Assembly (NCBI RefSeq): GCF_008087625.1
Contig: NZ_CP042997.1
Span: 2,480,001-2,544,000, forward strand
DNA length: 64,000 nt
Reading direction: 5' to 3'
Source: Aquisphaera giovannonii
GTDB taxonomy: Bacteria; Planctomycetota; Planctomycetia; Isosphaerales; Isosphaeraceae
The position numbers and the translations under genes are program-made. The notes under the pieces are model-generated. The model was not told the DNA's origin, searched no databases, and saw nothing but the letters and a program-made list of their open reading frames with translations. Below, in pieces: positions 1 through 64,000 of the stretch (its first letter is position 1; each line of letters starts with the position of its first letter).

Positions 1-1572
1 GAAGTCGCGGAAGAGCGGGTGCGGGTGGGTGGGCTTGGACTGGAATTCGGGATGGAACTGGACGGCGAGGAACCACGGATGGTCGGCCAGCTCCACGATC
101 TCCACGATGCCCCCGTCCGGGCTGGTGCCGGACGCCACGAGCCCGTGCCCCTCGAAGGCCTTGCGATACTCGTTGTTGAATTCATAGCGGTGGCGGTGCC
201 GCTCGGAGATCTGGTCCTGCCCGTACGCCTTGCGCGCCAGTCGCTCGGGAGCCAGGGCGCACGGCCACTGTCCCAGTCGCATCGTCCCGCCGCGCTGGGT
301 GACGTTCTTCTGCTCCTCCATGAGGGCGATCACGGGGTCGTCGGCCAGCCGGTCGAACTCGGTGCTGTTGGCCCCTTCCAGGCCGAGGACGCTGCGGGCG
401 AACTCGATCACCGCGCACTGCATGCCCAGGCAGATCCCGAAGAAGGGGACGTTGTTCGTGCGGGCATAGCGGATGGCCTCGATCTTGCCTTCGATCCCGC
501 GCATGCCGAAGCCGCCCGGGACCAGGATCCCGTCCACGCCGCCGAGCAGGGCGTCGCTTCCCCTCGTGGTGACTTCCTCGGCCTCGACCCGGACGACCAG
601 GACGCGGGCCCGGTGCGCGAAGCCGGCGTGATCGAGCGACTCGTAGACGGACTTGTACGAGTCGCGGTGCTTCATGTACTTCCCGACGACCGCGATCCGG
701 ACCTCCTGCTTCGGGTTGATGATCCGGTCGACCATCTCGCTCCAGGGCGACAGGTCCAGCTCGCCGGCCTTCAGCCCCAGCCGCTTGACCAGGATCTCGT
801 CGAGCCCGTGCTTCACCAGGCTCAGCGGGACCTCGTAGATGCTGAACTGGCGGTCCCGCTCCTCGATGACGGCCTTCTTGTCGACGTTGCAGAAGAGCGC
901 GATCTTATCCTTCTCGTCGGCCGGGATGGGCACCTCGGTCCGGCAGATCAGGATGTCGGGCTGGATGCCGATCTGGCGCAAGGCCCCGACCGAGTGCTGG
1001 GTCGGCTTGGTCTTCAGCTCGGCCGCGGCCTTCAGATACGGGACGAGCGTCAGGTGGATGTAGAGGCAGTTCTCCCGGCCGACGTCCAGGGCGAACTGGC
1101 GGATCGCCTCCAGGAAGGGGAGCCCCTCGATGTCGCCGACGGTGCCGCCGATCTCCGTGATGACGACGTCCACGTCGTCCGTCGCCAGGCGATGGATGCC
1201 CGCCTTGATCTCGTCGGTCACGTGCGGGATGACCTGGACCGTCTTCCCTTCATAGTACCCCTCGCGCTCCTTCTGGATGACGGAGAGGTAGATCTTGCCC
1301 GTGGTGTAGTTGCAGTCCTTGGTCAGCGGCGCGTGGGTGAACCGCTCGTAGTGGCCCAGGTCGAGGTCGGTCTCCGAGCCGTCGTCGAGGACGTACACCT
1401 CGCCGTGCTGATAGGGGCTCATGGTCCCCGGATCGACGTTGATATAGGGGTCGAACTTCTGGAGCCGGACCCGCAGCCCCCGCCGTTCCAGGATCATGCC
1501 GATCGACGCGCAGGTCAGTCCCTTGCCGAGCGAGCTGACGACGCCGCCCGTCACGAAGATGTGCTTGGCCAT
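1..1572 (-). CDS. pyrG: CTP synthase (5' part; gene runs off the left edge)
   Basis: Makes CTP from UTP, ATP and glutamine in the cytoplasm, the last step of pyrimidine nucleotide synthesis. The ATG at 1570-1572 begins [18 protein letters not shown], the family's N-terminal synthetase P-loop. The C-terminal class I glutamine amidotransferase half shows the nucleophile elbow GICLGMQ and the QFHPEF histidine/glutamate pair. The frame stays open for 524 codons to base 1, where it reads LFRDF, so only roughly the last 15-30 residues of a normal ~540-residue enzyme are missing. It lies downstream of the FHA-DUF2169 gene on the same strand with an 83-bp gap holding a promoter-like sequence, so it is probably transcribed on its own. 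A large plus-strand frame over the same DNA is an antisense artefact of GC-rich coding sequence. Confidence 0.97.
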
Positions 1573-1613
1573 CTCTCACCCAATGGTCGCCTGAGGAGGG
1601 CTGGTAAAAGCCC

Positions 1614-1622
1614 ATCATACCA
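1614..1622 (-). promoter_or_regulatory. Extended -10 promoter candidate for pyrG
   Basis: On the minus strand the sequence TGGTATGAT is an extended -10 element (TGnTATGAT) about 40 nt upstream of the pyrG start codon. No good -35 is visible 17-18 nt further upstream (TTCCGC), which fits an extended -10 promoter. Just downstream, at 1598-1613, lies a 5-bp hairpin (GGGCT/AGCCC). Confidence 0.5.
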
Positions 1623-1655
1623 GGTCGGCCCCCGCGGCGGAACGCCGGCCGGGCC

Positions 1656-3317
1656 TCAAGACTCGGCGCGTGGGATCCACGTACGCAGGGCGGAGGGCTG
1701 TTCCCGGGCGGATCGGGGGATCTCCACTCTCACGGCCACGTGCGCGATCTCCATTCGCTCCAGGTCGCGGAGGTAGACGTGGCCGCGATACACCATGTAC
1801 AGAAGCCGCTCGTCCGGGATCATAACGAGTGTGTCGAGCACGGGCTCGACGTCCTCCCGCCGCGTCGGGACGTCTTCAACGCCCGCCGACCGGCCCTCGC
1901 GGAGCCTGGCTTCCAGCCACTCGTCGGGCGGCTGCTCCCATCGAGTCACCACGATGCGGGGCAGGAGCCCGGGGAGCCGGAATTCGAAGTCCGAGTCGGG
2001 CGACATGTTGCGGAGCTCGACCTCCTCATCCCCGCGGAGATAGCCCGGCACCTGGAGGTCGGGGTGGGCCCCGTTGAAGAAGCCGTAGTCGAAGTCCGCC
2101 GGCAGGCCGAGCACGCGCTCTCGGCCCTCGGGATTCGGGCTGGGAGTGCCGGCCAGTTGCAGCCGGGGTGACCAGCCGCGGCCGTAGAAGCCGAACCCCG
2201 CCGGCCTCGGGTGCGAGTCCCATCCGCGGATCGGGTCCGCCGGGTCCTCGACGTTGGGCAGCAGCTTGCCGTGCAGGGATCCGGGGGACTTCTTGCCGGC
2301 GAAGCCCCGGCCGGCCAGGTTGGCCGAGGAATAGAGGGCGGCGGCCTCGTCGATGCCGCCGAATGCCCGGTCGTAGACCAGCTCCATCCGGGAGAAGGGC
2401 TCGGGCTTGCTGATCTCCGGGATCATCGCCAGCCGCGTCGGGAACCACCAGGAGCGGTTGCCGTAGACGTGGATCGATTTCTCCAGGCGCCCCACCCGCA
2501 GCCCGACCTCGAGCGGCGTCTCGGGATCCTTGCCGCTGGGGAAGTAGGCGGCACCGGCGACCACGACGTCGGCCCTCGGCTTGAACGGCACGACGTCGGT
2601 CTCGAACCGGACGGTCCGCAGGGATTCGTCCTCCCACGGGACGTCGCAGGTGAAGACCGGGAGGGCGGCCGGGGCGACGCCGGCGACCGCGCCGTGCTTC
2701 GTCGGCATCGTGCAGGTGATCTTGACGATCACGGTCAGCCTCGGACGCCCTTCCGGCCCCTCCCACATCATCGTATGGATCGCAACTCGGTCCGCCGCCA
2801 GGACGTCGCCGGCGAGTGGCCTGGGTGCCGGTGCGGCGGGTTCCGGGCGGGGGGCGTTCGCCGGGGGCTCTTCCCCTCCCTCGCCTGACGCCGCCTGGGG
2901 ATCCGGCGCCGGCGGTGCGGGCTGCGGGGACGGAGACTCCTGGGACCGAATCGATTCGAAGGCAACGGGCGAGAGCCGCCAGCTCGACGATTTCGGCCGG
3001 GCCGGGGCGGGGGCGGTGCCTTCGACGACGACGCTGAACGAGGTGCGGCCCGCCTGGATGAGGTCGCCGTCGCCGACCGCGCAGGGGGCCGCGATCCGCT
3101 TCCTGTTCAGGAAGGTCCCGTTGCTGCTGCCGAGGTCTCGCACGCGAAAGCCGTCGCCCGCCCACTCGATCGCGAAATGGAGGCGGGAGAGCAGCAGGTC
3201 GTCCGGGAGCGAGACGTCCGCCTCCTCCGAACGGCCCCATTTCACCGTGCGGCCCTGCTCGATCGCGACCTTCCGGGAGCGGCCGTCGGGGCCGTCGAAG
3301 ACGATCCTCAGCCGCAT
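1656..3317 (-). CDS. FHA domain-DUF2169 fusion protein, secretion-spike associated
   Basis: A 553-residue protein. Residues 1-100 form a forkhead-associated (phosphothreonine-binding) domain with the conserved GRS (28-30), SRLH (44-47) and SSNGT (64-68) residues. A Pro/Ala-rich linker (about 105-180) leads into a DUF2169 domain running nearly to the C-terminus. DUF2169 genes in proteobacteria commonly sit beside VgrG, PAAR and pentapeptide genes and are viewed as T6SS accessory or adaptor proteins; that role here is inferred from family and context. The ATG at 3317 was chosen because it starts the FHA fold directly and overlaps the pentapeptide gene's stop by 10 nt, suggesting translational coupling. 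An upstream in-frame extension exists but lies inside the neighbouring gene and adds no recognisable domain. It is the last gene of the VgrG operon. The FHA domain implies phosphorylation-dependent docking, but no kinase gene is in this operon. Confidence 0.88.
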   Translation of the reverse strand: MRLRIVFDGPDGRSRKVAIEQGRTVKWGRSEEADVSLPDDLLLSRLHFAIEWAGDGFRVRDLGSSNGTFLNRKRIAAPCAVGDGDLIQAGRTSFSVVVEGTAPAPARPKSSSWRLSPVAFESIRSQESPSPQPAPPAPDPQAASGEGGEEPPANAPRPEPAAPAPRPLAGDVLAADRVAIHTMMWEGPEGRPRLTVIVKITCTMPTKHGAVAGVAPAALPVFTCDVPWEDESLRTVRFETDVVPFKPRADVVVAGAAYFPSGKDPETPLEVGLRVGRLEKSIHVYGNRSWWFPTRLAMIPEISKPEPFSRMELVYDRAFGGIDEAAALYSSANLAGRGFAGKKSPGSLHGKLLPNVEDPADPIRGWDSHPRPAGFGFYGRGWSPRLQLAGTPSPNPEGRERVLGLPADFDYGFFNGAHPDLQVPGYLRGDEEVELRNMSPDSDFEFRLPGLLPRIVVTRWEQPPDEWLEARLREGRSAGVEDVPTRREDVEPVLDTLVMIPDERLLYMVYRGHVYLRDLERMEIAHVAVRVEIPRSAREQPSALRTWIPRAES

Positions 3318-4276
3318 GACGGCACCTCGCCCGCGGCCGCCGCGGCCTTCAACAGGGCGGCCCTCTCCTCCGCCGTCAGGGGCGATCGATAGAGCGGCCT
3401 CGGCCGGATGGCCGGCGGCTTCACGCCCAGGGGCCCGAAGGCGACCTGGACCCCCTCGGGGAGACGGACCCCTTCCAGTCGACACTCCGAATGGTCAAAG
3501 GACGCGAGCGTGGCCCAGTACAGGTCGACCCGACGGAGGTCGCAGCCAGTCGCCCGCGCCCCCGTCAGGTCCACGCCGACGAGGTTGGCGTCCGCCAGGT
3601 CGCAACGATCCAGCGTGGCACCTCGGAGGTCGGCGAGCTCGAAGACACCGCGGGCGGCCCGCAGCTCCACGAGCCTCGCCCGGGCCAGGGTCGCCCGTTC
3701 GAAGCTGGCGTCCCCGGCGCGGGCCCGGGTGAAGTCCGACTCGGAGAAATCACCCAGGCGGCAGCACGACCCGCCCAGGTCCGCTCGCGCGAAGATTGCG
3801 GCGGAGGCCCCGACGCCGGACAGCTCGGCGCCGGCCAGGGTCGCGTCGGTCAGGTCGGCCGCCACGAGGCAGGCCCCGGAGAGGTTCGCCCCGGACAGGT
3901 TCGTGCCGACGAGCCGGGCCTTCGCGAGGTCGGCGCCGACGAGGTCGGCGCCCTGGAGGTCCGCCCCGGTCAGGTCCGCGCCGCGGAGGTCGGCGCCCCG
4001 GAGGCAGGCCGACGCGAGCAAGGCCCGGCGGATCACCGCGCCGCGGAGGACGGCGGCGGCCAGGTCGCATTCGCCTAGCCTTGCCTCCTCCAGGTTCGCC
4101 GCGGACAGGTCCGCCCCTCGGAGGACGGAGCCCGTGAGCCGTGCGCCGCCGAGATCGGCCCCGGACAGCCGTGCCCCGGCCAGGGCCGACCCCTCGAGCG
4201 TGACCCCGCGGAGCCGCGCCCCGGGGACGAGGTCGGCCTGATCGGGGACGTGCGGTGTCGCTCCGGGATCGTTCAT
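3308..4276 (-). CDS. Pentapeptide-repeat protein
   Basis: A 322-residue protein made almost wholly of pentapeptide repeats of the A(D/N)LxG type (for example GADLRGADLTGADLQGADL), predicted to fold as a right-handed quadrilateral beta-helix. It has no signal peptide or membrane segment. The repeat array covers roughly residues 15-260 and is followed by a short non-repeat tail containing RSPLTAEERAALL. Its start overlaps the preceding coiled-coil gene by the ATGA quartet (4273-4276), and its stop overlaps the FHA-DUF2169 gene by 10 nt. Pentapeptide and DUF2169 modules are often fused or adjacent in type VI secretion effector clusters, so a structural or adaptor role with the spike is likely. 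The molecular function itself cannot be read from the sequence. Confidence 0.9.
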   Translation of the reverse strand: MNDPGATPHVPDQADLVPGARLRGVTLEGSALAGARLSGADLGGARLTGSVLRGADLSAANLEEARLGECDLAAAVLRGAVIRRALLASACLRGADLRGADLTGADLQGADLVGADLAKARLVGTNLSGANLSGACLVAADLTDATLAGAELSGVGASAAIFARADLGGSCCRLGDFSESDFTRARAGDASFERATLARARLVELRAARGVFELADLRGATLDRCDLADANLVGVDLTGARATGCDLRRVDLYWATLASFDHSECRLEGVRLPEGVQVAFGPLGVKPPAIRPRPLYRSPLTAEERAALLKAAAAAGEVPSCG

Positions 4277-4581
4277 CGGGCCTCCGGATCATCGGGCGGT
4301 GCGGGGTCGTCGTCCCAGGGCCCGGGGACGTGCAGCTCCTTCAGCCTCTGCTCGACGGCCTTCTTGCGCCGGAAGGCCTGCTGCTGGCGTTGCCCGAGTT
4401 CTCGCTGCTGCTCCTGAAGGATTGCGATCTCGCGGCCCCGGGCGAGGAACTCGGGGTCGGTGGGGCTCTCGCGCGCGATCTCCTGGAGCCGTCGCGACAC
4501 CTCCGACATCTGGCGGAACAGCCCCAGGACGCCGAGGCGGATCTCCTCGATCTCGGCCAGCAGCGATTCCGACTCCGACAT
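4273..4581 (-). CDS. Small coiled-coil protein between RHS effector and pentapeptide gene
   Basis: A 102-residue protein starting at the ATG at 4579-4581. It is almost entirely helical and heptad-like (residues about 5-85, rich in Glu, Gln, Arg and Leu) with an acidic, proline-rich tail (PGPWDDDPAPPDD). No signal peptide and no family that I recognise. It begins 26 nt after the RHS stop and overlaps the pentapeptide start by 4 nt, so it is clearly an operon member. The slot directly downstream of an RHS C-terminal domain usually holds the immunity gene, which makes it a candidate antitoxin. A chaperone or adaptor for loading the RHS protein is equally possible given the coiled coil. A longer upstream frame would run into the RHS coding region and is not needed. 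Confidence 0.75.
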   Translation of the reverse strand: MSESESLLAEIEEIRLGVLGLFRQMSEVSRRLQEIARESPTDPEFLARGREIAILQEQQRELGQRQQQAFRRKKAVEQRLKELHVPGPWDDDPAPPDDPEAR

Positions 4582-4607
4582 GGCTCGCGTCCTCCGGGAC
4601 GAAGATC

Positions 4608-7600
4608 TCAGTGAACGGGCAGCCAGAGGCCGCTGCCGGCATCCTGGCGGAACATCCGGATCCCCTCCATGAGCCGCGACTGCTCCGGGTTGGGCGGGGG
4701 CACGGGGGGCGTGTAGGTGGCGAGGTGGTTGGCATCCGCCTCCACCTGCGCCGCCCGCGCCGGGTCGCTCGTGTTGGAGGGATGGCAGCCGTTGGCCCAC
4801 CAGTCGTTCTGAGCGTTCCTCAGGTGGTCCTGGAGCTGCCAGTACTGTTCGTAGTGCGACCCGATGGTGTTGGCCTGTCCGGAGCCGCCGCCCGCGGGAT
4901 CCCCGGGATTACGCTGGAGCGGCATCCAGCCGGTGTTGGCGTTGAATTCGGCGATCCGCTGCTGGAGGCCCTTGTGGTTGGGGACCTGCGCGCCGGGGTG
5001 CGGCGGGTTGACCGGGGCCGGAGGATGGTGCTCGGTATTGATCGCGTTGTCCATCCTCTGGAATGCGTCCTCGCACTCCTGCCGGAAGCAGGCAAGGCCC
5101 AGCGGGTCGATCGCGTTCACCGGGTCGTCCGCCGCATAGGCGTACGCGTTCGACCCGGGGAAGAAGGCGATCGGGTCCGGCGAGGTGTAACGGCGGAGGG
5201 CCGGGTCGTAGTCGCGGTGCCGGTTCCAGGCCAGGCCGGTGTCGGGGTCGAAATACTGCCCCGGGAAGAGCCGGCCGCCGACCGCGGGCCGATCGAAGCC
5301 GGCCGGGGCGATCTCCTCCAGCACCGAACCGTCCTGGTCCACGAGGGCCTGCGGGGAGCCGATCGGGTCCGTGATGTACCGCAGCGAGACCCCGTCGCGC
5401 GCCCGGGTCACCGGCTGGAACCCGCCGGGTGTATGCGCGTACGTCACGACGCCGTCCGGGCCGGCCTCGGCGACCAGCCTGTCTCCCCACCAGAGATACC
5501 GCGTCGTCTTGCCGTCACGCTCCGCGGCGATGCGACGGTGGAACGCGTCGTAGCGGAACTCGGTCGCGGTGCCGTCCGGGTGGGTGACCCGCGTCAGCAG
5601 GTTTTCGTAGTCGCGATGGAACTCGGTGCGCCCGCCGTCCCGCTCGCGCCAGGCCAGGTTGCCGTTCGCGTCGTAGCCGCAGCGGAGCGAACCGGCCATC
5701 GTGAGTCGGTCGAGGTGGCCATGCTCATATCCGCCGCCGTCGTGCGACCTCACGGGGTTGTCCCCCGCGTCGTAGGCGTAGTCTTCCACGACCTCGCCGT
5801 CGCGCTCCACCGACTGCAGCCGGCCGGCCCGATCGTATCGATAGCTCGTGGCCGTGCCGGCCCGGAGGTCTGCCACCGTCGCCACCCGGCCGCCCTCGTC
5901 GCGTCGATACTCGCGATCGTGGAGGACCGCGTCCCGCGGGCCGACCGCGCGGCGATGCTGGAGGAGGCCGGTCGGCCCGTACTCGGATCGCTCGACGACC
6001 CCGGACGAATCGCTCGACTCGACCGTCGCGCCGCGATCCTCGTGCCGGATCCGGATGGCCCTCCCCGCGGCGTCGGTGAGCTCCGCGAGCCGGCCCCTCG
6101 GGTCGTAGTAGTAAGCGGCGATGCGGGCCTCGTCGAAGTGAAGCTCGCGGCGACGGCCCTCCCCATCGAAGCCGTGAGAGAGCGTGCCGGCTGCCTGGGC
6201 CTCCTTCACCGCCCGCCCGTCGGCGTCATACTCGATCTCCACGACGCTCCACGGGCTGGCCGCGGCGATCAGCCGGCCCGCCGCGTCGTAGGTGTAGGTC
6301 GTCTCCCGGCCGTCGGGATACCGCCTCGCCGTGAGCCTCCGCATGGCGTCGTACTCGAGCGTGAAGCGGACGCCGCTGGGATCGCGGGCGGCCACGACGT
6401 AGCCCTGGGCGTCGAACTCGAAGGCCTCGACGCGCCCGTCGGGATAGGTCATCCGATGCGGCCGGCCGAGGCGATCGTGGTCGATCGTCGCGCGTTCCCC
6501 CCGCGGCCCCGTCGCGGCGATCAGTCGCTGCTCGGAGTCGTACTCGAAGCGGGAGACCCGGCCGGCGGAGTCCGTCACGGAGAGCAGCAGGCCGAACCGA
6601 TCGTAGGTCCGCTGCTCGCGGTAGCCCATCGGGCCGAGCGCCTCGATCGGCCGGCCGGCCTCGTCCCGGCGGATCCGGACGACGCCGCCGCCCGGCAGCC
6701 GGATCGCGACCAGACGCCCGAGCGCGTCGTGGGACCACGTCGTGGTCCGCCCGGCCTCGTCCGCGTACCTCACGAGCCTCCCGAAATCGTCCACCTCGCA
6801 CGCGGCGAACGTGCCGAGCTGGTCCGAGTAAGTGATCGCCCGCCCGTCCCGCTCCCGCCGGATTGCGATCACCCGGCCAGCCGGCTCGATCACCCGCTCC
6901 AGCCGACCCCGGGCATCATACGAATGGGACCATCGGCGACCCATCGGCGACCCGAGTGCGACCTGATTGCCCCGCTCGTCATACTCGGCGACCCACGCGT
7001 TGCCCTCCGGGTCCTCGGAGCGGACCGGCAGGTTGAGCTCGTTGAACTGAGTGACCGTCGCGGCCCCCGCGGCGTCGAGCGTGGTGAGCGACCGGGTCGC
7101 CGGGTCGTAGCTTTGCAGGGAGACCGGGCCGAGCTCCTCGTCCTCCGAGAACAGGAGGCTGTTGTCCGGGGCGAAGAAGGTCCGCTTGACCTGCCCGAGT
7201 GCGTCCACCTTCTCGCGACAGAGGTCCGCCTCGTTGAAACGGTGCAGCGTCCCCCATCCCCGCGAGTCCACCAGCAGGGTCGTCCTCCGCGCCGGGTCGT
7301 GGACGAGGCCCCGGTAGCGTACGTCGCCGTCGAGCCACGTCGCGACGGCCCGGCGGTCGCGATCGTACGCGTAGTAGCGGCTGCCGCCGGATGGATTGGT
7401 CTCGCGGACGACGAGGTGATCGGCGTACTCGTACTCGTACCGGGCCCCCGACGCGTCCCACGCCGAGACGAGGTCCTGCCTGGCGTCGTATTCGTACCGG
7501 GCCAGGATCATCGGGTCGCGATCCGCGGTGCGGAGCTCGACCCGGGTCAGGAGGCCGCGTTCGTAACTCAGGGCGAACCGGCGGCCTCGGCCGTCTGTCG

Positions 7601-8042
7601 CGCGGACCAGGTGGCCGTCCTCGTCGTGGTCGAACGACGCCGCATTGCCGTTGAGGTCGCTGATCCGGCGCAGGAGCCACGGGTCGTCCGGACGCGGCGG
7701 GGCCGCGAAGACGAGCCGTCGCCGGCCGGCGGTGGTGACGATCAGGGTCTCGGCCGTCAGCAGCACCCGCATCGCGCCGAGGGTCTCGCGATGGAACCAG
7801 AGCTCGCGGTCCCGCTCGAGCGGCCCGTGCCGCGAGGTCTCCTCGCCGGCCTCGAACAGGATGGCCGTGTCCCCTTCGAGCCTGGCCCAGAGCTCGAGGT
7901 CGGACGACCACCCCCAGCCCAGCGGCCCGAGCCGGCCCGACGCCGAGGAGTAGCTCCGGAGCAGCGCGAACGGCATCTCGCCGGAGAGGTGGAACTCCCG
8001 CGCGCTGAGTGTGACGACCCCCGTCGCGACGTTCACGCACAT
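4608..8042 (-). CDS. RHS/YD-repeat polymorphic effector protein
   Basis: A 1144-residue RHS protein. It begins MCVNVATGVVTLSAREF, as in DUF6531-type N-termini, continues through dozens of YD repeats (YDxxGRL, YDAxGN) and ends its core with the RHS-associated signature around YTSPDPIAFFPG and the DPLGLA boundary. The remaining 160 residues (nt 4608-5090) are a variable C-terminus, the position where RHS proteins carry a toxin. That tail has HH, HPG and DHL...WW segments and a Pro-rich stretch, but I recognise no toxin family. The core should form a hollow beta-shell that encloses the C-terminal domain. It starts 25 nt after the PAAR gene, consistent with delivery on a VgrG-PAAR tip. Function as an antibacterial or contact-dependent toxin is inferred from family and context. 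Confidence 0.93.
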   Translation of the reverse strand: MCVNVATGVVTLSAREFHLSGEMPFALLRSYSSASGRLGPLGWGWSSDLELWARLEGDTAILFEAGEETSRHGPLERDRELWFHRETLGAMRVLLTAETLIVTTAGRRRLVFAAPPRPDDPWLLRRISDLNGNAASFDHDEDGHLVRATDGRGRRFALSYERGLLTRVELRTADRDPMILARYEYDARQDLVSAWDASGARYEYEYADHLVVRETNPSGGSRYYAYDRDRRAVATWLDGDVRYRGLVHDPARRTTLLVDSRGWGTLHRFNEADLCREKVDALGQVKRTFFAPDNSLLFSEDEELGPVSLQSYDPATRSLTTLDAAGAATVTQFNELNLPVRSEDPEGNAWVAEYDERGNQVALGSPMGRRWSHSYDARGRLERVIEPAGRVIAIRRERDGRAITYSDQLGTFAACEVDDFGRLVRYADEAGRTTTWSHDALGRLVAIRLPGGGVVRIRRDEAGRPIEALGPMGYREQRTYDRFGLLLSVTDSAGRVSRFEYDSEQRLIAATGPRGERATIDHDRLGRPHRMTYPDGRVEAFEFDAQGYVVAARDPSGVRFTLEYDAMRRLTARRYPDGRETTYTYDAAGRLIAAASPWSVVEIEYDADGRAVKEAQAAGTLSHGFDGEGRRRELHFDEARIAAYYYDPRGRLAELTDAAGRAIRIRHEDRGATVESSDSSGVVERSEYGPTGLLQHRRAVGPRDAVLHDREYRRDEGGRVATVADLRAGTATSYRYDRAGRLQSVERDGEVVEDYAYDAGDNPVRSHDGGGYEHGHLDRLTMAGSLRCGYDANGNLAWRERDGGRTEFHRDYENLLTRVTHPDGTATEFRYDAFHRRIAAERDGKTTRYLWWGDRLVAEAGPDGVVTYAHTPGGFQPVTRARDGVSLRYITDPIGSPQALVDQDGSVLEEIAPAGFDRPAVGGRLFPGQYFDPDTGLAWNRHRDYDPALRRYTSPDPIAFFPGSNAYAYAADDPVNAIDPLGLACFRQECEDAFQRMDNAINTEHHPPAPVNPPHPGAQVPNHKGLQQRIAEFNANTGWMPLQRNPGDPAGGGSGQANTIGSHYEQYWQLQDHLRNAQNDWWANGCHPSNTSDPARAAQVEADANHLATYTPPVPPPNPEQSRLMEGIRMFRQDAGSGLWLPVH

Positions 8043-8067
8043 GGATGCGATTCCCCGGGGCCCGCCG

Positions 8068-8454
8068 TCACGTGCACGTCGAGCAGGCCCTTCCTCCGCC
8101 GCCTCCCCCGCCGCCCATGCCGATCAGGACGGTGAATTCGCCGACGACGATGTTGTTGGGCGGCGGGAGCGGGATCAGCGCTCCGGGCTCCATGACGATG
8201 TCGCCCACGCGTGCGGCCGGCTTGCCGCCAATCATGCAGATCCCCGGGGCGCCGTCCGGCACCGGGGTCGTCACGCCCGGCCCGTGCGGCGTGCCCGAGC
8301 ACGCCGGCGGGGGCGCATTGGGGATCGGGCAGGTGTGCTGATCGCCGATCCTCCAGGCCGGCTTGCCGCCGATCAACACCGTGGGGCAGGGGGCGCCGAG
8401 CAGCGGGGAGCCGTGCTGCGTCGTGTCTCCCAGCCTGGCCGCTGGCTTTCCCAT
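8068..8454 (-). CDS. PAAR-domain spike-tip protein
   Basis: A 128-residue PAAR protein. It starts MGKPAARLGDTTQHG and contains two PAAR-like halves (VLIGGKPAWRIGDQHTC and GICMIGGKPAARVGD), with His and Cys residues suited to binding the single metal at the tip of the cone. The tail is a glycine run ending ACSTCT. The ATG at 8454 is preceded by GAGAGG at proper spacing; a TTG five codons upstream is less likely. PAAR proteins cap VgrG trimers in type VI secretion and related injection systems and often link effectors to the spike. Its position between vgrG and the RHS gene fits that role. Confidence 0.93.
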   Translation of the reverse strand: MGKPAARLGDTTQHGSPLLGAPCPTVLIGGKPAWRIGDQHTCPIPNAPPPACSGTPHGPGVTTPVPDGAPGICMIGGKPAARVGDIVMEPGALIPLPPPNNIVVGEFTVLIGMGGGGGGGGRACSTCT

Positions 8455-8487
8455 GACGTTCCTCTCCAACCGGCGCTCGGCCGGCCT

Positions 8488-8715
8488 TCAGTCCCCTGTC
8501 GTCTCCACCACCCCGATCAGGCGGAACATGCCGCCGCGTGCCAGGCCCGGGGCGTCCCTCGGGTCGACGAGTTGAACCCGGTCGGTCCCGGAGAAGCGGT
8601 AGGCCCGGCCCGTCGCCGGCCCCGCGACCACGACCGGCGGCCCCCCCTCATAGCGAATCCTCGCCTGTTGGCTCCGGGTGATCGCCCTCGTCGCGACCTG
8701 GCCGCAGCATTTCAT
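8488..8715 (-). CDS. Small conserved-looking protein in the VgrG operon, function unknown
   Basis: A 75-residue protein beginning MKCCGQ. The ATG at 8713-8715 has GAGGAG 7 nt upstream, while a GTG five codons earlier is weaker. The body looks like a small beta-barrel or SH3-like fold (RIRYEGGPPVVVAGPATGR, then YRFSG and VQLVDPRDAPGL). I associate that pattern with short phage-morphogenesis proteins, but I cannot confirm a family. It overlaps the 3' end of the DUF1360 gene by 68 nt in a different frame and ends 33 nt before the PAAR gene. The strong SD and lack of another start within the frame support expression. Confidence 0.6.
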   Translation of the reverse strand: MKCCGQVATRAITRSQQARIRYEGGPPVVVAGPATGRAYRFSGTDRVQLVDPRDAPGLARGGMFRLIGVVETTGD

Positions 8716-9037
8716 CGGGCTTCTCCTCACGCCACTCGAAGGGCGGCTTGAGCCACTCGTCGATCAACGCCACCACGCCCGCCAGTGCCAGCCAGGCCAC
8801 CAGGACCTCGGGGACGCTCGCCCCCACGAAGAACGCGAAGGGGAGGGAGGTCCACAGGCCGACGCACTTCACGCACTCGAGCAGCCCCCGCCCCGGCCCC
8901 CGATCCAGCCGCCGCCGCAGGCGATCCAGGACGCCCGCCGGCCCGGACTCTCGCACCGCCAGGAACGCCAGCCGCCACGACGCGAGGCCCGCCAGGACGA
9001 AGCGGAAGGCCGGATGGTACGGATCGGGGGGCTCCAT
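8648..9037 (-). CDS. DUF1360-like small membrane protein
   Basis: A 129-residue protein. An N-terminal hydrophobic segment (FVLAGLASWRLAFLAV) is followed by the signature CVKCVGLWTSLPFAFFVG and a third hydrophobic stretch (VLVAWLALAGVVALI), then a charged cytoplasmic-type tail. The CxxCxGxW hallmark and segment order match DUF1360, a family known from phages and from Bacillus and actinobacterial genomes without an assigned function. It starts 3 nt after the vgrG stop, so it is translated from the same message. Why a membrane protein sits between a spike and its tip is unclear: it might anchor the apparatus at the membrane, act as a holin-like component, or be a cargo. These are inferences. 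Confidence 0.75.
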   Translation of the reverse strand: MEPPDPYHPAFRFVLAGLASWRLAFLAVRESGPAGVLDRLRRRLDRGPGRGLLECVKCVGLWTSLPFAFFVGASVPEVLVAWLALAGVVALIDEWLKPPFEWREEKPDEMLRPGRDEGDHPEPTGEDSL

Positions 9038-9040
9038 CGG

Positions 9041-11434
9041 TCAGTTGATCTTCACCAGCGAGCCCTTGATCGTGTTGATGCCGGAGGCCTCCGCGTTGAC
9101 CATGGCCCCCTTCACGAGGTTCTTGGCGGAGGCGTCCGACGTGATGTTCGGCGCCTTCTCCTCGATCTTGGTCGAGCCCTCGATCGTGATGCTCGTGCCC
9201 TTGATCTCGATCGTGCCCCCGCTCTTGAGCGTGATGCTCGCCGAGCCGGTCTTGAGGATGATCTCGTCCCCGGCCTCGACGGTCAGCTTGTTCTTGACGT
9301 TGAGGTTGTCGTCCTTGCCGACCGAGGTGTCGCGCTTCCCGCCGATCGTGTACGAGCCGTCGCTGCCCACGGTGACGGTCTGCGTCTTCCCCACCGTCTG
9401 CGTGTGCTTGCCGCCGAACGACTCCGTCTGGCCACCCCCGACGGTGACGGCCTGTGCCGCCCCCACCGTGATCGTCTGCGCCGCCCCCACCGTCACGGCG
9501 CGGAGGCCGCCCACGGTGATCTCCTGCGCCGCGCCCACGTTGATGGACTCGTTCACCCCGACCATCCTCGTGCGGGTCAGGGTCACGGTGATCGACTCGT
9601 TCGAGCCGACGGTCTCGGTCCGATTCGCGCCGATGGCGATCGTCTCGTTGGCGCCCACCTTCTCGACGCGGTTGACGCCGATGGTGATCGTCTCGTTGTT
9701 GTCCACGGTCTCGGTGCGGTCGTGCTTGACGTGGGTCGTCTCGTCGTGGTCGATCGTCTTGGAGCGATCGTGGCCGACGGTGTGCGACTCGTCATTCTCG
9801 ACGGAGATCGACTGGTCCTTCTCGGCGTGGATGGAGAGCAGCTCGGAGCCCTTCTTGTCCTCCAGGCGGATCTCGTTGAAGTTGGCGCCGGAGCCCCCCT
9901 TGGAGCTCCGCGACTTGATGCCGCTCTGCGTCATGTTGGCCGGCAGGGCGTAGGGGGGCATCTGGTCGGCGTTGTAGACGCTGCCGACGATGATCGGCCG
10001 GTCCGGATCCCCCTCCTCGAAGGCGACGACGACCTCCTGGCCGACCCGGGGGATGTGAACCATGCCCCACTGCTTGCCGGCCCAGGGCGTCGCCACGCGG
10101 ATCCAGCACGAGCTGTCGGCGTCGCGCTTGCCGTGGCGGTCCCAGGGGAACTGGACCTTCACCCGGCCGTACTTGTCGGTGAAGATCTCGTCCCCGGCGT
10201 TCCCCACCACCACGGCCGTCTGCGTCCCCTCGACCGTGGGCCTCGGCGTCGTCCGCTCCGGGCGGAAGGGGAGGGCGGCCGGGATGCACTGGAAGGAGTT
10301 CTCGTAGGACGGCGGCGCGTCGCTCGCGGAGACGTACGCGTCCCCCATCGACGCGGCGTGGGAGACGCCCGTGATCACGTACGCGCCATCCCCGTTGAAG
10401 TGGCGCGTGAGCGAGAACTTGTAGCCGGCGATGAGCTGCGGGCAGGTGCTCTTCCCGCGGATCAGCAGCGCCCGGGCCGCCTCCTGCTGCATGCGGATGC
10501 CCGCCGTGCGGCCGTTGTCCTCGAAGATGTTCTGGACGTCGCCGGCGCGGTCGCCGCCGCCGGGCGAGATGCCGTCGAACCGCTGGGCGTAGGCGCCGGG
10601 GTAGTCGTACAGCTCCAGCGGATCGTTCGCGGGGAGCTTGAGCTTGTGGGCCACCCGCCCTGCCTGCACGGAGTCGACCGTGGACTTGACGGCCTCCAGG
10701 TTCTGCCCGGGCAGCTCGAAGCAATGGTCCCAGAGAGTGACTTTTGCGGAACGCAGCTCCTGGGTCTTCTCCCAGGAGAAGATGCGATCCTCCTCGCGCA
10801 GGCCGCCCCGCACCTCCTCGAAGATGAGGGCCGGGTCGCCGGGGACGTCGTCGTGGCTCTGGGGGGTGTCGCCGACGACCATCTTGTGGCCGCCCGGCTC
10901 GTGCTGGAAGAAGTAGTAGATGCCTTCCTCCTCCATCAGCCGGCTCGCGAACGCGAAGTCGCTCTCGCGGTACTGGACGCAGTAGTCCCTCGCCTTGTAC
11001 GTCCCCTGGAGCTGGTACGCCGCGTCCAGGCCGGTCAGCACCTGCTTGAGGATCTCCGGCACCGTCATCTGCTGGAAGATGCGGCTCTGAGTCCGTCGCG
11101 TCAGCAGCCAGGCCCTGGGGACGAGCTCCGCGTAGTAGCAGGTGAGGAATCCCGGCCCGAGCCCCGAAGGCACGCGACGACCCTGGCTGAATCGGCTCAA
11201 GATGCCGTTGATGTATCGCTCATCCCCATCCGCCGTCAGGAAGGAGACGGTGGCCGACTGGCCGAGGACCTTCTCGAAGGGAATTTCCGTCTCCGACTCG
11301 GCCAGGAGCTCCAACCGGAACGAGAACAGCCCGGATAGAGATTCCGTACCCGAGACGGCCTGCAAGAGCAGCACGTCCGGGCCGAGGGGGGTCGTCACGG
11401 CGATCGGGCGCTTGACCTGGGTATACACGGGCAT
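9041..11434 (-). CDS. VgrG/TssI-type secretion spike protein
   Basis: A 797-residue VgrG. The N-terminal gp27-like (phage GPD) domain starts at about residue 15 (LQAVSGTESLSGLFSF). The gp5 OB-fold segment lies around residues 390-500 and contains DKYGRVKVQFPWDRHGK and WIRVATPWAGKQWG. A C-terminal needle of short valine/glycine repeats follows, with a terminal region (ITLKSGGTIEIKG) typical of DUF2345-like ends. The ATG at 11434 (MPVYTQVKRPIAVTTPLG) follows a GGGGAC Shine-Dalgarno; an in-frame upstream start adds only 26 unconserved residues. It is the first gene of a minus-strand operon that continues through the PAAR, RHS and DUF2169 genes. VgrG trimers form the piercing spike of type VI or related contractile injection systems. 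No TssB/C, TssK or ClpV gene is present in this window. Confidence 0.95.
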   Translation of the reverse strand: MPVYTQVKRPIAVTTPLGPDVLLLQAVSGTESLSGLFSFRLELLAESETEIPFEKVLGQSATVSFLTADGDERYINGILSRFSQGRRVPSGLGPGFLTCYYAELVPRAWLLTRRTQSRIFQQMTVPEILKQVLTGLDAAYQLQGTYKARDYCVQYRESDFAFASRLMEEEGIYYFFQHEPGGHKMVVGDTPQSHDDVPGDPALIFEEVRGGLREEDRIFSWEKTQELRSAKVTLWDHCFELPGQNLEAVKSTVDSVQAGRVAHKLKLPANDPLELYDYPGAYAQRFDGISPGGGDRAGDVQNIFEDNGRTAGIRMQQEAARALLIRGKSTCPQLIAGYKFSLTRHFNGDGAYVITGVSHAASMGDAYVSASDAPPSYENSFQCIPAALPFRPERTTPRPTVEGTQTAVVVGNAGDEIFTDKYGRVKVQFPWDRHGKRDADSSCWIRVATPWAGKQWGMVHIPRVGQEVVVAFEEGDPDRPIIVGSVYNADQMPPYALPANMTQSGIKSRSSKGGSGANFNEIRLEDKKGSELLSIHAEKDQSISVENDESHTVGHDRSKTIDHDETTHVKHDRTETVDNNETITIGVNRVEKVGANETIAIGANRTETVGSNESITVTLTRTRMVGVNESINVGAAQEITVGGLRAVTVGAAQTITVGAAQAVTVGGGQTESFGGKHTQTVGKTQTVTVGSDGSYTIGGKRDTSVGKDDNLNVKNKLTVEAGDEIILKTGSASITLKSGGTIEIKGTSITIEGSTKIEEKAPNITSDASAKNLVKGAMVNAEASGINTIKGSLVKIN
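9300..9815 (-). repeat. Tandem beta-needle repeats in the VgrG C-terminus
   Basis: Within vgrG, residues about 540-711 carry some fifteen degenerate units of 8-11 residues ending in a TV/IG-type step (for example VGANETIAIGANRTETVG). At the DNA level this gives a run of related gac/ggt-rich units. The periodicity fits a triple-stranded beta-helix needle, as in phage gp5. The first third of the array is charged (HD and DNN units) and the last third is Gly/Ala/Gln rich. Confidence 0.8.
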
Positions 11435-12255
11435 CGTCGTCGTCCCCCGATCCGGTAGATCCGAACCTGCCCGTCTTTCCCGAAGCGATTCGCGGGAATC
11501 CAATCGGAGCACATTCTTTCATAAAGCTGGCGCCGATTCAACGCAGGCAGCCAGCGGCCCCGCCCGCGTCTTCGCCGCAGTCAGGCCATGGGGCTATCGC
11601 CATGCGACCCGCTAGCGGTCAAGGATTCGATCGCTCGCCGAGCCCGACGAATTCCGAGAGGAATGATCATGATACGGGCCTGCATGGCGAAACGGGACGC
11701 ATCCGGTCATCACCGCTTCCACTCTCTGCGACCAGCCGTCCATCGTGGGCCATGATTGCTTGGTGTTTGCCGGTGACGGGATGCCACGCGTGTTGATCGG
11801 ATGGGCCGTCCGTCCCCGGGTGACCGCGACGGATGGGCGCCACCCGCGATGACCGCCCGATCCAGTCGCGAGATGGCCCCCGCCAGGATGGCACTCCCGG
11901 GGCCGCCGCGAGTCCGGCCCGAAGCGACATCATCAATTCGCCATTCCAGCATGTCATCCTTTGACGAGCGGCGTTGCGTGTTGAGGTTTGGCGACGCGGC
12001 GTTGATTTCCGAGAAGTAGAGACTGGTCCCCTTGATGCCGGGGGTTTCGCGGCCTAGGTTTACTTAGGTTGCACAGTCGCGACACCATCTCACACCGACG
12101 GACGCACCCGAGTCTGCTGCCTTCGTCGCAGCGATCGGGAACATCTCGGTGCCAGTTGATTCGAGACACTCCGACGATGGAGTGCGTGGCCCCCGTCTCT
12201 GTGCCAGATCTGGCGTGGCCGCGTTCGGCGGACTGATGTTCGGCCGTGCCGGCTC
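11435..12255. other. Non-coding stretch between the VgrG operon and the PEP-CTERM gene
   Basis: About 820 bp in which no frame shows a convincing protein. The short frames present are compositionally mixed, lack Shine-Dalgarno sequences and match nothing I know. It should contain the promoter of the vgrG operon (minus strand) and part of the leader of the PEP-CTERM gene, but I see no clear -35/-10 pair for vgrG. Confidence 0.5.
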
Positions 12256-12275
12256 GGACGGATCGAAATCCGTCC
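12256..12275 (+). promoter_or_regulatory. Perfect 8-bp hairpin upstream of the PEP-CTERM gene
   Basis: GGACGGAT-CGAA-ATCCGTCC is a perfect 8-bp stem with a 4-nt loop, followed by ATTTATACC, which includes a possible -10 hexamer (TATACC, 12279-12284). It lies 40 bp upstream of the ATG at 12316. It may be an operator overlapping the promoter, a leader hairpin, or a weak terminator. Confidence 0.4.
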
Positions 12276-12315
12276 ATTTATACCCTGAGCGAGACGCACC
12301 GGGAGTTTGACCCTT

Positions 12316-13098
12316 ATGATCGCGAGAGGCAGTTCGGGAGTGTCCCAGAGGACCATGGCGGCGACATTCGCCCTGGGATGCATCGTGGCCGCCGCGACGC
12401 GAGCCGAGGCCGGGCTCGTCGTCTCCGTGGAGGCACCCGGCGTGATGAGCTCGAAGGTTTCGGGGATCACAACGGAAACCTTCGATGGCCTCCCCCCGGG
12501 GATTGCTTCGAGCCTCGACACCGCCGTGGGCACCCTCGCGTCGAGGGGCCGGTTCGCCATCTTGAATGCCGACTCCTACGGGGGCGCCGACGCGGGCGGC
12601 GAGTACATCAGCCTCGGTGCGCAGAGCGGGTCGCCGGCCCCCATGACGCTCACCTTCGCCTCGCCGCAGGCCTACTTCGGCATGTGGTGGTCGGCGGCCG
12701 ACGCCTACAACGAAATCACGTTCTATTCGGGGCAACAGGCGCTGGGTAGCTTCAACTCGCCCTTCGTCCTGGACGCCCTCAACGCGCTGCCGGACGGCAG
12801 GAAGTACTACGGCAATCCGAACGGCTGGGGCGATGCCTCGGAGCCCTTCGCCTACCTGAACTTCTTCGGCACCGGCGGCACCACGATCACCTCGGTCGTC
12901 TTCGCCAATTCCGGGACGACGGCGACCGGATTCGAGTCGGACAACTGGAGCATCGCGTCCGTCGCCCCGTCGACGATTCGGGGCACGATCATCGCAGGCG
13001 CCATCGTCCCGGAGCCGTCCTCATTGGTCCTCGCGGGAGTCGCCTGCGCGGCCGGCGGGCTCGCCGCCGTGCGGTGGAGGTCTCGTCGGACTCGTTGA
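12316..13098 (+). CDS. PEP-CTERM sorting-domain exported protein
   Basis: A 260-residue secreted protein. The N-terminal signal peptide has hydrophobic core AATFALGCIVAAATRAEA with cleavage likely after AEA. The body is a beta-rich, Gly/Ser/Thr-rich domain without a recognised enzymatic motif. The last 30 residues form a PEP-CTERM tag: VPEPSS, a hydrophobic segment (LVLAGVACAAGGLAAV) and the basic end RWRSRRTR. Such tags direct proteins to exosortase for cleavage and presumed attachment to the envelope or extracellular matrix; no exosortase gene is in this window. The ATG at 12316 is preferred over a TTG three codons earlier. Its ligand or role is unknown. Confidence 0.9.
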   Translation: MIARGSSGVSQRTMAATFALGCIVAAATRAEAGLVVSVEAPGVMSSKVSGITTETFDGLPPGIASSLDTAVGTLASRGRFAILNADSYGGADAGGEYISLGAQSGSPAPMTLTFASPQAYFGMWWSAADAYNEITFYSGQQALGSFNSPFVLDALNALPDGRKYYGNPNGWGDASEPFAYLNFFGTGGTTITSVVFANSGTTATGFESDNWSIASVAPSTIRGTIIAGAIVPEPSSLVLAGVACAAGGLAAVRWRSRRTR

Positions 13099-13372
13099 CG
13101 GAAGCACCGCGGGGGCTTGGCGTGGAAGGCCCCATTGATCCTCCAGGTGCCCCCGACCCGGCCAGCCTGCCTGGCGGTCCCCGACTCAAGACCCGTCCGT
13201 CGGTCGCGCGAAGCGTCGCCGCAACCGGCGATCCGGCCCCGACGTTTCGAGGGCCGATTGGCCGGGGCGGTCGCAGCTCGCGGCGGACCACGGCGCTTCG
13301 CCAGGCGTGCTCGATCGATCCCGATCCTCGGGCGGGTTTCGTGGTGCCGGAAGACCCACCGAATCGCGCCCC

Positions 13373-13822
13373 TCAGATTGTCCAATCGGGGATGTAGACC
13401 CGGCGCATCCCCTCGTTCTCCTTCATCAGGTCGGTGAAGGTCGTCTGGTCCACGACGTCGGAGATGGATTGTCGGACTCGGCCCCAGAAGCCGAAGAAGG
13501 GGCACTGTCCGGGGTATTCGCACTCCTTGGGGCGGGAGACGCTGACGCAGTCCACCGGAGCGATCGGGCCGTCGATGAATCGGATGACTTCGCCGATCTT
13601 GAGGCGGTCGGCCGGCTTGGCCAGGAAGTAGCCACCCTCCACACCGCGACGGCTATTCACGTAGCCGCCCCCTTTCAACTGGCTGAGGATGGCCTCCAGG
13701 AACTTGATCGGGATGTGTTGCCGCTCGGCGATCTCGCTCGCCTTCAACGGCGTGGAATCCGCGTGCTCCGCCAGCGCGTACAGCGCCCGGAGGGCGTAAT
13801 AACACTTTGCGGAGACGGTCAT
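13373..13822 (-). CDS. Rrf2-family transcriptional regulator with three-cysteine cluster-binding motif
   Basis: A 149-residue Rrf2 protein: an N-terminal winged helix (KCYYALRALYALAEH; LEAILSQLKGGGYVNSRRG with the wing GVEGGYFLAKP) and a dimerisation helix. Cys92, Cys101 and Cys107 lie in the loop where IscR carries its [2Fe-2S] ligands (92, 98, 104), so an iron-sulfur or redox/NO-sensing regulator is likely. The spacing differs from IscR, so it is not necessarily an orthologue. No isc or suf operon is adjacent. It lies 125 bp downstream of the acyltransferase gene on the same strand. The 274 bp beyond its stop up to the PEP-CTERM gene show nothing recognisable. Confidence 0.92.
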   Translation of the reverse strand: MTVSAKCYYALRALYALAEHADSTPLKASEIAERQHIPIKFLEAILSQLKGGGYVNSRRGVEGGYFLAKPADRLKIGEVIRFIDGPIAPVDCVSVSRPKECEYPGQCPFFGFWGRVRQSISDVVDQTTFTDLMKENEGMRRVYIPDWTI

Positions 13823-13947
13823 TGTGCGACTCTTGCGGTGGGAAGGGGACCTACGCCGCCAGGACCGGATGGAGCACGCCGGGGAATCTCGCCACGGCCC
13901 GAACGCTCGCGGCCGTCCTGGTCATTCTTGATCGATTTTACGGTCTT

Positions 13948-15228
13948 TCAAGATGCGACGCCATCCTCCCGGACGTAGGCCTTTCGCGCGGCGACGATTG
14001 GATGCGATAACATCGGCCCCGGGGGCTCGTGATTCAGGCACCTGGGCTTTTCCTGCACGGCCCGCTTGATCCTCCCGGCGTTCAGGCTGGAGAGTCCCAC
14101 CCAGAGCATCGACGCACCCAGAGTCCAGGAGATCATGCCGAGCAGTTGCCCCGTGCTCCCTTTCGCCGAGTCCACGAAGAAGACGCAGAACCAAAGCCCG
14201 GCCGGCATCTGGAGCGCGAAGAGAGGGAAGCTCGCCTCGGAGGCCCGGGCAAACAAATGGTTTGACAGACCCCACGCCAGCAACCCCCGGCCCCTCGCCA
14301 GGTCCACAATGACCACGAGCAAGGCCGGGGCCAGCAGCCCGTGACGTAACGGGACATAGGGAATGCCCGGCACGAGCGCCAGGCCAGCGAACATCCCCAG
14401 CATCACCAGGTCGCCGGCGGAAGTCCGCGGGGCGGCCGCGGAAGTCCGGACCTCGATCTCCTCCCGGTCGATCCCCAGGCCGAACCACCGACCGAGCAGC
14501 ACTCCCGCGAGGAATTGAGGCAGCCAGCTTAGCGGATGAAATCGCAGCACGGTCAGCCACGTCCCGCCGAGGTCGATGGATCGAACCGTCCAGGCGTCGC
14601 CATAAGGATCGACCGTCAGGTAGAGAGCGGGAGGGAGCCACGCGAGGAACGCCATAAGGCCCGCCAGTCGGAGAAGCCTGCTCCGATCCATCCCCAGGGT
14701 CAATCGGCCTGCCAGCGGAAACGCGGCGTAGAACGCCGCGAACGCCGAGAGCGCCCACGCCGGCGCATTCCACCAAAGCGCGAAGGGCGGGAACCAGGCC
14801 TGCACCATGGTCAAGCTGGTGGCGACACCCCCAGCAATCTCCAGGGGCGTCGCATGCCTGGCCGTGAACGGCAGGAGCGCGGGTGCTGGAATCAGCAGGA
14901 CGAGCGAGAGGAGGTAAAGCGGGTAGAGCCTGAAGAGCCGCCCTCTCCAGAATCGCCCCGCGGACATCTTCAAGCGACCCCTCCCGTCGAGGTAGGCGTA
15001 TGCCAGGAGGAACCCCGACAACTCGAAGAAGAAGCCCGTCGACACGTATCCCCGGCTCATCAGGCGCGTGAGGCACGCCGGAAGCCGTTCAATGATCCCG
15101 AACGTCAGCAGCCCTGCGTCATGAGCCTGCTTGACGTGGAAAAGATAAATGTGAACCGCCGCGAAGATGCGCACACCTGAAAGGGCCGGCAGTTTCGGAC
15201 GCGTGCTTCCCCCGGGTTCTGTCCACAT
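13948..15228 (-). CDS. Acyltransferase 3 (OafA/YrhL-like) integral membrane protein
   Basis: A 426-residue multi-pass membrane protein of the acyltransferase-3 family. Such proteins transfer acetyl or other acyl groups to sugars of surface polysaccharides or glycolipids. The N-terminus has LPALSGVRIFAAVHIYLFH, containing the family's catalytic-type histidine region. GYVSTGFFFELSGFLLAYAY is the second signature, and about ten hydrophobic helices follow. The ATG at 15228 is chosen because GGAG lies 9 nt upstream and the family domain begins about 15 residues later; an ATG at 15309 would add 27 unrelated residues and has no Shine-Dalgarno. The substrate cannot be inferred from the neighbours. 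Confidence 0.9.
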   Translation of the reverse strand: MWTEPGGSTRPKLPALSGVRIFAAVHIYLFHVKQAHDAGLLTFGIIERLPACLTRLMSRGYVSTGFFFELSGFLLAYAYLDGRGRLKMSAGRFWRGRLFRLYPLYLLSLVLLIPAPALLPFTARHATPLEIAGGVATSLTMVQAWFPPFALWWNAPAWALSAFAAFYAAFPLAGRLTLGMDRSRLLRLAGLMAFLAWLPPALYLTVDPYGDAWTVRSIDLGGTWLTVLRFHPLSWLPQFLAGVLLGRWFGLGIDREEIEVRTSAAAPRTSAGDLVMLGMFAGLALVPGIPYVPLRHGLLAPALLVVIVDLARGRGLLAWGLSNHLFARASEASFPLFALQMPAGLWFCVFFVDSAKGSTGQLLGMISWTLGASMLWVGLSSLNAGRIKRAVQEKPRCLNHEPPGPMLSHPIVAARKAYVREDGVAS

Positions 15229-15284
15229 GGCAACTTTCTCCACCACGGAAAGTAAGTCAGCCAGCGGAACTCGCTCCCCCACCG

Positions 15285-15397
15285 TTATTCCTATCGGTTC
15301 AGGAGACATTGGGGGTCAGGCAGCTCCATCCCTTGCAAATTTTGCTGGCAAGGGTGGAGACTCTATTGACAAATCTATATTCAGTCGATAGGAATAA
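15285..15397. repeat. 12-bp perfect inverted repeat in an AT-rich island upstream of the acyltransferase gene
   Basis: TTATTCCTATCG at 15285-15296 and its exact complement CGATAGGAATAA at 15386-15397 flank 89 bp. That interval also holds a 7-bp hairpin (CCCTTGC 15330-15336 with GCAAGGG 15348-15354) and a TTGACA hexamer at 15366-15371. The area is markedly more AT-rich than its surroundings, as expected for a promoter or operator zone. It lies 57-170 bp upstream of the minus-strand acyltransferase start. Confidence 0.5.
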
Positions 15398-15820
15398 TAT
15401 ACAAGCCGGGCCGAGCCCGTCATTCGGGATGTTAGCCGCGAAAACCGCGGGCCGGCGGCGAGTTGGGAAGAGACCCATGGTGCCCAAGCGATCCTAGAAG
15501 GCAGACAGGGCAGGAATTCCATGAACGGCGAACCGGACACTTCGACGAGCGGGCCCGCGCGTCTCATCACGCGTGAGGACGACTTTCACGAAGCGAGGCT
15601 GTGGAGCCGGGCCAGGCGAAACCTGACGCTCCTCTACTCGGGCCGTCCGGGATGCTGTGCGACCTCTCACGCTCGCGGAGCGGTCGATGGGGAACGAGGG
15701 GGGCCGGAGGTTGTCGAGCGGCCGGCGCCGTGGTCGCCCGCGGCGACGTGTACGGCCGGTTGAGCCCGGTTCTTCATCCCCTCGCATTCACGACCCCTCC
15801 CCGCGGAGCTTATCGAAGAC
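15398..15820. other. Intergenic stretch without a confident gene
   Basis: About 420 bp. A plus-strand 80-codon frame from the ATG at 15521 has an AGGA sequence 6 nt upstream and reasonable codon use for its first 40 codons (MNGEPDTSTSGPARLI...). It then loses coding character and matches no family, so it may be a gene remnant or chance. A minus-strand frame over the same DNA is Arg-rich and unconvincing. No RNA gene was seen. Confidence 0.35.
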
Positions 15821-16708
15821 ATGATCACGATCACGGTGCCCACGGGCCATGTCGGCCGTCATCTCGTCGAGTGGCTCGCGTCCTCGGGTCGCGCCTTGAC
15901 GGTCATCGCGAGGCGGCCGGACCGGCTGCCTCGGTACCTGCACGAGAGAGAGATCGTCCGCCGGGCCTGCTCCGAGGACGCTGCGGCGGTGGCGAGGGCG
16001 ACGGAGGGCACGGACGTGCTTTTCTGGGTGTCGCCCTCCAATCCGACCGCCCCGGACGTCCGCGGCTGGTATCGCCGGCTCGCCGAGGTGGTCGGCAAGG
16101 CGGTGCGCGTCAATCGCATCCCTCGGGTCGTCAACCTCTCGAGCGTCGGCGCGGGCTGGGCGGACGGCCTGGGGCCGATCTCCGGGCTCAACGAGGTCGA
16201 GCGGGCGATCAACGACGCGGCAAAGGATGTCACCCACATCCGAGCCGGGTTCTTCATGGAGAACTTCCTCGGCCAGCTGGCCTCACTTCGGGGCGAGGGC
16301 GAGATCCCTTGGCTTTACCCGGGGAGCATGACCTTCCCGATGATCGCCGCGCGGGACATCGCCGAGGTGGCCGCCCGCCGCCTCCTCGACGCACGATGGA
16401 CGGGCCGCTGTGTCCAGGCCCTGCACGGGCCCGCCGACCTGTCCCTGGACGCGGCCGTGAACACGCTCGGTGTGATCCTCGGCCGACGGCTGCGCAACGT
16501 CCAGCTCTCCGCCGACGAGTATCGCCGCCGGGCGCTGGAGGCGGGGCTCTCCCAGGACTTCGCGGACAGGTATGTCCAGATGTGCGAGGCCCTTGGCGTC
16601 CTCGGATGGTCCCGGCTGGGCGAGCCTCGGACACCGGATACGACAACGAGCACGACCCTCGGTGCGTGGGCGAGTGAGGTCCTGATACCGCTTGTCAGGG
16701 CCGCCTGA
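15821..16708 (+). CDS. NmrA-like NAD(P)-binding Rossmann protein (atypical SDR)
   Basis: A 295-residue protein of the NmrA/atypical short-chain dehydrogenase group. The N-terminal dinucleotide-binding motif is shortened to TVPTGHVGRHLVEWL, that is GxxGxxG with Pro-Thr in front. NLSSVGAGW marks the fourth beta strand. The C-terminal part (AARDIAEVAARRLLD and a YRRRALEAGL helix) resembles NAD(P)H:quinone oxidoreductase 2/azoreductase-like members (YtfG type). The classical YxxxK catalytic pair is not evident, so it may be a redox sensor or an oxidoreductase of unknown substrate. It is a monocistronic plus-strand gene convergent with the protoporphyrinogen oxidase gene. Confidence 0.85.
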   Translation: MITITVPTGHVGRHLVEWLASSGRALTVIARRPDRLPRYLHEREIVRRACSEDAAAVARATEGTDVLFWVSPSNPTAPDVRGWYRRLAEVVGKAVRVNRIPRVVNLSSVGAGWADGLGPISGLNEVERAINDAAKDVTHIRAGFFMENFLGQLASLRGEGEIPWLYPGSMTFPMIAARDIAEVAARRLLDARWTGRCVQALHGPADLSLDAAVNTLGVILGRRLRNVQLSADEYRRRALEAGLSQDFADRYVQMCEALGVLGWSRLGEPRTPDTTTSTTLGAWASEVLIPLVRAA

Positions 16709-16743
16709 CCCGATGGCTCCGCCCCACGTCTCCGCGCCGAGAT

Positions 16744-16790
16744 GCCGCGGCGTGCGACACTCGCACCACCCATCTCCCGCACGCCGCGGC
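16744..16790. terminator. Bidirectional terminator-like hairpin between convergent genes
   Basis: GCCGCGGCGTGCG (16744-16756) pairs perfectly with CGCACGCCGCGGC (16778-16790) over 13 bp with a 21-nt loop. It lies exactly between the stops of the NmrA-like gene (plus) and the protoporphyrinogen oxidase gene (minus). There is no long T-tract, so it may act as a barrier to read-through or to RNA decay. Confidence 0.5.
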
Positions 16791-16795
16791 TGATT

Positions 16796-18319
16796 TCAAG
16801 TCCCGCTCGCCGCCTTCTCGACGCCCGAAAGATACTCCGCGATCGTCTCCGCGGCTTCCTCGCCGGACTTGATGCACTGCGGCACTCCGACGCCGTGATA
16901 CGCATTGCCGGCCAGCGCGAGGCCGGGGATGGCTCGGATGCGATCCTCGATCGAGCGTACCAGGTCGATGTGGCCGAGCTCGTACTGCGGCATCACGCCC
17001 GGCCACCGACGGATCCGAGTCAGGGACGGCTCCCCGCGGATCCCGAGTAATCGACCGAGTTCCGCCGCGGCCGTCGCGATGATCTCCGGGTCGGGCCGGT
17101 CCAGGGTCGCCGCCCGGAACGCCCCGCCGAGGAAGGCCCTGAGGAGGACCATGTCGGCCGGGGCTCGCCCCGCGAACTTCACGCTCGAGAACGTCGCGGA
17201 GAGCACCTGCAGCTTCTCGACCTCCGGGACGACGAATCCGAATCCGTCGAGTCGATGCTCAATCTGGTCGCGCGAGTAGGCGAGCGAGACGATGGCGCAG
17301 GAGGTGGAGCGAATCCGGCCGAGTTCCGCCCCCAGGTCCGGGTCGATCCCCGTCAGCAGTCGGGCCGCGTCGCGGGCCGCCGTGGCCACGACGACGGCGT
17401 CGGCCAGGAAGTCTCCCGAGTCGGCGACGCTCACCCGCCAGCCGCCACCCGGCAGCCGTGCCAGGCCCCGGACGGCGGCACCGCAACGCACGGCGTTCGG
17501 CGGCAGGCTCCGAATGGTCGCTTCCACCAGGCTGCCCATGCCGTCGCGAAGTCCCGCGAACATCCCGTAGCGCGCGCCGCTGCCCGCCGCCTTGCCGGCG
17601 GTTCCGTCGGCCGGTCCCGCGCCGGTGGTATCCCGCTCCCGCCTCGCACGCTCCGCACGCTCGCGGAGCGAGGCGCGGATCAGGCTGCCATGATTGCGCT
17701 CCATCTCGCGGAATCGCGGCATGGTCGCCTCGGCGCTCAGGCGCTCCGGGTCCCCCGTGTACATCCCGCCGACCAGGGGCTGGATCAGGCGTTCGTAGGC
17801 CCCCTTCCCGAAGCGGCGGCGGGCGAAGCCGGCGAGGCTCTCGTCCGCCAGGTCCGACCGGCCGACGAGCAGCTCCATCCCCATCCGGAGCTTGCTGAAA
17901 GGGCCCAGGATCGGGGTCGTCACCATCGGCCACAGCCGCGTCGGCGCCATCACCATCAGGCCGTCCGGGAGCGGCACCAGCCGTCCCTCGGAGACCACGA
18001 ACGCCCGCCGATGCGACGGGTCGGTCGGGATGACCTCGCCCTCGAGGCCCACCCGACGACACAGGTCCACCGCATGCGGAGTCGCCGTCAGGAAGCTGTC
18101 CGCGCTCTCCTCGATCAGGAAGCCGCGATCGCGGACCGTCCCGAGCACGCCGCCCGCCCGCTCTCCCGCTTCAAGGACGTGCACATCGACGCGAGGGACC
18201 GTGTCAACGAGCCGACGGGCCGCGGCGAGCCCCGAGATGCCCCCGCCTATGACCGCCACCACGCCCGCCCTGGGCTCGGGTGTCCACGACGAAAAGTCTC
18301 CGCTCGACATCGTTTGCAT
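16796..18319 (-). CDS. hemG: Protoporphyrinogen oxidase (FAD-dependent)
   Basis: A 507-residue flavoprotein oxidising protoporphyrinogen IX (or coproporphyrinogen III) in heme synthesis. The FAD-binding Rossmann motif VIGGGISGLAAARRL lies at residues about 22-36, followed by GGVLGTVRDRGFLIEESADS, the amine-oxidase/PPOX GG doublet. The segment LIQPLVGGMYTGDPERLSAE is typical of HemY-type oxidases, and the C-terminal FAD-binding end reads GLALAGNAYHGVGVPQCI. The ATG at 18319 is used; another ATG three codons in is possible. It is transcribed divergently from a radical SAM/SPASM gene, a pairing that suggests a shared heme or porphyrin theme. Whether the substrate is copro- or protoporphyrinogen cannot be told here. 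Confidence 0.93.
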   Translation of the reverse strand: MQTMSSGDFSSWTPEPRAGVVAVIGGGISGLAAARRLVDTVPRVDVHVLEAGERAGGVLGTVRDRGFLIEESADSFLTATPHAVDLCRRVGLEGEVIPTDPSHRRAFVVSEGRLVPLPDGLMVMAPTRLWPMVTTPILGPFSKLRMGMELLVGRSDLADESLAGFARRRFGKGAYERLIQPLVGGMYTGDPERLSAEATMPRFREMERNHGSLIRASLRERAERARRERDTTGAGPADGTAGKAAGSGARYGMFAGLRDGMGSLVEATIRSLPPNAVRCGAAVRGLARLPGGGWRVSVADSGDFLADAVVVATAARDAARLLTGIDPDLGAELGRIRSTSCAIVSLAYSRDQIEHRLDGFGFVVPEVEKLQVLSATFSSVKFAGRAPADMVLLRAFLGGAFRAATLDRPDPEIIATAAAELGRLLGIRGEPSLTRIRRWPGVMPQYELGHIDLVRSIEDRIRAIPGLALAGNAYHGVGVPQCIKSGEEAAETIAEYLSGVEKAASGT

Positions 18320-18363
18320 GTGCTTTACCGGGCCAGATTGGGCCCGCCGTATGGCCTGGGCCG

Positions 18364-18392
18364 TTGACAGGGCGGGGCGGCGTCTCTATTCT
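18364..18392 (+). promoter_or_regulatory. Sigma70-type promoter of the radical SAM gene
   Basis: TTGACA (18364-18369), a 17-bp spacer and TATTCT (18387-18392) form a strong housekeeping-type promoter. The expected start is near 18399, giving a leader of about 55 nt before the ATG at 18454. It lies in the divergent intergenic region with hemG. Confidence 0.8.
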
Positions 18393-18453
18393 GGACGTTT
18401 ATGTCCATTGCTGTCAAGGACGGCGGTGGGCACCACACGATGGGGTGGCGACG

Positions 18454-19635
18454 ATGGACGTCCCGAATGCGGCGGTGTTGCACGGGCGCGGCATGGGCAG
18501 ATTCGCGGAGCGGGACTTCGCGAAGAGCCCGTTGATCGTATTCTACGAGGTGACGAAGGCGTGCGACCTCGTCTGCCGGCACTGTCGGGCCAGCGCACAG
18601 CCCCAGTCTGACCCGAACGAGTTGAGCACCGAGCTGGCGAAGCGCCTGATCGATCAGCTCGCGAGCTTCTCCGTCCAGCCGATGCTGGTCCTCAGCGGCG
18701 GGGATCCGCTCAAGCGGCCGGACATCTACGAGCTGGTCCGGCACTCGGCGGAAAGCGGCTTGGAGACGGCGATCACCCCCTCGCCCACGCCGCTGGTGAC
18801 GACCGGGGCGATAGCCCGCCTCAAGGAGGCGGGCGTCCACCGGATGGCCGTGAGCATCGACGGCGCCGATGCCGCGACCCACGACGGCCTGCGCGGGGTG
18901 GCCGGGAGCTTCGACCAGACGCAGCGGATCATGCGGGACGCCCGAGCCCTGAACATCCCGGTCCAGGTGAACACGACCCTGAACCCGGCGAATTACGGCC
19001 AGATCGAGGCCATGGCGGACATGCTCGCCGGCCACGGCATCGTCCTCTGGTCGCTATTCCTCATCGTACCGGTCGGTCGGGCCACGGCCGACCTGCGGAT
19101 GACCGGCGAGCAGTACGAGCGGGCGTTCGCCCGGATCTACGCCCAGTCCCTGAAGCAGCCGTACGGCATCAAGACGACGGAAGGGATGCACTACCGGCGG
19201 TACGTCGCGCAGCGGCGCGTGAGGGCGAAGCAGGAGGCGGCGAGGGCGGGGGCCCCGTCGCCGGCAGGCGGGATGCCCGCCGGCCCGCCTCGCGGCCGTG
19301 ACGGTCGACCGGGCCATCCGCAGTTCCTGACCACCGGCGTGAACGACGGCAAGGGCGTGATGTTCATCAGCCACGCCGGCCTGATACACCCCAGCGGCTT
19401 CATGCCGCTCGTCTGCGGCATGTTCCCATTCAACAGCGTCGTGGACGTCTACCAGAACGCCCCCATCTTTCGGCGGCTCCGCGAGCCGGACACGTTCGAG
19501 GGCAAGTGCGGCTACTGCGAGTTCCGCAACCTCTGCGGCGGCAGTCGCGCCCGGGCCTTCAACGTCGCGGGCAGCCCCTACGCCGCCGAGCCCGACTGCG
19601 TCTACCAGCCAGCCGGCGTGCCGGCGGCGGTCTGA
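18454..19635 (+). CDS. Radical SAM/SPASM domain protein, heme-type group
   Basis: A 393-residue radical SAM enzyme. Cys37, Cys41 and Cys44 (CDLVCRHC) bind the [4Fe-4S] cluster that cleaves S-adenosylmethionine, with SGGDPL as the GGE-like motif. A C-terminal SPASM region carries further cysteines (CGMF, CGYC, LCGG and a late Cys) for one or two auxiliary clusters. It resembles the TIGR04053-type proteins related to AhbD/NirJ heme-modifying enzymes. An Ala/Gly/Pro-rich low-complexity insert (about residues 255-285) precedes the SPASM part. The ATG at 18454 has GGGGTGG upstream and follows the promoter; an upstream frame would overlap hemG. The reaction is not known. Its stop is 10 nt from that of the convergent gene. 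Confidence 0.87.
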   Translation: MDVPNAAVLHGRGMGRFAERDFAKSPLIVFYEVTKACDLVCRHCRASAQPQSDPNELSTELAKRLIDQLASFSVQPMLVLSGGDPLKRPDIYELVRHSAESGLETAITPSPTPLVTTGAIARLKEAGVHRMAVSIDGADAATHDGLRGVAGSFDQTQRIMRDARALNIPVQVNTTLNPANYGQIEAMADMLAGHGIVLWSLFLIVPVGRATADLRMTGEQYERAFARIYAQSLKQPYGIKTTEGMHYRRYVAQRRVRAKQEAARAGAPSPAGGMPAGPPRGRDGRPGHPQFLTTGVNDGKGVMFISHAGLIHPSGFMPLVCGMFPFNSVVDVYQNAPIFRRLREPDTFEGKCGYCEFRNLCGGSRARAFNVAGSPYAAEPDCVYQPAGVPAAV

Positions 19636-19644
19636 CCCCGCAGC

Positions 19645-21126
19645 TCACGATCCGCGAATTGGGGCCCGGCCGGTCGCGTTGCCCGGGCGGGCAAGGTTGA
19701 TTCTTGCATAGCCGATCGTGTCCGGTGCCCCGGGGCGAGTGCCGAGCATATCCAGCGTCCACGACGCCGGCGAGCCGGCTCGCACGGTGGCCGTGAAGAA
19801 GTCCGCGAACGGACGAGCCAGGGGGATCTTCACGGTTCCGCCGATCCGTCCGTCCGGCAGGATTTCCGCGAGGCGATTCTCCAGGAGCCTGCGGGTGTCC
19901 GCCCCGAACGGCTCGATGCCGTACACGACGAAGAGGCGATGGTCCGGGGTGACGTGGAATCGATGTCTCAGCCCGGAAAGCCCGGAGGCCTCGCTCTCGT
20001 CCCGGGCGATCTCGCGGCGATCCAGGAGCTTTCCGTCGCGGATGACGCCGTGGTTCAGGGACACGCTCTGCTTTGCCGCCGGGAAGAACTTCGCGCGCAG
20101 GCGTTCGTCGATCGCGCGTTCGGTCCAGAGGATGTGGACGCCGCCATCGGGCGCGACCGAGAGGTCGCACGGCCAGACCTGGCCGCGGGTCTCATCGAGG
20201 TTGGCGATCTCGATCCAGTCGGCGAACGGCCTGCCGGTGATGTCCGGGGTCCATGTGTAGAAGAGCCGGCAGAAGACGTAATCCCAGTCCCGGCCGGTCA
20301 GGCCTCGCTTGAAGGTGCGATAGGCCGGATTCGGCTCGAGCACGTCGCCCACGCCCAGGAAATGCACGGCGCGGTCCTTGAGCTGGACGGTCGGATAGCA
20401 CAGTCGGAGTGGCGTCGGCCCGGCGACCGCGACTGGGGATGGCCAGAGGATCTGGCCGCGGGCACTCCACTCGCCGGATCGATCGCGGAGCGTCCACTCG
20501 GCGTGCTTGTACCCGATGTTCTGCATCAGCAGCAGCTCCCCGGCCGCGCCGTCGGCGACGAACGTGCGATAGGAGTGCTCGGAGAAGGCGGGCGAGCCTC
20601 TCCAGGTCGGCGTCAACGAGACGGGCGAGGCCTCCGGGTGATCCGCGCGGAACTCGAGCACGTCCGGCCGGGCCGGTCCGCCGTCGGGCTCCGGGCCCTT
20701 CCCGAGCGTCGGATTCACGGAGAGGAACACCCGGCCGTCGGGGAAGGCCGCGAGCGGCGAGGGCTCTCGCGTGCGGCCCTCGGCGTCGACCCGGACTCGC
20801 CGCCAGCCGGCCTCGTCGCGGGAGAGGAGGAACCACCGGCAGTTGGTGAGCGGCTTCGCGTCGGGGATCGTCTCCAACCCGCTCGCGAAGAGCCGGCCGC
20901 CGGAGCGGACCAGCGTCGTCGAGCCCGCACACCACATCGGCCCGGCGCCGTTCCGGGCGTCGTTGAACGAGTAGACATCCTCCTCGACCTCGACCCTCGG
21001 CGTGACATCCGCGGCGCGGGCCGCCTGGCCGATGGCCGCGTGCCAGAGCAACAGGACGGCGGCCACGCTCGCGACGTCCCGGCGGCCGTACGGCGACGTC
21101 ATGGTATTCCCGCGGGATGTGCGCAT
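19645..21126 (-). CDS. Secreted protein of unknown function, beta-propeller-like
   Basis: A 493-residue protein with an N-terminal export signal (RRDVASVAAVLLLWHAAIG, then AARA for cleavage). The body has many short beta-type segments containing W, G, D and P (for example VAPDGGVHILWTERAI, DHRLFVVYGIEPFG), suggesting a six-bladed propeller or BNR/sialidase-like fold. I recognise neither Asp-box repeats nor catalytic residues with confidence. The ATG at 21126 or one eight codons later (21102) could start it. It is 50 nt downstream of folA on the same strand, the last gene of the thyA-folA run, but has no obvious link to folate metabolism. Confidence 0.75.
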   Translation of the reverse strand: MRTSRGNTMTSPYGRRDVASVAAVLLLWHAAIGQAARAADVTPRVEVEEDVYSFNDARNGAGPMWCAGSTTLVRSGGRLFASGLETIPDAKPLTNCRWFLLSRDEAGWRRVRVDAEGRTREPSPLAAFPDGRVFLSVNPTLGKGPEPDGGPARPDVLEFRADHPEASPVSLTPTWRGSPAFSEHSYRTFVADGAAGELLLMQNIGYKHAEWTLRDRSGEWSARGQILWPSPVAVAGPTPLRLCYPTVQLKDRAVHFLGVGDVLEPNPAYRTFKRGLTGRDWDYVFCRLFYTWTPDITGRPFADWIEIANLDETRGQVWPCDLSVAPDGGVHILWTERAIDERLRAKFFPAAKQSVSLNHGVIRDGKLLDRREIARDESEASGLSGLRHRFHVTPDHRLFVVYGIEPFGADTRRLLENRLAEILPDGRIGGTVKIPLARPFADFFTATVRAGSPASWTLDMLGTRPGAPDTIGYARINLARPGNATGRAPIRGS

Positions 21127-21176
21127 GGTCCGGCATTCCTGGGGTCGTCGGGGCTGTCGCGCGCGGGACTCTTCCC

Positions 21177-21743
21177 CTACGCGACGGGCCCGACTCCTGG
21201 CTGCCCATCGGGACCGGGGGGCGATGACCCGGGCGGGCTCGCCCGGTCGAGGATCAGGTATTCGGCGTCGTGCGGATTCGCGTGGTCGGCCCGCCACTGC
21301 TCGCGGTGGAGTATCCCCCAGCGGGGGTCGTCGATCAAGGCCTCGGGGAAGCAGACGTCGCCCGTGAAGGAGCCTTCCACGATCGTGAGGTAGACCCTGG
21401 AAACCATGGGGAGGAACTCTCGGTAGACCTCCGCCCCGCCGATGATCATGGCTTCCCCCGGGTCGCCCGCGGCGCGGCACGCGAGCTGAAGCGCTTCCTC
21501 GCGGGTCGCGGCCGCCAGGCAGCCCGACGCGACGCGATCGGGATGCCGTGTCAGCACGATGTTGGTCCGACCGGGCAAGGCCTTGCCGATCGACTCGTGG
21601 GTCTTCCGGCCCATGAGGATGGGCTTGCCCATGGTGATCGTCTTGAAGTTCTTCAGGTCGCGCGAGAGGTGCCAGGGGAGCGCCCCGCCGCGGCCGATCA
21701 GGCCGGTGCGGCTCATCGCGACGACGATCGACAACCGGATCAT
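21177..21743 (-). CDS. folA: Dihydrofolate reductase
   Basis: A 188-residue DHFR reducing dihydrofolate with NADPH in the cytoplasm. It has the start SIVVAMSRTGLIGRGGALPWHL (Met20-type loop, PWHL with the substrate-site region), MGRKTHESIGKALPGR for NADPH binding, and IIGGAEVYREFLP. A C-terminal Pro/Gly-rich tail of about 20 residues goes beyond the usual ~160-residue length. It starts 26 nt after thyA, so the two form an operon. ThyA oxidises methylene-THF to DHF and FolA recycles it, a standard functional pair. Confidence 0.96.
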   Translation of the reverse strand: MIRLSIVVAMSRTGLIGRGGALPWHLSRDLKNFKTITMGKPILMGRKTHESIGKALPGRTNIVLTRHPDRVASGCLAAATREEALQLACRAAGDPGEAMIIGGAEVYREFLPMVSRVYLTIVEGSFTGDVCFPEALIDDPRWGILHREQWRADHANPHDAEYLILDRASPPGSSPPGPDGQPGVGPVA

Positions 21744-21769
21744 GGACGGCCTCGGATCACCACGAACGC

Positions 21770-22603
21770 CTAGACGGCCACTTCACCCCGCAGCGCCGCG
21801 TGCGAGCGATAGCCGACGAGCCGGATCTGCTCCCTCGAGACGGCCGACAGGTCCCGCAGCCCCGCGTCGATCTCGATCCGAGGGAGGGGCAGGGGATCGC
21901 GGGAGAGCTGCTCGTCGACCTGGGCCAGGTGATTCGTGTAAATATGCGCGTCCCCGAACGTATGGACGAACTCGCCCGCCTCCAGCCCCGTCACCGCGGC
22001 GACCAGGTGGGTCAGGAGCGCGTAGCTGGCGATGTTGAACGGCACGCCCAGGAACAGGTCGGCCGACCGCTGGTACAGTTGGCACGAGAGCCGCCCCTCG
22101 GTGACGCTGAACTGGAACAGCGTGTGGCAAGGCGGCAGCGCCATCTCCTCGATCTCGGCGGGGTTCCAGGCCGAGACGATCAGGCGACGGCCGACGGACG
22201 CGGCCGGGTCCTCCACCACGGCTCGGATGCCCGCGACCACGCGGGCGACCTGGTCGACGACCTCACCGTCCGCCCCTCGCCAGGACCGCCACTGCTTGCC
22301 GTACACGGGGCCGAGCTCGCCGTGCTCGTCCGCCCATTCGTCCCAGATCGTGACCCCGTGCTCCCTCAGGTACGCGATGTTCGTCGACCCGCGGAGGAAC
22401 CAGATCAGCTCGTGCGCGATCGCGTTGAAGGCGACCTTCTTCGTGGTCACCAGGGGGAAGCCTGCGGCCAGGTCGAAACGCACCTGCCGGCCGAACACGC
22501 TGAGGGCGTCGATCTTCTCGCCCGTCGAGCGGAGCACCGCTCGCGTCGGCTTCCGCACGCCGTGACGGCGGACGTCTCTCAGCAGGTCGAGGTATGGACG
22601 CAT
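21770..22603 (-). CDS. thyA: Thymidylate synthase
   Basis: A 277-residue ThyA making dTMP from dUMP and methylene-tetrahydrofolate. The catalytic Cys159 lies in [11 protein letters not shown], with the phosphate-binding arginines (RR at 139-140), [17 protein letters not shown] for dUMP binding, and GDAHIYTNH near the C-terminus. The protein ends EVAV; most ThyA proteins end in APVAV-type tails, so it is complete. It is upstream of folA in the same operon, and the membrane-protein gene ends 72 nt before it. No alternative flavin-dependent ThyX is seen in the window. Confidence 0.97.
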
Positions 22604-22675
22604 CGGTGGGCTCGATAAGCAAAAAGGATTGCCGCCTCATCCTATCGGCTCGCGGCTCTGCGCGAACACCCGAAC

Positions 22676-24544
22676 TCATCGCAGCAACCGAGGTGCCTCG
22701 ACGACGATCGGCCCATCGGACTTCACCACGAGGCGCACCCGATGGGCGTGGCCGGCGGACCAGTGGGGCACGCGGTCCAGCGGGATCGCGGTGGCCCCCG
22801 GAGCCCCGGCCGCCCATCGGATGCTGCGGGCTTCCGTCCAGGGCTCGCGATCCCCAGCCCACCAGAGCTCGACCTCGTGGGCCGGATCCAGGCCGGGGAT
22901 GCAAAGGTGCCGGGCCGTGCCCTCCGCGGATCGATCGAGCTGGAAGTCGAGGAGCGCCCGGTGGGCGCCGGCACGCCAGCGAGCCGGGCCTTCGGCGCGG
23001 ACTCCGACGCTCGCGATGAGATTGCCCCGGGCAATCGTCCGCCCCTCCAAAGGCGCCGGCTCGAACGCGAGCAGCGCCGTCGCGTCCATGCCGCCGAGCA
23101 GGGACTCCAGGTCCCTGGGCGCGAGGGAATCGAGCACGATCCGGAGGACCTCAGCGGGTGCACGGCCGGACGACGGCGAGGCCGGGATCATATCCAGGAT
23201 GCTGCCGTCATGCGGGAACCATCTGGGCCGGACCGGCGGGAGGGAGGCGACGATCTCGTCCCTGCCGAGGTGCCGGTGACGGCAGATCTGCTCCAGATCC
23301 TCGAGTGCGATCAACGACCTCGCCTGCGCCGGGAAGGACAGCGGCCGGCCGGCTTCTCGAATCCGGTGGATCTGCACGGCCAGGAGCACCGCCGCGATGC
23401 TTGCCGCGAACCCCATCGCCGCCAGCGGGCGGCCGTCAAGCCGGGCGAGCGGGCGACGGGCGGCCATCGCCAGGATCAGGACCAGGCCGAGCTGCGGGAA
23501 CAGGTGGTACCTCTGGACTTCCAGGAGCCAGTGCGAGCCGAACTGGTTGCGCACGCAGTACGTCAGTGCGTAGCCCCCCGCGATCAGCGATAGCCCCGTG
23601 ACGATCGCCGGCCGCGCGGCACTTCGGGAGCACCAGGCCGTCACGGCAGCGAGCAGGATGGATGTGATCGCGATGTCGAATCCACCACCGAGCAAGCCGT
23701 CCAGGTTGGCCACGCCGAGGAATCCGGGGAAGAGGACATCCGCCGGGGCTCGCATGGCCGCGAGAATGCCCCCGACAAGATCCCCGTTGTGGTGAACACT
23801 CGCGGTGAGAATGGAGTCATAGCGCAGCAGTCCTGCGCCGGCCAGGTAGAAGACGGTCCCCACGAGGGGGATGATCGCCCCTGTCTTCTCGCGGCCTTTC
23901 AGCCTGGGATCGAGCGCGGCACGCACCATCGCCACGGGGCCGGCGAGCAGGCCGATCGCCGAGAACGCCGGCGCCGCCATCGCGGAGACCGCAGCCACGA
24001 CCCAGGCGTTCCTTGATGGCTCGCCGGCCTCGCGGAGGTCCAGCGCCCGGATGGTCCACGCCCAAGCGACGATCGTCGCCAGCAGGGCCCAGGTGAAGCT
24101 GCTGCCGGAATACCACCAGGCCGCCTCGAGGTGGACCGCCGAGAGGCTGAACGCCGAGCACGCGAGCAGGCCTGCCGTCGCCGACCGCGCCTCGCGACGG
24201 ACGAGGGCGAAGAGCGCCCCCAGGGCGAGGAGGAACGGGGCGAGCGAGGCGGCCGTGAAGGCATAAGGCGCCGCGGTGAGACGGTGACCGCAGGCCTGCC
24301 AGGTGACCCACGAGACGAGCTGGAACAGCGGTGCGATGTGCTCGTTGAACGGGCGTAACAACAACTCGGTCAGCGGGATCGTCTGGAGCTGCGCGACTCG
24401 GATGACATCATCGCTGTAGAGGGACGGTCGGGTGAGCCGTCCCGCGTGCGGTGCCACGCACAGGGCGACGAAGATTAGACCGAGGACGTTCCTCCAAATC
24501 CCCCGGAGCCCCGGCCGGGGAACCTGCACATGCTCCGCATCCAT
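22676..24544 (-). CDS. Large multi-pass membrane protein, GT-C glycosyltransferase-like
   Basis: A 622-residue protein with about ten hydrophobic helices in the first 430 residues and a soluble C-terminal domain of about 190 residues. The first loop contains SLYSDDVIRVAQ and RPFNEHIAPLFQ, resembling the acidic loop-1 motifs of GT-C/PMT-type glycosyltransferases that use lipid-linked sugars; this assignment is tentative. The C-terminal part looks like a beta-sandwich (AHEVELWWAGDREPW). The ATG at 24544 has GGGAGG 8 nt upstream. It is the gene upstream of thyA; the link is likely only positional. Confidence 0.7.
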   Translation of the reverse strand: MDAEHVQVPRPGLRGIWRNVLGLIFVALCVAPHAGRLTRPSLYSDDVIRVAQLQTIPLTELLLRPFNEHIAPLFQLVSWVTWQACGHRLTAAPYAFTAASLAPFLLALGALFALVRREARSATAGLLACSAFSLSAVHLEAAWWYSGSSFTWALLATIVAWAWTIRALDLREAGEPSRNAWVVAAVSAMAAPAFSAIGLLAGPVAMVRAALDPRLKGREKTGAIIPLVGTVFYLAGAGLLRYDSILTASVHHNGDLVGGILAAMRAPADVLFPGFLGVANLDGLLGGGFDIAITSILLAAVTAWCSRSAARPAIVTGLSLIAGGYALTYCVRNQFGSHWLLEVQRYHLFPQLGLVLILAMAARRPLARLDGRPLAAMGFAASIAAVLLAVQIHRIREAGRPLSFPAQARSLIALEDLEQICRHRHLGRDEIVASLPPVRPRWFPHDGSILDMIPASPSSGRAPAEVLRIVLDSLAPRDLESLLGGMDATALLAFEPAPLEGRTIARGNLIASVGVRAEGPARWRAGAHRALLDFQLDRSAEGTARHLCIPGLDPAHEVELWWAGDREPWTEARSIRWAAGAPGATAIPLDRVPHWSAGHAHRVRLVVKSDGPIVVEAPRLLR

Positions 24545-24576
24545 GCGGCTGCCTCCCAGGCGTCCGATCCCTTGAG

Positions 24577-24593
24577 GGTCCATATATTGGACC
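24577..24593. promoter_or_regulatory. Small palindrome upstream of the membrane-protein gene
   Basis: GGTCCA-TATAT-TGGACC, a 6-bp inverted repeat with an AT centre, sits 33-49 bp upstream of the minus-strand start at 24544 in a locally AT-richer patch (also GATAAA and GATAAAATT nearby). It could be an operator or part of a promoter; no clear -35/-10 pair was found. Confidence 0.35.
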
Positions 24594-24736
24594 TTTATCG
24601 GCACCGGAGCGGGGAGGGCCGCAATTTTATCGGCGTCCCGTGGCGAGAATGGACGTGGGAATGTTGGTCGCGGCGACTTTACGGGTTGATGATCCGGTCG
24701 TGCCGGCCTCGCTTCGTCATGACCGTCGATCCGTCC

Positions 24737-25669
24737 TCAGCGCGGCGATGACGGCTTCGGGAGGTCATTGCGGGCGGGTATGACCGTGCGGACGCGGTCC
24801 TTCGCGCCTTCGGGGAAGGAGGAGGAGGGCTTCTCGGGCTCCTCGTTCGTCGGCCGGGCGGTGATGGCGACGAGGCGCTCGGAATAGCCCTTGCGCAAGG
24901 ACTTCTCGTGGGATGGCCGCGGGCCCATGGAGACGAGCAGGGCGCCCTCGGCCGGGATCATCCAGCGTCCGTCGATGCGACGGCTATCGACCTCGGGGAC
25001 CTGGATGGTGGCGGCGATGGCCGCGGGCTGCGGGCCGTGGTTCGGCATGATCCGATCGACGAACGACGCCCGGACCACGCCGGGATCCTCGCCCGGCCTG
25101 GGCGCGACCGTCTCCTTGTAATTCGTCGTATAGATGCCGAGGAGTCGGTTCTCCTCGACGCTGACCTGGGCGAAGACGCGACCATCCCGCACCTGGCTGG
25201 AGAGGATGTTCACGCGGACCCCGTTGTGGACCTCCTCCACCTGGGGCTGGAAGGCGATCTGGGATGCCTTCCCGGGAGCGGCGTCGGCGACGCGCTTCAG
25301 GGAGGCGACGTACTTGTGAGCCTCCTCGTTCGTCATCCGCGCCGGCTCGCCGACGCGGACAATCATCCTCGGGGCCTGCAAGACGTTGCAGCGGGTGTCG
25401 GCCTGGCAGTCTTCCAGCCACTGCTTGAAGCCGGCCGCGTCCACCATCCAGGCCGTGGCCGCCTCCTGCCGCCCCACCGGGTTCAAGTTCGGCATCAGCT
25501 TCCCGCGCCATTCCGGGCTGGCCACCGCGATCTCGCGGATCTCGAACGAGATCGCCTTCGGCGCGGCCCCCGGGGCGACGGCTGCCGAAGGCCTCGGTTG
25601 GGGGGCCGCCGCGGGCCCATCGCCCAGCCCGGTCAGCGCGGCCAGCATCGAGATCGCGATCGCGTTCAT
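24737..25669 (-). CDS. Exported secretin-like domain protein
   Basis: A 310-residue protein with a short signal-like N-terminus (AIAISMLAALTGLGDG) and an Ala/Pro-rich linker. The core resembles the beta-rich secretin fold of type II/III secretion outer-membrane proteins (NVLQAPRMIVRVGEPARM, VRVNILSSQVRDGRVFAQVSV). It is far shorter than a true secretin and lacks visible N1-N3 domains or a lipobox. Planctomycete genomes contain many such short secretin-related proteins. Function is unknown. The tail is Pro/Ser/Lys-rich. It is divergent from the glucosidase gene, with 258 bp between. Confidence 0.65.
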   Translation of the reverse strand: MNAIAISMLAALTGLGDGPAAAPQPRPSAAVAPGAAPKAISFEIREIAVASPEWRGKLMPNLNPVGRQEAATAWMVDAAGFKQWLEDCQADTRCNVLQAPRMIVRVGEPARMTNEEAHKYVASLKRVADAAPGKASQIAFQPQVEEVHNGVRVNILSSQVRDGRVFAQVSVEENRLLGIYTTNYKETVAPRPGEDPGVVRASFVDRIMPNHGPQPAAIAATIQVPEVDSRRIDGRWMIPAEGALLVSMGPRPSHEKSLRKGYSERLVAITARPTNEEPEKPSSSFPEGAKDRVRTVIPARNDLPKPSSPR

Positions 25670-25927
25670 GTCGACCCCCGCTAGGATTTCGAATTCGAGA
25701 CGACGTGCGGCTCGTGCGACGGAAGTGGGCCGGGATCATAGCGCCGGCACGCATTCCCGTCAATGCTGGTGGCGCGGTCGTCTCGTCCGCGTCGGTCTGA
25801 TGCCAGTATGCTGCGATTCGGGTGCTCATCGCCCCGAGCATCGGCGTCGAGTATCATCGAGGCCATAGCCGGCGGCGAGGGAGCCGCCGATTGCAACTCG
25901 AGAACCCCAAAACCCTGGCTTCTGCCC

Positions 25928-28621
25928 ATGAATATCGAGCAGGGACGGCTCCTCGACGAGCGAGCGAAGTCCATCCCGTGGCGGCGCTGGGGGCCGTATC
26001 TCAGCGAGCGGCAATGGGGGACCGTTCGCGAGGACCGCAGCGACCACGGCGACGCCTGGAACGACTTCCCCCACGAGCACGCGATCGCCCGCTCCTATCG
26101 CTGGGGCGAGGACGGCCTGGCCGGGCTCTGCGACGACCGTCAGCGACTTTGCTTCGCCCTAGCGCTCTGGAACGGCCGCGACCCGATCCTCAAAGAGCGC
26201 CTGTTCGGGCTGACCAATGGCCAGGGGAACCATGGCGAGGACGTCAAGGAGTACTACTTCTACCTGGATAGCACGCCGACTCACTCGTACCTCAGGCTCC
26301 TGTACAAGTACCCCCACGCCGCCTTCCCCTACGCGGACCTCGTCGCGACGAACGCCTCCAGGGGCCTGCTCGACCCCGAGTACGAGTTGATCGACACCGG
26401 CATCTTCGACGAGGACCGCTACTTCGACGTGCTCGTCGAGTACGCCAAGGCCTCCCCCGAGGACGTCCTGATCCGCATCACGATCACCAACCGCGGGCCC
26501 GATCCTGCCGACCTCCACGTGCTGCCGACCCTCTGGTTCCGCGACGTCTGGTCCCACCCCCCGTTCCTCGCCCGGCCGACGATGGACGAGAAGGCCGGCG
26601 CGATCCATGCGACGTCAGCCGGACTCGGCGAATTCGTCCTTCGCGCCGAGGGCGGTCCACCATTCCTTTTCACCGAGAACCAGACCAACGAGCAGCGTCT
26701 CTTCGGCCGGCCGAATCGAACGCCGTTCGTCAAGGACGCGTTTCACGAGCTCGTGGTCCACGGCCGGACGCACGCGGTGAACCCGGAGAGGACCGGGACG
26801 AAGGCCGCCGCGCATTATCCGATGACGATCCCGGCCGGCGACTCTCGCGTCATCCGCCTGCGGCTGACCCGCATCGACGGGCCCGCCGCCTTCGAGGGCG
26901 AGCCTTTCGGGGCCGGCTTCGAAGGTGTGCTCGCCGAGCGGATCGGCGAGGCCGACGCGTTCTATGCCGAGATCATCCCGCCGTCGATCGGCGAGGACGC
27001 GCGCAACGTGATGCGACAGTCGCTCGCCGGCATGCTGTGGACGAAGCAGTTCTACCACTACGACGTCGACACCTGGCTCTCGGAGCGAGGCTGCGATCCC
27101 TACTCGCATCGCGGCAGGCGGGCGCCGCGGAACGAGCACTGGCACCACATGCACAATGCGGACGTCATCTCGATGCCCGACAAGTGGGAATACCCCTGGT
27201 ATGCCGCCTGGGACCTGGCCTTCCACGCCCTCCCCCTGGCGCTCGTGGACGAGGAGTTCGCCAAGGGGCAGCTCAAGCTGATGCTCCGCGAGCGTTACAT
27301 GCACCCCAACGGCCAGATCCCGGCCTACGAATGGAACTTCGGGGACGTGAATCCTCCGGTCCACGCCTGGGCCACGATCTTCACCTACCGCCTCCAGAAG
27401 TCGCGGACCGGCGAGGGGGATCGGGCGTGGCTGAAGACCTGCTTCCAGAAGCTGGGACTCAACTTCACCTGGTGGGTCAACCGCAAGGATCGCGCGGGGC
27501 GGAACGTCTTCGAGGGGGGGTTCCTCGGGCTGGACAACATCGGCGTCTTCGATCGCAGCAGTCCGCTGCCGACCGGCGGCTCTCTCGAGCAGGCCGACGG
27601 CACGGCCTGGATGGCGCTCTTCTGCCAGAACATGCTGGAGATCGCCGTCGAGCTGTCCGCGGCCGACCCGTCCTACGGCGAGATGGCCCTGAAGTATGGC
27701 GAGCACTTCGTCTGGATCGGCTCGGCAATGGCGCATCTCGGGCAGGACACGGGGATGTGGGACGAGCAGGACGGCTTCTTCTACGACGTCCTCCGACTGC
27801 CCGACGGCCAGGCACGACGCCTCAAGGTGCGATCGATGGTCGGCCTGCTCCCCCTCTGCGCCGCGACGACCTTCGACGAGCAGGACCTGATGTCTGTCCC
27901 GGAGTTGGAGGATCGCTTCCGATGGTTCCAGAGGACGCGGCCCGAGCTCTTCTCCGCCATCCACGACCCGACCAGGCCGGGAGTGGCCCGCCGTCGGCTG
28001 GGCTCGATCCTGGACGAGGCGAAGCTCCAACGGGTCCTCGCGAGGATGCTCGACGAGGAGGAGTTCCTCTCCGAATTCGGCATTCGGTCTCTCTCCCGAT
28101 ACCACTCCGGCCACCCATACATCGACAGGGCAGGAGGGGAGGAATATCGCGTCGCTTACCTGCCGGCGGAATCGGATAGCAGGATGTTCGGCGGCAATTC
28201 GAACTGGCGCGGGCCGATCTGGCTGCCGGTCAATGCGCTGATCATTCGCGCGCTGCTCCAGTACTACCTCTACTACGGCGACGCCTTCCGGGTAGAATGC
28301 CCGACCGGCTCGGGACGGCTCATGAATCTCTATCGGGTCGCCGAGGAGATCGCGGCACGACTGTCGCGCATCTTCGTCAGGGACGAGCACGGCCGCCGCC
28401 CGATCTTTGGCGGGACGCGCAAGTTCCAGGAAGACGCGCACTGGCGTGACTACCTGCATTTCTACGAGTATTTCCACGGCGACAACGGGGCCGGTTTGGG
28501 CGCCGCACATCAGACCGGCTGGACCGGCCTGATCGCCAGCAGCCTGAACCTCTTCGCCAACCTGACACCCGAACGCCTCCTCCAGGACGGCAAGGCCTCC
28601 TATCACAACCGCTCGCGCTGA
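25928..28621 (+). CDS. GH63-type glucosidase (MGH1-like glycoside hydrolase)
   Basis: An 897-residue cytoplasmic-type protein without a signal peptide, matching the large bacterial GH63 glucosidase group. The N-terminal beta-sandwich (YYFYLDSTPTHSYLRLLYKY) is followed by an (alpha/alpha)6 barrel containing WDLAFHALPLALVDEEFAK, PAYEWNFGDVNPPVHAW and LDNIGVFDRS. Near the C-terminus is NWRGPIWLPVNALIIRAL with the region expected to hold the catalytic base. Such enzymes hydrolyse alpha-glucosides or mannosylglycerate/glucosylglycerate-type substrates; the exact substrate is unknown. The ATG at 25928 begins NIEQGRLLDERAKSIPWRRWG, where family similarity starts, so an in-frame upstream extension is discarded. 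A single plus-strand gene. Confidence 0.9.
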   Translation: MNIEQGRLLDERAKSIPWRRWGPYLSERQWGTVREDRSDHGDAWNDFPHEHAIARSYRWGEDGLAGLCDDRQRLCFALALWNGRDPILKERLFGLTNGQGNHGEDVKEYYFYLDSTPTHSYLRLLYKYPHAAFPYADLVATNASRGLLDPEYELIDTGIFDEDRYFDVLVEYAKASPEDVLIRITITNRGPDPADLHVLPTLWFRDVWSHPPFLARPTMDEKAGAIHATSAGLGEFVLRAEGGPPFLFTENQTNEQRLFGRPNRTPFVKDAFHELVVHGRTHAVNPERTGTKAAAHYPMTIPAGDSRVIRLRLTRIDGPAAFEGEPFGAGFEGVLAERIGEADAFYAEIIPPSIGEDARNVMRQSLAGMLWTKQFYHYDVDTWLSERGCDPYSHRGRRAPRNEHWHHMHNADVISMPDKWEYPWYAAWDLAFHALPLALVDEEFAKGQLKLMLRERYMHPNGQIPAYEWNFGDVNPPVHAWATIFTYRLQKSRTGEGDRAWLKTCFQKLGLNFTWWVNRKDRAGRNVFEGGFLGLDNIGVFDRSSPLPTGGSLEQADGTAWMALFCQNMLEIAVELSAADPSYGEMALKYGEHFVWIGSAMAHLGQDTGMWDEQDGFFYDVLRLPDGQARRLKVRSMVGLLPLCAATTFDEQDLMSVPELEDRFRWFQRTRPELFSAIHDPTRPGVARRRLGSILDEAKLQRVLARMLDEEEFLSEFGIRSLSRYHSGHPYIDRAGGEEYRVAYLPAESDSRMFGGNSNWRGPIWLPVNALIIRALLQYYLYYGDAFRVECPTGSGRLMNLYRVAEEIAARLSRIFVRDEHGRRPIFGGTRKFQEDAHWRDYLHFYEYFHGDNGAGLGAAHQTGWTGLIASSLNLFANLTPERLLQDGKASYHNRSR

Positions 28622-29068
28622 CGCTGGTCACAAGACGCGACGGAGCATCCCGCGGCATGCGAGAGGGGGTGCCGCTGTGATTCGAGCTTTCATTCCCGAT
28701 CGCCGGCAGCGACCGGCCGTCCGCGTGGGCTGGCGCGACTTCCTTCCGCGCCGGCCGGGGCACGCTCCAACTCGCCGCGGGGATGACTCATGGGATGGCC
28801 GGGTGGGAGAGCCCAGGTCGCTGTCTGGAAGAAGGCAGGCGGAGGCTCATCAAGCCAACAGGCGGCTCGCCACCGCAGGGCCCCCATCCTGAGCGGAAAG
28901 TCTTCGGTCGCTGCCCGAGTTTGAGTTGAGGACGTACCGGCGTGCAGACATGATTCGTGGTCTGGCGGCGTTCAGCCAGGTGGATCCCCGCACGTCCCGG
29001 CCGCCTTCGCGAGGGGGAATCTCTCCTCCTCCGGTAGTCTCTCGGCAGGTTGGACTCTGGGTCGAGGA
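28622..29068. other. Intergenic stretch after the glucosidase gene
   Basis: About 450 bp with no believable gene. Only a weak 6-bp hairpin (GCGGCA 28652-28657 with TGCCGC 28670-28675) follows the glucosidase stop and could help end its transcript. Confidence 0.4.
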
Positions 29069-29410
29069 GAGGCTGCCCGAATCCAGGAGTGGAAAGTCCC
29101 GGAGCAGGCGATCGACGTGCGGCTCAGTCTCGCGGATGCCGAGGCGCAAGCTTCGCCGGTGGACGGGGAGCGAAAGGCCCTGTGCAAGGAGCAGGAGCGG
29201 TTGCGGGAGAAGCTCCAGGCGCTCGGCGACCGCACCTCGAGTGAGGGGCTGAGGGAACGATTCGTCAGCACGTTCGCCCCGCAGAAAGATCGCCTCGCGA
29301 CCAGCAGGGGGGAGTACGATCGGCTCCCGGAGGAAGGTGCTCGGCTACGTCCCGAGGCCGACGGACCCATGCTCGGGTGGGATGAGGCGCAGGGCGCCTG
29401 GGGCGGTTGA
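29069..29410 (+). pseudogene. Remnant of a DUF4139/coiled-coil protein C-terminus
   Basis: Read in the frame of the GTG at 29117, this stretch gives EWKVPEQAIDVRLSLADAEA, then the coiled coil KEQERLREKLQALGD, SEGLRERFVSTFAPQKDRL and a degenerate end. The order (Q-E-R-L-R-E, an R-Y/F-V-x-x-F step, QKDRL) resembles the C-terminal helical part of DUF4139-type planctomycete proteins. The upstream beta domain and a proper start are absent, and the reading frame deteriorates on both sides. I judge it a decayed fragment rather than a live gene. Family assignment rests on pattern memory only. Confidence 0.4.
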
Positions 29411-29480
29411 CGGAGGTCGAAGGCGGGAGACGATCTCGAGGGTAAAGTTCAGGCCGGACGAATGAACCGAGGTGGCGACG

Positions 29481-29523
29481 ACTCCCCGCGAGGCCGGCCC
29501 GCCCGGCCGGCCTCGCGGGGAGT
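29481..29523 (-). terminator. Strong GC hairpin downstream of the PPIase gene
   Basis: ACTCCCCGCGAGGCCGG (29481-29497) pairs perfectly over 17 bp with CCGGCCTCGCGGGGAGT (29507-29523) around a 9-nt loop, 9 nt beyond the PPIase stop codon. There is no T-tract on the minus strand, so it is a hairpin-only terminator or 3' stabiliser. Confidence 0.7.
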
Positions 29524-29532
29524 TCGGGGCGA

Positions 29533-30621
29533 TCAGCGGGACGTCTTGGGCGTCGCCGCACCGGCTGCGGGTGTGCCCGCGGGTGCGGCGGGGGCGGCCG
29601 GGAAGAGGTCCTTGGGCATGGGCTTGACGTCGATCTTGGCCTGCTTCCGCTCCTCGGTGACGATGTTCTTCTGGAGGTCGCCGGCGTAGTACTGGACGAC
29701 GGCCGGCTTGATCTGCTCGAAGTCCGGCAGCTTCCCCTCCTTGCGGTCGGTCACCTGGATCAGATGGAAGCCGTAGGGCGTCTCGACCGGCCCGGAGATG
29801 GAGCCCTTCTTGAGCCGGAAGGCCACGTCGGTGAACTCCGTGATGAAGCCGCTCCGGAGGGTGATGTAGTCGAGGTCGCCGCCGGCGGTGCCCGCGTTGG
29901 CGGGGTCCTCCGAGTACTTGTTGGCGGCCTCGGCGAAGCTCATCTTGTTGGCGTCGAGCTGGGCCTTGATGCCCAGGAGCTTCTGCTTGACCTTCTCCTT
30001 GTCGGCGGAGGGGGCGTCCGGGTCCACCCGCAGCAGGATGTGGCTGGCCCGCACCTGGGTGCCGCTGAAGAGGTCCTTGTTGTCGTTCAGGTAACGCTGG
30101 AGCTCGGCGTCGGTCGCCTTGGCCTTCACGTACTCGGACCAGCGGATGCGGTTCTCCAGCTCCGCCCGCATGTCCTTGAGGTCGATGTTGTTCTCCTTGA
30201 GGGCGGTCTCGAGGTCCTGCTTGTCCTGCTTCAGGCTGCTCTCGACGCGGGAGATCTCCTCATCGACCTTGGCCCGATCGACCGCGATCTTCTGGCGGTT
30301 GAGGAACATCGTCAGGAGCTTCGTGTTGACGAGGGAGTCCACCACGTTCCGATAGAGCTGGTCGCGATCCTCGGCCGCCGGGATGGGGTACCGGCTGAGG
30401 AAGGTGATGACCTCGCCCTTGGTGACTTTGTCGGAGACGTTCCCTTCGGACACCGTCGCGACGACGTCGTTGTAGCCCGGGATTTGGGCGCGGGGGGTGG
30501 AGGCCTGCGGCCCCGCCGGGGCGGCCGGCGGCTGGGCCTGGGCGAACGTGGGGGTTGGGGCGCCCGCGACGGCCCCTAGGATGAAGATCGAAAGAAGCCC
30601 GGCCTGGACGCTCCTGCCCAT
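29533..30621 (-). CDS. Exported parvulin-type peptidyl-prolyl isomerase (SurA/PrsA-like)
   Basis: A 362-residue protein with a signal peptide (AGLLSIFILGAVAGAPTPTFA), a Pro/Ala-rich spacer and a SurA-like helical N-domain (ITFLSRYPIPAAEDRDQLY to about residue 190). A rotamase domain follows (VRASHILLRVDP, FAEAANKYSEDPANAGTAGGDL, SGPVETPYGFHLIQV). The tail is rich in Pro, Ala and Gly. It should help fold exported or outer-membrane proteins in the periplasm. The ATG at 30621 is preceded by GGAG 9 nt upstream; an in-frame start seven codons earlier lacks this. It is monocistronic with a large hairpin after it. The 277 bp between it and manA contain repetitive C/G runs and no gene. Confidence 0.92.
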   Translation of the reverse strand: MGRSVQAGLLSIFILGAVAGAPTPTFAQAQPPAAPAGPQASTPRAQIPGYNDVVATVSEGNVSDKVTKGEVITFLSRYPIPAAEDRDQLYRNVVDSLVNTKLLTMFLNRQKIAVDRAKVDEEISRVESSLKQDKQDLETALKENNIDLKDMRAELENRIRWSEYVKAKATDAELQRYLNDNKDLFSGTQVRASHILLRVDPDAPSADKEKVKQKLLGIKAQLDANKMSFAEAANKYSEDPANAGTAGGDLDYITLRSGFITEFTDVAFRLKKGSISGPVETPYGFHLIQVTDRKEGKLPDFEQIKPAVVQYYAGDLQKNIVTEERKQAKIDVKPMPKDLFPAAPAAPAGTPAAGAATPKTSR

Positions 30622-30898
30622 CGAACCAATCTCCGTCGACAAGGATTACCGAGGTTGGCCGCCGACCTGTCGCGGCGACGGGGCGGGGAAAGGTCCGCCC
30701 CGCATCCCGGCGTTGCGCGCGGGATCCCGGTTTCTCCCGGTTGTACCGGTTCTGCGGGTTTTCCTCAATCCCGCCCCCGGGGCGACGAGGGTGGGGGCGG
30801 GGGGCCGCCGGCTACACAATCGCCGGTCGGGGATGATCTAATACCGTCCTCGAGACCACGCAACCGGGTCCCGCCGCCGGGGCCCAGGAGAATACGAC

Positions 30899-31885
30899 AT
30901 GGGCCGGACCGCCCTCTACCCGCTGCACTTCACGCCGATCCTCCGCCGCCTCCTCTGGGGCGGGCGTCGCCTGGGGACGGTGCTCGGGAAGCCCATCGGG
31001 GATGGGTCGGATTATGCCGAGAGCTGGGAACTTGCCGACTACAAGGATGCGGTGAGCCTCGTGGACGAGGGCCCGCTGGCCGGAACCTCGCTCCGCGACC
31101 TCATCCGGGACAGGCCGGCCGAATTGCTCGGGGAAGGCCTCCGCGGGCTCTCGCAATTCCCGCTGCTGGTCAAGTTCATCGACGCCCGCGAGGACCTGTC
31201 ACTCCAGGTCCATCCCGACGACGAGAGGGGCAAGCGGCTGGCGAACGACAACGGCAAGACCGAGACCTGGGTGATCCTGGCGGCCGAGCCGGGCGCGAAC
31301 ATCTATGCCGGGCTGAAGCCCGGCGTGGACCGCGAGGGGCTCGCCGCGGCGATGGAGGCCCGGAACGTCGCCCCGCTGCTCCATCACTTCCCGGCCCGGC
31401 CCGGCGACTGCATCCTGATCGAGGCCGGCACGGTGCACGCCATCGGGGCGGGGGTGCTGCTGGCCGAGATCCAGCAGATGTCCGACGCCACGTTCCGGCT
31501 GGACGACTGGGGGCGCGTCGGGCCCGACGGCAAGCCCAGGGAGCTGCACATCAGCCAGTCCCTGGAGTCGACCGACTTCGGACGGGGCCCGGTCCACCCC
31601 GTCACGCCGGACTCCTCCACGAGCGCGGCGGGGAATACGCGAGAGCGGCTCTCGCGGACCTCCTACTTCGCCCTGGAGCGGTGGCGCCTGAAAGCCCCGG
31701 AGTTTCTGGGCGATACCTCCCGGTTCACGATCCTGATGGGCCTCTCCGGCGCGGCGACCGTCTCCGGCGGGGGCCAATCCGCCCGCCTCGAGCTCGGGCG
31801 CACGCTGCTCCTGCCGGCCGCCGCGGGGCCCTGCGAGGTGATCCCGGAGGGCGAGGCCTCGGTCCTCTCGTGTTCCGTGCCCTGA
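30899..31885 (+). CDS. manA: Mannose-6-phosphate isomerase, class I
   Basis: A 328-residue zinc enzyme interconverting mannose-6-phosphate and fructose-6-phosphate. The zinc-site motifs are present: LQVHPDDE with His105, KTETW with Glu122, and the downstream GTVHAIGAGVLLAEIQQ histidine. The sequence begins YPLHFTPILRRLLWGGRRL, as expected for the short bacterial class I form. It feeds GDP-mannose and polysaccharide synthesis or mannose use. The start has no strong Shine-Dalgarno (AGGAGAAT lies about 9 nt upstream). It is followed at 31904 by a promoter for the next operon, so it is probably transcribed separately. Confidence 0.94.
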   Translation: MGRTALYPLHFTPILRRLLWGGRRLGTVLGKPIGDGSDYAESWELADYKDAVSLVDEGPLAGTSLRDLIRDRPAELLGEGLRGLSQFPLLVKFIDAREDLSLQVHPDDERGKRLANDNGKTETWVILAAEPGANIYAGLKPGVDREGLAAAMEARNVAPLLHHFPARPGDCILIEAGTVHAIGAGVLLAEIQQMSDATFRLDDWGRVGPDGKPRELHISQSLESTDFGRGPVHPVTPDSSTSAAGNTRERLSRTSYFALERWRLKAPEFLGDTSRFTILMGLSGAATVSGGGQSARLELGRTLLLPAAAGPCEVIPEGEASVLSCSVP

Positions 31886-31903
31886 CGCTCTTCGCGCGGG
31901 GCG

Positions 31904-31932
31904 TTGGCATGGAAATGACGAATCCCTATAAT
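31904..31932 (+). promoter_or_regulatory. Near-consensus sigma70 promoter of the MoxR-DUF58-transglutaminase operon
   Basis: TTGGCA (31904-31909), a 17-bp spacer and a perfect TATAAT (31927-31932). A start near 31939 gives a leader of about 50 nt to the MoxR ATG at 31989. It is the best promoter match found in the window. Confidence 0.85.
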
Positions 31933-31988
31933 CATCCGTGACTCCGGGTCCCGGGCGCGGACCATCCCCACAGGCTCGAGCGGCACGC

Positions 31989-32972
31989 ATGAATCAACCC
32001 CAGACGATTGAATCGGACACGGATGAGACCATCAACCACGACTTGCTGAGCCTGTCCAACCGCCTGGTGGAGAATGTCGGCCTGGTCGTGCTCGGCAAGG
32101 CCGACGTGGTCCGGCTCGCCGTCGTCGCGTTCATCGCGGAGGGGCACATCCTCATGGAGGACGTGCCGGGCGTGGGCAAGACCCTGCTGGCCAGGGCCCT
32201 GGCCGCGAGCGTGGACTGCACGTTCAAAAGGATCCAGTTCACCCCGGATCTGCTGCCGTCCGACGTCATCGGCTCGAGCATCTTCCACAATCCCAGCGGC
32301 GAGTTCGTGTTCAAGCCCGGGCCGCTGTTCTCCAACGTCATCCTCGCGGACGAGATCAACCGCACGACCCCGAGGACGCAGAGCGCTTTGCTGGAGGCGA
32401 TGAGCGACCGTCAGGTGTCCGTCGAGGGCAAGACGTATCCCCTGGACCCGCCGTTCATCGTGCTGGCGACGCAGAACCCGTTCGAGTTCGAGGGGACCTA
32501 CGTCCTGCCGGAGAGCCAGCTCGACCGGTTCATGATCCGCCTCCACATGGGCTACCCCATCCGCTCCGAGGAGCGGCGGCTGCTGGCCAGCCATCGCGAC
32601 GGGGCGCCCGTGGAGTCGCTCTCCCCGGTGCTGAGCATCGACGACATCCTGCGACTCCAGCGCGGGGTGCGCCAGGTCCGCGTCGACGACGCGATCGCCG
32701 ACTACCTCCTGGACATCGTGCACCTGACGCGACGCAGCGAGGACCTGCACGTCGGCGTGAGCACCCGCGGCGCCCTCACGCTGTACCGCGCGGCCCAGGG
32801 CCTGGCGCTGGTCTCGGGGCGGGATTACGTCATCCCGGACGACATCAAGGACCTGGCGGTCCCCGTCCTGGCGCACCGGGTCCTCGGCAAGTCCTTCCTC
32901 CAGGCCGGGCAATTCGGGGCCGCCGAGGCGATCATCAGGGACACCGTGGACCGCGTCCGGGTCCCGGGCTGA
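31989..32972 (+). CDS. MoxR-family AAA+ ATPase
   Basis: A 327-residue AAA+ ATPase of the MoxR group, chaperone-like proteins that work with DUF58/VWA partners. Walker A is PGVGKTLLA (GKT at 63-65), Walker B ILADEINR, sensor 1 VLATQNPFEFEGTY and arginine-finger region LPESQLDRFM. The ATG at 31989 gives the usual N-terminus; an in-frame upstream start adds 17 Pro/Arg-rich residues. It is the first gene of a three-gene operon with DUF58 and a transglutaminase membrane protein, the classic MoxR cluster arrangement. Confidence 0.95.
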   Translation: MNQPQTIESDTDETINHDLLSLSNRLVENVGLVVLGKADVVRLAVVAFIAEGHILMEDVPGVGKTLLARALAASVDCTFKRIQFTPDLLPSDVIGSSIFHNPSGEFVFKPGPLFSNVILADEINRTTPRTQSALLEAMSDRQVSVEGKTYPLDPPFIVLATQNPFEFEGTYVLPESQLDRFMIRLHMGYPIRSEERRLLASHRDGAPVESLSPVLSIDDILRLQRGVRQVRVDDAIADYLLDIVHLTRRSEDLHVGVSTRGALTLYRAAQGLALVSGRDYVIPDDIKDLAVPVLAHRVLGKSFLQAGQFGAAEAIIRDTVDRVRVPG

Positions 32973-33030
32973 TCGCGGGGGCGAGGCGGGTCGAACAGGG
33001 CAACACCGGGCACGGCCGAGGGACCCCGCG

Positions 33031-34452
33031 ATGAGCATCGAGGAGAGGATCCGCCCGGCCGCGTCCCGGGGCCTGGTGGGCCGCGTGGCGCGCGGCGTCG
33101 CCCAGGCGCTCGTCCCCACCGAGAGGACGATCCCGACGCGCGAGGGTCTGCTCTACTGCCTGGTCATCGCGCTCCTCCTGGCGGCGGGATGGAGCCAGCA
33201 GGTCAACCTGATCATGCTCGTCGCGACGCTTGCGGCCGGGCCGGGGCTGATGTCGCTGATCGGAGGGAGGGCGTTCCTGAGGAGGTTGAGCGTGGTCCGG
33301 CGTGTCCCGGCGTACGTCTTCGCCGGCGACCCCCTGGCCGTCGACTACACGCTGGAGAACAGCAGGAGGTGGTCGGCCGCCCTGGCCGTCTTCATGGAGG
33401 ACCTGCTGGTCCCCGTCGATCGCCAGGCGGCCGGCGGGGCGATCGCCCCGAAGGTCTTCTTCCCTCGCGTGCCGGCCGATGACCGCGTCCGCCTGCGCTG
33501 GGCGGGCCCGTCGCCCCGGCGCGGGCGTTATCGCTTCCGCGACCTGGACCTGGGGACCCGCGCGCCTTTCGGCCTGGTCGAGCGGAGGGTGACCATCCCG
33601 CTCGCGGAGGAGATCGTCGTCTACCCGCGGATCGGCCGATTGACGCGGCGGTGGTTCCAGCTCCAGCGGCTGGCGAACGAGAACCGGATGGGCAAGCGGC
33701 GGGACAGCTCGTCGCAGCACGAGGAGTATCACGGGCTCCGCGATTACCGGGACGGCGACAGCCCGAGGTGGATCCACTGGCGGACCTCGGCCCGTCGTGG
33801 CGAGCTGATGGTCAAGGAGTTCGAGCAGCAGAACGAGCAGGAGCTGGCGCTGCTGCTGGACCCGTGGCTGCCGCGGACCAAGGTGCCGCCGGGGCTGCGG
33901 GACGCGATGGAGGAGGCGATCTCGCTGGCCGCCACGGTCTGCGTGGAGACCTGCCGCCGCCAGGGCCGTCGGATGGTGCTCGGCTGGACCGGCGCGACGC
34001 CCGGGGTCTGCCAGGGGCAGGGGTCGGTGAAGCTCCTGCACGAGCTCCTGGAGCAGCTCGCCGTGATGCGGCCGGCGAGCGAGGGGAGCCTGGCGGAGCT
34101 GATCGACGCGCTGCCGCCGACGACGCTGCGGGATTCGCTGCTCGTCATCATCTCGACGCGGCCGGTCCAGCTCGCCGAGGAGGCCGAACGCTCGTCGCGA
34201 CTGGCGGGGGGGGCGGCCCGCAACCTGCTCTCGCGGACGATCGTCCTCAACGCCGCGCAGGGCGAGATCTCCGACCTCATGGAGGACGTGAGGGACGGTT
34301 CGCGCAGCCTGATCGAGAACCGCCTGACGAGCACCGAACAGGAGCGACTCGACGATCAGGAGGACCGTCGGCGGGCGGTCGCGGCCTCCCCGGCGGGGGC
34401 CAACGGGGAGATGGCGGCGGGCGGCCCGTCGGAAGGCGCGGTGAAGGCATGA
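33031..34452 (+). CDS. DUF58 domain protein
   Basis: A 473-residue protein with two N-terminal membrane helices (LLYCLVIALLLAAGWSQQ; NLIMLVATLAAGPGLMSLI), a beta-rich periplasmic or cytosolic region, and the DUF58 signature LRDYRDGDSPRWIHWRTSAR followed by a VWA-like segment (ELALLLDPWLP). DUF58 proteins partner with MoxR ATPases; the precise role is not known. It starts 58 nt after moxR, and its stop overlaps the next gene's start (ATGA, 34449-34452), indicating translational coupling. The C-terminal 40 residues are low-complexity. Confidence 0.92.
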   Translation: MSIEERIRPAASRGLVGRVARGVAQALVPTERTIPTREGLLYCLVIALLLAAGWSQQVNLIMLVATLAAGPGLMSLIGGRAFLRRLSVVRRVPAYVFAGDPLAVDYTLENSRRWSAALAVFMEDLLVPVDRQAAGGAIAPKVFFPRVPADDRVRLRWAGPSPRRGRYRFRDLDLGTRAPFGLVERRVTIPLAEEIVVYPRIGRLTRRWFQLQRLANENRMGKRRDSSSQHEEYHGLRDYRDGDSPRWIHWRTSARRGELMVKEFEQQNEQELALLLDPWLPRTKVPPGLRDAMEEAISLAATVCVETCRRQGRRMVLGWTGATPGVCQGQGSVKLLHELLEQLAVMRPASEGSLAELIDALPPTTLRDSLLVIISTRPVQLAEEAERSSRLAGGAARNLLSRTIVLNAAQGEISDLMEDVRDGSRSLIENRLTSTEQERLDDQEDRRRAVAASPAGANGEMAAGGPSEGAVKA

Positions 34453-36713
34453 AGAGCGGCATGATTTATCGGGTCAGCTTCTACGTCATGCTGACCGTCG
34501 CGACCAAGATCCTCTGCGGCGACGCCGCGGACTCCCGCATCGACGGGCTGCTCCCTTTCGTGGTGGCCGGGGCGGGCGTGCTCGCCTTCCTGTCGGTGGA
34601 CCAGGCGCCTCGGCTGGGGCTGCCCCGCGAGCTGGCCAACCTCCTGGCGATGGGTACGCTCGGGATCCTCTATCTCGAATACAAGTCCGACGAGAGCCAG
34701 CTGATCCGCGCGCTCGGCCACTGGGTGGCCTGCCTCCAGCTCATCAAGTATTTCCTCCCTAAGACCTCCGAGGACGACTGGTTCCTGTTCCTCCTGGGCC
34801 TGACGCAGGTCCTCATCGGCTCGGTGGCCAATCAGGGCGACACGGTCGGGGTCTGGCTGTTCTTCTGGGCGATGCTGGCCGTCTGGGTGCTCGGCCTCTT
34901 CTTCCTCCAACGCGAGGCCGGCCGGTTCGAGCCGACCGGGGAGCCCGCGGCCGGGCCGGGCCTCTCGGCGGCGGCGGACCCCTACCGCGGCCTCTTCGAC
35001 ACGGCCTACCTGATGACGAGCGTCCGGGTGCTGACGCTGACCCTGCTCCTCGGCGGCCTCTTCTTCCTCCTGCTTCCCCGCCAGGTGGGGGCCTCGAGGG
35101 CGAGGAATTCCGGCGGCATGGCCAAGCACCTGACCGGCTTCGATGAGGAGGTCAAGCTCGGCCAGCTCGGGGAGATCCTCGAGAACGACAGCGTGGTCAT
35201 GACCGTCGAGCTCACCGACGCCGAGGGCAAGCCCACGCGGCCGCCCGGCGAGCCTCTCTGGCGGGGCGTGACCCTGACTCAGTACGAGAATGGCCGCTGG
35301 AAGCGCCAGAACAAGGCGACGATCCAGTGGATCGTGAGCCCGTCGCAGGCCGGGAATCGATCGGCCTCGCCCATCCACCAGTCCATCAAGCTGGAGCCCA
35401 ACGACTCGACCACGCTCTTCGCGATGCGCCCGGTCCTCGACTGGTCGGCGCCGACCAAGCTGACCCCCTACATGAATCCGCTGGACGGCACCCTGGTCCG
35501 CAACGACACGCGCGGGAGCTATGACTACAAGGTCGTCTCGGCGACGGACGTCGACGCCCCCCAGCGGCAGGAAGCCCCGATCCTCGAAGATCGCCGCGAG
35601 ACGCTCCTCGCGGTGGAGGCACCGCTCCGCGACCAGCTCCGGGAGATCGCGCTGCCAATCGTCGAGGGCCTCCCCGAGGCGGGGCGGGAGGGGCTGACGG
35701 CCAGGGCTCGCGCGCTGGAGGAATATCTCCGCGACAGCGGCGCGTTCGGCTACACCCTGGAGATGGATGTCACCGACCCGAAGCTGGATCCCGTCGTGGA
35801 CTTCCTGACCAATCGCCACGAGGGGCACTGCGAGTACTTCGCCAGCGCCCTGACCCTGCTCCTGCGGTCGGTGGGCATACCCGCCCGCATGGTCAACGGC
35901 TTCAAGGGGGGCGATTGGAACGAGATCACCCAGATGATGAGCGTGCGCCAGAAGCACGCCCATAGCTGGGTGGAGGCGCTCGTCGAGCAGGGCAAGGGGA
36001 CGGCGGCCCCCGGCTGGATCACCCTCGACCCGACGCCGGGCATCGAGCGGGACCAGTCGGTGGCCCAGGTCGGCAGCATCCCCAGCCGGCTGCGGTCGAT
36101 CACCGACCTGGTCCGCTACGTCTGGGTCTTCTACATCCTCGGATACGATTCGGCGAGGCAGGATCGCATCCTCTACCAGCCCATCGCGACGGTCGTGAAG
36201 GCGGTCCGCGAGGGGTACGCCACGATCTGGGCCTGGATGAAGCAGACCTTCGCTCGTCTCTTCGACTTCAAGACCTGGGGCTCGTTCATCAGCGTGAAGG
36301 GGTTCGTCGTCACGTTCCTCCTCGGGACGCTGCTGGTGCTCGTCGGCAAGCTCGCGGGCTGGCTGTTCGGCAAGGCCCTCGCTTGGTGGCGAGGGCCGCA
36401 GGACGACGCCGCGGGCCTCACGGCCGGCATCCTCTTCTATCGGCGGCTGGCCCAGCTCCTGGCCGAGTACGAGCTGTTCCGCAGCCCGGCCGAGACCCAG
36501 GGAGAGTTCGCCCTCCGCGCCTCCCGCTTCCTGGGAGGTCGCGGCATCGAGGCGCAGGCCATGGCCTCCGTGCCCTCGCGCGTGGTCGGGGCGTTCTATC
36601 GCGTCCGGTTCGGCGGGCACGAGCTGGGCGCGGACACGCTCGCGGAACTCGAGGGCGAGCTGGACCTCCTCGAGGAGCGGATGCGCAACACCGACCGCGG
36701 CGCCGAGGCGTGA
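34449..36713 (+). CDS. TgpA-like membrane protein with transglutaminase domain
   Basis: A 754-residue protein with about seven membrane helices in the first 220 residues. An extracytoplasmic domain contains a transglutaminase/protease-like core with an intact triad: Cys461 (GHCEYFASALTLLLRS), His503 or His505 (KHAHSWVEAL) and Asp527 (TLDPTPG). Another membrane helix follows (GFVVTFLLGTLLVLVGKLAGW), then a C-terminal DUF4129-like tail with FYRRLAQLLAEYELFRSPAETQGEFA. TgpA-type proteins are periplasmic peptidases or transglutaminases, essential in some bacteria. The ATG overlaps the DUF58 stop. Confidence 0.93.
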   Translation: MKSGMIYRVSFYVMLTVATKILCGDAADSRIDGLLPFVVAGAGVLAFLSVDQAPRLGLPRELANLLAMGTLGILYLEYKSDESQLIRALGHWVACLQLIKYFLPKTSEDDWFLFLLGLTQVLIGSVANQGDTVGVWLFFWAMLAVWVLGLFFLQREAGRFEPTGEPAAGPGLSAAADPYRGLFDTAYLMTSVRVLTLTLLLGGLFFLLLPRQVGASRARNSGGMAKHLTGFDEEVKLGQLGEILENDSVVMTVELTDAEGKPTRPPGEPLWRGVTLTQYENGRWKRQNKATIQWIVSPSQAGNRSASPIHQSIKLEPNDSTTLFAMRPVLDWSAPTKLTPYMNPLDGTLVRNDTRGSYDYKVVSATDVDAPQRQEAPILEDRRETLLAVEAPLRDQLREIALPIVEGLPEAGREGLTARARALEEYLRDSGAFGYTLEMDVTDPKLDPVVDFLTNRHEGHCEYFASALTLLLRSVGIPARMVNGFKGGDWNEITQMMSVRQKHAHSWVEALVEQGKGTAAPGWITLDPTPGIERDQSVAQVGSIPSRLRSITDLVRYVWVFYILGYDSARQDRILYQPIATVVKAVREGYATIWAWMKQTFARLFDFKTWGSFISVKGFVVTFLLGTLLVLVGKLAGWLFGKALAWWRGPQDDAAGLTAGILFYRRLAQLLAEYELFRSPAETQGEFALRASRFLGGRGIEAQAMASVPSRVVGAFYRVRFGGHELGADTLAELEGELDLLEERMRNTDRGAEA

Positions 36714-36774
36714 GCGTGGCGCCGTCGTCTCGGGGCTTCCTTTCGTTTTCGCCTAGCAGAAGGGTGTTCGTGGT

Positions 36775-37797
36775 ATGCGAGTGGGACTGGTCGGTTTCGC
36801 GGGCAGCGGCAAGAGCACGCTCTTCCACCTCCTCACCGGGGCGGTGCCCGACCCGGGCAAGGTGCATTCGGGGCAGGTCGGCGTGGCGGTGCTGGAGGAC
36901 TCTCGGCTGGACTTCCTCGCCTCGCTGCACAACCCCAAGAAGATCACGCCGGCCACGGTCGAATTCCTGGACACGCCCGGGCTCATGCCGGGCAGCCACG
37001 GCGACAATCCCCAGCGGCTGGCCCTCATCCGCGAGGGGGACGCCCTGCTGATCGTCCTGAACGGCTTCGCCGGGGCCGACCCCGCCGCCGAGTACGCCGC
37101 CTTCCGCGAGGAGATGCTCTTCGCGGACATGTCGGTCGTCACCAACCGGGCGGAGCGGCTGGAGGCGAGCGTCAAGAAGCACCGGCCCGACTGGGAGGTC
37201 CAGGAGAAGGAGCTGGCGACGGTGCGGCGGATCCTGTCCGCCCTCGAGGAGGGCAGGTCGGTCGCGTCCCTCGGGCTCTCCGCGGAGGAGAAGAAGCCCC
37301 TCCGCTCCTTCGGCCTGCTCACCGACAAGCCTCAGGTCGTGGTCCTGAACGCGCCGCAGGGCGAGGGCGTCCCGGATGCCCTGCGGGCGCTCGCGCCGGA
37401 CGCGCTGGCCCTGGATGCCAAGCTCGAGCTCGAGCTTGTCCAGCTCGAGCCGGCCGAGCGCGAGGTCTTCATGGCCGACCTGGGCGTGGCCGAGCTCGGC
37501 CGCGCCCGGATCATCCGCGCCGCCTACGACGCGGTGGGCATCATCACGTTCTTCACCGCGGGCGAGCCCGAGGTCCGCGGCTGGAACCTCGAGCGCGGCG
37601 GGACCGCGGTGGACGCCGCCGGCAAGATCCACACCGACCTGGCCAAGGGCTTCGTCCGCGCCGAGGTCACGGCCTATGACGAGCTGGTGGCCGCCGGATC
37701 GATCAAGGAGGCGAAGAACCGCAAGATCCAGCGGCTCGAAGGGAAGGACTACATCGTCAAGGACGGCGACGTCGTCTACTTCCGCAGCGCGATCTGA
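36775..37797 (+). CDS. YchF/OLA1-like P-loop NTPase (divergent)
   Basis: A 340-residue protein of the YchF group, translation-factor-related ATPases that bind ribosomes. G1 is FAGSGKSTLF (the family usually has LPNVGKST), G3 is DTPGLMPG (usually DIAGL), and the C-terminal TGS-like domain is present (DLAKGFVRAEVTAYDEL, ending KDYIVKDGDVVYFRSAI). It is shorter than typical YchF (~363). The specificity motif reads VVVLNAPQGEG. Given the altered G1 and G3, it may be a paralogue rather than the housekeeping YchF. It lies 61 nt beyond the transglutaminase stop, probably part of the same transcript. Confidence 0.85.
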   Translation: MRVGLVGFAGSGKSTLFHLLTGAVPDPGKVHSGQVGVAVLEDSRLDFLASLHNPKKITPATVEFLDTPGLMPGSHGDNPQRLALIREGDALLIVLNGFAGADPAAEYAAFREEMLFADMSVVTNRAERLEASVKKHRPDWEVQEKELATVRRILSALEEGRSVASLGLSAEEKKPLRSFGLLTDKPQVVVLNAPQGEGVPDALRALAPDALALDAKLELELVQLEPAEREVFMADLGVAELGRARIIRAAYDAVGIITFFTAGEPEVRGWNLERGGTAVDAAGKIHTDLAKGFVRAEVTAYDELVAAGSIKEAKNRKIQRLEGKDYIVKDGDVVYFRSAI

Positions 37798-37836
37798 GGC
37801 CGGCCCCGCTCGTCAAGCTCGGTCGCCGTGGCCCCT

Positions 37837-38733
37837 TCACGGGTCGGGCGTCCGCAGGATCGAGCCGGTCTTGAGTGGCGAATCGCGGCTCGGCAGGAGG
37901 TCGCGGTTGGCCCGCCAGAGCAGCTCGATCTGCTCGGCGCCACCGTACACCCTGGCCGCGACGTCGCCCAGCCCCTCGCCCTCGGCCACGGTCGTGAACG
38001 CCGAGCGCGGCTCGGTCGGGGGCTTAGGCCTCGCGGCCGGCCCCGTGACGCTCGGGGCCGCGTCGGGCTTCGCGGCGCCGGGTGCCTGGGGAGGGTTCGG
38101 CACCTCGGCGGGCGCCTGCGTCGGCGTTGCCGGCGGCCGGTCCGCCGCCGCCGGGCTCGCCTCGCGGGCCGGCTTCTCCGCCGGTTTCGTGACCGCCGTT
38201 GCGGATGGCTTTCCCGCCGGGGCCGGCAGGGGCTCCGGGGCCGGTCCGGGGGTGGCCGCGGGCGGATCCTGGGCGGGCGGAGGCTGGGGCGAAGGCCGCA
38301 CCTCGATCGGCTCCGGAGCCGGGCGCGGGGCGGGCCGACTTTCGCGGATCCGCGCCGCTTCTCCGGCGTCCTCCGCGGCGTGCGTCCCGACGGGAGGAGT
38401 CGTCGGGGCGGAGGGCATGGTCGACGCAGCGGCCTGGACCTCGGCCGCTGCGGCCGGCTTCGATGGCTCCGTCGCGGCCGTCGCGTTCGTCCCCCGGTCG
38501 GCCGACACCGGCGAGGACTGGTGCGGATCGGCCGTGCCGCGATCGATGCCAGTCTCGCCGGCCACCGTCTCCTGCGTGGAGGGAGGCGCAGGTATCGGCG
38601 AGACGGGGCGCGCGGATCGGACCGGGCGGGCGGCGGCCCCGGCCTCGGTCTTCTCCCGCTCGTACAGGAGGACCGAGAAGAATGCGACGATCAGCACGCT
38701 CAGGATCATGCTGGGGATGACCTGACGATTCAT
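37837..38733 (-). CDS. Membrane-anchored LysM domain protein
   Basis: A 298-residue protein: a short cytoplasmic N-terminus, a single membrane helix (VIPSMILSVLIVAFFSVLLY), a long Pro/Ala-rich linker (about residues 30-235) and a C-terminal LysM domain (TTVAEGEGLGDVAARVYGG, ending LKTGSILRTPDP). LysM binds peptidoglycan or chitin-type glycans, so it probably sits in the inner membrane and touches the cell wall. The ATG at 38733 directly precedes the helix (MNRQVIPSM); in-frame sequence upstream is Arg/Cys-rich and not believable. It is convergent with the YchF-like gene, 39 nt apart, and last of three minus-strand genes. Confidence 0.88.
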   Translation of the reverse strand: MNRQVIPSMILSVLIVAFFSVLLYEREKTEAGAAARPVRSARPVSPIPAPPSTQETVAGETGIDRGTADPHQSSPVSADRGTNATAATEPSKPAAAAEVQAAASTMPSAPTTPPVGTHAAEDAGEAARIRESRPAPRPAPEPIEVRPSPQPPPAQDPPAATPGPAPEPLPAPAGKPSATAVTKPAEKPAREASPAAADRPPATPTQAPAEVPNPPQAPGAAKPDAAPSVTGPAARPKPPTEPRSAFTTVAEGEGLGDVAARVYGGAEQIELLWRANRDLLPSRDSPLKTGSILRTPDP

Positions 38734-38968
38734 GGCGCTTGACCCGGGGTGGATTCCGCGGTGCGGCTCAAGGAGGCAAGGCGGAAAGCGGGCGACCCAG
38801 ATCCCGCGGAGCTGACCCCGGGGACGAGATAGATCGCCGCGCTTCCTCCCTATCGATCGGCAGGACGGGCCCGCAACTTGAGCCCTGCCGCGGAAATCCC
38901 CTCGGCAGGTCGATCGGCCCCCCCTCACCGGGCGTCGTCGGCACCGAGGAGGAGGGAAGTGGGCTGTG

Positions 38969-40423
38969 TCAGCGGATCTTCCGGAGCGTCATCAATTGGC
39001 CCACGTTGTCGGCGGCGACCATGGCATCGTCCCCGATGGACTGGATCCGGGAGACGAGGCTGTGGCCGAGCAGGTTGCGCTCGTTGCTGCCGTAGACCGA
39101 GATGGAGACGACCCCCCGGTTGTAGCTCCAGATGCCGTTGGACGTCACGACGTCGGGCTCGAAGAGCCTTCGCCTGGCATACGTCCGGGTGGACGTGAAG
39201 CTGCCGTCCGGGCGGAAGACGACCACGACGTTGCCCTTGCGATCGGCCATGGACCAAGAGCCGATCAGCATCCCGCGGATCTGCGACTCGAGACGGGCCT
39301 GCTCATCGACCGGGGGCTGCGGGGCGGGCTCGGCGACGACCTGGGAGGCCGGCCTCGAAACGGTCCGCGCCGCGCGGACCATGACCCGCGGCTGCGGCTT
39401 CGGCTCGGCAGGTGCCCCCTGCGTGGCGGCCGAATCGGCGACCATCCGGAGCTTGTAGAACATCTGCCCGGAGCCATTCGGGGCGTCGAACGAGGTCGGC
39501 CGCGACTGGTCCTCACTCTTCGCGATGCAGAGCAGCAGCCGATCGCCCTGGAAGGTGTAGATGCCCTTGAGGACGGTATCGTACTGCGTGGTGATGTCGA
39601 TGTGCTTCGGCGATCGGGCGGGATCGATCCGGTAGGCCCAGAGCCGCTTCTCCTCGTCACGCGGCGAGACGGTCGAGATGCCACGGACGCCGATCCTGAC
39701 GAGTCCCCCGTCGGCGATCTTGGCCTGGATGATGTCGGCGGAGAGGCTCTGACCATCGTCCTCGATCGCCTCGACGCGCCAGGTGCCGCCCAGCAGGTCG
39801 CGGTCGCGGGTCAGCTCGCCCTGGCTCGGCTTCCGCTCCTGACCGAGCCGGCTGAATGCGGCCTGGCGCGTCTTCGCCGGGGTCCGATCGTCATCGGCCC
39901 GATCTTCCAACTTCGGCGCGCGGGAGGGCGGGTCGCTGATGACGGGGGCCGAGGAGGACGCCGGGGAGCCCGAGGTGAGCCGCAGCCGGAGCAGGGTGAC
40001 GGAGGCGCCGCCCGGTGACTCGAAGTCCACGGGCCTTGGCCGGCCCTCGCGCGAGGCGTAGCAGACGACCAGGTTGTCGTCCTCGAACTTGTAGATGCCC
40101 GGCAGGGTCCGATCGTCGTCGGTGATGAGGTCGATCCGCCGGGGGAACTTCGACGGGTCGATCGTGAACGCGACGGTCCTGGTCTCCCCGGTCTCCGGGT
40201 TGACGTGGCTCACCAGCCGGTCGGTCACCCGCAGGGTCCCGTCGCGGGCGATCTTGCGGCGGACGATCTCGGGGCCGAACGAATCGCCGTTGTCCGTGAC
40301 GGCCAGGATCTTCCACGTCCCGGCCAGCATCTGGTGGGCGGCCCGGACCTCCGACTCCGTCGCCCGCCCGTCTCCTTCGGGTGCGAGCCCGAGCCCCAGC
40401 ACGACGATCCCTGTCAGCAGCAT
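38969..40423 (-). CDS. Exported protein with two TIGR03067 domains
   Basis: A 484-residue protein with a short hydrophobic N-terminus (MLLTGIVVLGLGLA) serving as a signal or anchor. Two TIGR03067-type units follow (AGTWKILAVTDNGDSFGP at about residue 34; GGTWRVEAIEDDGQSLSA at about 210), each with a KFPRRIDL/RSPKHIDI and a GIYKFEDDNL/GIYTFQGDRL core. A third, different C-terminal domain (MLIGSWSMADRKGNVVVVF ... LVSRIQSIGDDAMVAA) is joined by a Pro/Arg-rich linker. TIGR03067 domains are abundant in planctomycetes and lack a known function. It stands 181 nt after the ferritin-like gene on the same strand. Confidence 0.87.
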   Translation of the reverse strand: MLLTGIVVLGLGLAPEGDGRATESEVRAAHQMLAGTWKILAVTDNGDSFGPEIVRRKIARDGTLRVTDRLVSHVNPETGETRTVAFTIDPSKFPRRIDLITDDDRTLPGIYKFEDDNLVVCYASREGRPRPVDFESPGGASVTLLRLRLTSGSPASSSAPVISDPPSRAPKLEDRADDDRTPAKTRQAAFSRLGQERKPSQGELTRDRDLLGGTWRVEAIEDDGQSLSADIIQAKIADGGLVRIGVRGISTVSPRDEEKRLWAYRIDPARSPKHIDITTQYDTVLKGIYTFQGDRLLLCIAKSEDQSRPTSFDAPNGSGQMFYKLRMVADSAATQGAPAEPKPQPRVMVRAARTVSRPASQVVAEPAPQPPVDEQARLESQIRGMLIGSWSMADRKGNVVVVFRPDGSFTSTRTYARRRLFEPDVVTSNGIWSYNRGVVSISVYGSNERNLLGHSLVSRIQSIGDDAMVAADNVGQLMTLRKIR

Positions 40424-40604
40424 CGCTCCATCCTCCCGGTTGCACTTCCGTATGAGGTCGCACGCGGCCCCGGGCGGTCCGGGGCCGATCGACGCATCCT
40501 TATTCCAGATCCGGGAAAAAAGGACAAGATCAAGCTTTCCGGGCCGGAGTGCCGCGGCTAGGGCGCGTCAAGGACCGGCCCGGATGGGCGCACGGCCGCG
40601 GTGC

Positions 40605-41300
40605 TCAGTCGGGCGACGCGGCGAAGAGCGGGACGTTGATCTCGTAGAACTTGGACTCGATGTACTCGAGGAAGAGGACGAAATCGAGGATGCGGAAGTT
40701 GTTGGCGTCGCTGGAAGTCGTGGTATCGAAGGACGGGAACGTCGCGCGGTGGTCGGTGACGAACTCCGCGACCCGGGAAAGGACGATCTCCTGAGGGATC
40801 GGCGACTCGACCGGCGCGAAATCCTCGACGAGCGGCTCGTCCAGGAGCGAATTCAGCCAGGATGCGTGGCGCGCCTCGACGGCGGCGAGGCCGGCGGCGG
40901 TCGGGAAGTACTCGAGTGTCTGAGTGACGTTCAGCAGCGCCCCGTGGTAGAGCCCCGAGCCGGTGTTCTCGAACACGGCAGCCGTCTCCAGGAAGGCCAT
41001 GAGGTTGGGCTGGCGCAGCCTCGAGAGATTGAAGCCCGGCGGCCGGCGGATCGGCACCGGGAGCGGGTTGTCTTCATCGTCGAGCAGGTTCTGCAGGATC
41101 GGGACGTGCTGCTGCTCGTCGTTGAGGACCTCGTTGATCAACTCGGCCTGGATTCCGGTCAGCCTGCGGTGGGAGGCCGCCGCGGCTTTTCTCGAGCCGG
41201 CCAGGGCGAGCGCCGGGACGGCTGCGGCGGAGGCGCCCAGGGAGCGGGCGAGGAACGACCGTCGTGAGCGGGCGGGACCTCGGGCTTTCTCGTCGGACAT
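40605..41300 (-). CDS. Tat-exported ferritin-like protein
   Basis: A 231-residue protein with a twin-arginine signal (RRSFLARSLGASAAAVPALA) followed by a four-helix ferritin-like domain of the Ferritin_2 (Dps-unrelated desiccation/ferritin-like) type. The metal-site type helices include NEVLNDEQQHVPILQNLL, FLETAAVFENTGSGLYHGA, VEARHASWLNSLL and the last helix DFVLFLEYIESKFYEI. Tat export suggests it folds with its metal before secretion. The function is unknown. The ATG at 41300 has an ideal AAGGAG 9 nt upstream. It is the first of a minus-strand group with the TIGR03067 and LysM genes. Confidence 0.9.
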   Translation of the reverse strand: MSDEKARGPARSRRSFLARSLGASAAAVPALALAGSRKAAAASHRRLTGIQAELINEVLNDEQQHVPILQNLLDDEDNPLPVPIRRPPGFNLSRLRQPNLMAFLETAAVFENTGSGLYHGALLNVTQTLEYFPTAAGLAAVEARHASWLNSLLDEPLVEDFAPVESPIPQEIVLSRVAEFVTDHRATFPSFDTTTSSDANNFRILDFVLFLEYIESKFYEINVPLFAASPD

Positions 41301-41431
41301 CGGCGCGGACTCCTTCGATGCGATGAATGTGGTCGGAGCAATGAGGCAAGGGGAGTGGCGGCCGCCGTTGTTAGAGTGCCCCGCCGGCCCGAGGCGGTTA
41401 CCTTTTTTCCCCGGGCGATGATTACTCCGTG

Positions 41432-41457
41432 CTCGCCGATCGCGGTGAATCGGCGAG
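41432..41457. other. 9-bp hairpin in the 379-bp gap before the protease gene
   Basis: CTCGCCGAT (41432-41440) pairs with ATCGGCGAG (41449-41457) around an 8-nt loop; a T-run (CCTTTTTTCC) lies at 41401. The gap between the ferritin-like gene and prc otherwise holds only a promoter candidate. The hairpin could end an upstream plus-strand transcript or serve as an operator. Confidence 0.35.
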
Positions 41458-41588
41458 ATTTCCGGGAATCCGCCGAAGAAAGAGGAAACCTTCCGCGGCT
41501 GGGCTACGAAGATAAGGAGTACCCCCCGAGCGGAATTTCGGGGCTTCTGCCCGGCGCCCCCGCGGCCCCGCCATGCTCGCGGACGGCC

Positions 41589-41617
41589 TTGTCCGGGTCC
41601 GGGGCCATGGCTAAGAT
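41589..41617 (+). promoter_or_regulatory. Promoter candidate for the tail-specific protease gene
   Basis: TTGTCC (41589-41594), a 17-bp spacer and TAAGAT (41612-41617), each 4 of 6 to consensus. The implied start is near 41624, about 56 nt before the ATG at 41680. Confidence 0.5.
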
Positions 41618-41679
41618 AAGGATGACGGATCGTCTCGTCCCGCTCGCCGTCGGTCACCTCATTTCAGGAATCGAAACCT

Positions 41680-43743
41680 ATGCCACGACTTGCATTGCGT
41701 CCCCTGGCCTTGATCGCCTCTCTGGCACTCATGGCCGTCGTCGTCGGCGCCCAGGCTCCGGTCCCGACGGACGACGACAAGGAGACCGCAAAGAAGGTGG
41801 TCGACCTGCTCGAGCAGGGTCACATGGCCCGCCCCGTGATCGACGACGAGATCGCGGTGAAGTGGTGCAACAATTTCCTCAAGGACCTGGACCCCCAGAA
41901 GTTCTACTTCCTGAAGTCCGACGTCGAGGAGTTCAAGAAGGAGGCGACGAACCTGGATGACCAGATCCGCGAGGGGAACTTCGACTTCGCCAAGCGGGTC
42001 TTCGATCGCTTCCTGAAGCGTAACGACGAGCGCTACCAGACCGTGCTCGTGCTGATCGAGAAGAAGGCCGACTTCGGCGTCGAGGAGTACCTCAACGACG
42101 ACCCGGAGAAGGTGGACTATCCAAAGGATAAGGCCGAGGCCGACGAGCGCTGGCGGAAGAAGATCAAGCTCGACATGCTCCAGCTCCGGGCCGACAAGAC
42201 GGACGACGCGGAGATCGCGCACAAACTGAAGGTCCGGTATCACGACCGCAACCGGATGTTCCACCAGTACGACTCGAACGAGCTGCTGGAGGTCTACCTC
42301 TCGAGCCTGACCCGGACGTTCGACCCGCACACCTCCTACCTGAGCGCCAAGAACCTGGAGGACATGCTCAATCAGCAGCTCCACCTGTCGCTCGAGGGGA
42401 TCGGGGCGTCGCTGCGGTCCGAGGACGGCTACGCCGTGGTCTCGGAAATCGTGCCCGGCATGGCGGCGGACAAGGACGGGCGGCTCGCGCCCGAGGACAA
42501 GATCGTCGCGATCCGCAAGGACAACGGCGAGGAGATCGACCTGGTCGAGAAGAAGCTCAGCGACGTCGTCCGCTACATCCGGGGCCCCCGAGGGACCAAG
42601 GTGAAGCTGGTCGTCATCCCGGCCGGCACGAAGGAGCGGAAGGAATACGAGATCACCCGCGAGAAGGTCGATCTCAAGGAGCAGCACGCGAAGGGCAAGA
42701 TCCTGCCGATCAAGGCCAACGGCAAGGAGCTGAGGCTCGGCATCATCAACCTGCCGGCCTTCTACGGCAACACCCTGGCGATCCTCCGCGGCGATCCCAA
42801 CGCCGTCAGCGCGACCGTGGACTGCCGCAAGATCCTCAGGGAGTTCAAGGAGCAGGGCGTCGACTGCGTGGTGATGGACCTGCGGGACAACGGCGGCGGC
42901 CTGCTCGAAGAAGCCAAGACCCTGTCGGGCCTGTTCATCGACACCGGCCCGGTCGTCCAGGTGAAGGAAATCTTCGGCGTGAAGCCGATCAGCGACGACG
43001 ATGAAGGGACGGCGTGGGACGGCCCCCTCGTGCTCCTGATCAACAAGCTGTCGGCCAGCGCCTCGGAGATCTTCGCGGGCGTGATCAAGGACTACGACCG
43101 CGGCCTGATCATCGGCGACACCAGCACCTTCGGCAAGGGCACCGTGCAGAGCATCGTCCAGATCGGCGACGAGGGTCGTCGCGCCCGGGCCAACCACGGC
43201 GCCCTCAAGCTCACCATCCAGCAGTTCTACCGGGCCAACGGCGAGAGCACGCAGATCAATGGCGTCTCCCCGCACGTCCACATCCCGTCGGTCCGCGACG
43301 TGATGGACTTCGGCGAGGGGAAGATGGACAACGCCATCCGCTTCGACAAGGTGGCCGAGCTGCCGCACGACCACTTCAACAAGACCTCGCCCGAGTTGGT
43401 CGCCCTGCTCAACGAGCGCTCGGAACAGCGTCGCAAGGCCGATCCCAAGTTCCAGAAGCAATCCGAGCGGATCAAGCAGTTCCTCGAGCGGAAGGCCCGG
43501 CACTCGATCGCCCTGAACGAGGCCCGCTTCAAGTCCGAATACGCCCCCGACGACGAGGACCCGGAGCACGCCGAGGAAGTGAAGCAGAAGAAGGAGAACA
43601 AGAAGAAGAAGTACGTCGAGCGGGAGATCTGGGCGAGTGACTTCTACAACGACGAGGTCGTCCGGATCATCGGCGACTACCTGACCCTCGGCTCGAAGGT
43701 GCTCGCGTCCCTCCCGGTGAAGGCCGGCGCCGCGCACGAATGA
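41680..43743 (+). CDS. prc: Carboxy-terminal (tail-specific) protease, S41 family
   Basis: A 687-residue periplasmic serine protease of the Prc/Tsp type, close to the 682 residues of the E. coli protein. It has a signal peptide (LIASLALMAVVVGAQA), a helical N-domain (FLKDLDPQKFYFLKSDVEEF), and a PDZ domain at about 235-330 (LSLEGIGASLRSEDGYAVVS). The S41 catalytic core contains DLRDNGGG, SASASEIF (serine) and FGKGTVQ (lysine). A Lys/Glu-rich C-terminal extension (EEVKQKKENKKKKYVE) follows. It cleaves proteins from their C-terminus during envelope quality control or processing. It is monocistronic with an intrinsic terminator after it. Confidence 0.95.
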   Translation: MPRLALRPLALIASLALMAVVVGAQAPVPTDDDKETAKKVVDLLEQGHMARPVIDDEIAVKWCNNFLKDLDPQKFYFLKSDVEEFKKEATNLDDQIREGNFDFAKRVFDRFLKRNDERYQTVLVLIEKKADFGVEEYLNDDPEKVDYPKDKAEADERWRKKIKLDMLQLRADKTDDAEIAHKLKVRYHDRNRMFHQYDSNELLEVYLSSLTRTFDPHTSYLSAKNLEDMLNQQLHLSLEGIGASLRSEDGYAVVSEIVPGMAADKDGRLAPEDKIVAIRKDNGEEIDLVEKKLSDVVRYIRGPRGTKVKLVVIPAGTKERKEYEITREKVDLKEQHAKGKILPIKANGKELRLGIINLPAFYGNTLAILRGDPNAVSATVDCRKILREFKEQGVDCVVMDLRDNGGGLLEEAKTLSGLFIDTGPVVQVKEIFGVKPISDDDEGTAWDGPLVLLINKLSASASEIFAGVIKDYDRGLIIGDTSTFGKGTVQSIVQIGDEGRRARANHGALKLTIQQFYRANGESTQINGVSPHVHIPSVRDVMDFGEGKMDNAIRFDKVAELPHDHFNKTSPELVALLNERSEQRRKADPKFQKQSERIKQFLERKARHSIALNEARFKSEYAPDDEDPEHAEEVKQKKENKKKKYVEREIWASDFYNDEVVRIIGDYLTLGSKVLASLPVKAGAAHE

Positions 43744-43778
43744 GCGGACGGGCACCAGCCCCCCAGCATTGATCTCCC

Positions 43779-43806
43779 AAGAGGCCGGACGAAAGTCCGG
43801 CCTCTT
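43779..43806 (+). terminator. Intrinsic terminator after the protease gene
   Basis: AAGAGGCCGGAC-GAAA-GTCCGGCCTCTT is a perfect 12-bp stem capped by a GNRA (GAAA) tetraloop and followed by TGCTTTG, 35 nt after the prc stop. It is the clearest rho-independent terminator in the window. Confidence 0.92.
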
Positions 43807-43998
43807 TGCTTTGACGCGCTGAGCCAACCTCCCTTTTTCGACTCCGCCCCAGGCCGGCTGAACCTTCGAGTCCTTCGCCCCGCCCTGGCGGAGTTGACCG
43901 CGGATCCCGTCCAGGTCATCGGGTGACTCTCGAAGGCCTGCTCGCGCACGGGCCGTCCGCAATCAGGGCCCGCGAGCACAACCAGGGCGAGCTCGACG

Positions 43999-44547
43999 AT
44001 GATGGAGACGGAATTACTCCGGCATTATGTGGCCCTGCGCGACCCGGACGCCTTCCGGGCGCTTGCCGAGCGGCATGGACCCATGGTCCGCTCCGTCTGC
44101 CGCTGCAACCTCCGCGAAAGCCACGACGTGGATGATGCGGTCCAGACGACGTTCCTGATCTTCGCCAGGCAGGCTTCGACCATCGAACGCGTCGAGGCAA
44201 TCGGCCCCTGGCTTCGCCGGGTCGCGTCTCGCGTCTCCCGGCGAGTCCGCGTCAAAATCGAGGAGCGGAGAATCCGAGAGGCCGCGCGGCCGGGTGTGCG
44301 CCGCGACGGGAGCATGACCGATCCCCTCGAGCCGTCGGCGCTGGCCACGCTCCACGAGGAGATCAGCAGCCTGCCGGACTGGTATCGACGCCCGCTCGTG
44401 CTCTGTTACCTGGAAGGCAAGACTAACGACGAAGCGGCCAAGGAGCTTGGCTGTCCGGTCGGCACGGTCAAGGGGCGCCTCTGGCGTGCTCGACGAGAGC
44501 TGAGGGAGAGGCTGATCCGCCGCGGATGGGCCTGCACGATTGCGTGA
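43999..44547 (+). CDS. ECF-type RNA polymerase sigma factor
   Basis: A 182-residue sigma70-family ECF factor. Region 2 covers about 1-75 (FRALAERHGPMVRSVCRCNL, DVDDAVQTTFLIFARQAST). Region 4 is at 115-175 with LPDWYRRPLVLCYLEGKTN and the helix-turn-helix DEAAKELGCPVGTVKGRLWRAR. This form, common in planctomycetes, lacks an obvious anti-sigma gene next to it. Two adjacent ATGs (43999, 44002) could start it. It precedes the LEPR-XLL protein gene by 103 nt, so it may direct that gene or simply be co-transcribed. Confidence 0.94.
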   Translation: MMETELLRHYVALRDPDAFRALAERHGPMVRSVCRCNLRESHDVDDAVQTTFLIFARQASTIERVEAIGPWLRRVASRVSRRVRVKIEERRIREAARPGVRRDGSMTDPLEPSALATLHEEISSLPDWYRRPLVLCYLEGKTNDEAAKELGCPVGTVKGRLWRARRELRERLIRRGWACTIA

Positions 44548-44650
44548 TCGAAGATCCGTCAGATTGATTGGCATCGGATCGAGGGGCGGTGCTCCTTCTC
44601 CTCCTTGAACCCAAATCCCAGAAACGTGTCCGGTCCCTCGCCACCCGGCG

Positions 44651-46120
44651 ATGACTACCTATTCAGAGCGATCCGTCAGGGCTCCGGGCGAAGGTATGCC
44701 GACGAAGTTCGCCTTGCAGTGGTGCATGAATCGAATTCAGAGGACCATGACGACGGCGAAAGCCGCACGTCGCGAAGCGTGGTCCATCTGGCGCAGGGAG
44801 CGGGTACGCCCATCGGGCCTATCCGGGCCAGTGGCCTCACCGGACCTCGAGAGTCTGGAAACGCGCTGTCTCCTGTCCGACATCGCACCTCAGGCTTCCC
44901 GCGCGGACCTCGCCACGCGAATACCCCAGCCTGTCGGTGCCGCGATGGCCGACGTATGGTCCGGATGGCAGGCACAGGCCGGTCCCAGGCAGCCGGCCCC
45001 GCCCGTGCCGGGGACGTATCAGATCGTCACGGAGACGGGCGAGGACCACGAGACCGAGGACGACGCTCAGCAACTCCCCGACTCGCCTCTCTTCGGGGTG
45101 ATCGGCTCGCTCGGGAGCGGGGATGTCCTCGATGTGTACCGGCTCACCCTGAACCGAGGGGCGAGGCAACTGGACCTGGGACTGCTGGCCACTTCGGGCC
45201 AGCCGATTGCCCCGATGCGGCTGCAAATCTTCGACGAATCCGGTCAGCTGCTCGCCTCCTGGGAGCTTGGGCAGCAGGGGCCGGCGCTGCATGCGTCCGT
45301 GAGCAATATCCCGGCCGGTACGACGATCTATCTGGGTGTCGGGTCGGGCAGGGACGGGGAGGCGGCCGGGGATTATCAGCTCTGGGTGAGCAACACCTTC
45401 AGAGTGCCGACGACGCCGTCCAGCGGGCTGGCCCCGATCCTGCCCGCAATCACCCAGATCGCGCCTCTCTGGTCGGGCCTGCCGGTGCCACCGACCACGG
45501 CGACGACATGGACCTCCCCGAGGGTCGAGAGCGGGACGTCAGCCGTCCCCGATGCCCGGCCCGCCACGGCGGCGGCTCTGGACCTGCGTCATGCACCGCT
45601 CTCGGCGGGGGTGGTCTCGCAGGGCGACGAGAGCGTCCCACCTGCCCGCGATGCCCCTCCCGAGGAGGCCCCTCGGCCGGTACGAGTCCTCTCCGGCGGG
45701 GCGCGACGCACGGGCCTGGATTTCGGGGCCGAGGCGACCGGATCACTCCCGGTCGACGAGACGCAAGTCGCCGCCGCGACGACGCCAACGCGCGTGACGC
45801 CGAGCGGAGAGGTGGGGGGATTCCCGGTGCTCGGCGTGGCCGTGATCGGACCGGTGGCAAGCTCCGGCACGGATCTCGTGTCCATCGATCTGAACGAGCT
45901 GGACGCCCGGGAGATGGCAACTTCCCCACCGGCTCCGGCCCCGACCACGGCTTTGATGGGGACGAGCGACTTGACGATCCCGCTCTTCTCGGGCTCCGGG
46001 ATGGCGATGGCCTGGTCCCTGAACGCCTTCCTCTCCCAGCCGGCTTCCGGTTTCGACTGCTACAAGGCCTACTTCGACGCCCGGCCCCGCGCCGACGAGG
46101 ACGAGACCGAGGAGTGCTGA
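44651..46120 (+). CDS. LEPR-XLL-type surface/exported protein with PPC-like domain
   Basis: Up to 489 residues. The planctomycete N-terminal sorting-type motif LESLETRCLLS (LEPR-XLL family) lies at residues 66-76 after a basic region (RREAWSIWRRERVRPSG). A beta-sandwich resembling a pre-peptidase C-terminal (PPC) domain covers about 105-240 (DVYRLTLNRGARQLDLGLL, AGDYQLWVS). The rest is low-complexity Pro/Ala/Thr/Gly, ending with an acidic tail (ADEDETEEC). The true start is uncertain: ATGs at 44651, 44696, 44726 or 44747, none with a strong Shine-Dalgarno. The last 52 nt overlap antisense with the 3' end of the kinase gene. The function is unknown; adhesion or extracellular display is likely by analogy. 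Confidence 0.75.
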   Translation: MTTYSERSVRAPGEGMPTKFALQWCMNRIQRTMTTAKAARREAWSIWRRERVRPSGLSGPVASPDLESLETRCLLSDIAPQASRADLATRIPQPVGAAMADVWSGWQAQAGPRQPAPPVPGTYQIVTETGEDHETEDDAQQLPDSPLFGVIGSLGSGDVLDVYRLTLNRGARQLDLGLLATSGQPIAPMRLQIFDESGQLLASWELGQQGPALHASVSNIPAGTTIYLGVGSGRDGEAAGDYQLWVSNTFRVPTTPSSGLAPILPAITQIAPLWSGLPVPPTTATTWTSPRVESGTSAVPDARPATAAALDLRHAPLSAGVVSQGDESVPPARDAPPEEAPRPVRVLSGGARRTGLDFGAEATGSLPVDETQVAAATTPTRVTPSGEVGGFPVLGVAVIGPVASSGTDLVSIDLNELDAREMATSPPAPAPTTALMGTSDLTIPLFSGSGMAMAWSLNAFLSQPASGFDCYKAYFDARPRADEDETEEC

Positions 46121-49100
46121 GCCCGCCAGGCCGCCAGCACGCGCCTGGCGAGCACCCAGACGCGATCCCGACGCTGCGGACGGGTGATCGCGCAACGGAT
46201 GTAGAGCCGGACGACGCGGGACAGGAGGCGAGGATTGTCGCCCGCCCAGTCGGCCGCGTTGTCGAGGTCCGCGGTGGCTTCATCGGACCGACCGAGCGCG
46301 AGCAGCTCCGCGGCGCGTCCGAGATAAGCCCGCGGATCTTCCGGGTCTTCTCTCAAGGCTTCCGCCCAGGAACGGACCGCCTCCTCGCGTCGTCCGAGGC
46401 GCGAGAAGATCGTCGCGCGGGTCAGGCGGATCGTGCCGCGGGCCCCCTGGGCCAGGGCGCGGTCCGCGTCCTGGAGTGCGGCGGACGGGCGGCCAGCATC
46501 GAGTTCGAGGAGCGCCATCAGCTCGAGGAGCCGGGGTTCGCCGGGATGGAGGGCCAGGCCGTTCCGAACGTCTTCCATGGCCGCCTCGACGCGGCCGGCT
46601 CGCCGGTCCACCCGGCCACGGACGAGGTACGCCTCGGGTGAATCCGGGGCGAGCGAGGTTGCGAGCTCGGCGGCCGCCTCCGCGGCCGGATCGTGGAGGG
46701 CGCTCAGGATCACGGCTCGCGCCCGGTGGATTCTGCCGGGCGAGACGGTCGAGGCCCTCTTATCGGACATCCTCGCGAGCGCCTGAAGGACCGCCTCGAT
46801 GTCTGCGAGGACGGGCCGTCCGGCCGTTGGCAGGATCTCGAGGTCTTCGGGTTGATCAAGCCAGATCAAGTCTTCCGGACGCCGGCAGGCCAGCAGGCAT
46901 CGCAGCCAGAGCCGCCGTCGGGCGGGATCCGGGCTGCGGCGGAAGGCCCCGGTCGCGTCCGCGAGCGCGGCCTCGATGTCGCCCCTCGCCAGCCTGGCGA
47001 CGGCGCGGCGGGCGAGGAACTCCGCGGCCCGCTCGGGTGCCAGGGCAAGCAATGCCGTCAGGTCGTCCTCGGCCTGTACGGCGTCGGCCGTGCGTATGGC
47101 GAGCATCGCTCGGCCCAGTCGAGCCGAGACGTCTCGAGGCTCCTCGACCAGGAGGGCGTCGTACTCGGTCCTCGCGACCGAGAGGTTCCCGGCGTCGACC
47201 TCGAGCTTCGCCCGATTTAGCCTCGCCGTGCGGCCCAGGTCGCCCCTCGGCTGGGCCGCGATGAGACGATCGTAGCAGGCCCTGGCGCCGGCCTCGTCGC
47301 CGAGGGCCTGCTTGACCACCCCGAGCTCGAGCCGGGCCTCCGGGAGGTTCGAGCCCCTTGGATCGGCCAGGACCGCCAGCAGGTCGTCCATCGCCAGGCG
47401 GGAATCTCCTCGGGCGTGGAGCAGGATGGCCCGATTGATCCGCGCCCATGGAGAGTCCGGCCGGAGGGCGACCGCGACCTGATAGTGCTCGAGCGCACTC
47501 TCGCCCTGCCCGAGCCGGCTGTAGTAGAAGCCGACGTAGAACTGGGACCAGTAATCCCCCGGCTCGCGGCGAGTCTTGCGTTCGAGACAGGCTGCCGCTT
47601 CCTCGATCCGGCCTTCCAGCTCGAACAGGAGGGCCCACTGGAACTCCCCGCCAATCTCCGTCCCGATCGGACGCTCGTCGGGCCGCAAGAGGCCGTCCAT
47701 CTTGTCCTCGCAATAGCGTCGGATGGCTCGCCACGGGGCGTCCGGCCGCGCGAATGGGATGGCGCGATCGCAGAGCTGGATTGCCTGATGGAGGCCCTTC
47801 GGGTGCGTGGAGCGATCGCGAGCCAGGGCCCAGGCCCAGAGGAAGAGGATGTCGTTCACTTCGCGGATGAGTCGATCGCGGAGGGGCGGATCGAGACGCG
47901 CGACAGGAGGGCGATCTGTCCACGAGGGATCCTTCAGGGCCGAGAAGGCGGCCAGCGCCGCCTGGACCGAGGCGACAGGCTCGCGGTGCTCCCCGGTGAA
48001 TCCGAGGAGGGAGATACGCAGGTCCTCCCCCGCCCGGAAGAGCTGTTCGGCCGCCCTTCGGGCGGCGGAAGTCTCCGAGGCGAGGTCACGCTCCGCCAGG
48101 AGCTCCGGGACTCGAGGGAGAGTCGACGGATCTTCCTGGGCGAGCCGAGCGGCCGCGTCGAACTGGCTGGCCGCCACGTCCCACTCGCCCCGGAGGGCGG
48201 ATTCGCTCCCCTGGCCACGCTTCCGGGTGACCTCCACGTCCATCTGCAACGACCGCAGCCGCGTCCGCACGGCATTCTCCGCGAGCAGCCCCAACGCCGC
48301 CGCGGCGACGAGGGCCGCGGTCAGGTGATAGCGATAACGCCGCAGGCCCCGGAGGACGCGAGGGCGGAGCGGCTCGCGGGCGAATCGGAGCGGCCGGTCA
48401 TCGGCCACCGCATGCAGGTCGATCGCCAGTTCCGCGGCGTTCGCGTAGCGGCGTTCCGGATCGAGGGCCAGGCACTTGCGGACGACCGCTTCGAGCGACG
48501 AGGGGACGTCGGGATCGCGCGCCCGGGGCGCCGGCATCGCTTCGCGGCGGGACCGCGAGACGTGGCTCACGGCCTCGCGCAGGGTCGCCGTCGAGGGGGG
48601 CATGGAGAACGGCCTCGGCTCGCGGATGAGGCAGTCCAGGAGCACCATGCCCAGGGAATAGATGTCGGAGCGCTCGTCTCCTTCGTCGTCCCGGACGCCC
48701 TCCATGACCCCGAGCCGCTCCGGCGACATGTACGCGAGCGTCCCCCCGATGGATTCTCCGCCGCCCGCATCGGGCAGCCGTTCCTGGGCCAGGTTGAAAT
48801 CCAGGAGCATCGGCAGCCCGTCGGCGGTCACCAGCACGTTCGAGGGCTTGATGTCGTGATGGAGGACGCCCCGGTCGTGGGCATGCTGGAGCGACTCCGC
48901 GAGCCGGGCCATCCAGGACGCGATGGTCCGCGCGTAGGTCGTCCGCACGATCGGCCTTCGGACCGACTCGCGGTCCTGATCGTCCGCCGTCGAGGGCTCG
49001 AGGCGGTCCAGGAGCGCGAAGAGATCGGCGCCGCTGCGGACCTCGCCGATTCCCGGGTGGGCGAGCAGGTGGAGGAGGGTCGTCCGGCCCAGGAACGGCA

Positions 49101-49794
49101 TGCAGAGCAGGTGCAGGCCCGTCTCCGGGTCGCTCCGATAGGAGTAGACCGGCACGATGTGGGTGTGCTGGAGGCGGGCCAGGGTCTGCGGCTCGCGCGA
49201 CCCGCGGCGGGTGACCTTGAGCGCGACGGGGCGGTCCGCGAGATGCCTCTCCTCGGCCAGATAGACCCGGCCGAACGCGCCGCGGCCCAGCTCCTCGACG
49301 ATCCGGTAGCCGCCGATGATGGATCCGGTCTCGGGGAATCGGGACGGCTCCGCGACCATCCCCATGGAGTCGAACATCGACGTGCCGCCGACGAGTCTGT
49401 GGACCTCCATCACGTCGAGGAACGGGGCCGCGACGTCGGGGAATCGGGCCACGAACTCGTCGGCCGTCGGCGACTCGCCGGCATCCTCGCGGCGGCAGAA
49501 CTCCTCGTAAATCAAGGTCAGCAGAGCCTCTTCGTCGAGGTCGGGGAACTCGGAGCGATACCATTCCGGGGGCCGATGCTCGGGCGTCCGCCATCTCAGG
49601 CTCATGTCCGCCCTCAGGATCGCGATCCGGGCCTCCCTGTCCTCGGCCGGAACGGCCGCCAGGAATTCGCGGAGGTCCGGCCGCCCCGATTGCGTGGCCG
49701 CCCACCGGTCCCTGTAGAGTCCGACCACGCCGCCCGCCGCCATCGAGGAAGGGCCGGCCCGGCCCGGCCGGTAGCGGATCGTCGAGATGTCCAT
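46069..49794 (-). CDS. Ser/Thr protein kinase with TPR-rich C-terminus
   Basis: A 1241-residue protein. An N-terminal helical region (1-155) leads to a Hanks-type kinase domain at about 163-460: G-loop GRGAFGRVY (170-178), Lys193 in VALKV, catalytic loop HHDIKPSN (312-319, Asp314), metal-binding DFN at 332-334 (in place of DFG), and SPER. A membrane helix follows near 500 (YHLTAALVAAAALGLLAE). Many TPR-like helical repeats then run to the end (for example ALEHYQVAVALRPDSPWAR; AAEAELLALGRSD-type units), which probably bind partner proteins. It starts 4 nt after the sigma-factor stop, so kinase and sigma factor are co-translated and probably act in one signalling path. Kinase activity is expected because Lys and both Asp are present. 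Confidence 0.94.
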   Translation of the reverse strand: MDISTIRYRPGRAGPSSMAAGGVVGLYRDRWAATQSGRPDLREFLAAVPAEDREARIAILRADMSLRWRTPEHRPPEWYRSEFPDLDEEALLTLIYEEFCRREDAGESPTADEFVARFPDVAAPFLDVMEVHRLVGGTSMFDSMGMVAEPSRFPETGSIIGGYRIVEELGRGAFGRVYLAEERHLADRPVALKVTRRGSREPQTLARLQHTHIVPVYSYRSDPETGLHLLCMPFLGRTTLLHLLAHPGIGEVRSGADLFALLDRLEPSTADDQDRESVRRPIVRTTYARTIASWMARLAESLQHAHDRGVLHHDIKPSNVLVTADGLPMLLDFNLAQERLPDAGGGESIGGTLAYMSPERLGVMEGVRDDEGDERSDIYSLGMVLLDCLIREPRPFSMPPSTATLREAVSHVSRSRREAMPAPRARDPDVPSSLEAVVRKCLALDPERRYANAAELAIDLHAVADDRPLRFAREPLRPRVLRGLRRYRYHLTAALVAAAALGLLAENAVRTRLRSLQMDVEVTRKRGQGSESALRGEWDVAASQFDAAARLAQEDPSTLPRVPELLAERDLASETSAARRAAEQLFRAGEDLRISLLGFTGEHREPVASVQAALAAFSALKDPSWTDRPPVARLDPPLRDRLIREVNDILFLWAWALARDRSTHPKGLHQAIQLCDRAIPFARPDAPWRAIRRYCEDKMDGLLRPDERPIGTEIGGEFQWALLFELEGRIEEAAACLERKTRREPGDYWSQFYVGFYYSRLGQGESALEHYQVAVALRPDSPWARINRAILLHARGDSRLAMDDLLAVLADPRGSNLPEARLELGVVKQALGDEAGARACYDRLIAAQPRGDLGRTARLNRAKLEVDAGNLSVARTEYDALLVEEPRDVSARLGRAMLAIRTADAVQAEDDLTALLALAPERAAEFLARRAVARLARGDIEAALADATGAFRRSPDPARRRLWLRCLLACRRPEDLIWLDQPEDLEILPTAGRPVLADIEAVLQALARMSDKRASTVSPGRIHRARAVILSALHDPAAEAAAELATSLAPDSPEAYLVRGRVDRRAGRVEAAMEDVRNGLALHPGEPRLLELMALLELDAGRPSAALQDADRALAQGARGTIRLTRATIFSRLGRREEAVRSWAEALREDPEDPRAYLGRAAELLALGRSDEATADLDNAADWAGDNPRLLSRVVRLYIRCAITRPQRRDRVWVLARRVLAAWRAQHSSVSSSSARGRASK

Positions 49795-49798
49795 GTCC

Positions 49799-50401
49799 TC
49801 AGCCCTCGTCCCTCGTCCGATTCCGCAGGCCCTCGACGATACGCTGGACGGTCCTCTCGCTCAGGCCGAGCCGCTCGGCGACCTCGCGGCAGGAGTAGCC
49901 CGCCACCTTCATCTCGAGCACGGCCCGTCGCCCCTCGGGCAGGCCGGCCATGAGGCGCTCGTAGGCCTCCTTCGCCTCCGCGGCGCGGCTCGGCGACTCG
50001 TTGACCTCGAAGGCCCGATCGTCGATGACGGCCCGGTCGACGCTCCGTTCGCGGCGGACATCGTGCTTCAGCGTCATCGCATGCCGCTGCTGGTCCACGA
50101 CCTTGTTCCGCGCCGCCCACGCCAGGAGGGTGACCAGATTCTGCTCGCCCTCGATGTCGTCATCCCCGTCCCGGATGTGGCGGAAGAAGCTCCCCCAGAC
50201 GCTTTGGAGGAGGTCGAGCGAATCGAGCCGCGTGCGCAGGACGCGGGGCAGCCGTCGCCGGATCACCATGCGGATCTTCGACTCGTACCGCCTCATCAAC
50301 TCGCAGGCGGCATCCTCGTCCCCCCGCCTGATGCGATCGAGGAGCTGGCGAATATCATCGTCGCCCCCTCCGGCATGGACATTCAACGGCGCGGCGGTCA
50401 T
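49799..50401 (-). CDS. ECF-type sigma factor paired with the Ser/Thr kinase
   Basis: A 200-residue sigma factor. Region 2 holds LMRRYESKIRMVIRRRLPR and LDLLQSVWGSFFRHIRDG; a linker with a run of charged residues follows; region 4 is at about 145-195 with LPEGRRAVLEMKVAGYSCRE and the helix VAERLGLSERTVQRIVEGLR. The ATG at 50401 has GGGAGG 8 nt upstream. An in-frame extension to 50635 would run into the hydrolase gene and is rejected. The kinase gene begins 4 nt after its stop. Sigma factors next to Hanks kinases are a planctomycete theme, in which phosphorylation is thought to control the sigma factor. Confidence 0.93.
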   Translation of the reverse strand: MTAAPLNVHAGGGDDDIRQLLDRIRRGDEDAACELMRRYESKIRMVIRRRLPRVLRTRLDSLDLLQSVWGSFFRHIRDGDDDIEGEQNLVTLLAWAARNKVVDQQRHAMTLKHDVRRERSVDRAVIDDRAFEVNESPSRAAEAKEAYERLMAGLPEGRRAVLEMKVAGYSCREVAERLGLSERTVQRIVEGLRNRTRDEG

Positions 50402-50496
50402 GCGTCGGCCCTCCCGGTTCTCTCCCCCCATGGACGAGATCACCGGCCGGGGCCGACACGGACAGGAATTTTCGACGTACCCTGGAGAATCGTCGC

Positions 50497-51915
50497 CTAC
50501 TTCTCGCGGCCGGCCCGGATGCGGACGACGAGATCCTCCGCGAAGTCGGGCGACTCGAGGCGGACGGGGCGGCCGCCATCCGTCGCGTCCAGGCCCCGGG
50601 AAAGGATCGTCCGGCCGTCGCGAGGGTCGATCCACTGGACCTGATAATTCCCGGGCGGCAGGTCCAGGGTCAGGGCGAGTTTCGGGCCGGACGCCGCGTA
50701 CAGCAGGAACTCACCCCGACGCCGGCTGGCGATCACCGAGACGTCCCCGCGGAGCGAGGCCGGCTCCACGGCCTTGATCGCCCGGTTGTCGGGGGACAGT
50801 TCCTCCAGCCCCATGCCCTCGACGAGGCTCCGCAGGAGGCCGACCTGTTCGCGAAGGCGCCGACCTCCCCCGCCGGGCGTCGGGTCCTCCACCTTCGCCG
50901 AGCCGTCCTCGCGATCGACCGTGAACGAGTAGTCCAGGTTGCTGAATACGCCCCCGCCGGCCAGCAGGAACTCCCAGGCCTGGCGGCGGTAGACCCGGTC
51001 CTCGGTCCCCTTGAACCCGGTCTCGTCGAAGGCGATGGGCTTCCGGAGAGCCTCGTTGAGCGGGACGGCCTCGGGCGGCGACGCGTAGTGGAAGTTGAAG
51101 ACCGAGACCGCAGGATGGGGCTCGACGACCTTCGCATTGCCGTTGGCGATGTTCTGGGCGACCAGGTGCTTGAACGGCAGGTCCTTCTCCGCATCCACGA
51201 TCGTATCCGCGACCCGCCGCTGCCAGTCGAGCGTGACGCCGCCGAAGTAGGGCTCGTTGCAGATCTCGAAGTACAGGTTATCGAACCCGTTCAGCTCGGC
51301 CACCGCCTTGCGGACGAAGGCGAGCTGGCGCTTCAGCAACTCGGGATGCTTGAGGGTGAAGACCTCATCGCGAGGACATCTGCCGAGCCCGTTGACGTTA
51401 TTCCGCCCGTTCATCGGGCTGGCCGCCCACAGCTCCTCCTCGTAGAGCGGGCAGAAGTTGACGTACTCCACGACGATCCCCCGGCGACCGGCTTCCGCCA
51501 GGAAGTCCTTGAGCCGCTCGAAGTAGGCCTCGTCGAAGTCGTCCAGGTCGAACTTCTCGCCGCGACGGGCCCACGGGCAGGCGAACCGGCCCGGTGCGGG
51601 TGCCAGGGTGTTGGCTCGAATCCGGAACGACCCCGGGACTTCCCTGTAGGTACCGGAGAAAGTACGCGTCAGATTGAGCCCGCATCGCTTCAGCACGTCG
51701 AGGTAGACGCGGTAGTCGAAGTCCAGGTTGAGCACCGCGCCGTAGTGCTCGCCGGAGGTGACGAGCACGGTGGGCTTCCCGCGGAAGACGAAGTAGCGCG
51801 GGTTCTCCACGAACACCGACAGCGGGGCATGAACCGGAGCTTGGCCCTCGCCGGGCGTCTGGTCGGCGGCTCCGGCCGCCGCGGCTGCGGCCAGGACCAG
51901 GCAGGGAAGCGTCAT
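50497..51915 (-). CDS. Secreted clan GH-A (GH5-like) glycoside hydrolase
   Basis: A 472-residue protein with a short signal peptide (MTLPCLVLAAAAAAGAA). A TIM-barrel domain shows the two acidic residues of clan GH-A: the acid/base in YFEICNEPYFGG and the nucleophile in IAFDETGFKG. A small beta-sandwich follows (LALTLDLPPGNYQVQWIDP), ending VVRIRAGREK. The substrate cannot be predicted (beta-glucan or beta-mannan type). The ATG at 51915 starts at the signal peptide; in-frame upstream sequence belongs to the neighbour. It begins 28 nt after the cytochrome/HEAT gene and ends 95 nt before the sigma-factor gene. Confidence 0.85.
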   Translation of the reverse strand: MTLPCLVLAAAAAAGAADQTPGEGQAPVHAPLSVFVENPRYFVFRGKPTVLVTSGEHYGAVLNLDFDYRVYLDVLKRCGLNLTRTFSGTYREVPGSFRIRANTLAPAPGRFACPWARRGEKFDLDDFDEAYFERLKDFLAEAGRRGIVVEYVNFCPLYEEELWAASPMNGRNNVNGLGRCPRDEVFTLKHPELLKRQLAFVRKAVAELNGFDNLYFEICNEPYFGGVTLDWQRRVADTIVDAEKDLPFKHLVAQNIANGNAKVVEPHPAVSVFNFHYASPPEAVPLNEALRKPIAFDETGFKGTEDRVYRRQAWEFLLAGGGVFSNLDYSFTVDREDGSAKVEDPTPGGGGRRLREQVGLLRSLVEGMGLEELSPDNRAIKAVEPASLRGDVSVIASRRRGEFLLYAASGPKLALTLDLPPGNYQVQWIDPRDGRTILSRGLDATDGGRPVRLESPDFAEDLVVRIRAGREK

Positions 51916-51943
51916 CGGTCCGGCTCCTGGCGGCCGCCGGAGC

Positions 51944-54928
51944 TCACCTCCCGGCGGGCGCGGGCTTGATCGACCTGACGAAGGCGATGAGGTCGGCGAG
52001 GTCCTGGGCGGTGAGCCCCTTCTCCAGGCCCTCGGGCATGAGCGAGACGCCCGCCGAGGCGATCGCGTCGATCTGATCGCGCGGGACGACCTCGGTGACA
52101 CCCTCGGCACGTTTCAGAGTCAGGGCCGATGCCGACTCGCCGGCGATGATGCCGGTCACGACCCGGCCGTCGACCGTCGCGACATTGTAATTGATGTAGG
52201 CCGGCGAGACCTCCCGATTCGGATCGAGGATATGCAGCAGCAGGTCGTCCGGCGACCGGGTGGCGACCGTGGCCAGGTCGGGGCCGACCGCGATCCCCTG
52301 GCCGCCGACCTGATGGCAAGTGGCGCAGACCTTCTTGTGGACCTCACGACCTTTCTCGGCGTCGCCGGGGAGCGTCGCGGCGTTTCCGAACGCCTCGACC
52401 GTCTTCCTGCGATCGGCCGTCCCCGCCGTTTTCTCGCCAAGGACCTTGATCGCCCGGGCTTGCACCCGCTCGCTCGCGTGCTTCCGCAACTGGTCGAGCC
52501 GTGCGGGGTCGATCTCGGCCGAAGGGAGCTCCCGCGCCTCGATGGCCGAGAGGAGCGCCTCGAGGCGATCGGGGCGCGCGAAGAGGATCTCGACGGCCTC
52601 GCGGCGGATCGCCGGGCTCATGGCCTTCCATTGCTGGACGACGTTCGGGCCGACCGATGGGTCGTCCACGCCGCCGAGTGCCTGAAGGGCCGCGAGCTGC
52701 ACGGCCGAAGGCTGTCGAGCGTCGAGCAGGACCGTGAGCACGTCCAGCGAGGGCGAAGCGCCGAGCATCCCGAGGCAGAGCGCGGCCGACGCCCTCCTCT
52801 CCGCGGGGGCGTCGGACAGGGCGATCTTCCTCGCCCAATCTCGGATGGGCCCGACCTGCTCCGGCCAGTCGCCGCCCAGGACGGCCGCGAGGCTCGTGCC
52901 GGACCGGCGAGCGCCGCGGCCGACCGCCGCGATCACGGCGATCGACCGCTCCACCTCGCCTGGCTCCGCGGAGAGTGACTCGAATAGTTCCCGGACTTCC
53001 CGGCGATCGTGGCGGGCCCCGATCAACAACGCCAGCCCGTCAAGCCACTCCCGCCCCGCTGCCCCGGCAAGGAAGCCCTTCCGCGCGCCGAGCCGGCGGA
53101 GGAAGGCCGGCGAACGGCCGCCGATCGAGCTGAACACCGCCGATCGCATCCACGGGTCATCCGCGTCGCGGACGGCGATCGAGGCCAGGGCCTCCGACGC
53201 CCAGCCGGCGTCCCCGGCATCGCCCAGCGACAGGGCCGCCTGGAGGCGTACCATCGCATCCGAATCCTCGGCGAGACGAGGGAGGAGGCGCTCGAGGTCC
53301 TCGTCGGTCGCCTTGCCGCGACGGACGAGCCTCGCTCCCTGCTCGCGCAGCCTGGGATCAGGGTCGCTCGCGAGCACCGGCGGATCCCCGGGTCGCATCC
53401 GGCCCATGGCGTCGAGCGTCCAGATCGCGTGCAGCCGGCCCAGGGCCGTCGGGCGATCGGCGGCCAGCTTCCTCAGCGGCTCCAAGCTCGCCGGGTCGTT
53501 CCGCTCGATGAGGAGCCGCTGGGCGGTCTCTCGCCACCAGGCGTCCGGATCGGCCAGGTGGGCGACGAGCTCCGCCGTGGACGCCTTGCTCAGCCGCGGC
53601 CGCCGGGGCGTGCGACGCTCCTTGCCGTACATCAGCTCGTAGAGCCGCCCGCGGTCCTTGCCGCTGGTCAGGTCGAGGTGCTTCTTGATCGGCTCGGGGA
53701 TCGACTTCGGGTGCTCGATCGTCTCCCGATACATGTCCACGATGAGCAGCGTGCCGTCGGGCGTGTTGGCGAAGTTCACCGGACGGAACCAGTTGTCCGT
53801 CGAGGCGAGGAACTCGACGCCCTGGTCGGCGCGGTCGGCCCGGTAGATAGGGCCGTCCGGGGCGAGCGTCTTGCGATGGACGAGATTCCCTCCGACGTCG
53901 CCGACGAAGGCGTTGCCGCGATATTCCTCCGGGTAGGCCGAGCCCCGGTAGATGGTCACTCCCGAGGCCGAGGTGAAGAAGCCGATCGCGAACAGCTCGG
54001 TCGGGGCGAGGCGCTTCCGCATCTCGGGGTCGGCGGCCCGCTGGCGGGTGCGGACGACGCGCCACGGCTCCGCCGCGCTGATCCGGAAGACCGGCGCGGC
54101 GGCCCCGTCGCTGGCGATGTCGGTCGTCACGGCGGGGGGCACGAACGCGGGGTTCCGCGCGAGGTCGTCGGCCGGCAGGACGACCTGGCGGATGTGATTG
54201 CTGTTGCTGCAGGTGAACCGATGGCCCCAGTCGTCCAGGCAGAGCCCGAACTGGCCCCCGCCGGACGTCGCCTCGAAGGCCGAGCCGTCGGGCCGGAAGC
54301 GGAAGTCGCGCCCGCGGATCGAGACCGGCTTCGCGTCGGGACGGGAGAGGTTTCTAATCTCGCCGCCGTTGATGGTCCCCGCGCCGTAGATCCACCCGTC
54401 GGGCCCCCAGAGCAGGCCATTCAGCAGGCCCTGGACGTTGTCCGTGCCGAAGCCCGTGAACAGGACCTTCTTGAGGTCGGCGACGCCGTCGCCGTCGGTA
54501 TCCTTCGCGTAGAGGATGTCCGGCGCCACGGTGACGAAGACGCCGCCGTCGTATGGGAGGATGCCGGTCGGCCAGTTGAGGCCGTCCAGGTAGGTCTTGC
54601 TCGCCTCGTAGCGGCCGTCGCCGTCGCGGTCCTCGAGCCGGACGATGCGGCCGGTCGGGGCCCTCTCCGGGTAGGGATAGCCGCGCATCTCGACGACGTA
54701 GAGCCTTCCATCCTCGTCGTAGCAGACGCTCACGGGGCTGGAGACCTGCGGCTCCGAGGCGACCAGCTCCAGGCGGAAACCGGGGTGGAGGCGGAACGTC
54801 TCGAGCGCCGCCGCGACCTCGCGAGGCGGAATCCGCGGAAGCTCCTTGCCCAGATCCTCCTGCGCCCCCGCCCGCAGCCCCGCGAAGAAGAGGAGACCGC
54901 AGACAACCACGCCGATCCGATGCTTCAT
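51944..54928 (-). CDS. PVC-type heme-binding CxxCH dehydrogenase with HEAT repeats
   Basis: A 994-residue exported protein with a signal peptide (VVVCGLLFFAGLRAGA). An N-terminal beta-propeller of the membrane-bound dehydrogenase (PSD/TIGR02604) type covers about 40-420 (GRLYVVEMRGYPYP, DRDGDGRYEASKTYLDGL, GNAFVGDVGGNLVHRKTL). Alpha-helical HEAT-type repeats cover about 440-840, and a C-terminal c-type cytochrome domain has CATCH at 868-872 and the axial Met at about 964 (SLMPEG). Such proteins are abundant in planctomycetes and thought to oxidise sugars or similar in the periplasm; the substrate is unknown. It is followed closely by the GH-A hydrolase gene, which suggests a shared carbohydrate substrate. 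Confidence 0.93.
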   Translation of the reverse strand: MKHRIGVVVCGLLFFAGLRAGAQEDLGKELPRIPPREVAAALETFRLHPGFRLELVASEPQVSSPVSVCYDEDGRLYVVEMRGYPYPERAPTGRIVRLEDRDGDGRYEASKTYLDGLNWPTGILPYDGGVFVTVAPDILYAKDTDGDGVADLKKVLFTGFGTDNVQGLLNGLLWGPDGWIYGAGTINGGEIRNLSRPDAKPVSIRGRDFRFRPDGSAFEATSGGGQFGLCLDDWGHRFTCSNSNHIRQVVLPADDLARNPAFVPPAVTTDIASDGAAAPVFRISAAEPWRVVRTRQRAADPEMRKRLAPTELFAIGFFTSASGVTIYRGSAYPEEYRGNAFVGDVGGNLVHRKTLAPDGPIYRADRADQGVEFLASTDNWFRPVNFANTPDGTLLIVDMYRETIEHPKSIPEPIKKHLDLTSGKDRGRLYELMYGKERRTPRRPRLSKASTAELVAHLADPDAWWRETAQRLLIERNDPASLEPLRKLAADRPTALGRLHAIWTLDAMGRMRPGDPPVLASDPDPRLREQGARLVRRGKATDEDLERLLPRLAEDSDAMVRLQAALSLGDAGDAGWASEALASIAVRDADDPWMRSAVFSSIGGRSPAFLRRLGARKGFLAGAAGREWLDGLALLIGARHDRREVRELFESLSAEPGEVERSIAVIAAVGRGARRSGTSLAAVLGGDWPEQVGPIRDWARKIALSDAPAERRASAALCLGMLGASPSLDVLTVLLDARQPSAVQLAALQALGGVDDPSVGPNVVQQWKAMSPAIRREAVEILFARPDRLEALLSAIEARELPSAEIDPARLDQLRKHASERVQARAIKVLGEKTAGTADRRKTVEAFGNAATLPGDAEKGREVHKKVCATCHQVGGQGIAVGPDLATVATRSPDDLLLHILDPNREVSPAYINYNVATVDGRVVTGIIAGESASALTLKRAEGVTEVVPRDQIDAIASAGVSLMPEGLEKGLTAQDLADLIAFVRSIKPAPAGR

Positions 54929-54980
54929 CGCGACGATCTCCCGGCACGGGCCACCTCGCCCAGCCTCGCCGTCGGCGGCG

Positions 54981-57032
54981 TCAGCCCTGGATGGCGCCCG
55001 TGCGACCCAGGGCGATGTCGAAGTCGCCGACGGCCGGCACGAGCATGGCCGTCAGGGCGAAGCCGTACACTCCGACGCTGAAGAGGAAGGCCGCGAGGAA
55101 GTCCCCGTGGAGCAGGCTGATGATGCAGTAGAAGGTCCAGAACGGCGTCAGCAGCGACACCAGGGCGATCGCCCGCGACGGATTCTTCGCGCCGAGCGAG
55201 CCGAAGAGCGCCACGCTGCCCACGCCGATGAAGATCATGAAGCTCAGGATCTGCCGCCCGAACGCCTGGTCGCTGAGGATGATCAGGCCGGAGCAGATCA
55301 GGATGCCTGTCATCAGGAAGAAGATCGTCCCCAGGCTATTGGCGATGGCCACCCGGCTGCTCGTGAAGCTGATGGCCGAGTGCAGGCCCAGCATCGCGGC
55401 GAAGTGGCAGAGCAGCAGGTAGTCGACGACGAAGAAGACGAGATTCTCGCCCGAGACCCTGCCCGTCCACCACAGGTAGCCGGCGAAGAGCAGGGGCAGC
55501 GCGACCATCTCCTTGCTGTTGTAGAGGATGCCGAAGAGCTTGCCGTAGATGAAGTTGCCCGGCGAGAGCTCGGTGACCAGCAGCAGGTCGAGGGCGCCGC
55601 TGTCACGCTCGCTCGTGAGGGCGGTCACGCCCTGGGCGTTGACCATGATCAGGCTCAGGATCGTCAGGCCGACCGGGATCAGGGCCAGGGAGGAGGCCAT
55701 CGGGTTGGCCATCCCGCGGCTCAGGGCCAGGAAGAAGCCCACGCCGAGGGCGAAGAGGAGGGCGTAGCAGCCCTTGATGATCAGCGGCTTGGTGCCGTAG
55801 GCCCGGGTCTTCAGCTCGCGCCAGAGGATCGGGTTGGCCCACGGGCTCCGGTACGGCTTCGCCGCCGCGGCCACGCGGCGGTGGGTCCGCCTCGGGACGC
55901 GAAGGCCCGTGGTCGGCCCGGCCGACCCGTCGAGCACGCCGTTCACGCCGCCGGCCCCCGGCGACCTCCCGGCCGCCGCCATCCGCCGCGTCGAGCCGAC
56001 GGCCGAGCTCCCTTCGGCGAGCTCCGACGCCGCGCCGATCGCCACGGGCTCCCCGGCCGGCTCCTCGACGGCGGCGATCTCCTCGATGAGCTCCTCGGCC
56101 TCCGCCTCGTCCCCCAGCTCGCGGGGCTCGTTGTGCCCCGGATTCCACTTCCGCAGCATGTACGTGCCGAAGGCCACGATACAGGCCGCGAACGTCAGCC
56201 GGACGCCGATGTAGACCAGGCTGGAGGCCCGCACCACGCCGGTGGCCTGGTTCGACGCCGGGTAGAGGACCGCGATCATGGCCCGGTACGGATTGAGCAC
56301 CTCGCCCAGCGGCACGCCGAAGACCTGGAGCGTCGGGAAGGCGACGGACAGCAGCTCCACGCCGGTGACCGAGAAGACGACCATCAGGATGGTCAGCGAG
56401 ATCGACTGGAACGTGCGGTCTCGCCAGAGCGCGATCAGCAGCCCCATCGCGCCGCCGGCCACGCCCGACGCCGCCGTCACGGCGAAGAGGTTGAGCACCT
56501 GGACGAAGGAGATGCCGCCCAGGAGGGCGCAGAGGGAGAGCAGCCCAACGCTCGCCGCCAGGATGATGAGGATGTTGAGCAGCCCGGCCACGAGCTTGCC
56601 GACGACGATCTCCAGGTCGCTCAGGCTCGTCATGAGCAGCAGGTTGAACGTCCGCCGGTCCTTCTCGTGGGAGACCGCCGCGGCGGTGAACAGGGGCGCG
56701 AAGAAGAGCATCAGCGTGAGCTGGAGCATCGCGAACATGAAGTACAGGTAGCCGCCGAAGCGGGCGAGCACCCCCACCTCCCGCACGTCCTGCCAGCCGA
56801 TGATCACCTGCCAGGCCGTCCAGAGGAGGACGAAGAGGACGCAGGAGAACGAGGCCCGCCAGAGGTAATATCGCAGCGACCGGGGCGTGGTCACCACTTC
56901 CCGGGCGATGATCGGTCCGCCAAACAAGGTCGTACTCCCAGCGTCGTCAATCGGTGTGGGCGGCGTCGATCCGCGGCCGATCACGCCGGTCGTCGCGATG
57001 CGACGCGCGATCGGCAATCGAGGCCCGGCCAT
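54981..57032 (-). CDS. ABC-2 type transporter permease, tandem/double form
   Basis: A 683-residue protein with two blocks of about six membrane helices each (first AFSCVLFVLLWTAWQV-like to about residue 290; second from about 420). They are joined by a cytoplasmic Glu/Ala/Pro-rich linker (EAEAEELIEEIAAVEEPAGE). Each block has the ABC-2 permease pattern (VSHEKDRRTFNLLLMTSLS; TSERDSGALDLLLVTELSPG). No ATPase is adjacent in the window. The ATG at 57032 is reported, but a TTG at 56927 (MFGGPIIAREV) preceded by GGGAG is an alternative start and may be better. It is transcribed away from the alpha-2-macroglobulin gene and is followed by the cytochrome/HEAT gene 52 nt later. The cargo is unknown. 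Confidence 0.88.
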   Translation of the reverse strand: MAGPRLPIARRIATTGVIGRGSTPPTPIDDAGSTTLFGGPIIAREVVTTPRSLRYYLWRASFSCVLFVLLWTAWQVIIGWQDVREVGVLARFGGYLYFMFAMLQLTLMLFFAPLFTAAAVSHEKDRRTFNLLLMTSLSDLEIVVGKLVAGLLNILIILAASVGLLSLCALLGGISFVQVLNLFAVTAASGVAGGAMGLLIALWRDRTFQSISLTILMVVFSVTGVELLSVAFPTLQVFGVPLGEVLNPYRAMIAVLYPASNQATGVVRASSLVYIGVRLTFAACIVAFGTYMLRKWNPGHNEPRELGDEAEAEELIEEIAAVEEPAGEPVAIGAASELAEGSSAVGSTRRMAAAGRSPGAGGVNGVLDGSAGPTTGLRVPRRTHRRVAAAAKPYRSPWANPILWRELKTRAYGTKPLIIKGCYALLFALGVGFFLALSRGMANPMASSLALIPVGLTILSLIMVNAQGVTALTSERDSGALDLLLVTELSPGNFIYGKLFGILYNSKEMVALPLLFAGYLWWTGRVSGENLVFFVVDYLLLCHFAAMLGLHSAISFTSSRVAIANSLGTIFFLMTGILICSGLIILSDQAFGRQILSFMIFIGVGSVALFGSLGAKNPSRAIALVSLLTPFWTFYCIISLLHGDFLAAFLFSVGVYGFALTAMLVPAVGDFDIALGRTGAIQG

Positions 57033-57523
57033 GCCTGCTACGCTCGAGGCCGGCGGCGGGTTCGCCGCTCATCGACCTCGACGCACGGCGGGCCGCCGCG
57101 GGGCAGGCCGCGGAGGCTCGCCCCGCCCGGATTTCCGAGAAGAACGAGTTTATCAGAACGGGGATCCGCCGACCAAGGGGAGTTCGGGTTCCCCGCGGGC
57201 CGAGGGCCGGGATGACCGCCTCGGGCACGAGCTCCGGGCCGAGACGGGCCGGGCTGGGGCCTCGAGCGGTCCGATCGGCGATTCCCGGCTCGGCCCGCGC
57301 GGCCCGAAGATGTCGAGCGCCGAGGGGATCGTGCATGACGTTGCCGGCCGCGTTGCGGAGTTGCTCCATCCCGAGTCTGCGGGAATCCGCGCGTCCGAGC
57401 GCCGAGCCTGCCGCGATGGAAAATGAGCGGAGGCTAAGAAAGGAGGCACCCGCCCGTTATAGTGACGACAACCCATCTCGCCCCCGCGCGTCCGCGGGGC
57501 AGCCCGGACGGAACGAGGCAGCG
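57033..57523. other. Divergent intergenic region between the permease and alpha-2-macroglobulin genes
   Basis: About 490 bp. A TATAGT hexamer at 57458-57463 could be a -10 for the plus-strand gene, but the -35 position (TAAGAA) is poor. In-frame plus-strand sequence reaching back to 56954 is Arg/Pro-rich and not part of the protein. Nothing else recognisable. Confidence 0.4.
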
Positions 57524-60500
57524 ATGAAGACCCTCTTGCTGGCGGCTCTCACCGTGTCGGTTGCTTCGACGGTCCTCATGGGCCGCGTCGCCGGCTTCTT
57601 CGAGGCCCCCGCGCCGAAGGACCGCAACGCCCTGGACCAGCTCTTCCGCCAGGGCAATTACAAGGAATGTTACGACGGCCTGCGGGCGCTGGCGCTCGAC
57701 GCGAAGGACGACCCTCGACTCGTCGGCCAGGACCTCACGACGGCGATCTCTTGCCTCATGCAGCTCAACCGCGCCGACGAGATCGACGAGTTCCGCGACG
57801 CGGTCATCGAGGTTCACAAGGAGAACTGGCGGCTGCTGGAGGCCGCCGCGCACAGCTACATCGATGGTGCGCAATCCTTCGGCTTCCTCGTCGCCGGCAA
57901 GTTCCATCGCGGCCAGCACCGCGGCGGGGGGAAGATGGTCAACGCCGTGGAGCGAGACCGCGCCAGGGCCGTCCAGCTCCTGGCCCGGGCGACGGAGCTC
58001 GCCCGGACGGACGCCGATCGTCCCGCGGCCGGCCGCTGCTTCTCCTCCCTGGCCGCCGCCCTGCTCGTCGCGCGGAACCACGGCGAGGCCTGGAAGCTCC
58101 AGAGCTTGACGCCGCTGGACTCGCTGCCGGACTACGACGAGTTCAGCTACGGCGGCTGGGGCCAGCCGGCCACGTCCGCCCCCGTCAACGACGACGGGTC
58201 TCCCGTCTACTACCGCGTCCCCGCCGGCTTCAAGCAGGCGAAGAACGACGGCGAGCGCTTTCGCTGGGCCTTCGCCCAGGCGGTCGAGATGGACGCAGGC
58301 CTGCTCAACTCGGTGCGGATGGCCCTGGCCGACTTCCTGTACGGCCAGTTCGGCACGCAGACCATCGGCGGCTACCCGATGCCGTTCGGCGCGGGCAACG
58401 AGGCCGAGGCCGACATCGCCGGGCTCGAGTCGTTGAAGGACGAGGAGACGATCGCCCGGCTCGCCACCGGCGTCAGGCGATTCACGCTCCCCGACGAGTT
58501 CAATCCCATCAAGATCTACCAGGCCATCGCCGCCGACCCGCGGACCGGCTACGGCCAGGATGCGCTCGGTCGGCTCGTCATGGCCTTCGAGAACCGTCGT
58601 CAGTTCGCCCGGGCGGCGGAATACCTCCGGCAGAGCATCGCCCAGTACGGCGACCCGGGCGGCGGCAAGGCCCAGCAGCTCAACCAGATCGTCGGCGCCT
58701 GGGGGGCCTTCGAGCCGACGATGACCCAGCCGGCGGGCAGGGGGGCGACGCTCGACTTCGTGTATCGCAACGGGAGACGCGTCCGCTTCGAGGCTCACGA
58801 GATCAACGTCGCGAAACTCCTCGCGGACGTGAAGGAGTATCTCTCGTCGCGCCCGCCCCAGCTCGACTGGCAGCGGATGGACGTCAGCGACGTGGGCAAC
58901 CGCCTCATCGCCCTGAACCAGCAGCAGTACCTGGGACGCCACGTCGCCGGCTGGGACCTCGACCTCGAGCCCCGGGAGGGCCATCGCGACCGCCGGGTGA
59001 GCGTGACAACCCCGCTCCAGAAGGCGGGCGCCTACCTCATCTCGGCGAGGATGCAGGGCGGGAACACCTGCTTCATCGTGGCCTGGCTGGACGACACCGC
59101 CATCGTCAAGAAGTCGCTCGACCAGAAGGTCTATTACTTCGTCGCCGACGCCCGCAACGGCCGCCCGATCCCCGGCGCGGACGTCCAGCTCCTCGGCTGG
59201 CGGTCCATCCAGGTGCCGGGCAAGAACGAATTCCGCACCGAGACGAAATCGCTCGGGGCGAAGGCCGACGAGTACGGCCAGGTCAGGGTGCCGACCTCCG
59301 ACCTGGGCGACCAGCAGGGGACGTTCCAGTGGGTCACGACGGCCACGACCCCGGAGGGCCGGCTCGCCTACCTGGGCTTCAATCCCATCTGGGGCGGGCA
59401 GGCCTACGACCCCGACTACGACCAGGTCAAGACCTACACGATCACCGACCGCCCGGTGTATCGACCCGGTCAGTCCGTCCGTTTCAAGTTCTGGGTCGCC
59501 CACGCCCGCTACGACCAGCCCGAGGCCTCGGACTTCGCCGGCAAGTCGTTCCAGGTCCTCGTCCAGAATCCCAAAGGCGAAAAGGTCTTCGAGAGGGGGT
59601 TCACGGCCGACCCGTACGGGGGATTCGACGGCTCCTTCGAGCTGGCCTCCGATGCGACCCTGGGCGTCTACGGGATCTCGATCCCGAACATGGGGGGCGG
59701 CTCGTTCCGGGTTGAGGAGTACAAGAAGCCCGAGTTCGAGGTGAGCGTGGAGGCGCCCTCGAAGCCCGTCATGCTCGGCGAAAAGGTCTCGGCGAAGGTC
59801 GAGGCGAAATACTACTTCGGCGGGCCCGTCGCCGAGGGGAAGGTCAAGTACAAGGTCACGCGGACGACGGCCACGGCGCAGTGGTATCCCGCGGCCCGCT
59901 GGGACTGGCTCTTCGGCGCCGGCTACTGGTGGTTCGCGGCCGATTCCGCGTGGTATCCCGGCTGGGATCGCTGGGGCGTCACCCGGCCCGCGCCCTGGTG
60001 GCTGCCCCGCCCCTCCGCACCCCCCGAGGTCGTGGCCGAGGGCGAGGTCCCGCTGAAGGCCGACGGCACCTATTCGATCGAGATCGACACCGGACTCGCG
60101 AAGGCCGCACACCCGGACCAGGACCACAGGTATGAGATCAGCGCCTCGGTCACGGACCAATCCCGGCGGACGATCGACGGCTCCGGTACCGTCCTCGTCG
60201 CGCGGAAGCCGTTCAGCGTCACGACCTGGCTGGATCGCGGGCATTATCGCGCCGGCGACTCGATCGAAGCCGGACTCAAGGCCCAGACCCTCGACCACAA
60301 GCCGGTCGCCGGCAAGGGGACGCTCAAGCTCCTGAAGGTCAACTATGACGCGGAGAGCAATCCCGTCGAGACGCCCGTGGAGAGCTGGCCGATCGAGCTC
60401 GACGGCCGGGGCGAGTTCCGCCAGACCGTGAAGGCCGCCGCGCCGGGGCAGTATCGGCTCTCGGCGGTCGTGGCCGACGAGCAGGGGCATTCGGTCGAGG

Positions 60501-63500
60501 GCGGCTACCTGTTCTCGATCCTCGGCCAGGGCTTCGACGGGGCGTCATTCCGCTTCAATGACCTGGAGATCATCCCGGACCGCAAGGAGTATCGGGCCGG
60601 CGAGTCGGTCAAGCTGCTGATCAACGCCAATCAGGTCGATTCGACGGTCCTCCTCTTCGTCCGGCCGACGAACAATACCTACCTCCCCCCCAAGGTCGTC
60701 ACGCTCCGCGGCAAGAGCCTCGTCGAGGACGTCGGCGTCGTCCCCCGCGACATGCCCAATTTCTTCATCGAGGCCCTCTCGGTCGCCGGCGGCAAGGTCC
60801 ATTCCGAGGTCCGCGAGATCGCCGTGCCGCCCGAATCGCGGGTCGCGGAGGTTTCCGTCGAGCCGTCCCAGCCGACTTACAAGCCGGGCCAGAAGGCGAA
60901 GGTGAAGGTCCGGCTCACCGGCCCCGACGGCAGGCCGTTCGTCGGCTCGACCGTGCTCGCGGTGTATGACAAGGCCGTGGAGTACATCTCCGGCGGTTCC
61001 AACGTGCCCGAGATCAAGGAATTCTTCTGGCAGTGGAAGCGGAGCTTCTTCCCGCAGACCGAGTCGTCCCTCGACCGCTCGTTCGGCAGCATGACCAGGC
61101 CGGGCGAGGTCGCCATGCGAGCCCTGGGGCCGTTCGGCGGGGCGGTCGAGCTGGACGTGCTTCGCACGCAGAGGGGAGGCTACCGGGCGCGGTGGAATAC
61201 CATGCTGGGCCGCGGCCGCATGGGTGGGATGATGGGCGGGATGGCAATGGCCGCCCCGATGGCCGCCGCCCCGGCGCCCATGTCGGGGCCGGTCGCCGCC
61301 GCCAAGGCGGAGTCGGCCGAGAGATTCGAGGTCGCCGCCGACGGGGTGGCGATGCCGGCCGCGCTGGAAAAAGCTCCCGCCGGTGAGGCCGCCCAGCCCG
61401 TCGTCCGGACCAACTTCGCCGACACGGCGTATTGGGCCGCATCGGTCACCCCCGACGCGAACGGCAATGCCGAGGTGGAGTTCAACCTGCCGGAGAGCCT
61501 GACGACCTGGAAGGTCAGGTCCTGGGCCCTCGGCCCCGGCACGAAGGTGGGCCAGGGCGAGTCCGAGATCATCACCTCCAAGGACCTCCTGGTCCGCCTC
61601 CAGGCGCCGCGGTTCTTCGTCCAGAAGGACGAGGTCGTGCTCTCGGCCAACGTGCACAACAAGTTGAAGTCCGGGAAGTCCGTCCAGGTCGTCCTCGAGA
61701 CGGAGGGCTCGGTCCTGGAGCCGCTCGATGAGTCCTCGCGCACGCTGAGCGTCGCCGCGGGCGGGGAGGCACGCGTCGACTGGCGCGTCCGAGTCGCGCA
61801 GGAGGGGCAGGCCGTGATCCGGATGAAGGCGATCTCGGACGAGGACTCGGACGCCGCGCAGATGACGTTCCCGGCGTACGTCCACGGGATGCTCAAGATG
61901 GAGGCCGTAGCCGGCTCGATCCGGCCCGACGGGCAGGACGCGGAGGTGACGCTCAACGTCCCGGCCGACCGCCGGCCCGAGCAGTCCCGCCTGGAGGTGC
62001 GCTACTCGCCGACCCTCGCGGGTGCCCTGGTGGACGCCCTCCCCTACCTGGCCGACTACCCCTACGGCTGCACCGAGCAGACCCTGAATCGCTTCCTGCC
62101 CACGGTCATCACCCAGCGCATCCTCATCGACATGGGCGTGGACCTGAAGTCGATCCGCGACAAGCGGACCAATCTCAACGCGCAGCAGCTCGGCGACGCG
62201 AAGGAGCGGGCCGCACAATGGAGGCAATACGAGCATAACCCGGTCTACGACATCGACGAGGTCCGCAAGATGGCCTCCGCCGGCCTCCAGCGTCTGGCCG
62301 ACATGCAACTCTCCGATGGCGGCTGGGGCTGGTTCTCCGGCTTCGGCGAGTATGCCTCGCCCCACACCACCGCGCTCGTGGTCCACGGCCTGCAGATCGC
62401 CAGGGGCAACGACCTCGCCGTCCCCCCCGAGGCCCTCCAGCGCGGCGTCGCCTGGCTCCAGAAGCATCAGGCCGAGCAGGTCAAGCTGCTCCACAACGGC
62501 ATCAGCGAGACCAGGCCCTACAAGCAGGCGGCGGACGACACGGACGCGCTGGTTTTCATGGTCCTGGCCGACGCCGGCCTCCGCGACGAGGCCATGCTCG
62601 GCTTCCTCGATCGAGACCGGGTGCGCCTCTCGCTCTACGCACGGGGGCTGTTCGGCCTCGCGCTCGAGAAGCTCGGCGAGAAGGAGAAGCTGGCGGCGGT
62701 CCTCCAGAACTTCCGGCAGTACGTCGTCGAGGACGCCGAGAATCAGACCGCCTACCTCAAGCTCCCGAATGAGGGGTACTGGTGGTGGTGGTACGGCTCG
62801 GAGATCGAGACCCAGGCGTTCTACCTCAAGCTCCTGGCCCGGACCGAGCCGAAGGGCGAGCTCGCGCCCAGGCTGGTCAAGTATCTCCTCAATAATCGCC
62901 AGCACGGGCACTACTGGAAGTCCACTCGGGACACCTCGTATTGCATCGAGGCGATGGCCGATTACCTCAAGGCCAGCGGCGAGGACCGGCCCGACATGAC
63001 GGTGACCATCTCCCTCGACGGCCGGCCCCGCAAGGAGGTGAAGATCACGCCGTCGAACCTCTTCGCCTTCGACAACGCGCTCGTCCTGGAGGGCAAGCAG
63101 CTCGAGTCGGGGGCCCACAAGCTGACGTTCGCGAGGCGGGGGACCGGCCCGCTTTACTTCAACGCCTACCTGACCAACTTCACGCTCGAGGATCCGATCG
63201 CCCGAGCGGGCCTCGAGGTGAAGGTCGGCCGCAAGGTCTACCGGCTGGTCCGCGAGGACAAGTCCGTGGACGTCGCCGGCGGCCGCGGCCAGGCGGTCTC
63301 CCAACGGGTCGAGAAGTACCGCCGCGAGCCGATCTCCGATGGCGCGGTGCTCAAGAGCGGCGAGCTCGTGGAGGTGGAGCTCGAGATCGACAGCAAGAAC
63401 GACTACGAGTACCTCCTCTTCGAGGACTACAAGGCGGCCGGATTCGAGCCCGTGGAGGTCCGAAGCGGCTACAACGGCAACGACCTGGGGGCGTACGTCG

Positions 63501-63685
63501 AATTCCGGGACGACCGCGTCGCCTTCTTCGCCCGGACGCTGGCCCGGGGCAAGCACAGCGTCTCCTACCGACTCCGGGCCGAGATCCCGGGCCGGTTCCA
63601 CGCGCTGCCAGCGCGCGCCCAGGCGATGTATGCCCCGGAGCTCAGGGGCAACTCGGACGAGATCCGGCTAGGCATCGAAGATTGA
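57524..63685 (+). CDS. Alpha-2-macroglobulin family protein with intact thioester
   Basis: A 2053-residue protein. An N-terminal export signal or anchor (LLLAALTVSVASTVLMG, with no lipobox cysteine) is followed by a helical TPR-like region to about 450. Macroglobulin beta-domains follow; one contains a Trp-rich stretch at about 786-830. A Met/Gly/Ala-rich bait-like region (1227-1295, containing GGMMGGMAMAAPMAAA) precedes the A2M domain (AYWAASVTPDANGNAEVEF, TWKVRSWALGPGTKVGQG). The thioester motif CTEQ follows (Cys1516, Gln1519, in YPYGCTEQTLNRFLP), and an (alpha/alpha) thioester domain and receptor-binding-like end complete it. The family traps proteases that cleave the bait. The ATG at 57524 has GAGG upstream. 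No penicillin-binding protein 1C gene accompanies it, unlike E. coli YfhM. Confidence 0.94.
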   Translation: MKTLLLAALTVSVASTVLMGRVAGFFEAPAPKDRNALDQLFRQGNYKECYDGLRALALDAKDDPRLVGQDLTTAISCLMQLNRADEIDEFRDAVIEVHKENWRLLEAAAHSYIDGAQSFGFLVAGKFHRGQHRGGGKMVNAVERDRARAVQLLARATELARTDADRPAAGRCFSSLAAALLVARNHGEAWKLQSLTPLDSLPDYDEFSYGGWGQPATSAPVNDDGSPVYYRVPAGFKQAKNDGERFRWAFAQAVEMDAGLLNSVRMALADFLYGQFGTQTIGGYPMPFGAGNEAEADIAGLESLKDEETIARLATGVRRFTLPDEFNPIKIYQAIAADPRTGYGQDALGRLVMAFENRRQFARAAEYLRQSIAQYGDPGGGKAQQLNQIVGAWGAFEPTMTQPAGRGATLDFVYRNGRRVRFEAHEINVAKLLADVKEYLSSRPPQLDWQRMDVSDVGNRLIALNQQQYLGRHVAGWDLDLEPREGHRDRRVSVTTPLQKAGAYLISARMQGGNTCFIVAWLDDTAIVKKSLDQKVYYFVADARNGRPIPGADVQLLGWRSIQVPGKNEFRTETKSLGAKADEYGQVRVPTSDLGDQQGTFQWVTTATTPEGRLAYLGFNPIWGGQAYDPDYDQVKTYTITDRPVYRPGQSVRFKFWVAHARYDQPEASDFAGKSFQVLVQNPKGEKVFERGFTADPYGGFDGSFELASDATLGVYGISIPNMGGGSFRVEEYKKPEFEVSVEAPSKPVMLGEKVSAKVEAKYYFGGPVAEGKVKYKVTRTTATAQWYPAARWDWLFGAGYWWFAADSAWYPGWDRWGVTRPAPWWLPRPSAPPEVVAEGEVPLKADGTYSIEIDTGLAKAAHPDQDHRYEISASVTDQSRRTIDGSGTVLVARKPFSVTTWLDRGHYRAGDSIEAGLKAQTLDHKPVAGKGTLKLLKVNYDAESNPVETPVESWPIELDGRGEFRQTVKAAAPGQYRLSAVVADEQGHSVEGGYLFSILGQGFDGASFRFNDLEIIPDRKEYRAGESVKLLINANQVDSTVLLFVRPTNNTYLPPKVVTLRGKSLVEDVGVVPRDMPNFFIEALSVAGGKVHSEVREIAVPPESRVAEVSVEPSQPTYKPGQKAKVKVRLTGPDGRPFVGSTVLAVYDKAVEYISGGSNVPEIKEFFWQWKRSFFPQTESSLDRSFGSMTRPGEVAMRALGPFGGAVELDVLRTQRGGYRARWNTMLGRGRMGGMMGGMAMAAPMAAAPAPMSGPVAAAKAESAERFEVAADGVAMPAALEKAPAGEAAQPVVRTNFADTAYWAASVTPDANGNAEVEFNLPESLTTWKVRSWALGPGTKVGQGESEIITSKDLLVRLQAPRFFVQKDEVVLSANVHNKLKSGKSVQVVLETEGSVLEPLDESSRTLSVAAGGEARVDWRVRVAQEGQAVIRMKAISDEDSDAAQMTFPAYVHGMLKMEAVAGSIRPDGQDAEVTLNVPADRRPEQSRLEVRYSPTLAGALVDALPYLADYPYGCTEQTLNRFLPTVITQRILIDMGVDLKSIRDKRTNLNAQQLGDAKERAAQWRQYEHNPVYDIDEVRKMASAGLQRLADMQLSDGGWGWFSGFGEYASPHTTALVVHGLQIARGNDLAVPPEALQRGVAWLQKHQAEQVKLLHNGISETRPYKQAADDTDALVFMVLADAGLRDEAMLGFLDRDRVRLSLYARGLFGLALEKLGEKEKLAAVLQNFRQYVVEDAENQTAYLKLPNEGYWWWWYGSEIETQAFYLKLLARTEPKGELAPRLVKYLLNNRQHGHYWKSTRDTSYCIEAMADYLKASGEDRPDMTVTISLDGRPRKEVKITPSNLFAFDNALVLEGKQLESGAHKLTFARRGTGPLYFNAYLTNFTLEDPIARAGLEVKVGRKVYRLVREDKSVDVAGGRGQAVSQRVEKYRREPISDGAVLKSGELVEVELEIDSKNDYEYLLFEDYKAAGFEPVEVRSGYNGNDLGAYVEFRDDRVAFFARTLARGKHSVSYRLRAEIPGRFHALPARAQAMYAPELRGNSDEIRLGIED

Positions 63686-63695
63686 ATATGGGACC

Positions 63696-63878
63696 AACCA
63701 CAGAGGTACGGAGAGCACAGAGAAGAGAATTCGGACGTGCCTAGGAAGATGTTGCAGTGAAAGAAGAGAGCAGGAACGGACGGATGACTGCGAAATTGGA
63801 CTGGTTCCATTGCTCCCGTCTTGGCCTGCCTCAGAATTCTACTCCCGTCTTCTCTGTGTCCTCTGTGCCTCTGTGGTT
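63696..63878. mobile_element. Inverted-repeat (MITE/REP-like) element
   Basis: Starting 11 nt after the alpha-2-macroglobulin stop, the left arm (63696-63732) reads AACCACAGAGGTACGGAGAG and on to GAATTC. The right arm (63834-63878) begins GAATTC and ends CTCTGTGCCTCTGTGGTT. The arms are near-complementary over about 37-45 bp with a few mismatches and small length differences, enclosing about 100 bp of lower-GC DNA without a gene. The shared core CACAGAG is reiterated within each arm. Such CACAGAG-rich palindromes recur in many bacterial genomes as non-autonomous repeats. Whether it is mobile or acts as a transcript end is unknown. Confidence 0.6.
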
Positions 63879-63889
63879 AGCTCCCAAGG

Positions 63890-64000
63890 TCAAGCAAGCG
63901 GGAGGCCGTAGGCTTCCTTCCATTCGGGGCGGGATGCGAGCTCCAGGCCCGTCCGGGCGAGCTCCAGGTCCTCCTCGGGCGAGAGCGGCTTCGCGTGGGC
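63890..64000 (-). CDS. 3' end of an unidentified minus-strand gene (partial)
   Basis: An open frame entering from the right edge codes for 36 residues, AHAKPLSPEEDLELARTGLE and on to EAYGLPLA, then a TGA stop at 63890-63892. Composition and codon use resemble the neighbouring genes. Too short to assign a family. Confidence 0.55.
   Translation of the reverse strand, partial: AHAKPLSPEEDLELARTGLELASRPEWKEAYGLPLA

Follow-up and report, generated by a model that had tools for sequence, protein, structure and literature searches.

What are two small, overlapping genes doing between vgrG and the PAAR gene of a T6SS island, and where did they come from? This question is raised by a locus of Aquisphaera giovannonii, a planctomycete with a 10.5-Mb genome (main contig 10,370,956 bp). 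A first-pass annotation of the window, the whole stretch of 64,000 nucleotides analysed here, had called the pair phage-type and proposed a role in spike assembly, membrane docking or effector delivery.

Results

An orphan vgrG island of the Tvp type

The eight genes of the island lie on the minus strand in the order vgrG, 129-residue membrane protein, 75-residue protein, PAAR, RHS, coiled-coil-like ORF, pentapeptide-repeat protein and FHA-DUF2169 protein (Table 1). The mechanical ORF of vgrG runs from 11512, and its likely start is the ATG (MPVYTQ) at 11434. A Pfam/TIGR profile scan of this ORF showed no C-terminal effector extension on VgrG. The PAAR protein is 98% identical to that of Aquisphaera insulae and 79% identical to that of G404, a genome of another Isosphaeraceae genus. 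A DUF2169 TvpA protein, PAAR and VgrG stand together in one locus, the combination that defines a Tvp-type T6SS accessory island, and the order is the same in A. insulae. No DUF3540 protein (the TvpC of Tvp class III) was found among the eight island ORFs scanned, where a pentapeptide protein is present, and no separate DUF6484 TvpC was seen in the island. The sole T6SS sheath gene found in the genome, tssC (PF05943), lies about 0.69 Mb away, which makes this an orphan vgrG island in a genome with a T6SS sheath.

Two further island genes deserve mention in their own right. The fusion of DUF2169 to FHA may represent a phospho-regulated TvpA variant. The conserved coiled-coil-like protein downstream of RHS, for which profile scans gave no confident family match, is a candidate RHS partner.

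Table 1. Features of the vgrG island, with positions in the window
Feature	Position	Strand	Evidence
vgrG (TssI)	9041..11434	-	TIGR03361 E 6e-173; Pfam Phage_GPD, Gp5_trimer_C
vgrG stop TGA (9041-9043) and 3-nt gap before the DUF1360-like start	9038..9043	-	TGACCGATG, identical in A. insulae
DUF1360/phrog_781-like small membrane protein, 129 aa, CVKCVGLW	8648..9037	-	ORF; phrog_781 E 2.3e-5
Shine-Dalgarno GAGGAG and spacer before the 75-aa gene	8716..8728	-	GTGAGGAGAAGCCCG-ATG; GAGGAG kept in A. insulae
75-aa protein, MKCCG...RIRYEGGPPVVVAGPATGRAYRF...	8488..8715	-	Conserved start, Shine-Dalgarno and sequence in A. insulae
PAAR spike-tip protein (MGKPAARLGD...)	8068..8454	-	PF05488 E 3.6e-19
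RHS repeat protein	4608..8042	-	RHS_repeat E 6e-73; Rhs_assc_core
Small coiled-coil-like ORF after RHS (MSESESLLAEI...)	4273..4581	-	60% identical in A. insulae
Pentapeptide-repeat protein, TvpB-like by content	3308..4276	-	PF00805 E 2e-55
FHA-DUF2169 protein (TvpA-like PAAR chaperone domain fused to FHA)	1656..3317	-	DUF2169 E 3e-77, FHA E 1.3e-14

Both small genes are real and under selection

The two ORFs occupy positions 8488-9037, as first annotated. The reported 3-nt gap to vgrG was also confirmed: the vgrG stop ends at 9041, the ATG of the membrane protein gene is at 9037, and the gap is the same in A. insulae. The 68-nt overlap of the two ORFs (8648-8715) is correct provided that the 75-residue gene begins at the ATG at 8715. 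Its mechanical ORF reaches five codons further upstream, to a GTG; we take the ATG as the start because the GAGGAG Shine-Dalgarno sequence and the M-x-C-C-G start are kept in both Aquisphaera species.

A. insulae, about 0.6 synonymous changes per site distant, has the same eight-gene block with the same order, overlap and start signals. Its membrane protein and 75-residue protein are 71% and 70% identical to those of A. giovannonii, respectively. Outside the overlap, changes at codon positions 1, 2 and 3 number 19, 16 and 39 in the membrane protein gene and 7, 3 and 15 in the 75-residue gene. The dN/dS values are about 0.26 for the membrane protein and about 0.22 for the 75-residue protein (outside the overlap), compared with 0.24 for vgrG and 0.04 for PAAR. 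Apart from the M-x-C-C-G start, the overlap shows no constraint in either frame. Both small genes are thus real and under selection. Spurious or decaying ORFs, a reading with nothing beyond small size to recommend it, are contradicted by the third-position pattern, the selection and the conservation, and are highly improbable. The 3-nt junction makes it likely that the membrane protein gene is translationally coupled to vgrG.

The membrane protein is a divergent DUF1360 relative

The CxxCxGxW motif noted at first pass is present in both species, as CVKCVGLW in A. giovannonii and CVKCAGAW in A. insulae. Three helices had also been claimed; hydrophobic stretches near residues 10-28 and 52-98 fit that layout, and hydropathy is no proof of the number three. 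The proposed DUF1360 membership holds by transitivity rather than by direct Pfam score, which is 12.4 bits (PF07098, E 0.17) against a curated cut-off of 21 bits. Three links carry it. The phrog_781 profile matches residues 20-109 of the window protein at the E-value in Table 1, compared with 0.017 for the A. insulae orthologue and 6e-18 to 4e-43 for phage members. A homologue in a distant planctomycete (G020), 29-33% identical, passes the Pfam cut-off at 29.8 bits. The third link is L317, an environmental phage to which a pattern scan for a DCFYCL motif gave the lead; the test is the comparison itself: its 96-residue protein is 38% identical to the window protein over 82 residues (E 5e-16, hhalign 97%). 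This homologue lies downstream of the terminase large subunit gene (terL) and upstream of a likely tape-measure gene. The L317 protein was needed as a bridge, as direct tblastn of the window protein against phages and plasmids returned nothing. Among 50 unselected viral records searched for DUF1360, none scored over the cut-off.

In the resulting alignment (A5), R22, L26, C55, C58 and W62 are invariant, and by hydropathy the Arg, the Leu and the CxxCxxxW lie within hydrophobic helices. Sequence comparison therefore supports the assignment of the window membrane protein as a divergent DUF1360/phrog_781 member. AlphaFold models of the two small proteins were too poor for use (pLDDT 54 and 52, the latter for the 75-residue protein), and Foldseek searches gave no significant fold match.

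Three other DUF1360-type loci were observed along the way. At L306 (G020:C183, reverse strand, 3795-4327), a DUF1360 gene shares an ATGA overlap with a short ORF containing SCCGRG, which resembles the layout in the window. At L311 (G100:C26, reverse strand, 1033-1785), a single ORF joins KKKCC to a CIVCVGTW membrane segment, a putative fusion of the two partners. At G374:C2:30958-33876, two DUF1360-like CxYCFGHW genes lie about 2.7 kb apart.

Phage relatives stand beside the portal gene

A search from one annotated phage protein, reached via L317, returned 262 phage records with a match. In all 14 annotated actinophages opened, the phrog_781 gene precedes the portal gene. This set is not a random one, being picked by similarity to one query; its members have actinobacterial hosts and belong to several phage groups. 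In 12 of the 14 (A3Wally, Cece, Big4, AWGoat, Tank, SilentRX, Sour, Athena, phiAsp2, Atuin, Evaa and Talia1610), this gene is followed immediately by the annotated portal. The unannotated ORF next to it in NTR1 is the portal (phrog_776, E 9e-189), and in ReqiPine5 one small gene intervenes. The upstream neighbour varies between terminase, RuvC resolvase and small genes, which leaves the portal as the constant partner. PHROGs lists phrog_781 as of unknown function. In the actinophages (loci L325-L338) these proteins are likely head-assembly factors, and their phage role would be portal assembly. Direct portal adjacency in nearly every actinophage opened makes a head-assembly role directly testable.

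A possible neck-tail relative of the 75-residue protein

The 75-residue protein starts with an N-terminal Cys-Cys tag (MKCCG) and probably holds a short beta domain, as far as its structural model can suggest. This low-confidence model is the sole support for the 'beta-rich' label of the first-pass annotation. Family libraries contained no match, and profile searches with the two-sequence alignment returned chance matches only. Scanning 2.9 million viral contigs for a motif turned up a single convincing relative, encoded by an environmental phage of 74 kb (L156), where it is flanked by a tail terminator gene and a putative tail-tube gene. The two proteins share an IRYxG...GPxTGRxYRF domain, in a neck-tail context there and between vgrG and PAAR here. 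Their hhalign probability of 94.6, with 48% identity over 42 columns, is optimistic, because the motif itself was used to find the relative. The same record holds a membrane-type ORF with CxxCxGxW between portal and protease/capsid-type genes, for which neither Pfam nor PHROGs gave a match. The relative among head-closure or tail proteins that had been expected at first pass is weakly supported by one environmental phage, and the structure and fold search gave none. The 75-residue protein tentatively resembles a protein encoded among phage neck-tail genes.

IMG/VR scans with alignments A1, A2 and A4 gave no confirmed relative, and scans for CCG plus GPxTG and for GPxTGK gave noise. Three candidates were discarded: L291 was a chance motif match; the similarity of AWGoat 105, a short Cys-containing phage protein, was tested and not supported; and for the CCG protein that follows DUF1360 in L317, the CCGQ stretch alone aligned.

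The pair appears to be a gain of the Aquisphaera lineage

The related island of G404 carries vgrG, PAAR, RHS, pentapeptide and DUF2169 genes, with vgrG and PAAR 17 nt apart and nothing between them. Since vgrG there joins PAAR directly, the pair in Aquisphaera looks inserted. No convincing copy of either small gene was found in the other Isosphaeraceae genomes searched, within a survey of 392 genomes of the phylum and an 84,980-species scan sensitive to close relatives only. G393, the third member of the genus group, has a fragmented genome in which only a different vgrG locus is visible. The simplest view is that the Aquisphaera lineage gained the pair. A search for flanking repeats as signs of an insertion gave nothing but one weak 17-nt pair, and the cassette does not stand out as foreign by its GC content.

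The first-pass annotation had described the pair as interrupting the usual vgrG-PAAR adjacency. It does interrupt it, but that adjacency is not strictly usual in Isosphaeraceae. A DUF6931-like protein directly follows vgrG in 11 of the 24 loci examined (12 counting L069, a borderline case whose open frame overlaps the vgrG end), about half of the Isosphaeraceae vgrG loci (L064-L083). L068, the second vgrG locus of A. giovannonii itself, is among the carriers.

Adjacency of a DUF1360-like gene to vgrG is not unique to A. giovannonii, as A. insulae has the same block; it was found in these two Aquisphaera species only. A general DUF1360-VgrG association did not emerge: as far as tested, no vgrG-adjacent copy was found outside Aquisphaera, and the phage members adjoin the portal. 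In the literature searched, no DUF1360 gene between vgrG and PAAR is described, and DUF1360 is named in a single paper, on mycobacterial genome comparison.

Discussion

The phage-type ancestry of the pair and its tight linkage to vgrG are well supported. As the DUF1360 family is kept beside the portal in phages, a bacterial injection machine appears to have incorporated a gene for phage assembly. We tentatively propose, at somewhat less than even confidence, that the pair is a cassette of phage-type structural and assembly genes, taken up by the Aquisphaera lineage to serve one orphan VgrG-PAAR-RHS spike as accessory proteins. We infer from this a part in assembling the spike or in docking it at the membrane; the effector-delivery role suggested at first pass found no specific support. 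Through translational coupling, the membrane protein would be made in step with VgrG and could keep the nascent VgrG-PAAR spike bound to the inner membrane until the RHS, pentapeptide and DUF2169 proteins have been loaded. The 75-residue protein would be its soluble partner or a clamp on the spike. A phage function would in this way have been carried over into a spike operon. That the membrane protein, portal-linked in phages and vgrG-linked here, holds a nascent machine part at the membrane is possible, at somewhat less than even odds. The broader idea that DUF1360 proteins are general membrane-bound nucleation factors of phage-like machines, serving the portal in phages and the VgrG-PAAR spike in Aquisphaera with a small phage-type partner, is speculative and rather unlikely.

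Hitchhiking and immunity are the main rivals of a spike cassette. The pair could consist of phage-derived genes kept for a non-secretion purpose, such as phage exclusion or a membrane function, with operon expression as their sole link to the spike. The family is widespread in phages and absent from the other vgrG loci examined, and the G404 island does without the pair, all of which fits such hitchhiking. Retention of the exact 3-nt vgrG junction and the nested overlap across about 0.6 synonymous changes per site argues against it, and we consider it unlikely, though a serious contender. T6SS islands often hold small membrane immunity proteins, and the position inside a vgrG island would suit a membrane protein that guards against a membrane-acting island toxin, or a 75-residue protein that is itself cargo. 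Against this stand a VgrG whose end matches those of its relatives and has no toxin domain, an RHS C-terminus that is well conserved rather than polymorphic between the two Aquisphaera species, and the normal placement of immunity genes after the effector, not after vgrG. An effector-immunity or immunity pair is accordingly quite improbable.

A third alternative is suggested by the cysteines. The CxxC...W is invariant across phage and bacterial members, and the overlapping partner starts with Cys-Cys-Gly in both Aquisphaera species, so the membrane protein could be a redox or metal protein that works through its cysteines and matures the Cys-rich N-terminal end of the 75-residue protein, which then modifies the spike. 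Profile scans gave no catalytic family match, and the CCG link at other loci (L306, L317) is a mere three-residue motif; we regard this possibility as more doubtful still. If a spike cassette is the right reading, DUF1360 in a T6SS spike operon would exemplify a phage assembly factor taken over by a bacterial machine of related kind. It would also offer a second system for testing DUF1360 function.

Comparison with known systems

It is established that several accessory proteins, DUF2169 and pentapeptide proteins among them, take part in building VgrG-PAAR: PAAR is held by DUF2169 proteins, and pentapeptide proteins and further partners serve as templates for the assembly (PMC13373197). The Tvp complexes of Serratia, Pseudomonas and Agrobacterium (PMC13373197) share with the Aquisphaera island the presence of vgrG, PAAR, DUF2169 and pentapeptide genes in one island. 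The Aquisphaera island differs in that DUF2169 is fused to FHA and that RHS and the DUF1360 pair are added. In Isosphaeraceae, DUF6931 occupies the same slot between vgrG and PAAR as the pair, whereas it is of another family and about 200 residues long (PF22011).

The DUF1360/PHROG 781 phage proteins, such as gp65 of Microbacterium phage Cece and gp11 of Mycobacterium phage Athena, have the same size and hydrophobic layout as the window protein and the same invariant Arg, Leu and C-x2-C-x3-W, and both lie directly beside a structural gene. The phage members precede the portal, whereas the window protein follows vgrG, which makes it a relative by sequence, not by context. It also has a longer C-terminal tail, which carries the start of another gene. 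In phage T4, the portal is nucleated on the inner membrane, and initiation depends on gp40 (PMC9958956). Docking of the Aquisphaera spike would resemble the support that gp40, a membrane-associated portal chaperone, gives to membrane-bound portal assembly; by analogy, the two may share the principle of a membrane-bound support for nucleating assembly.
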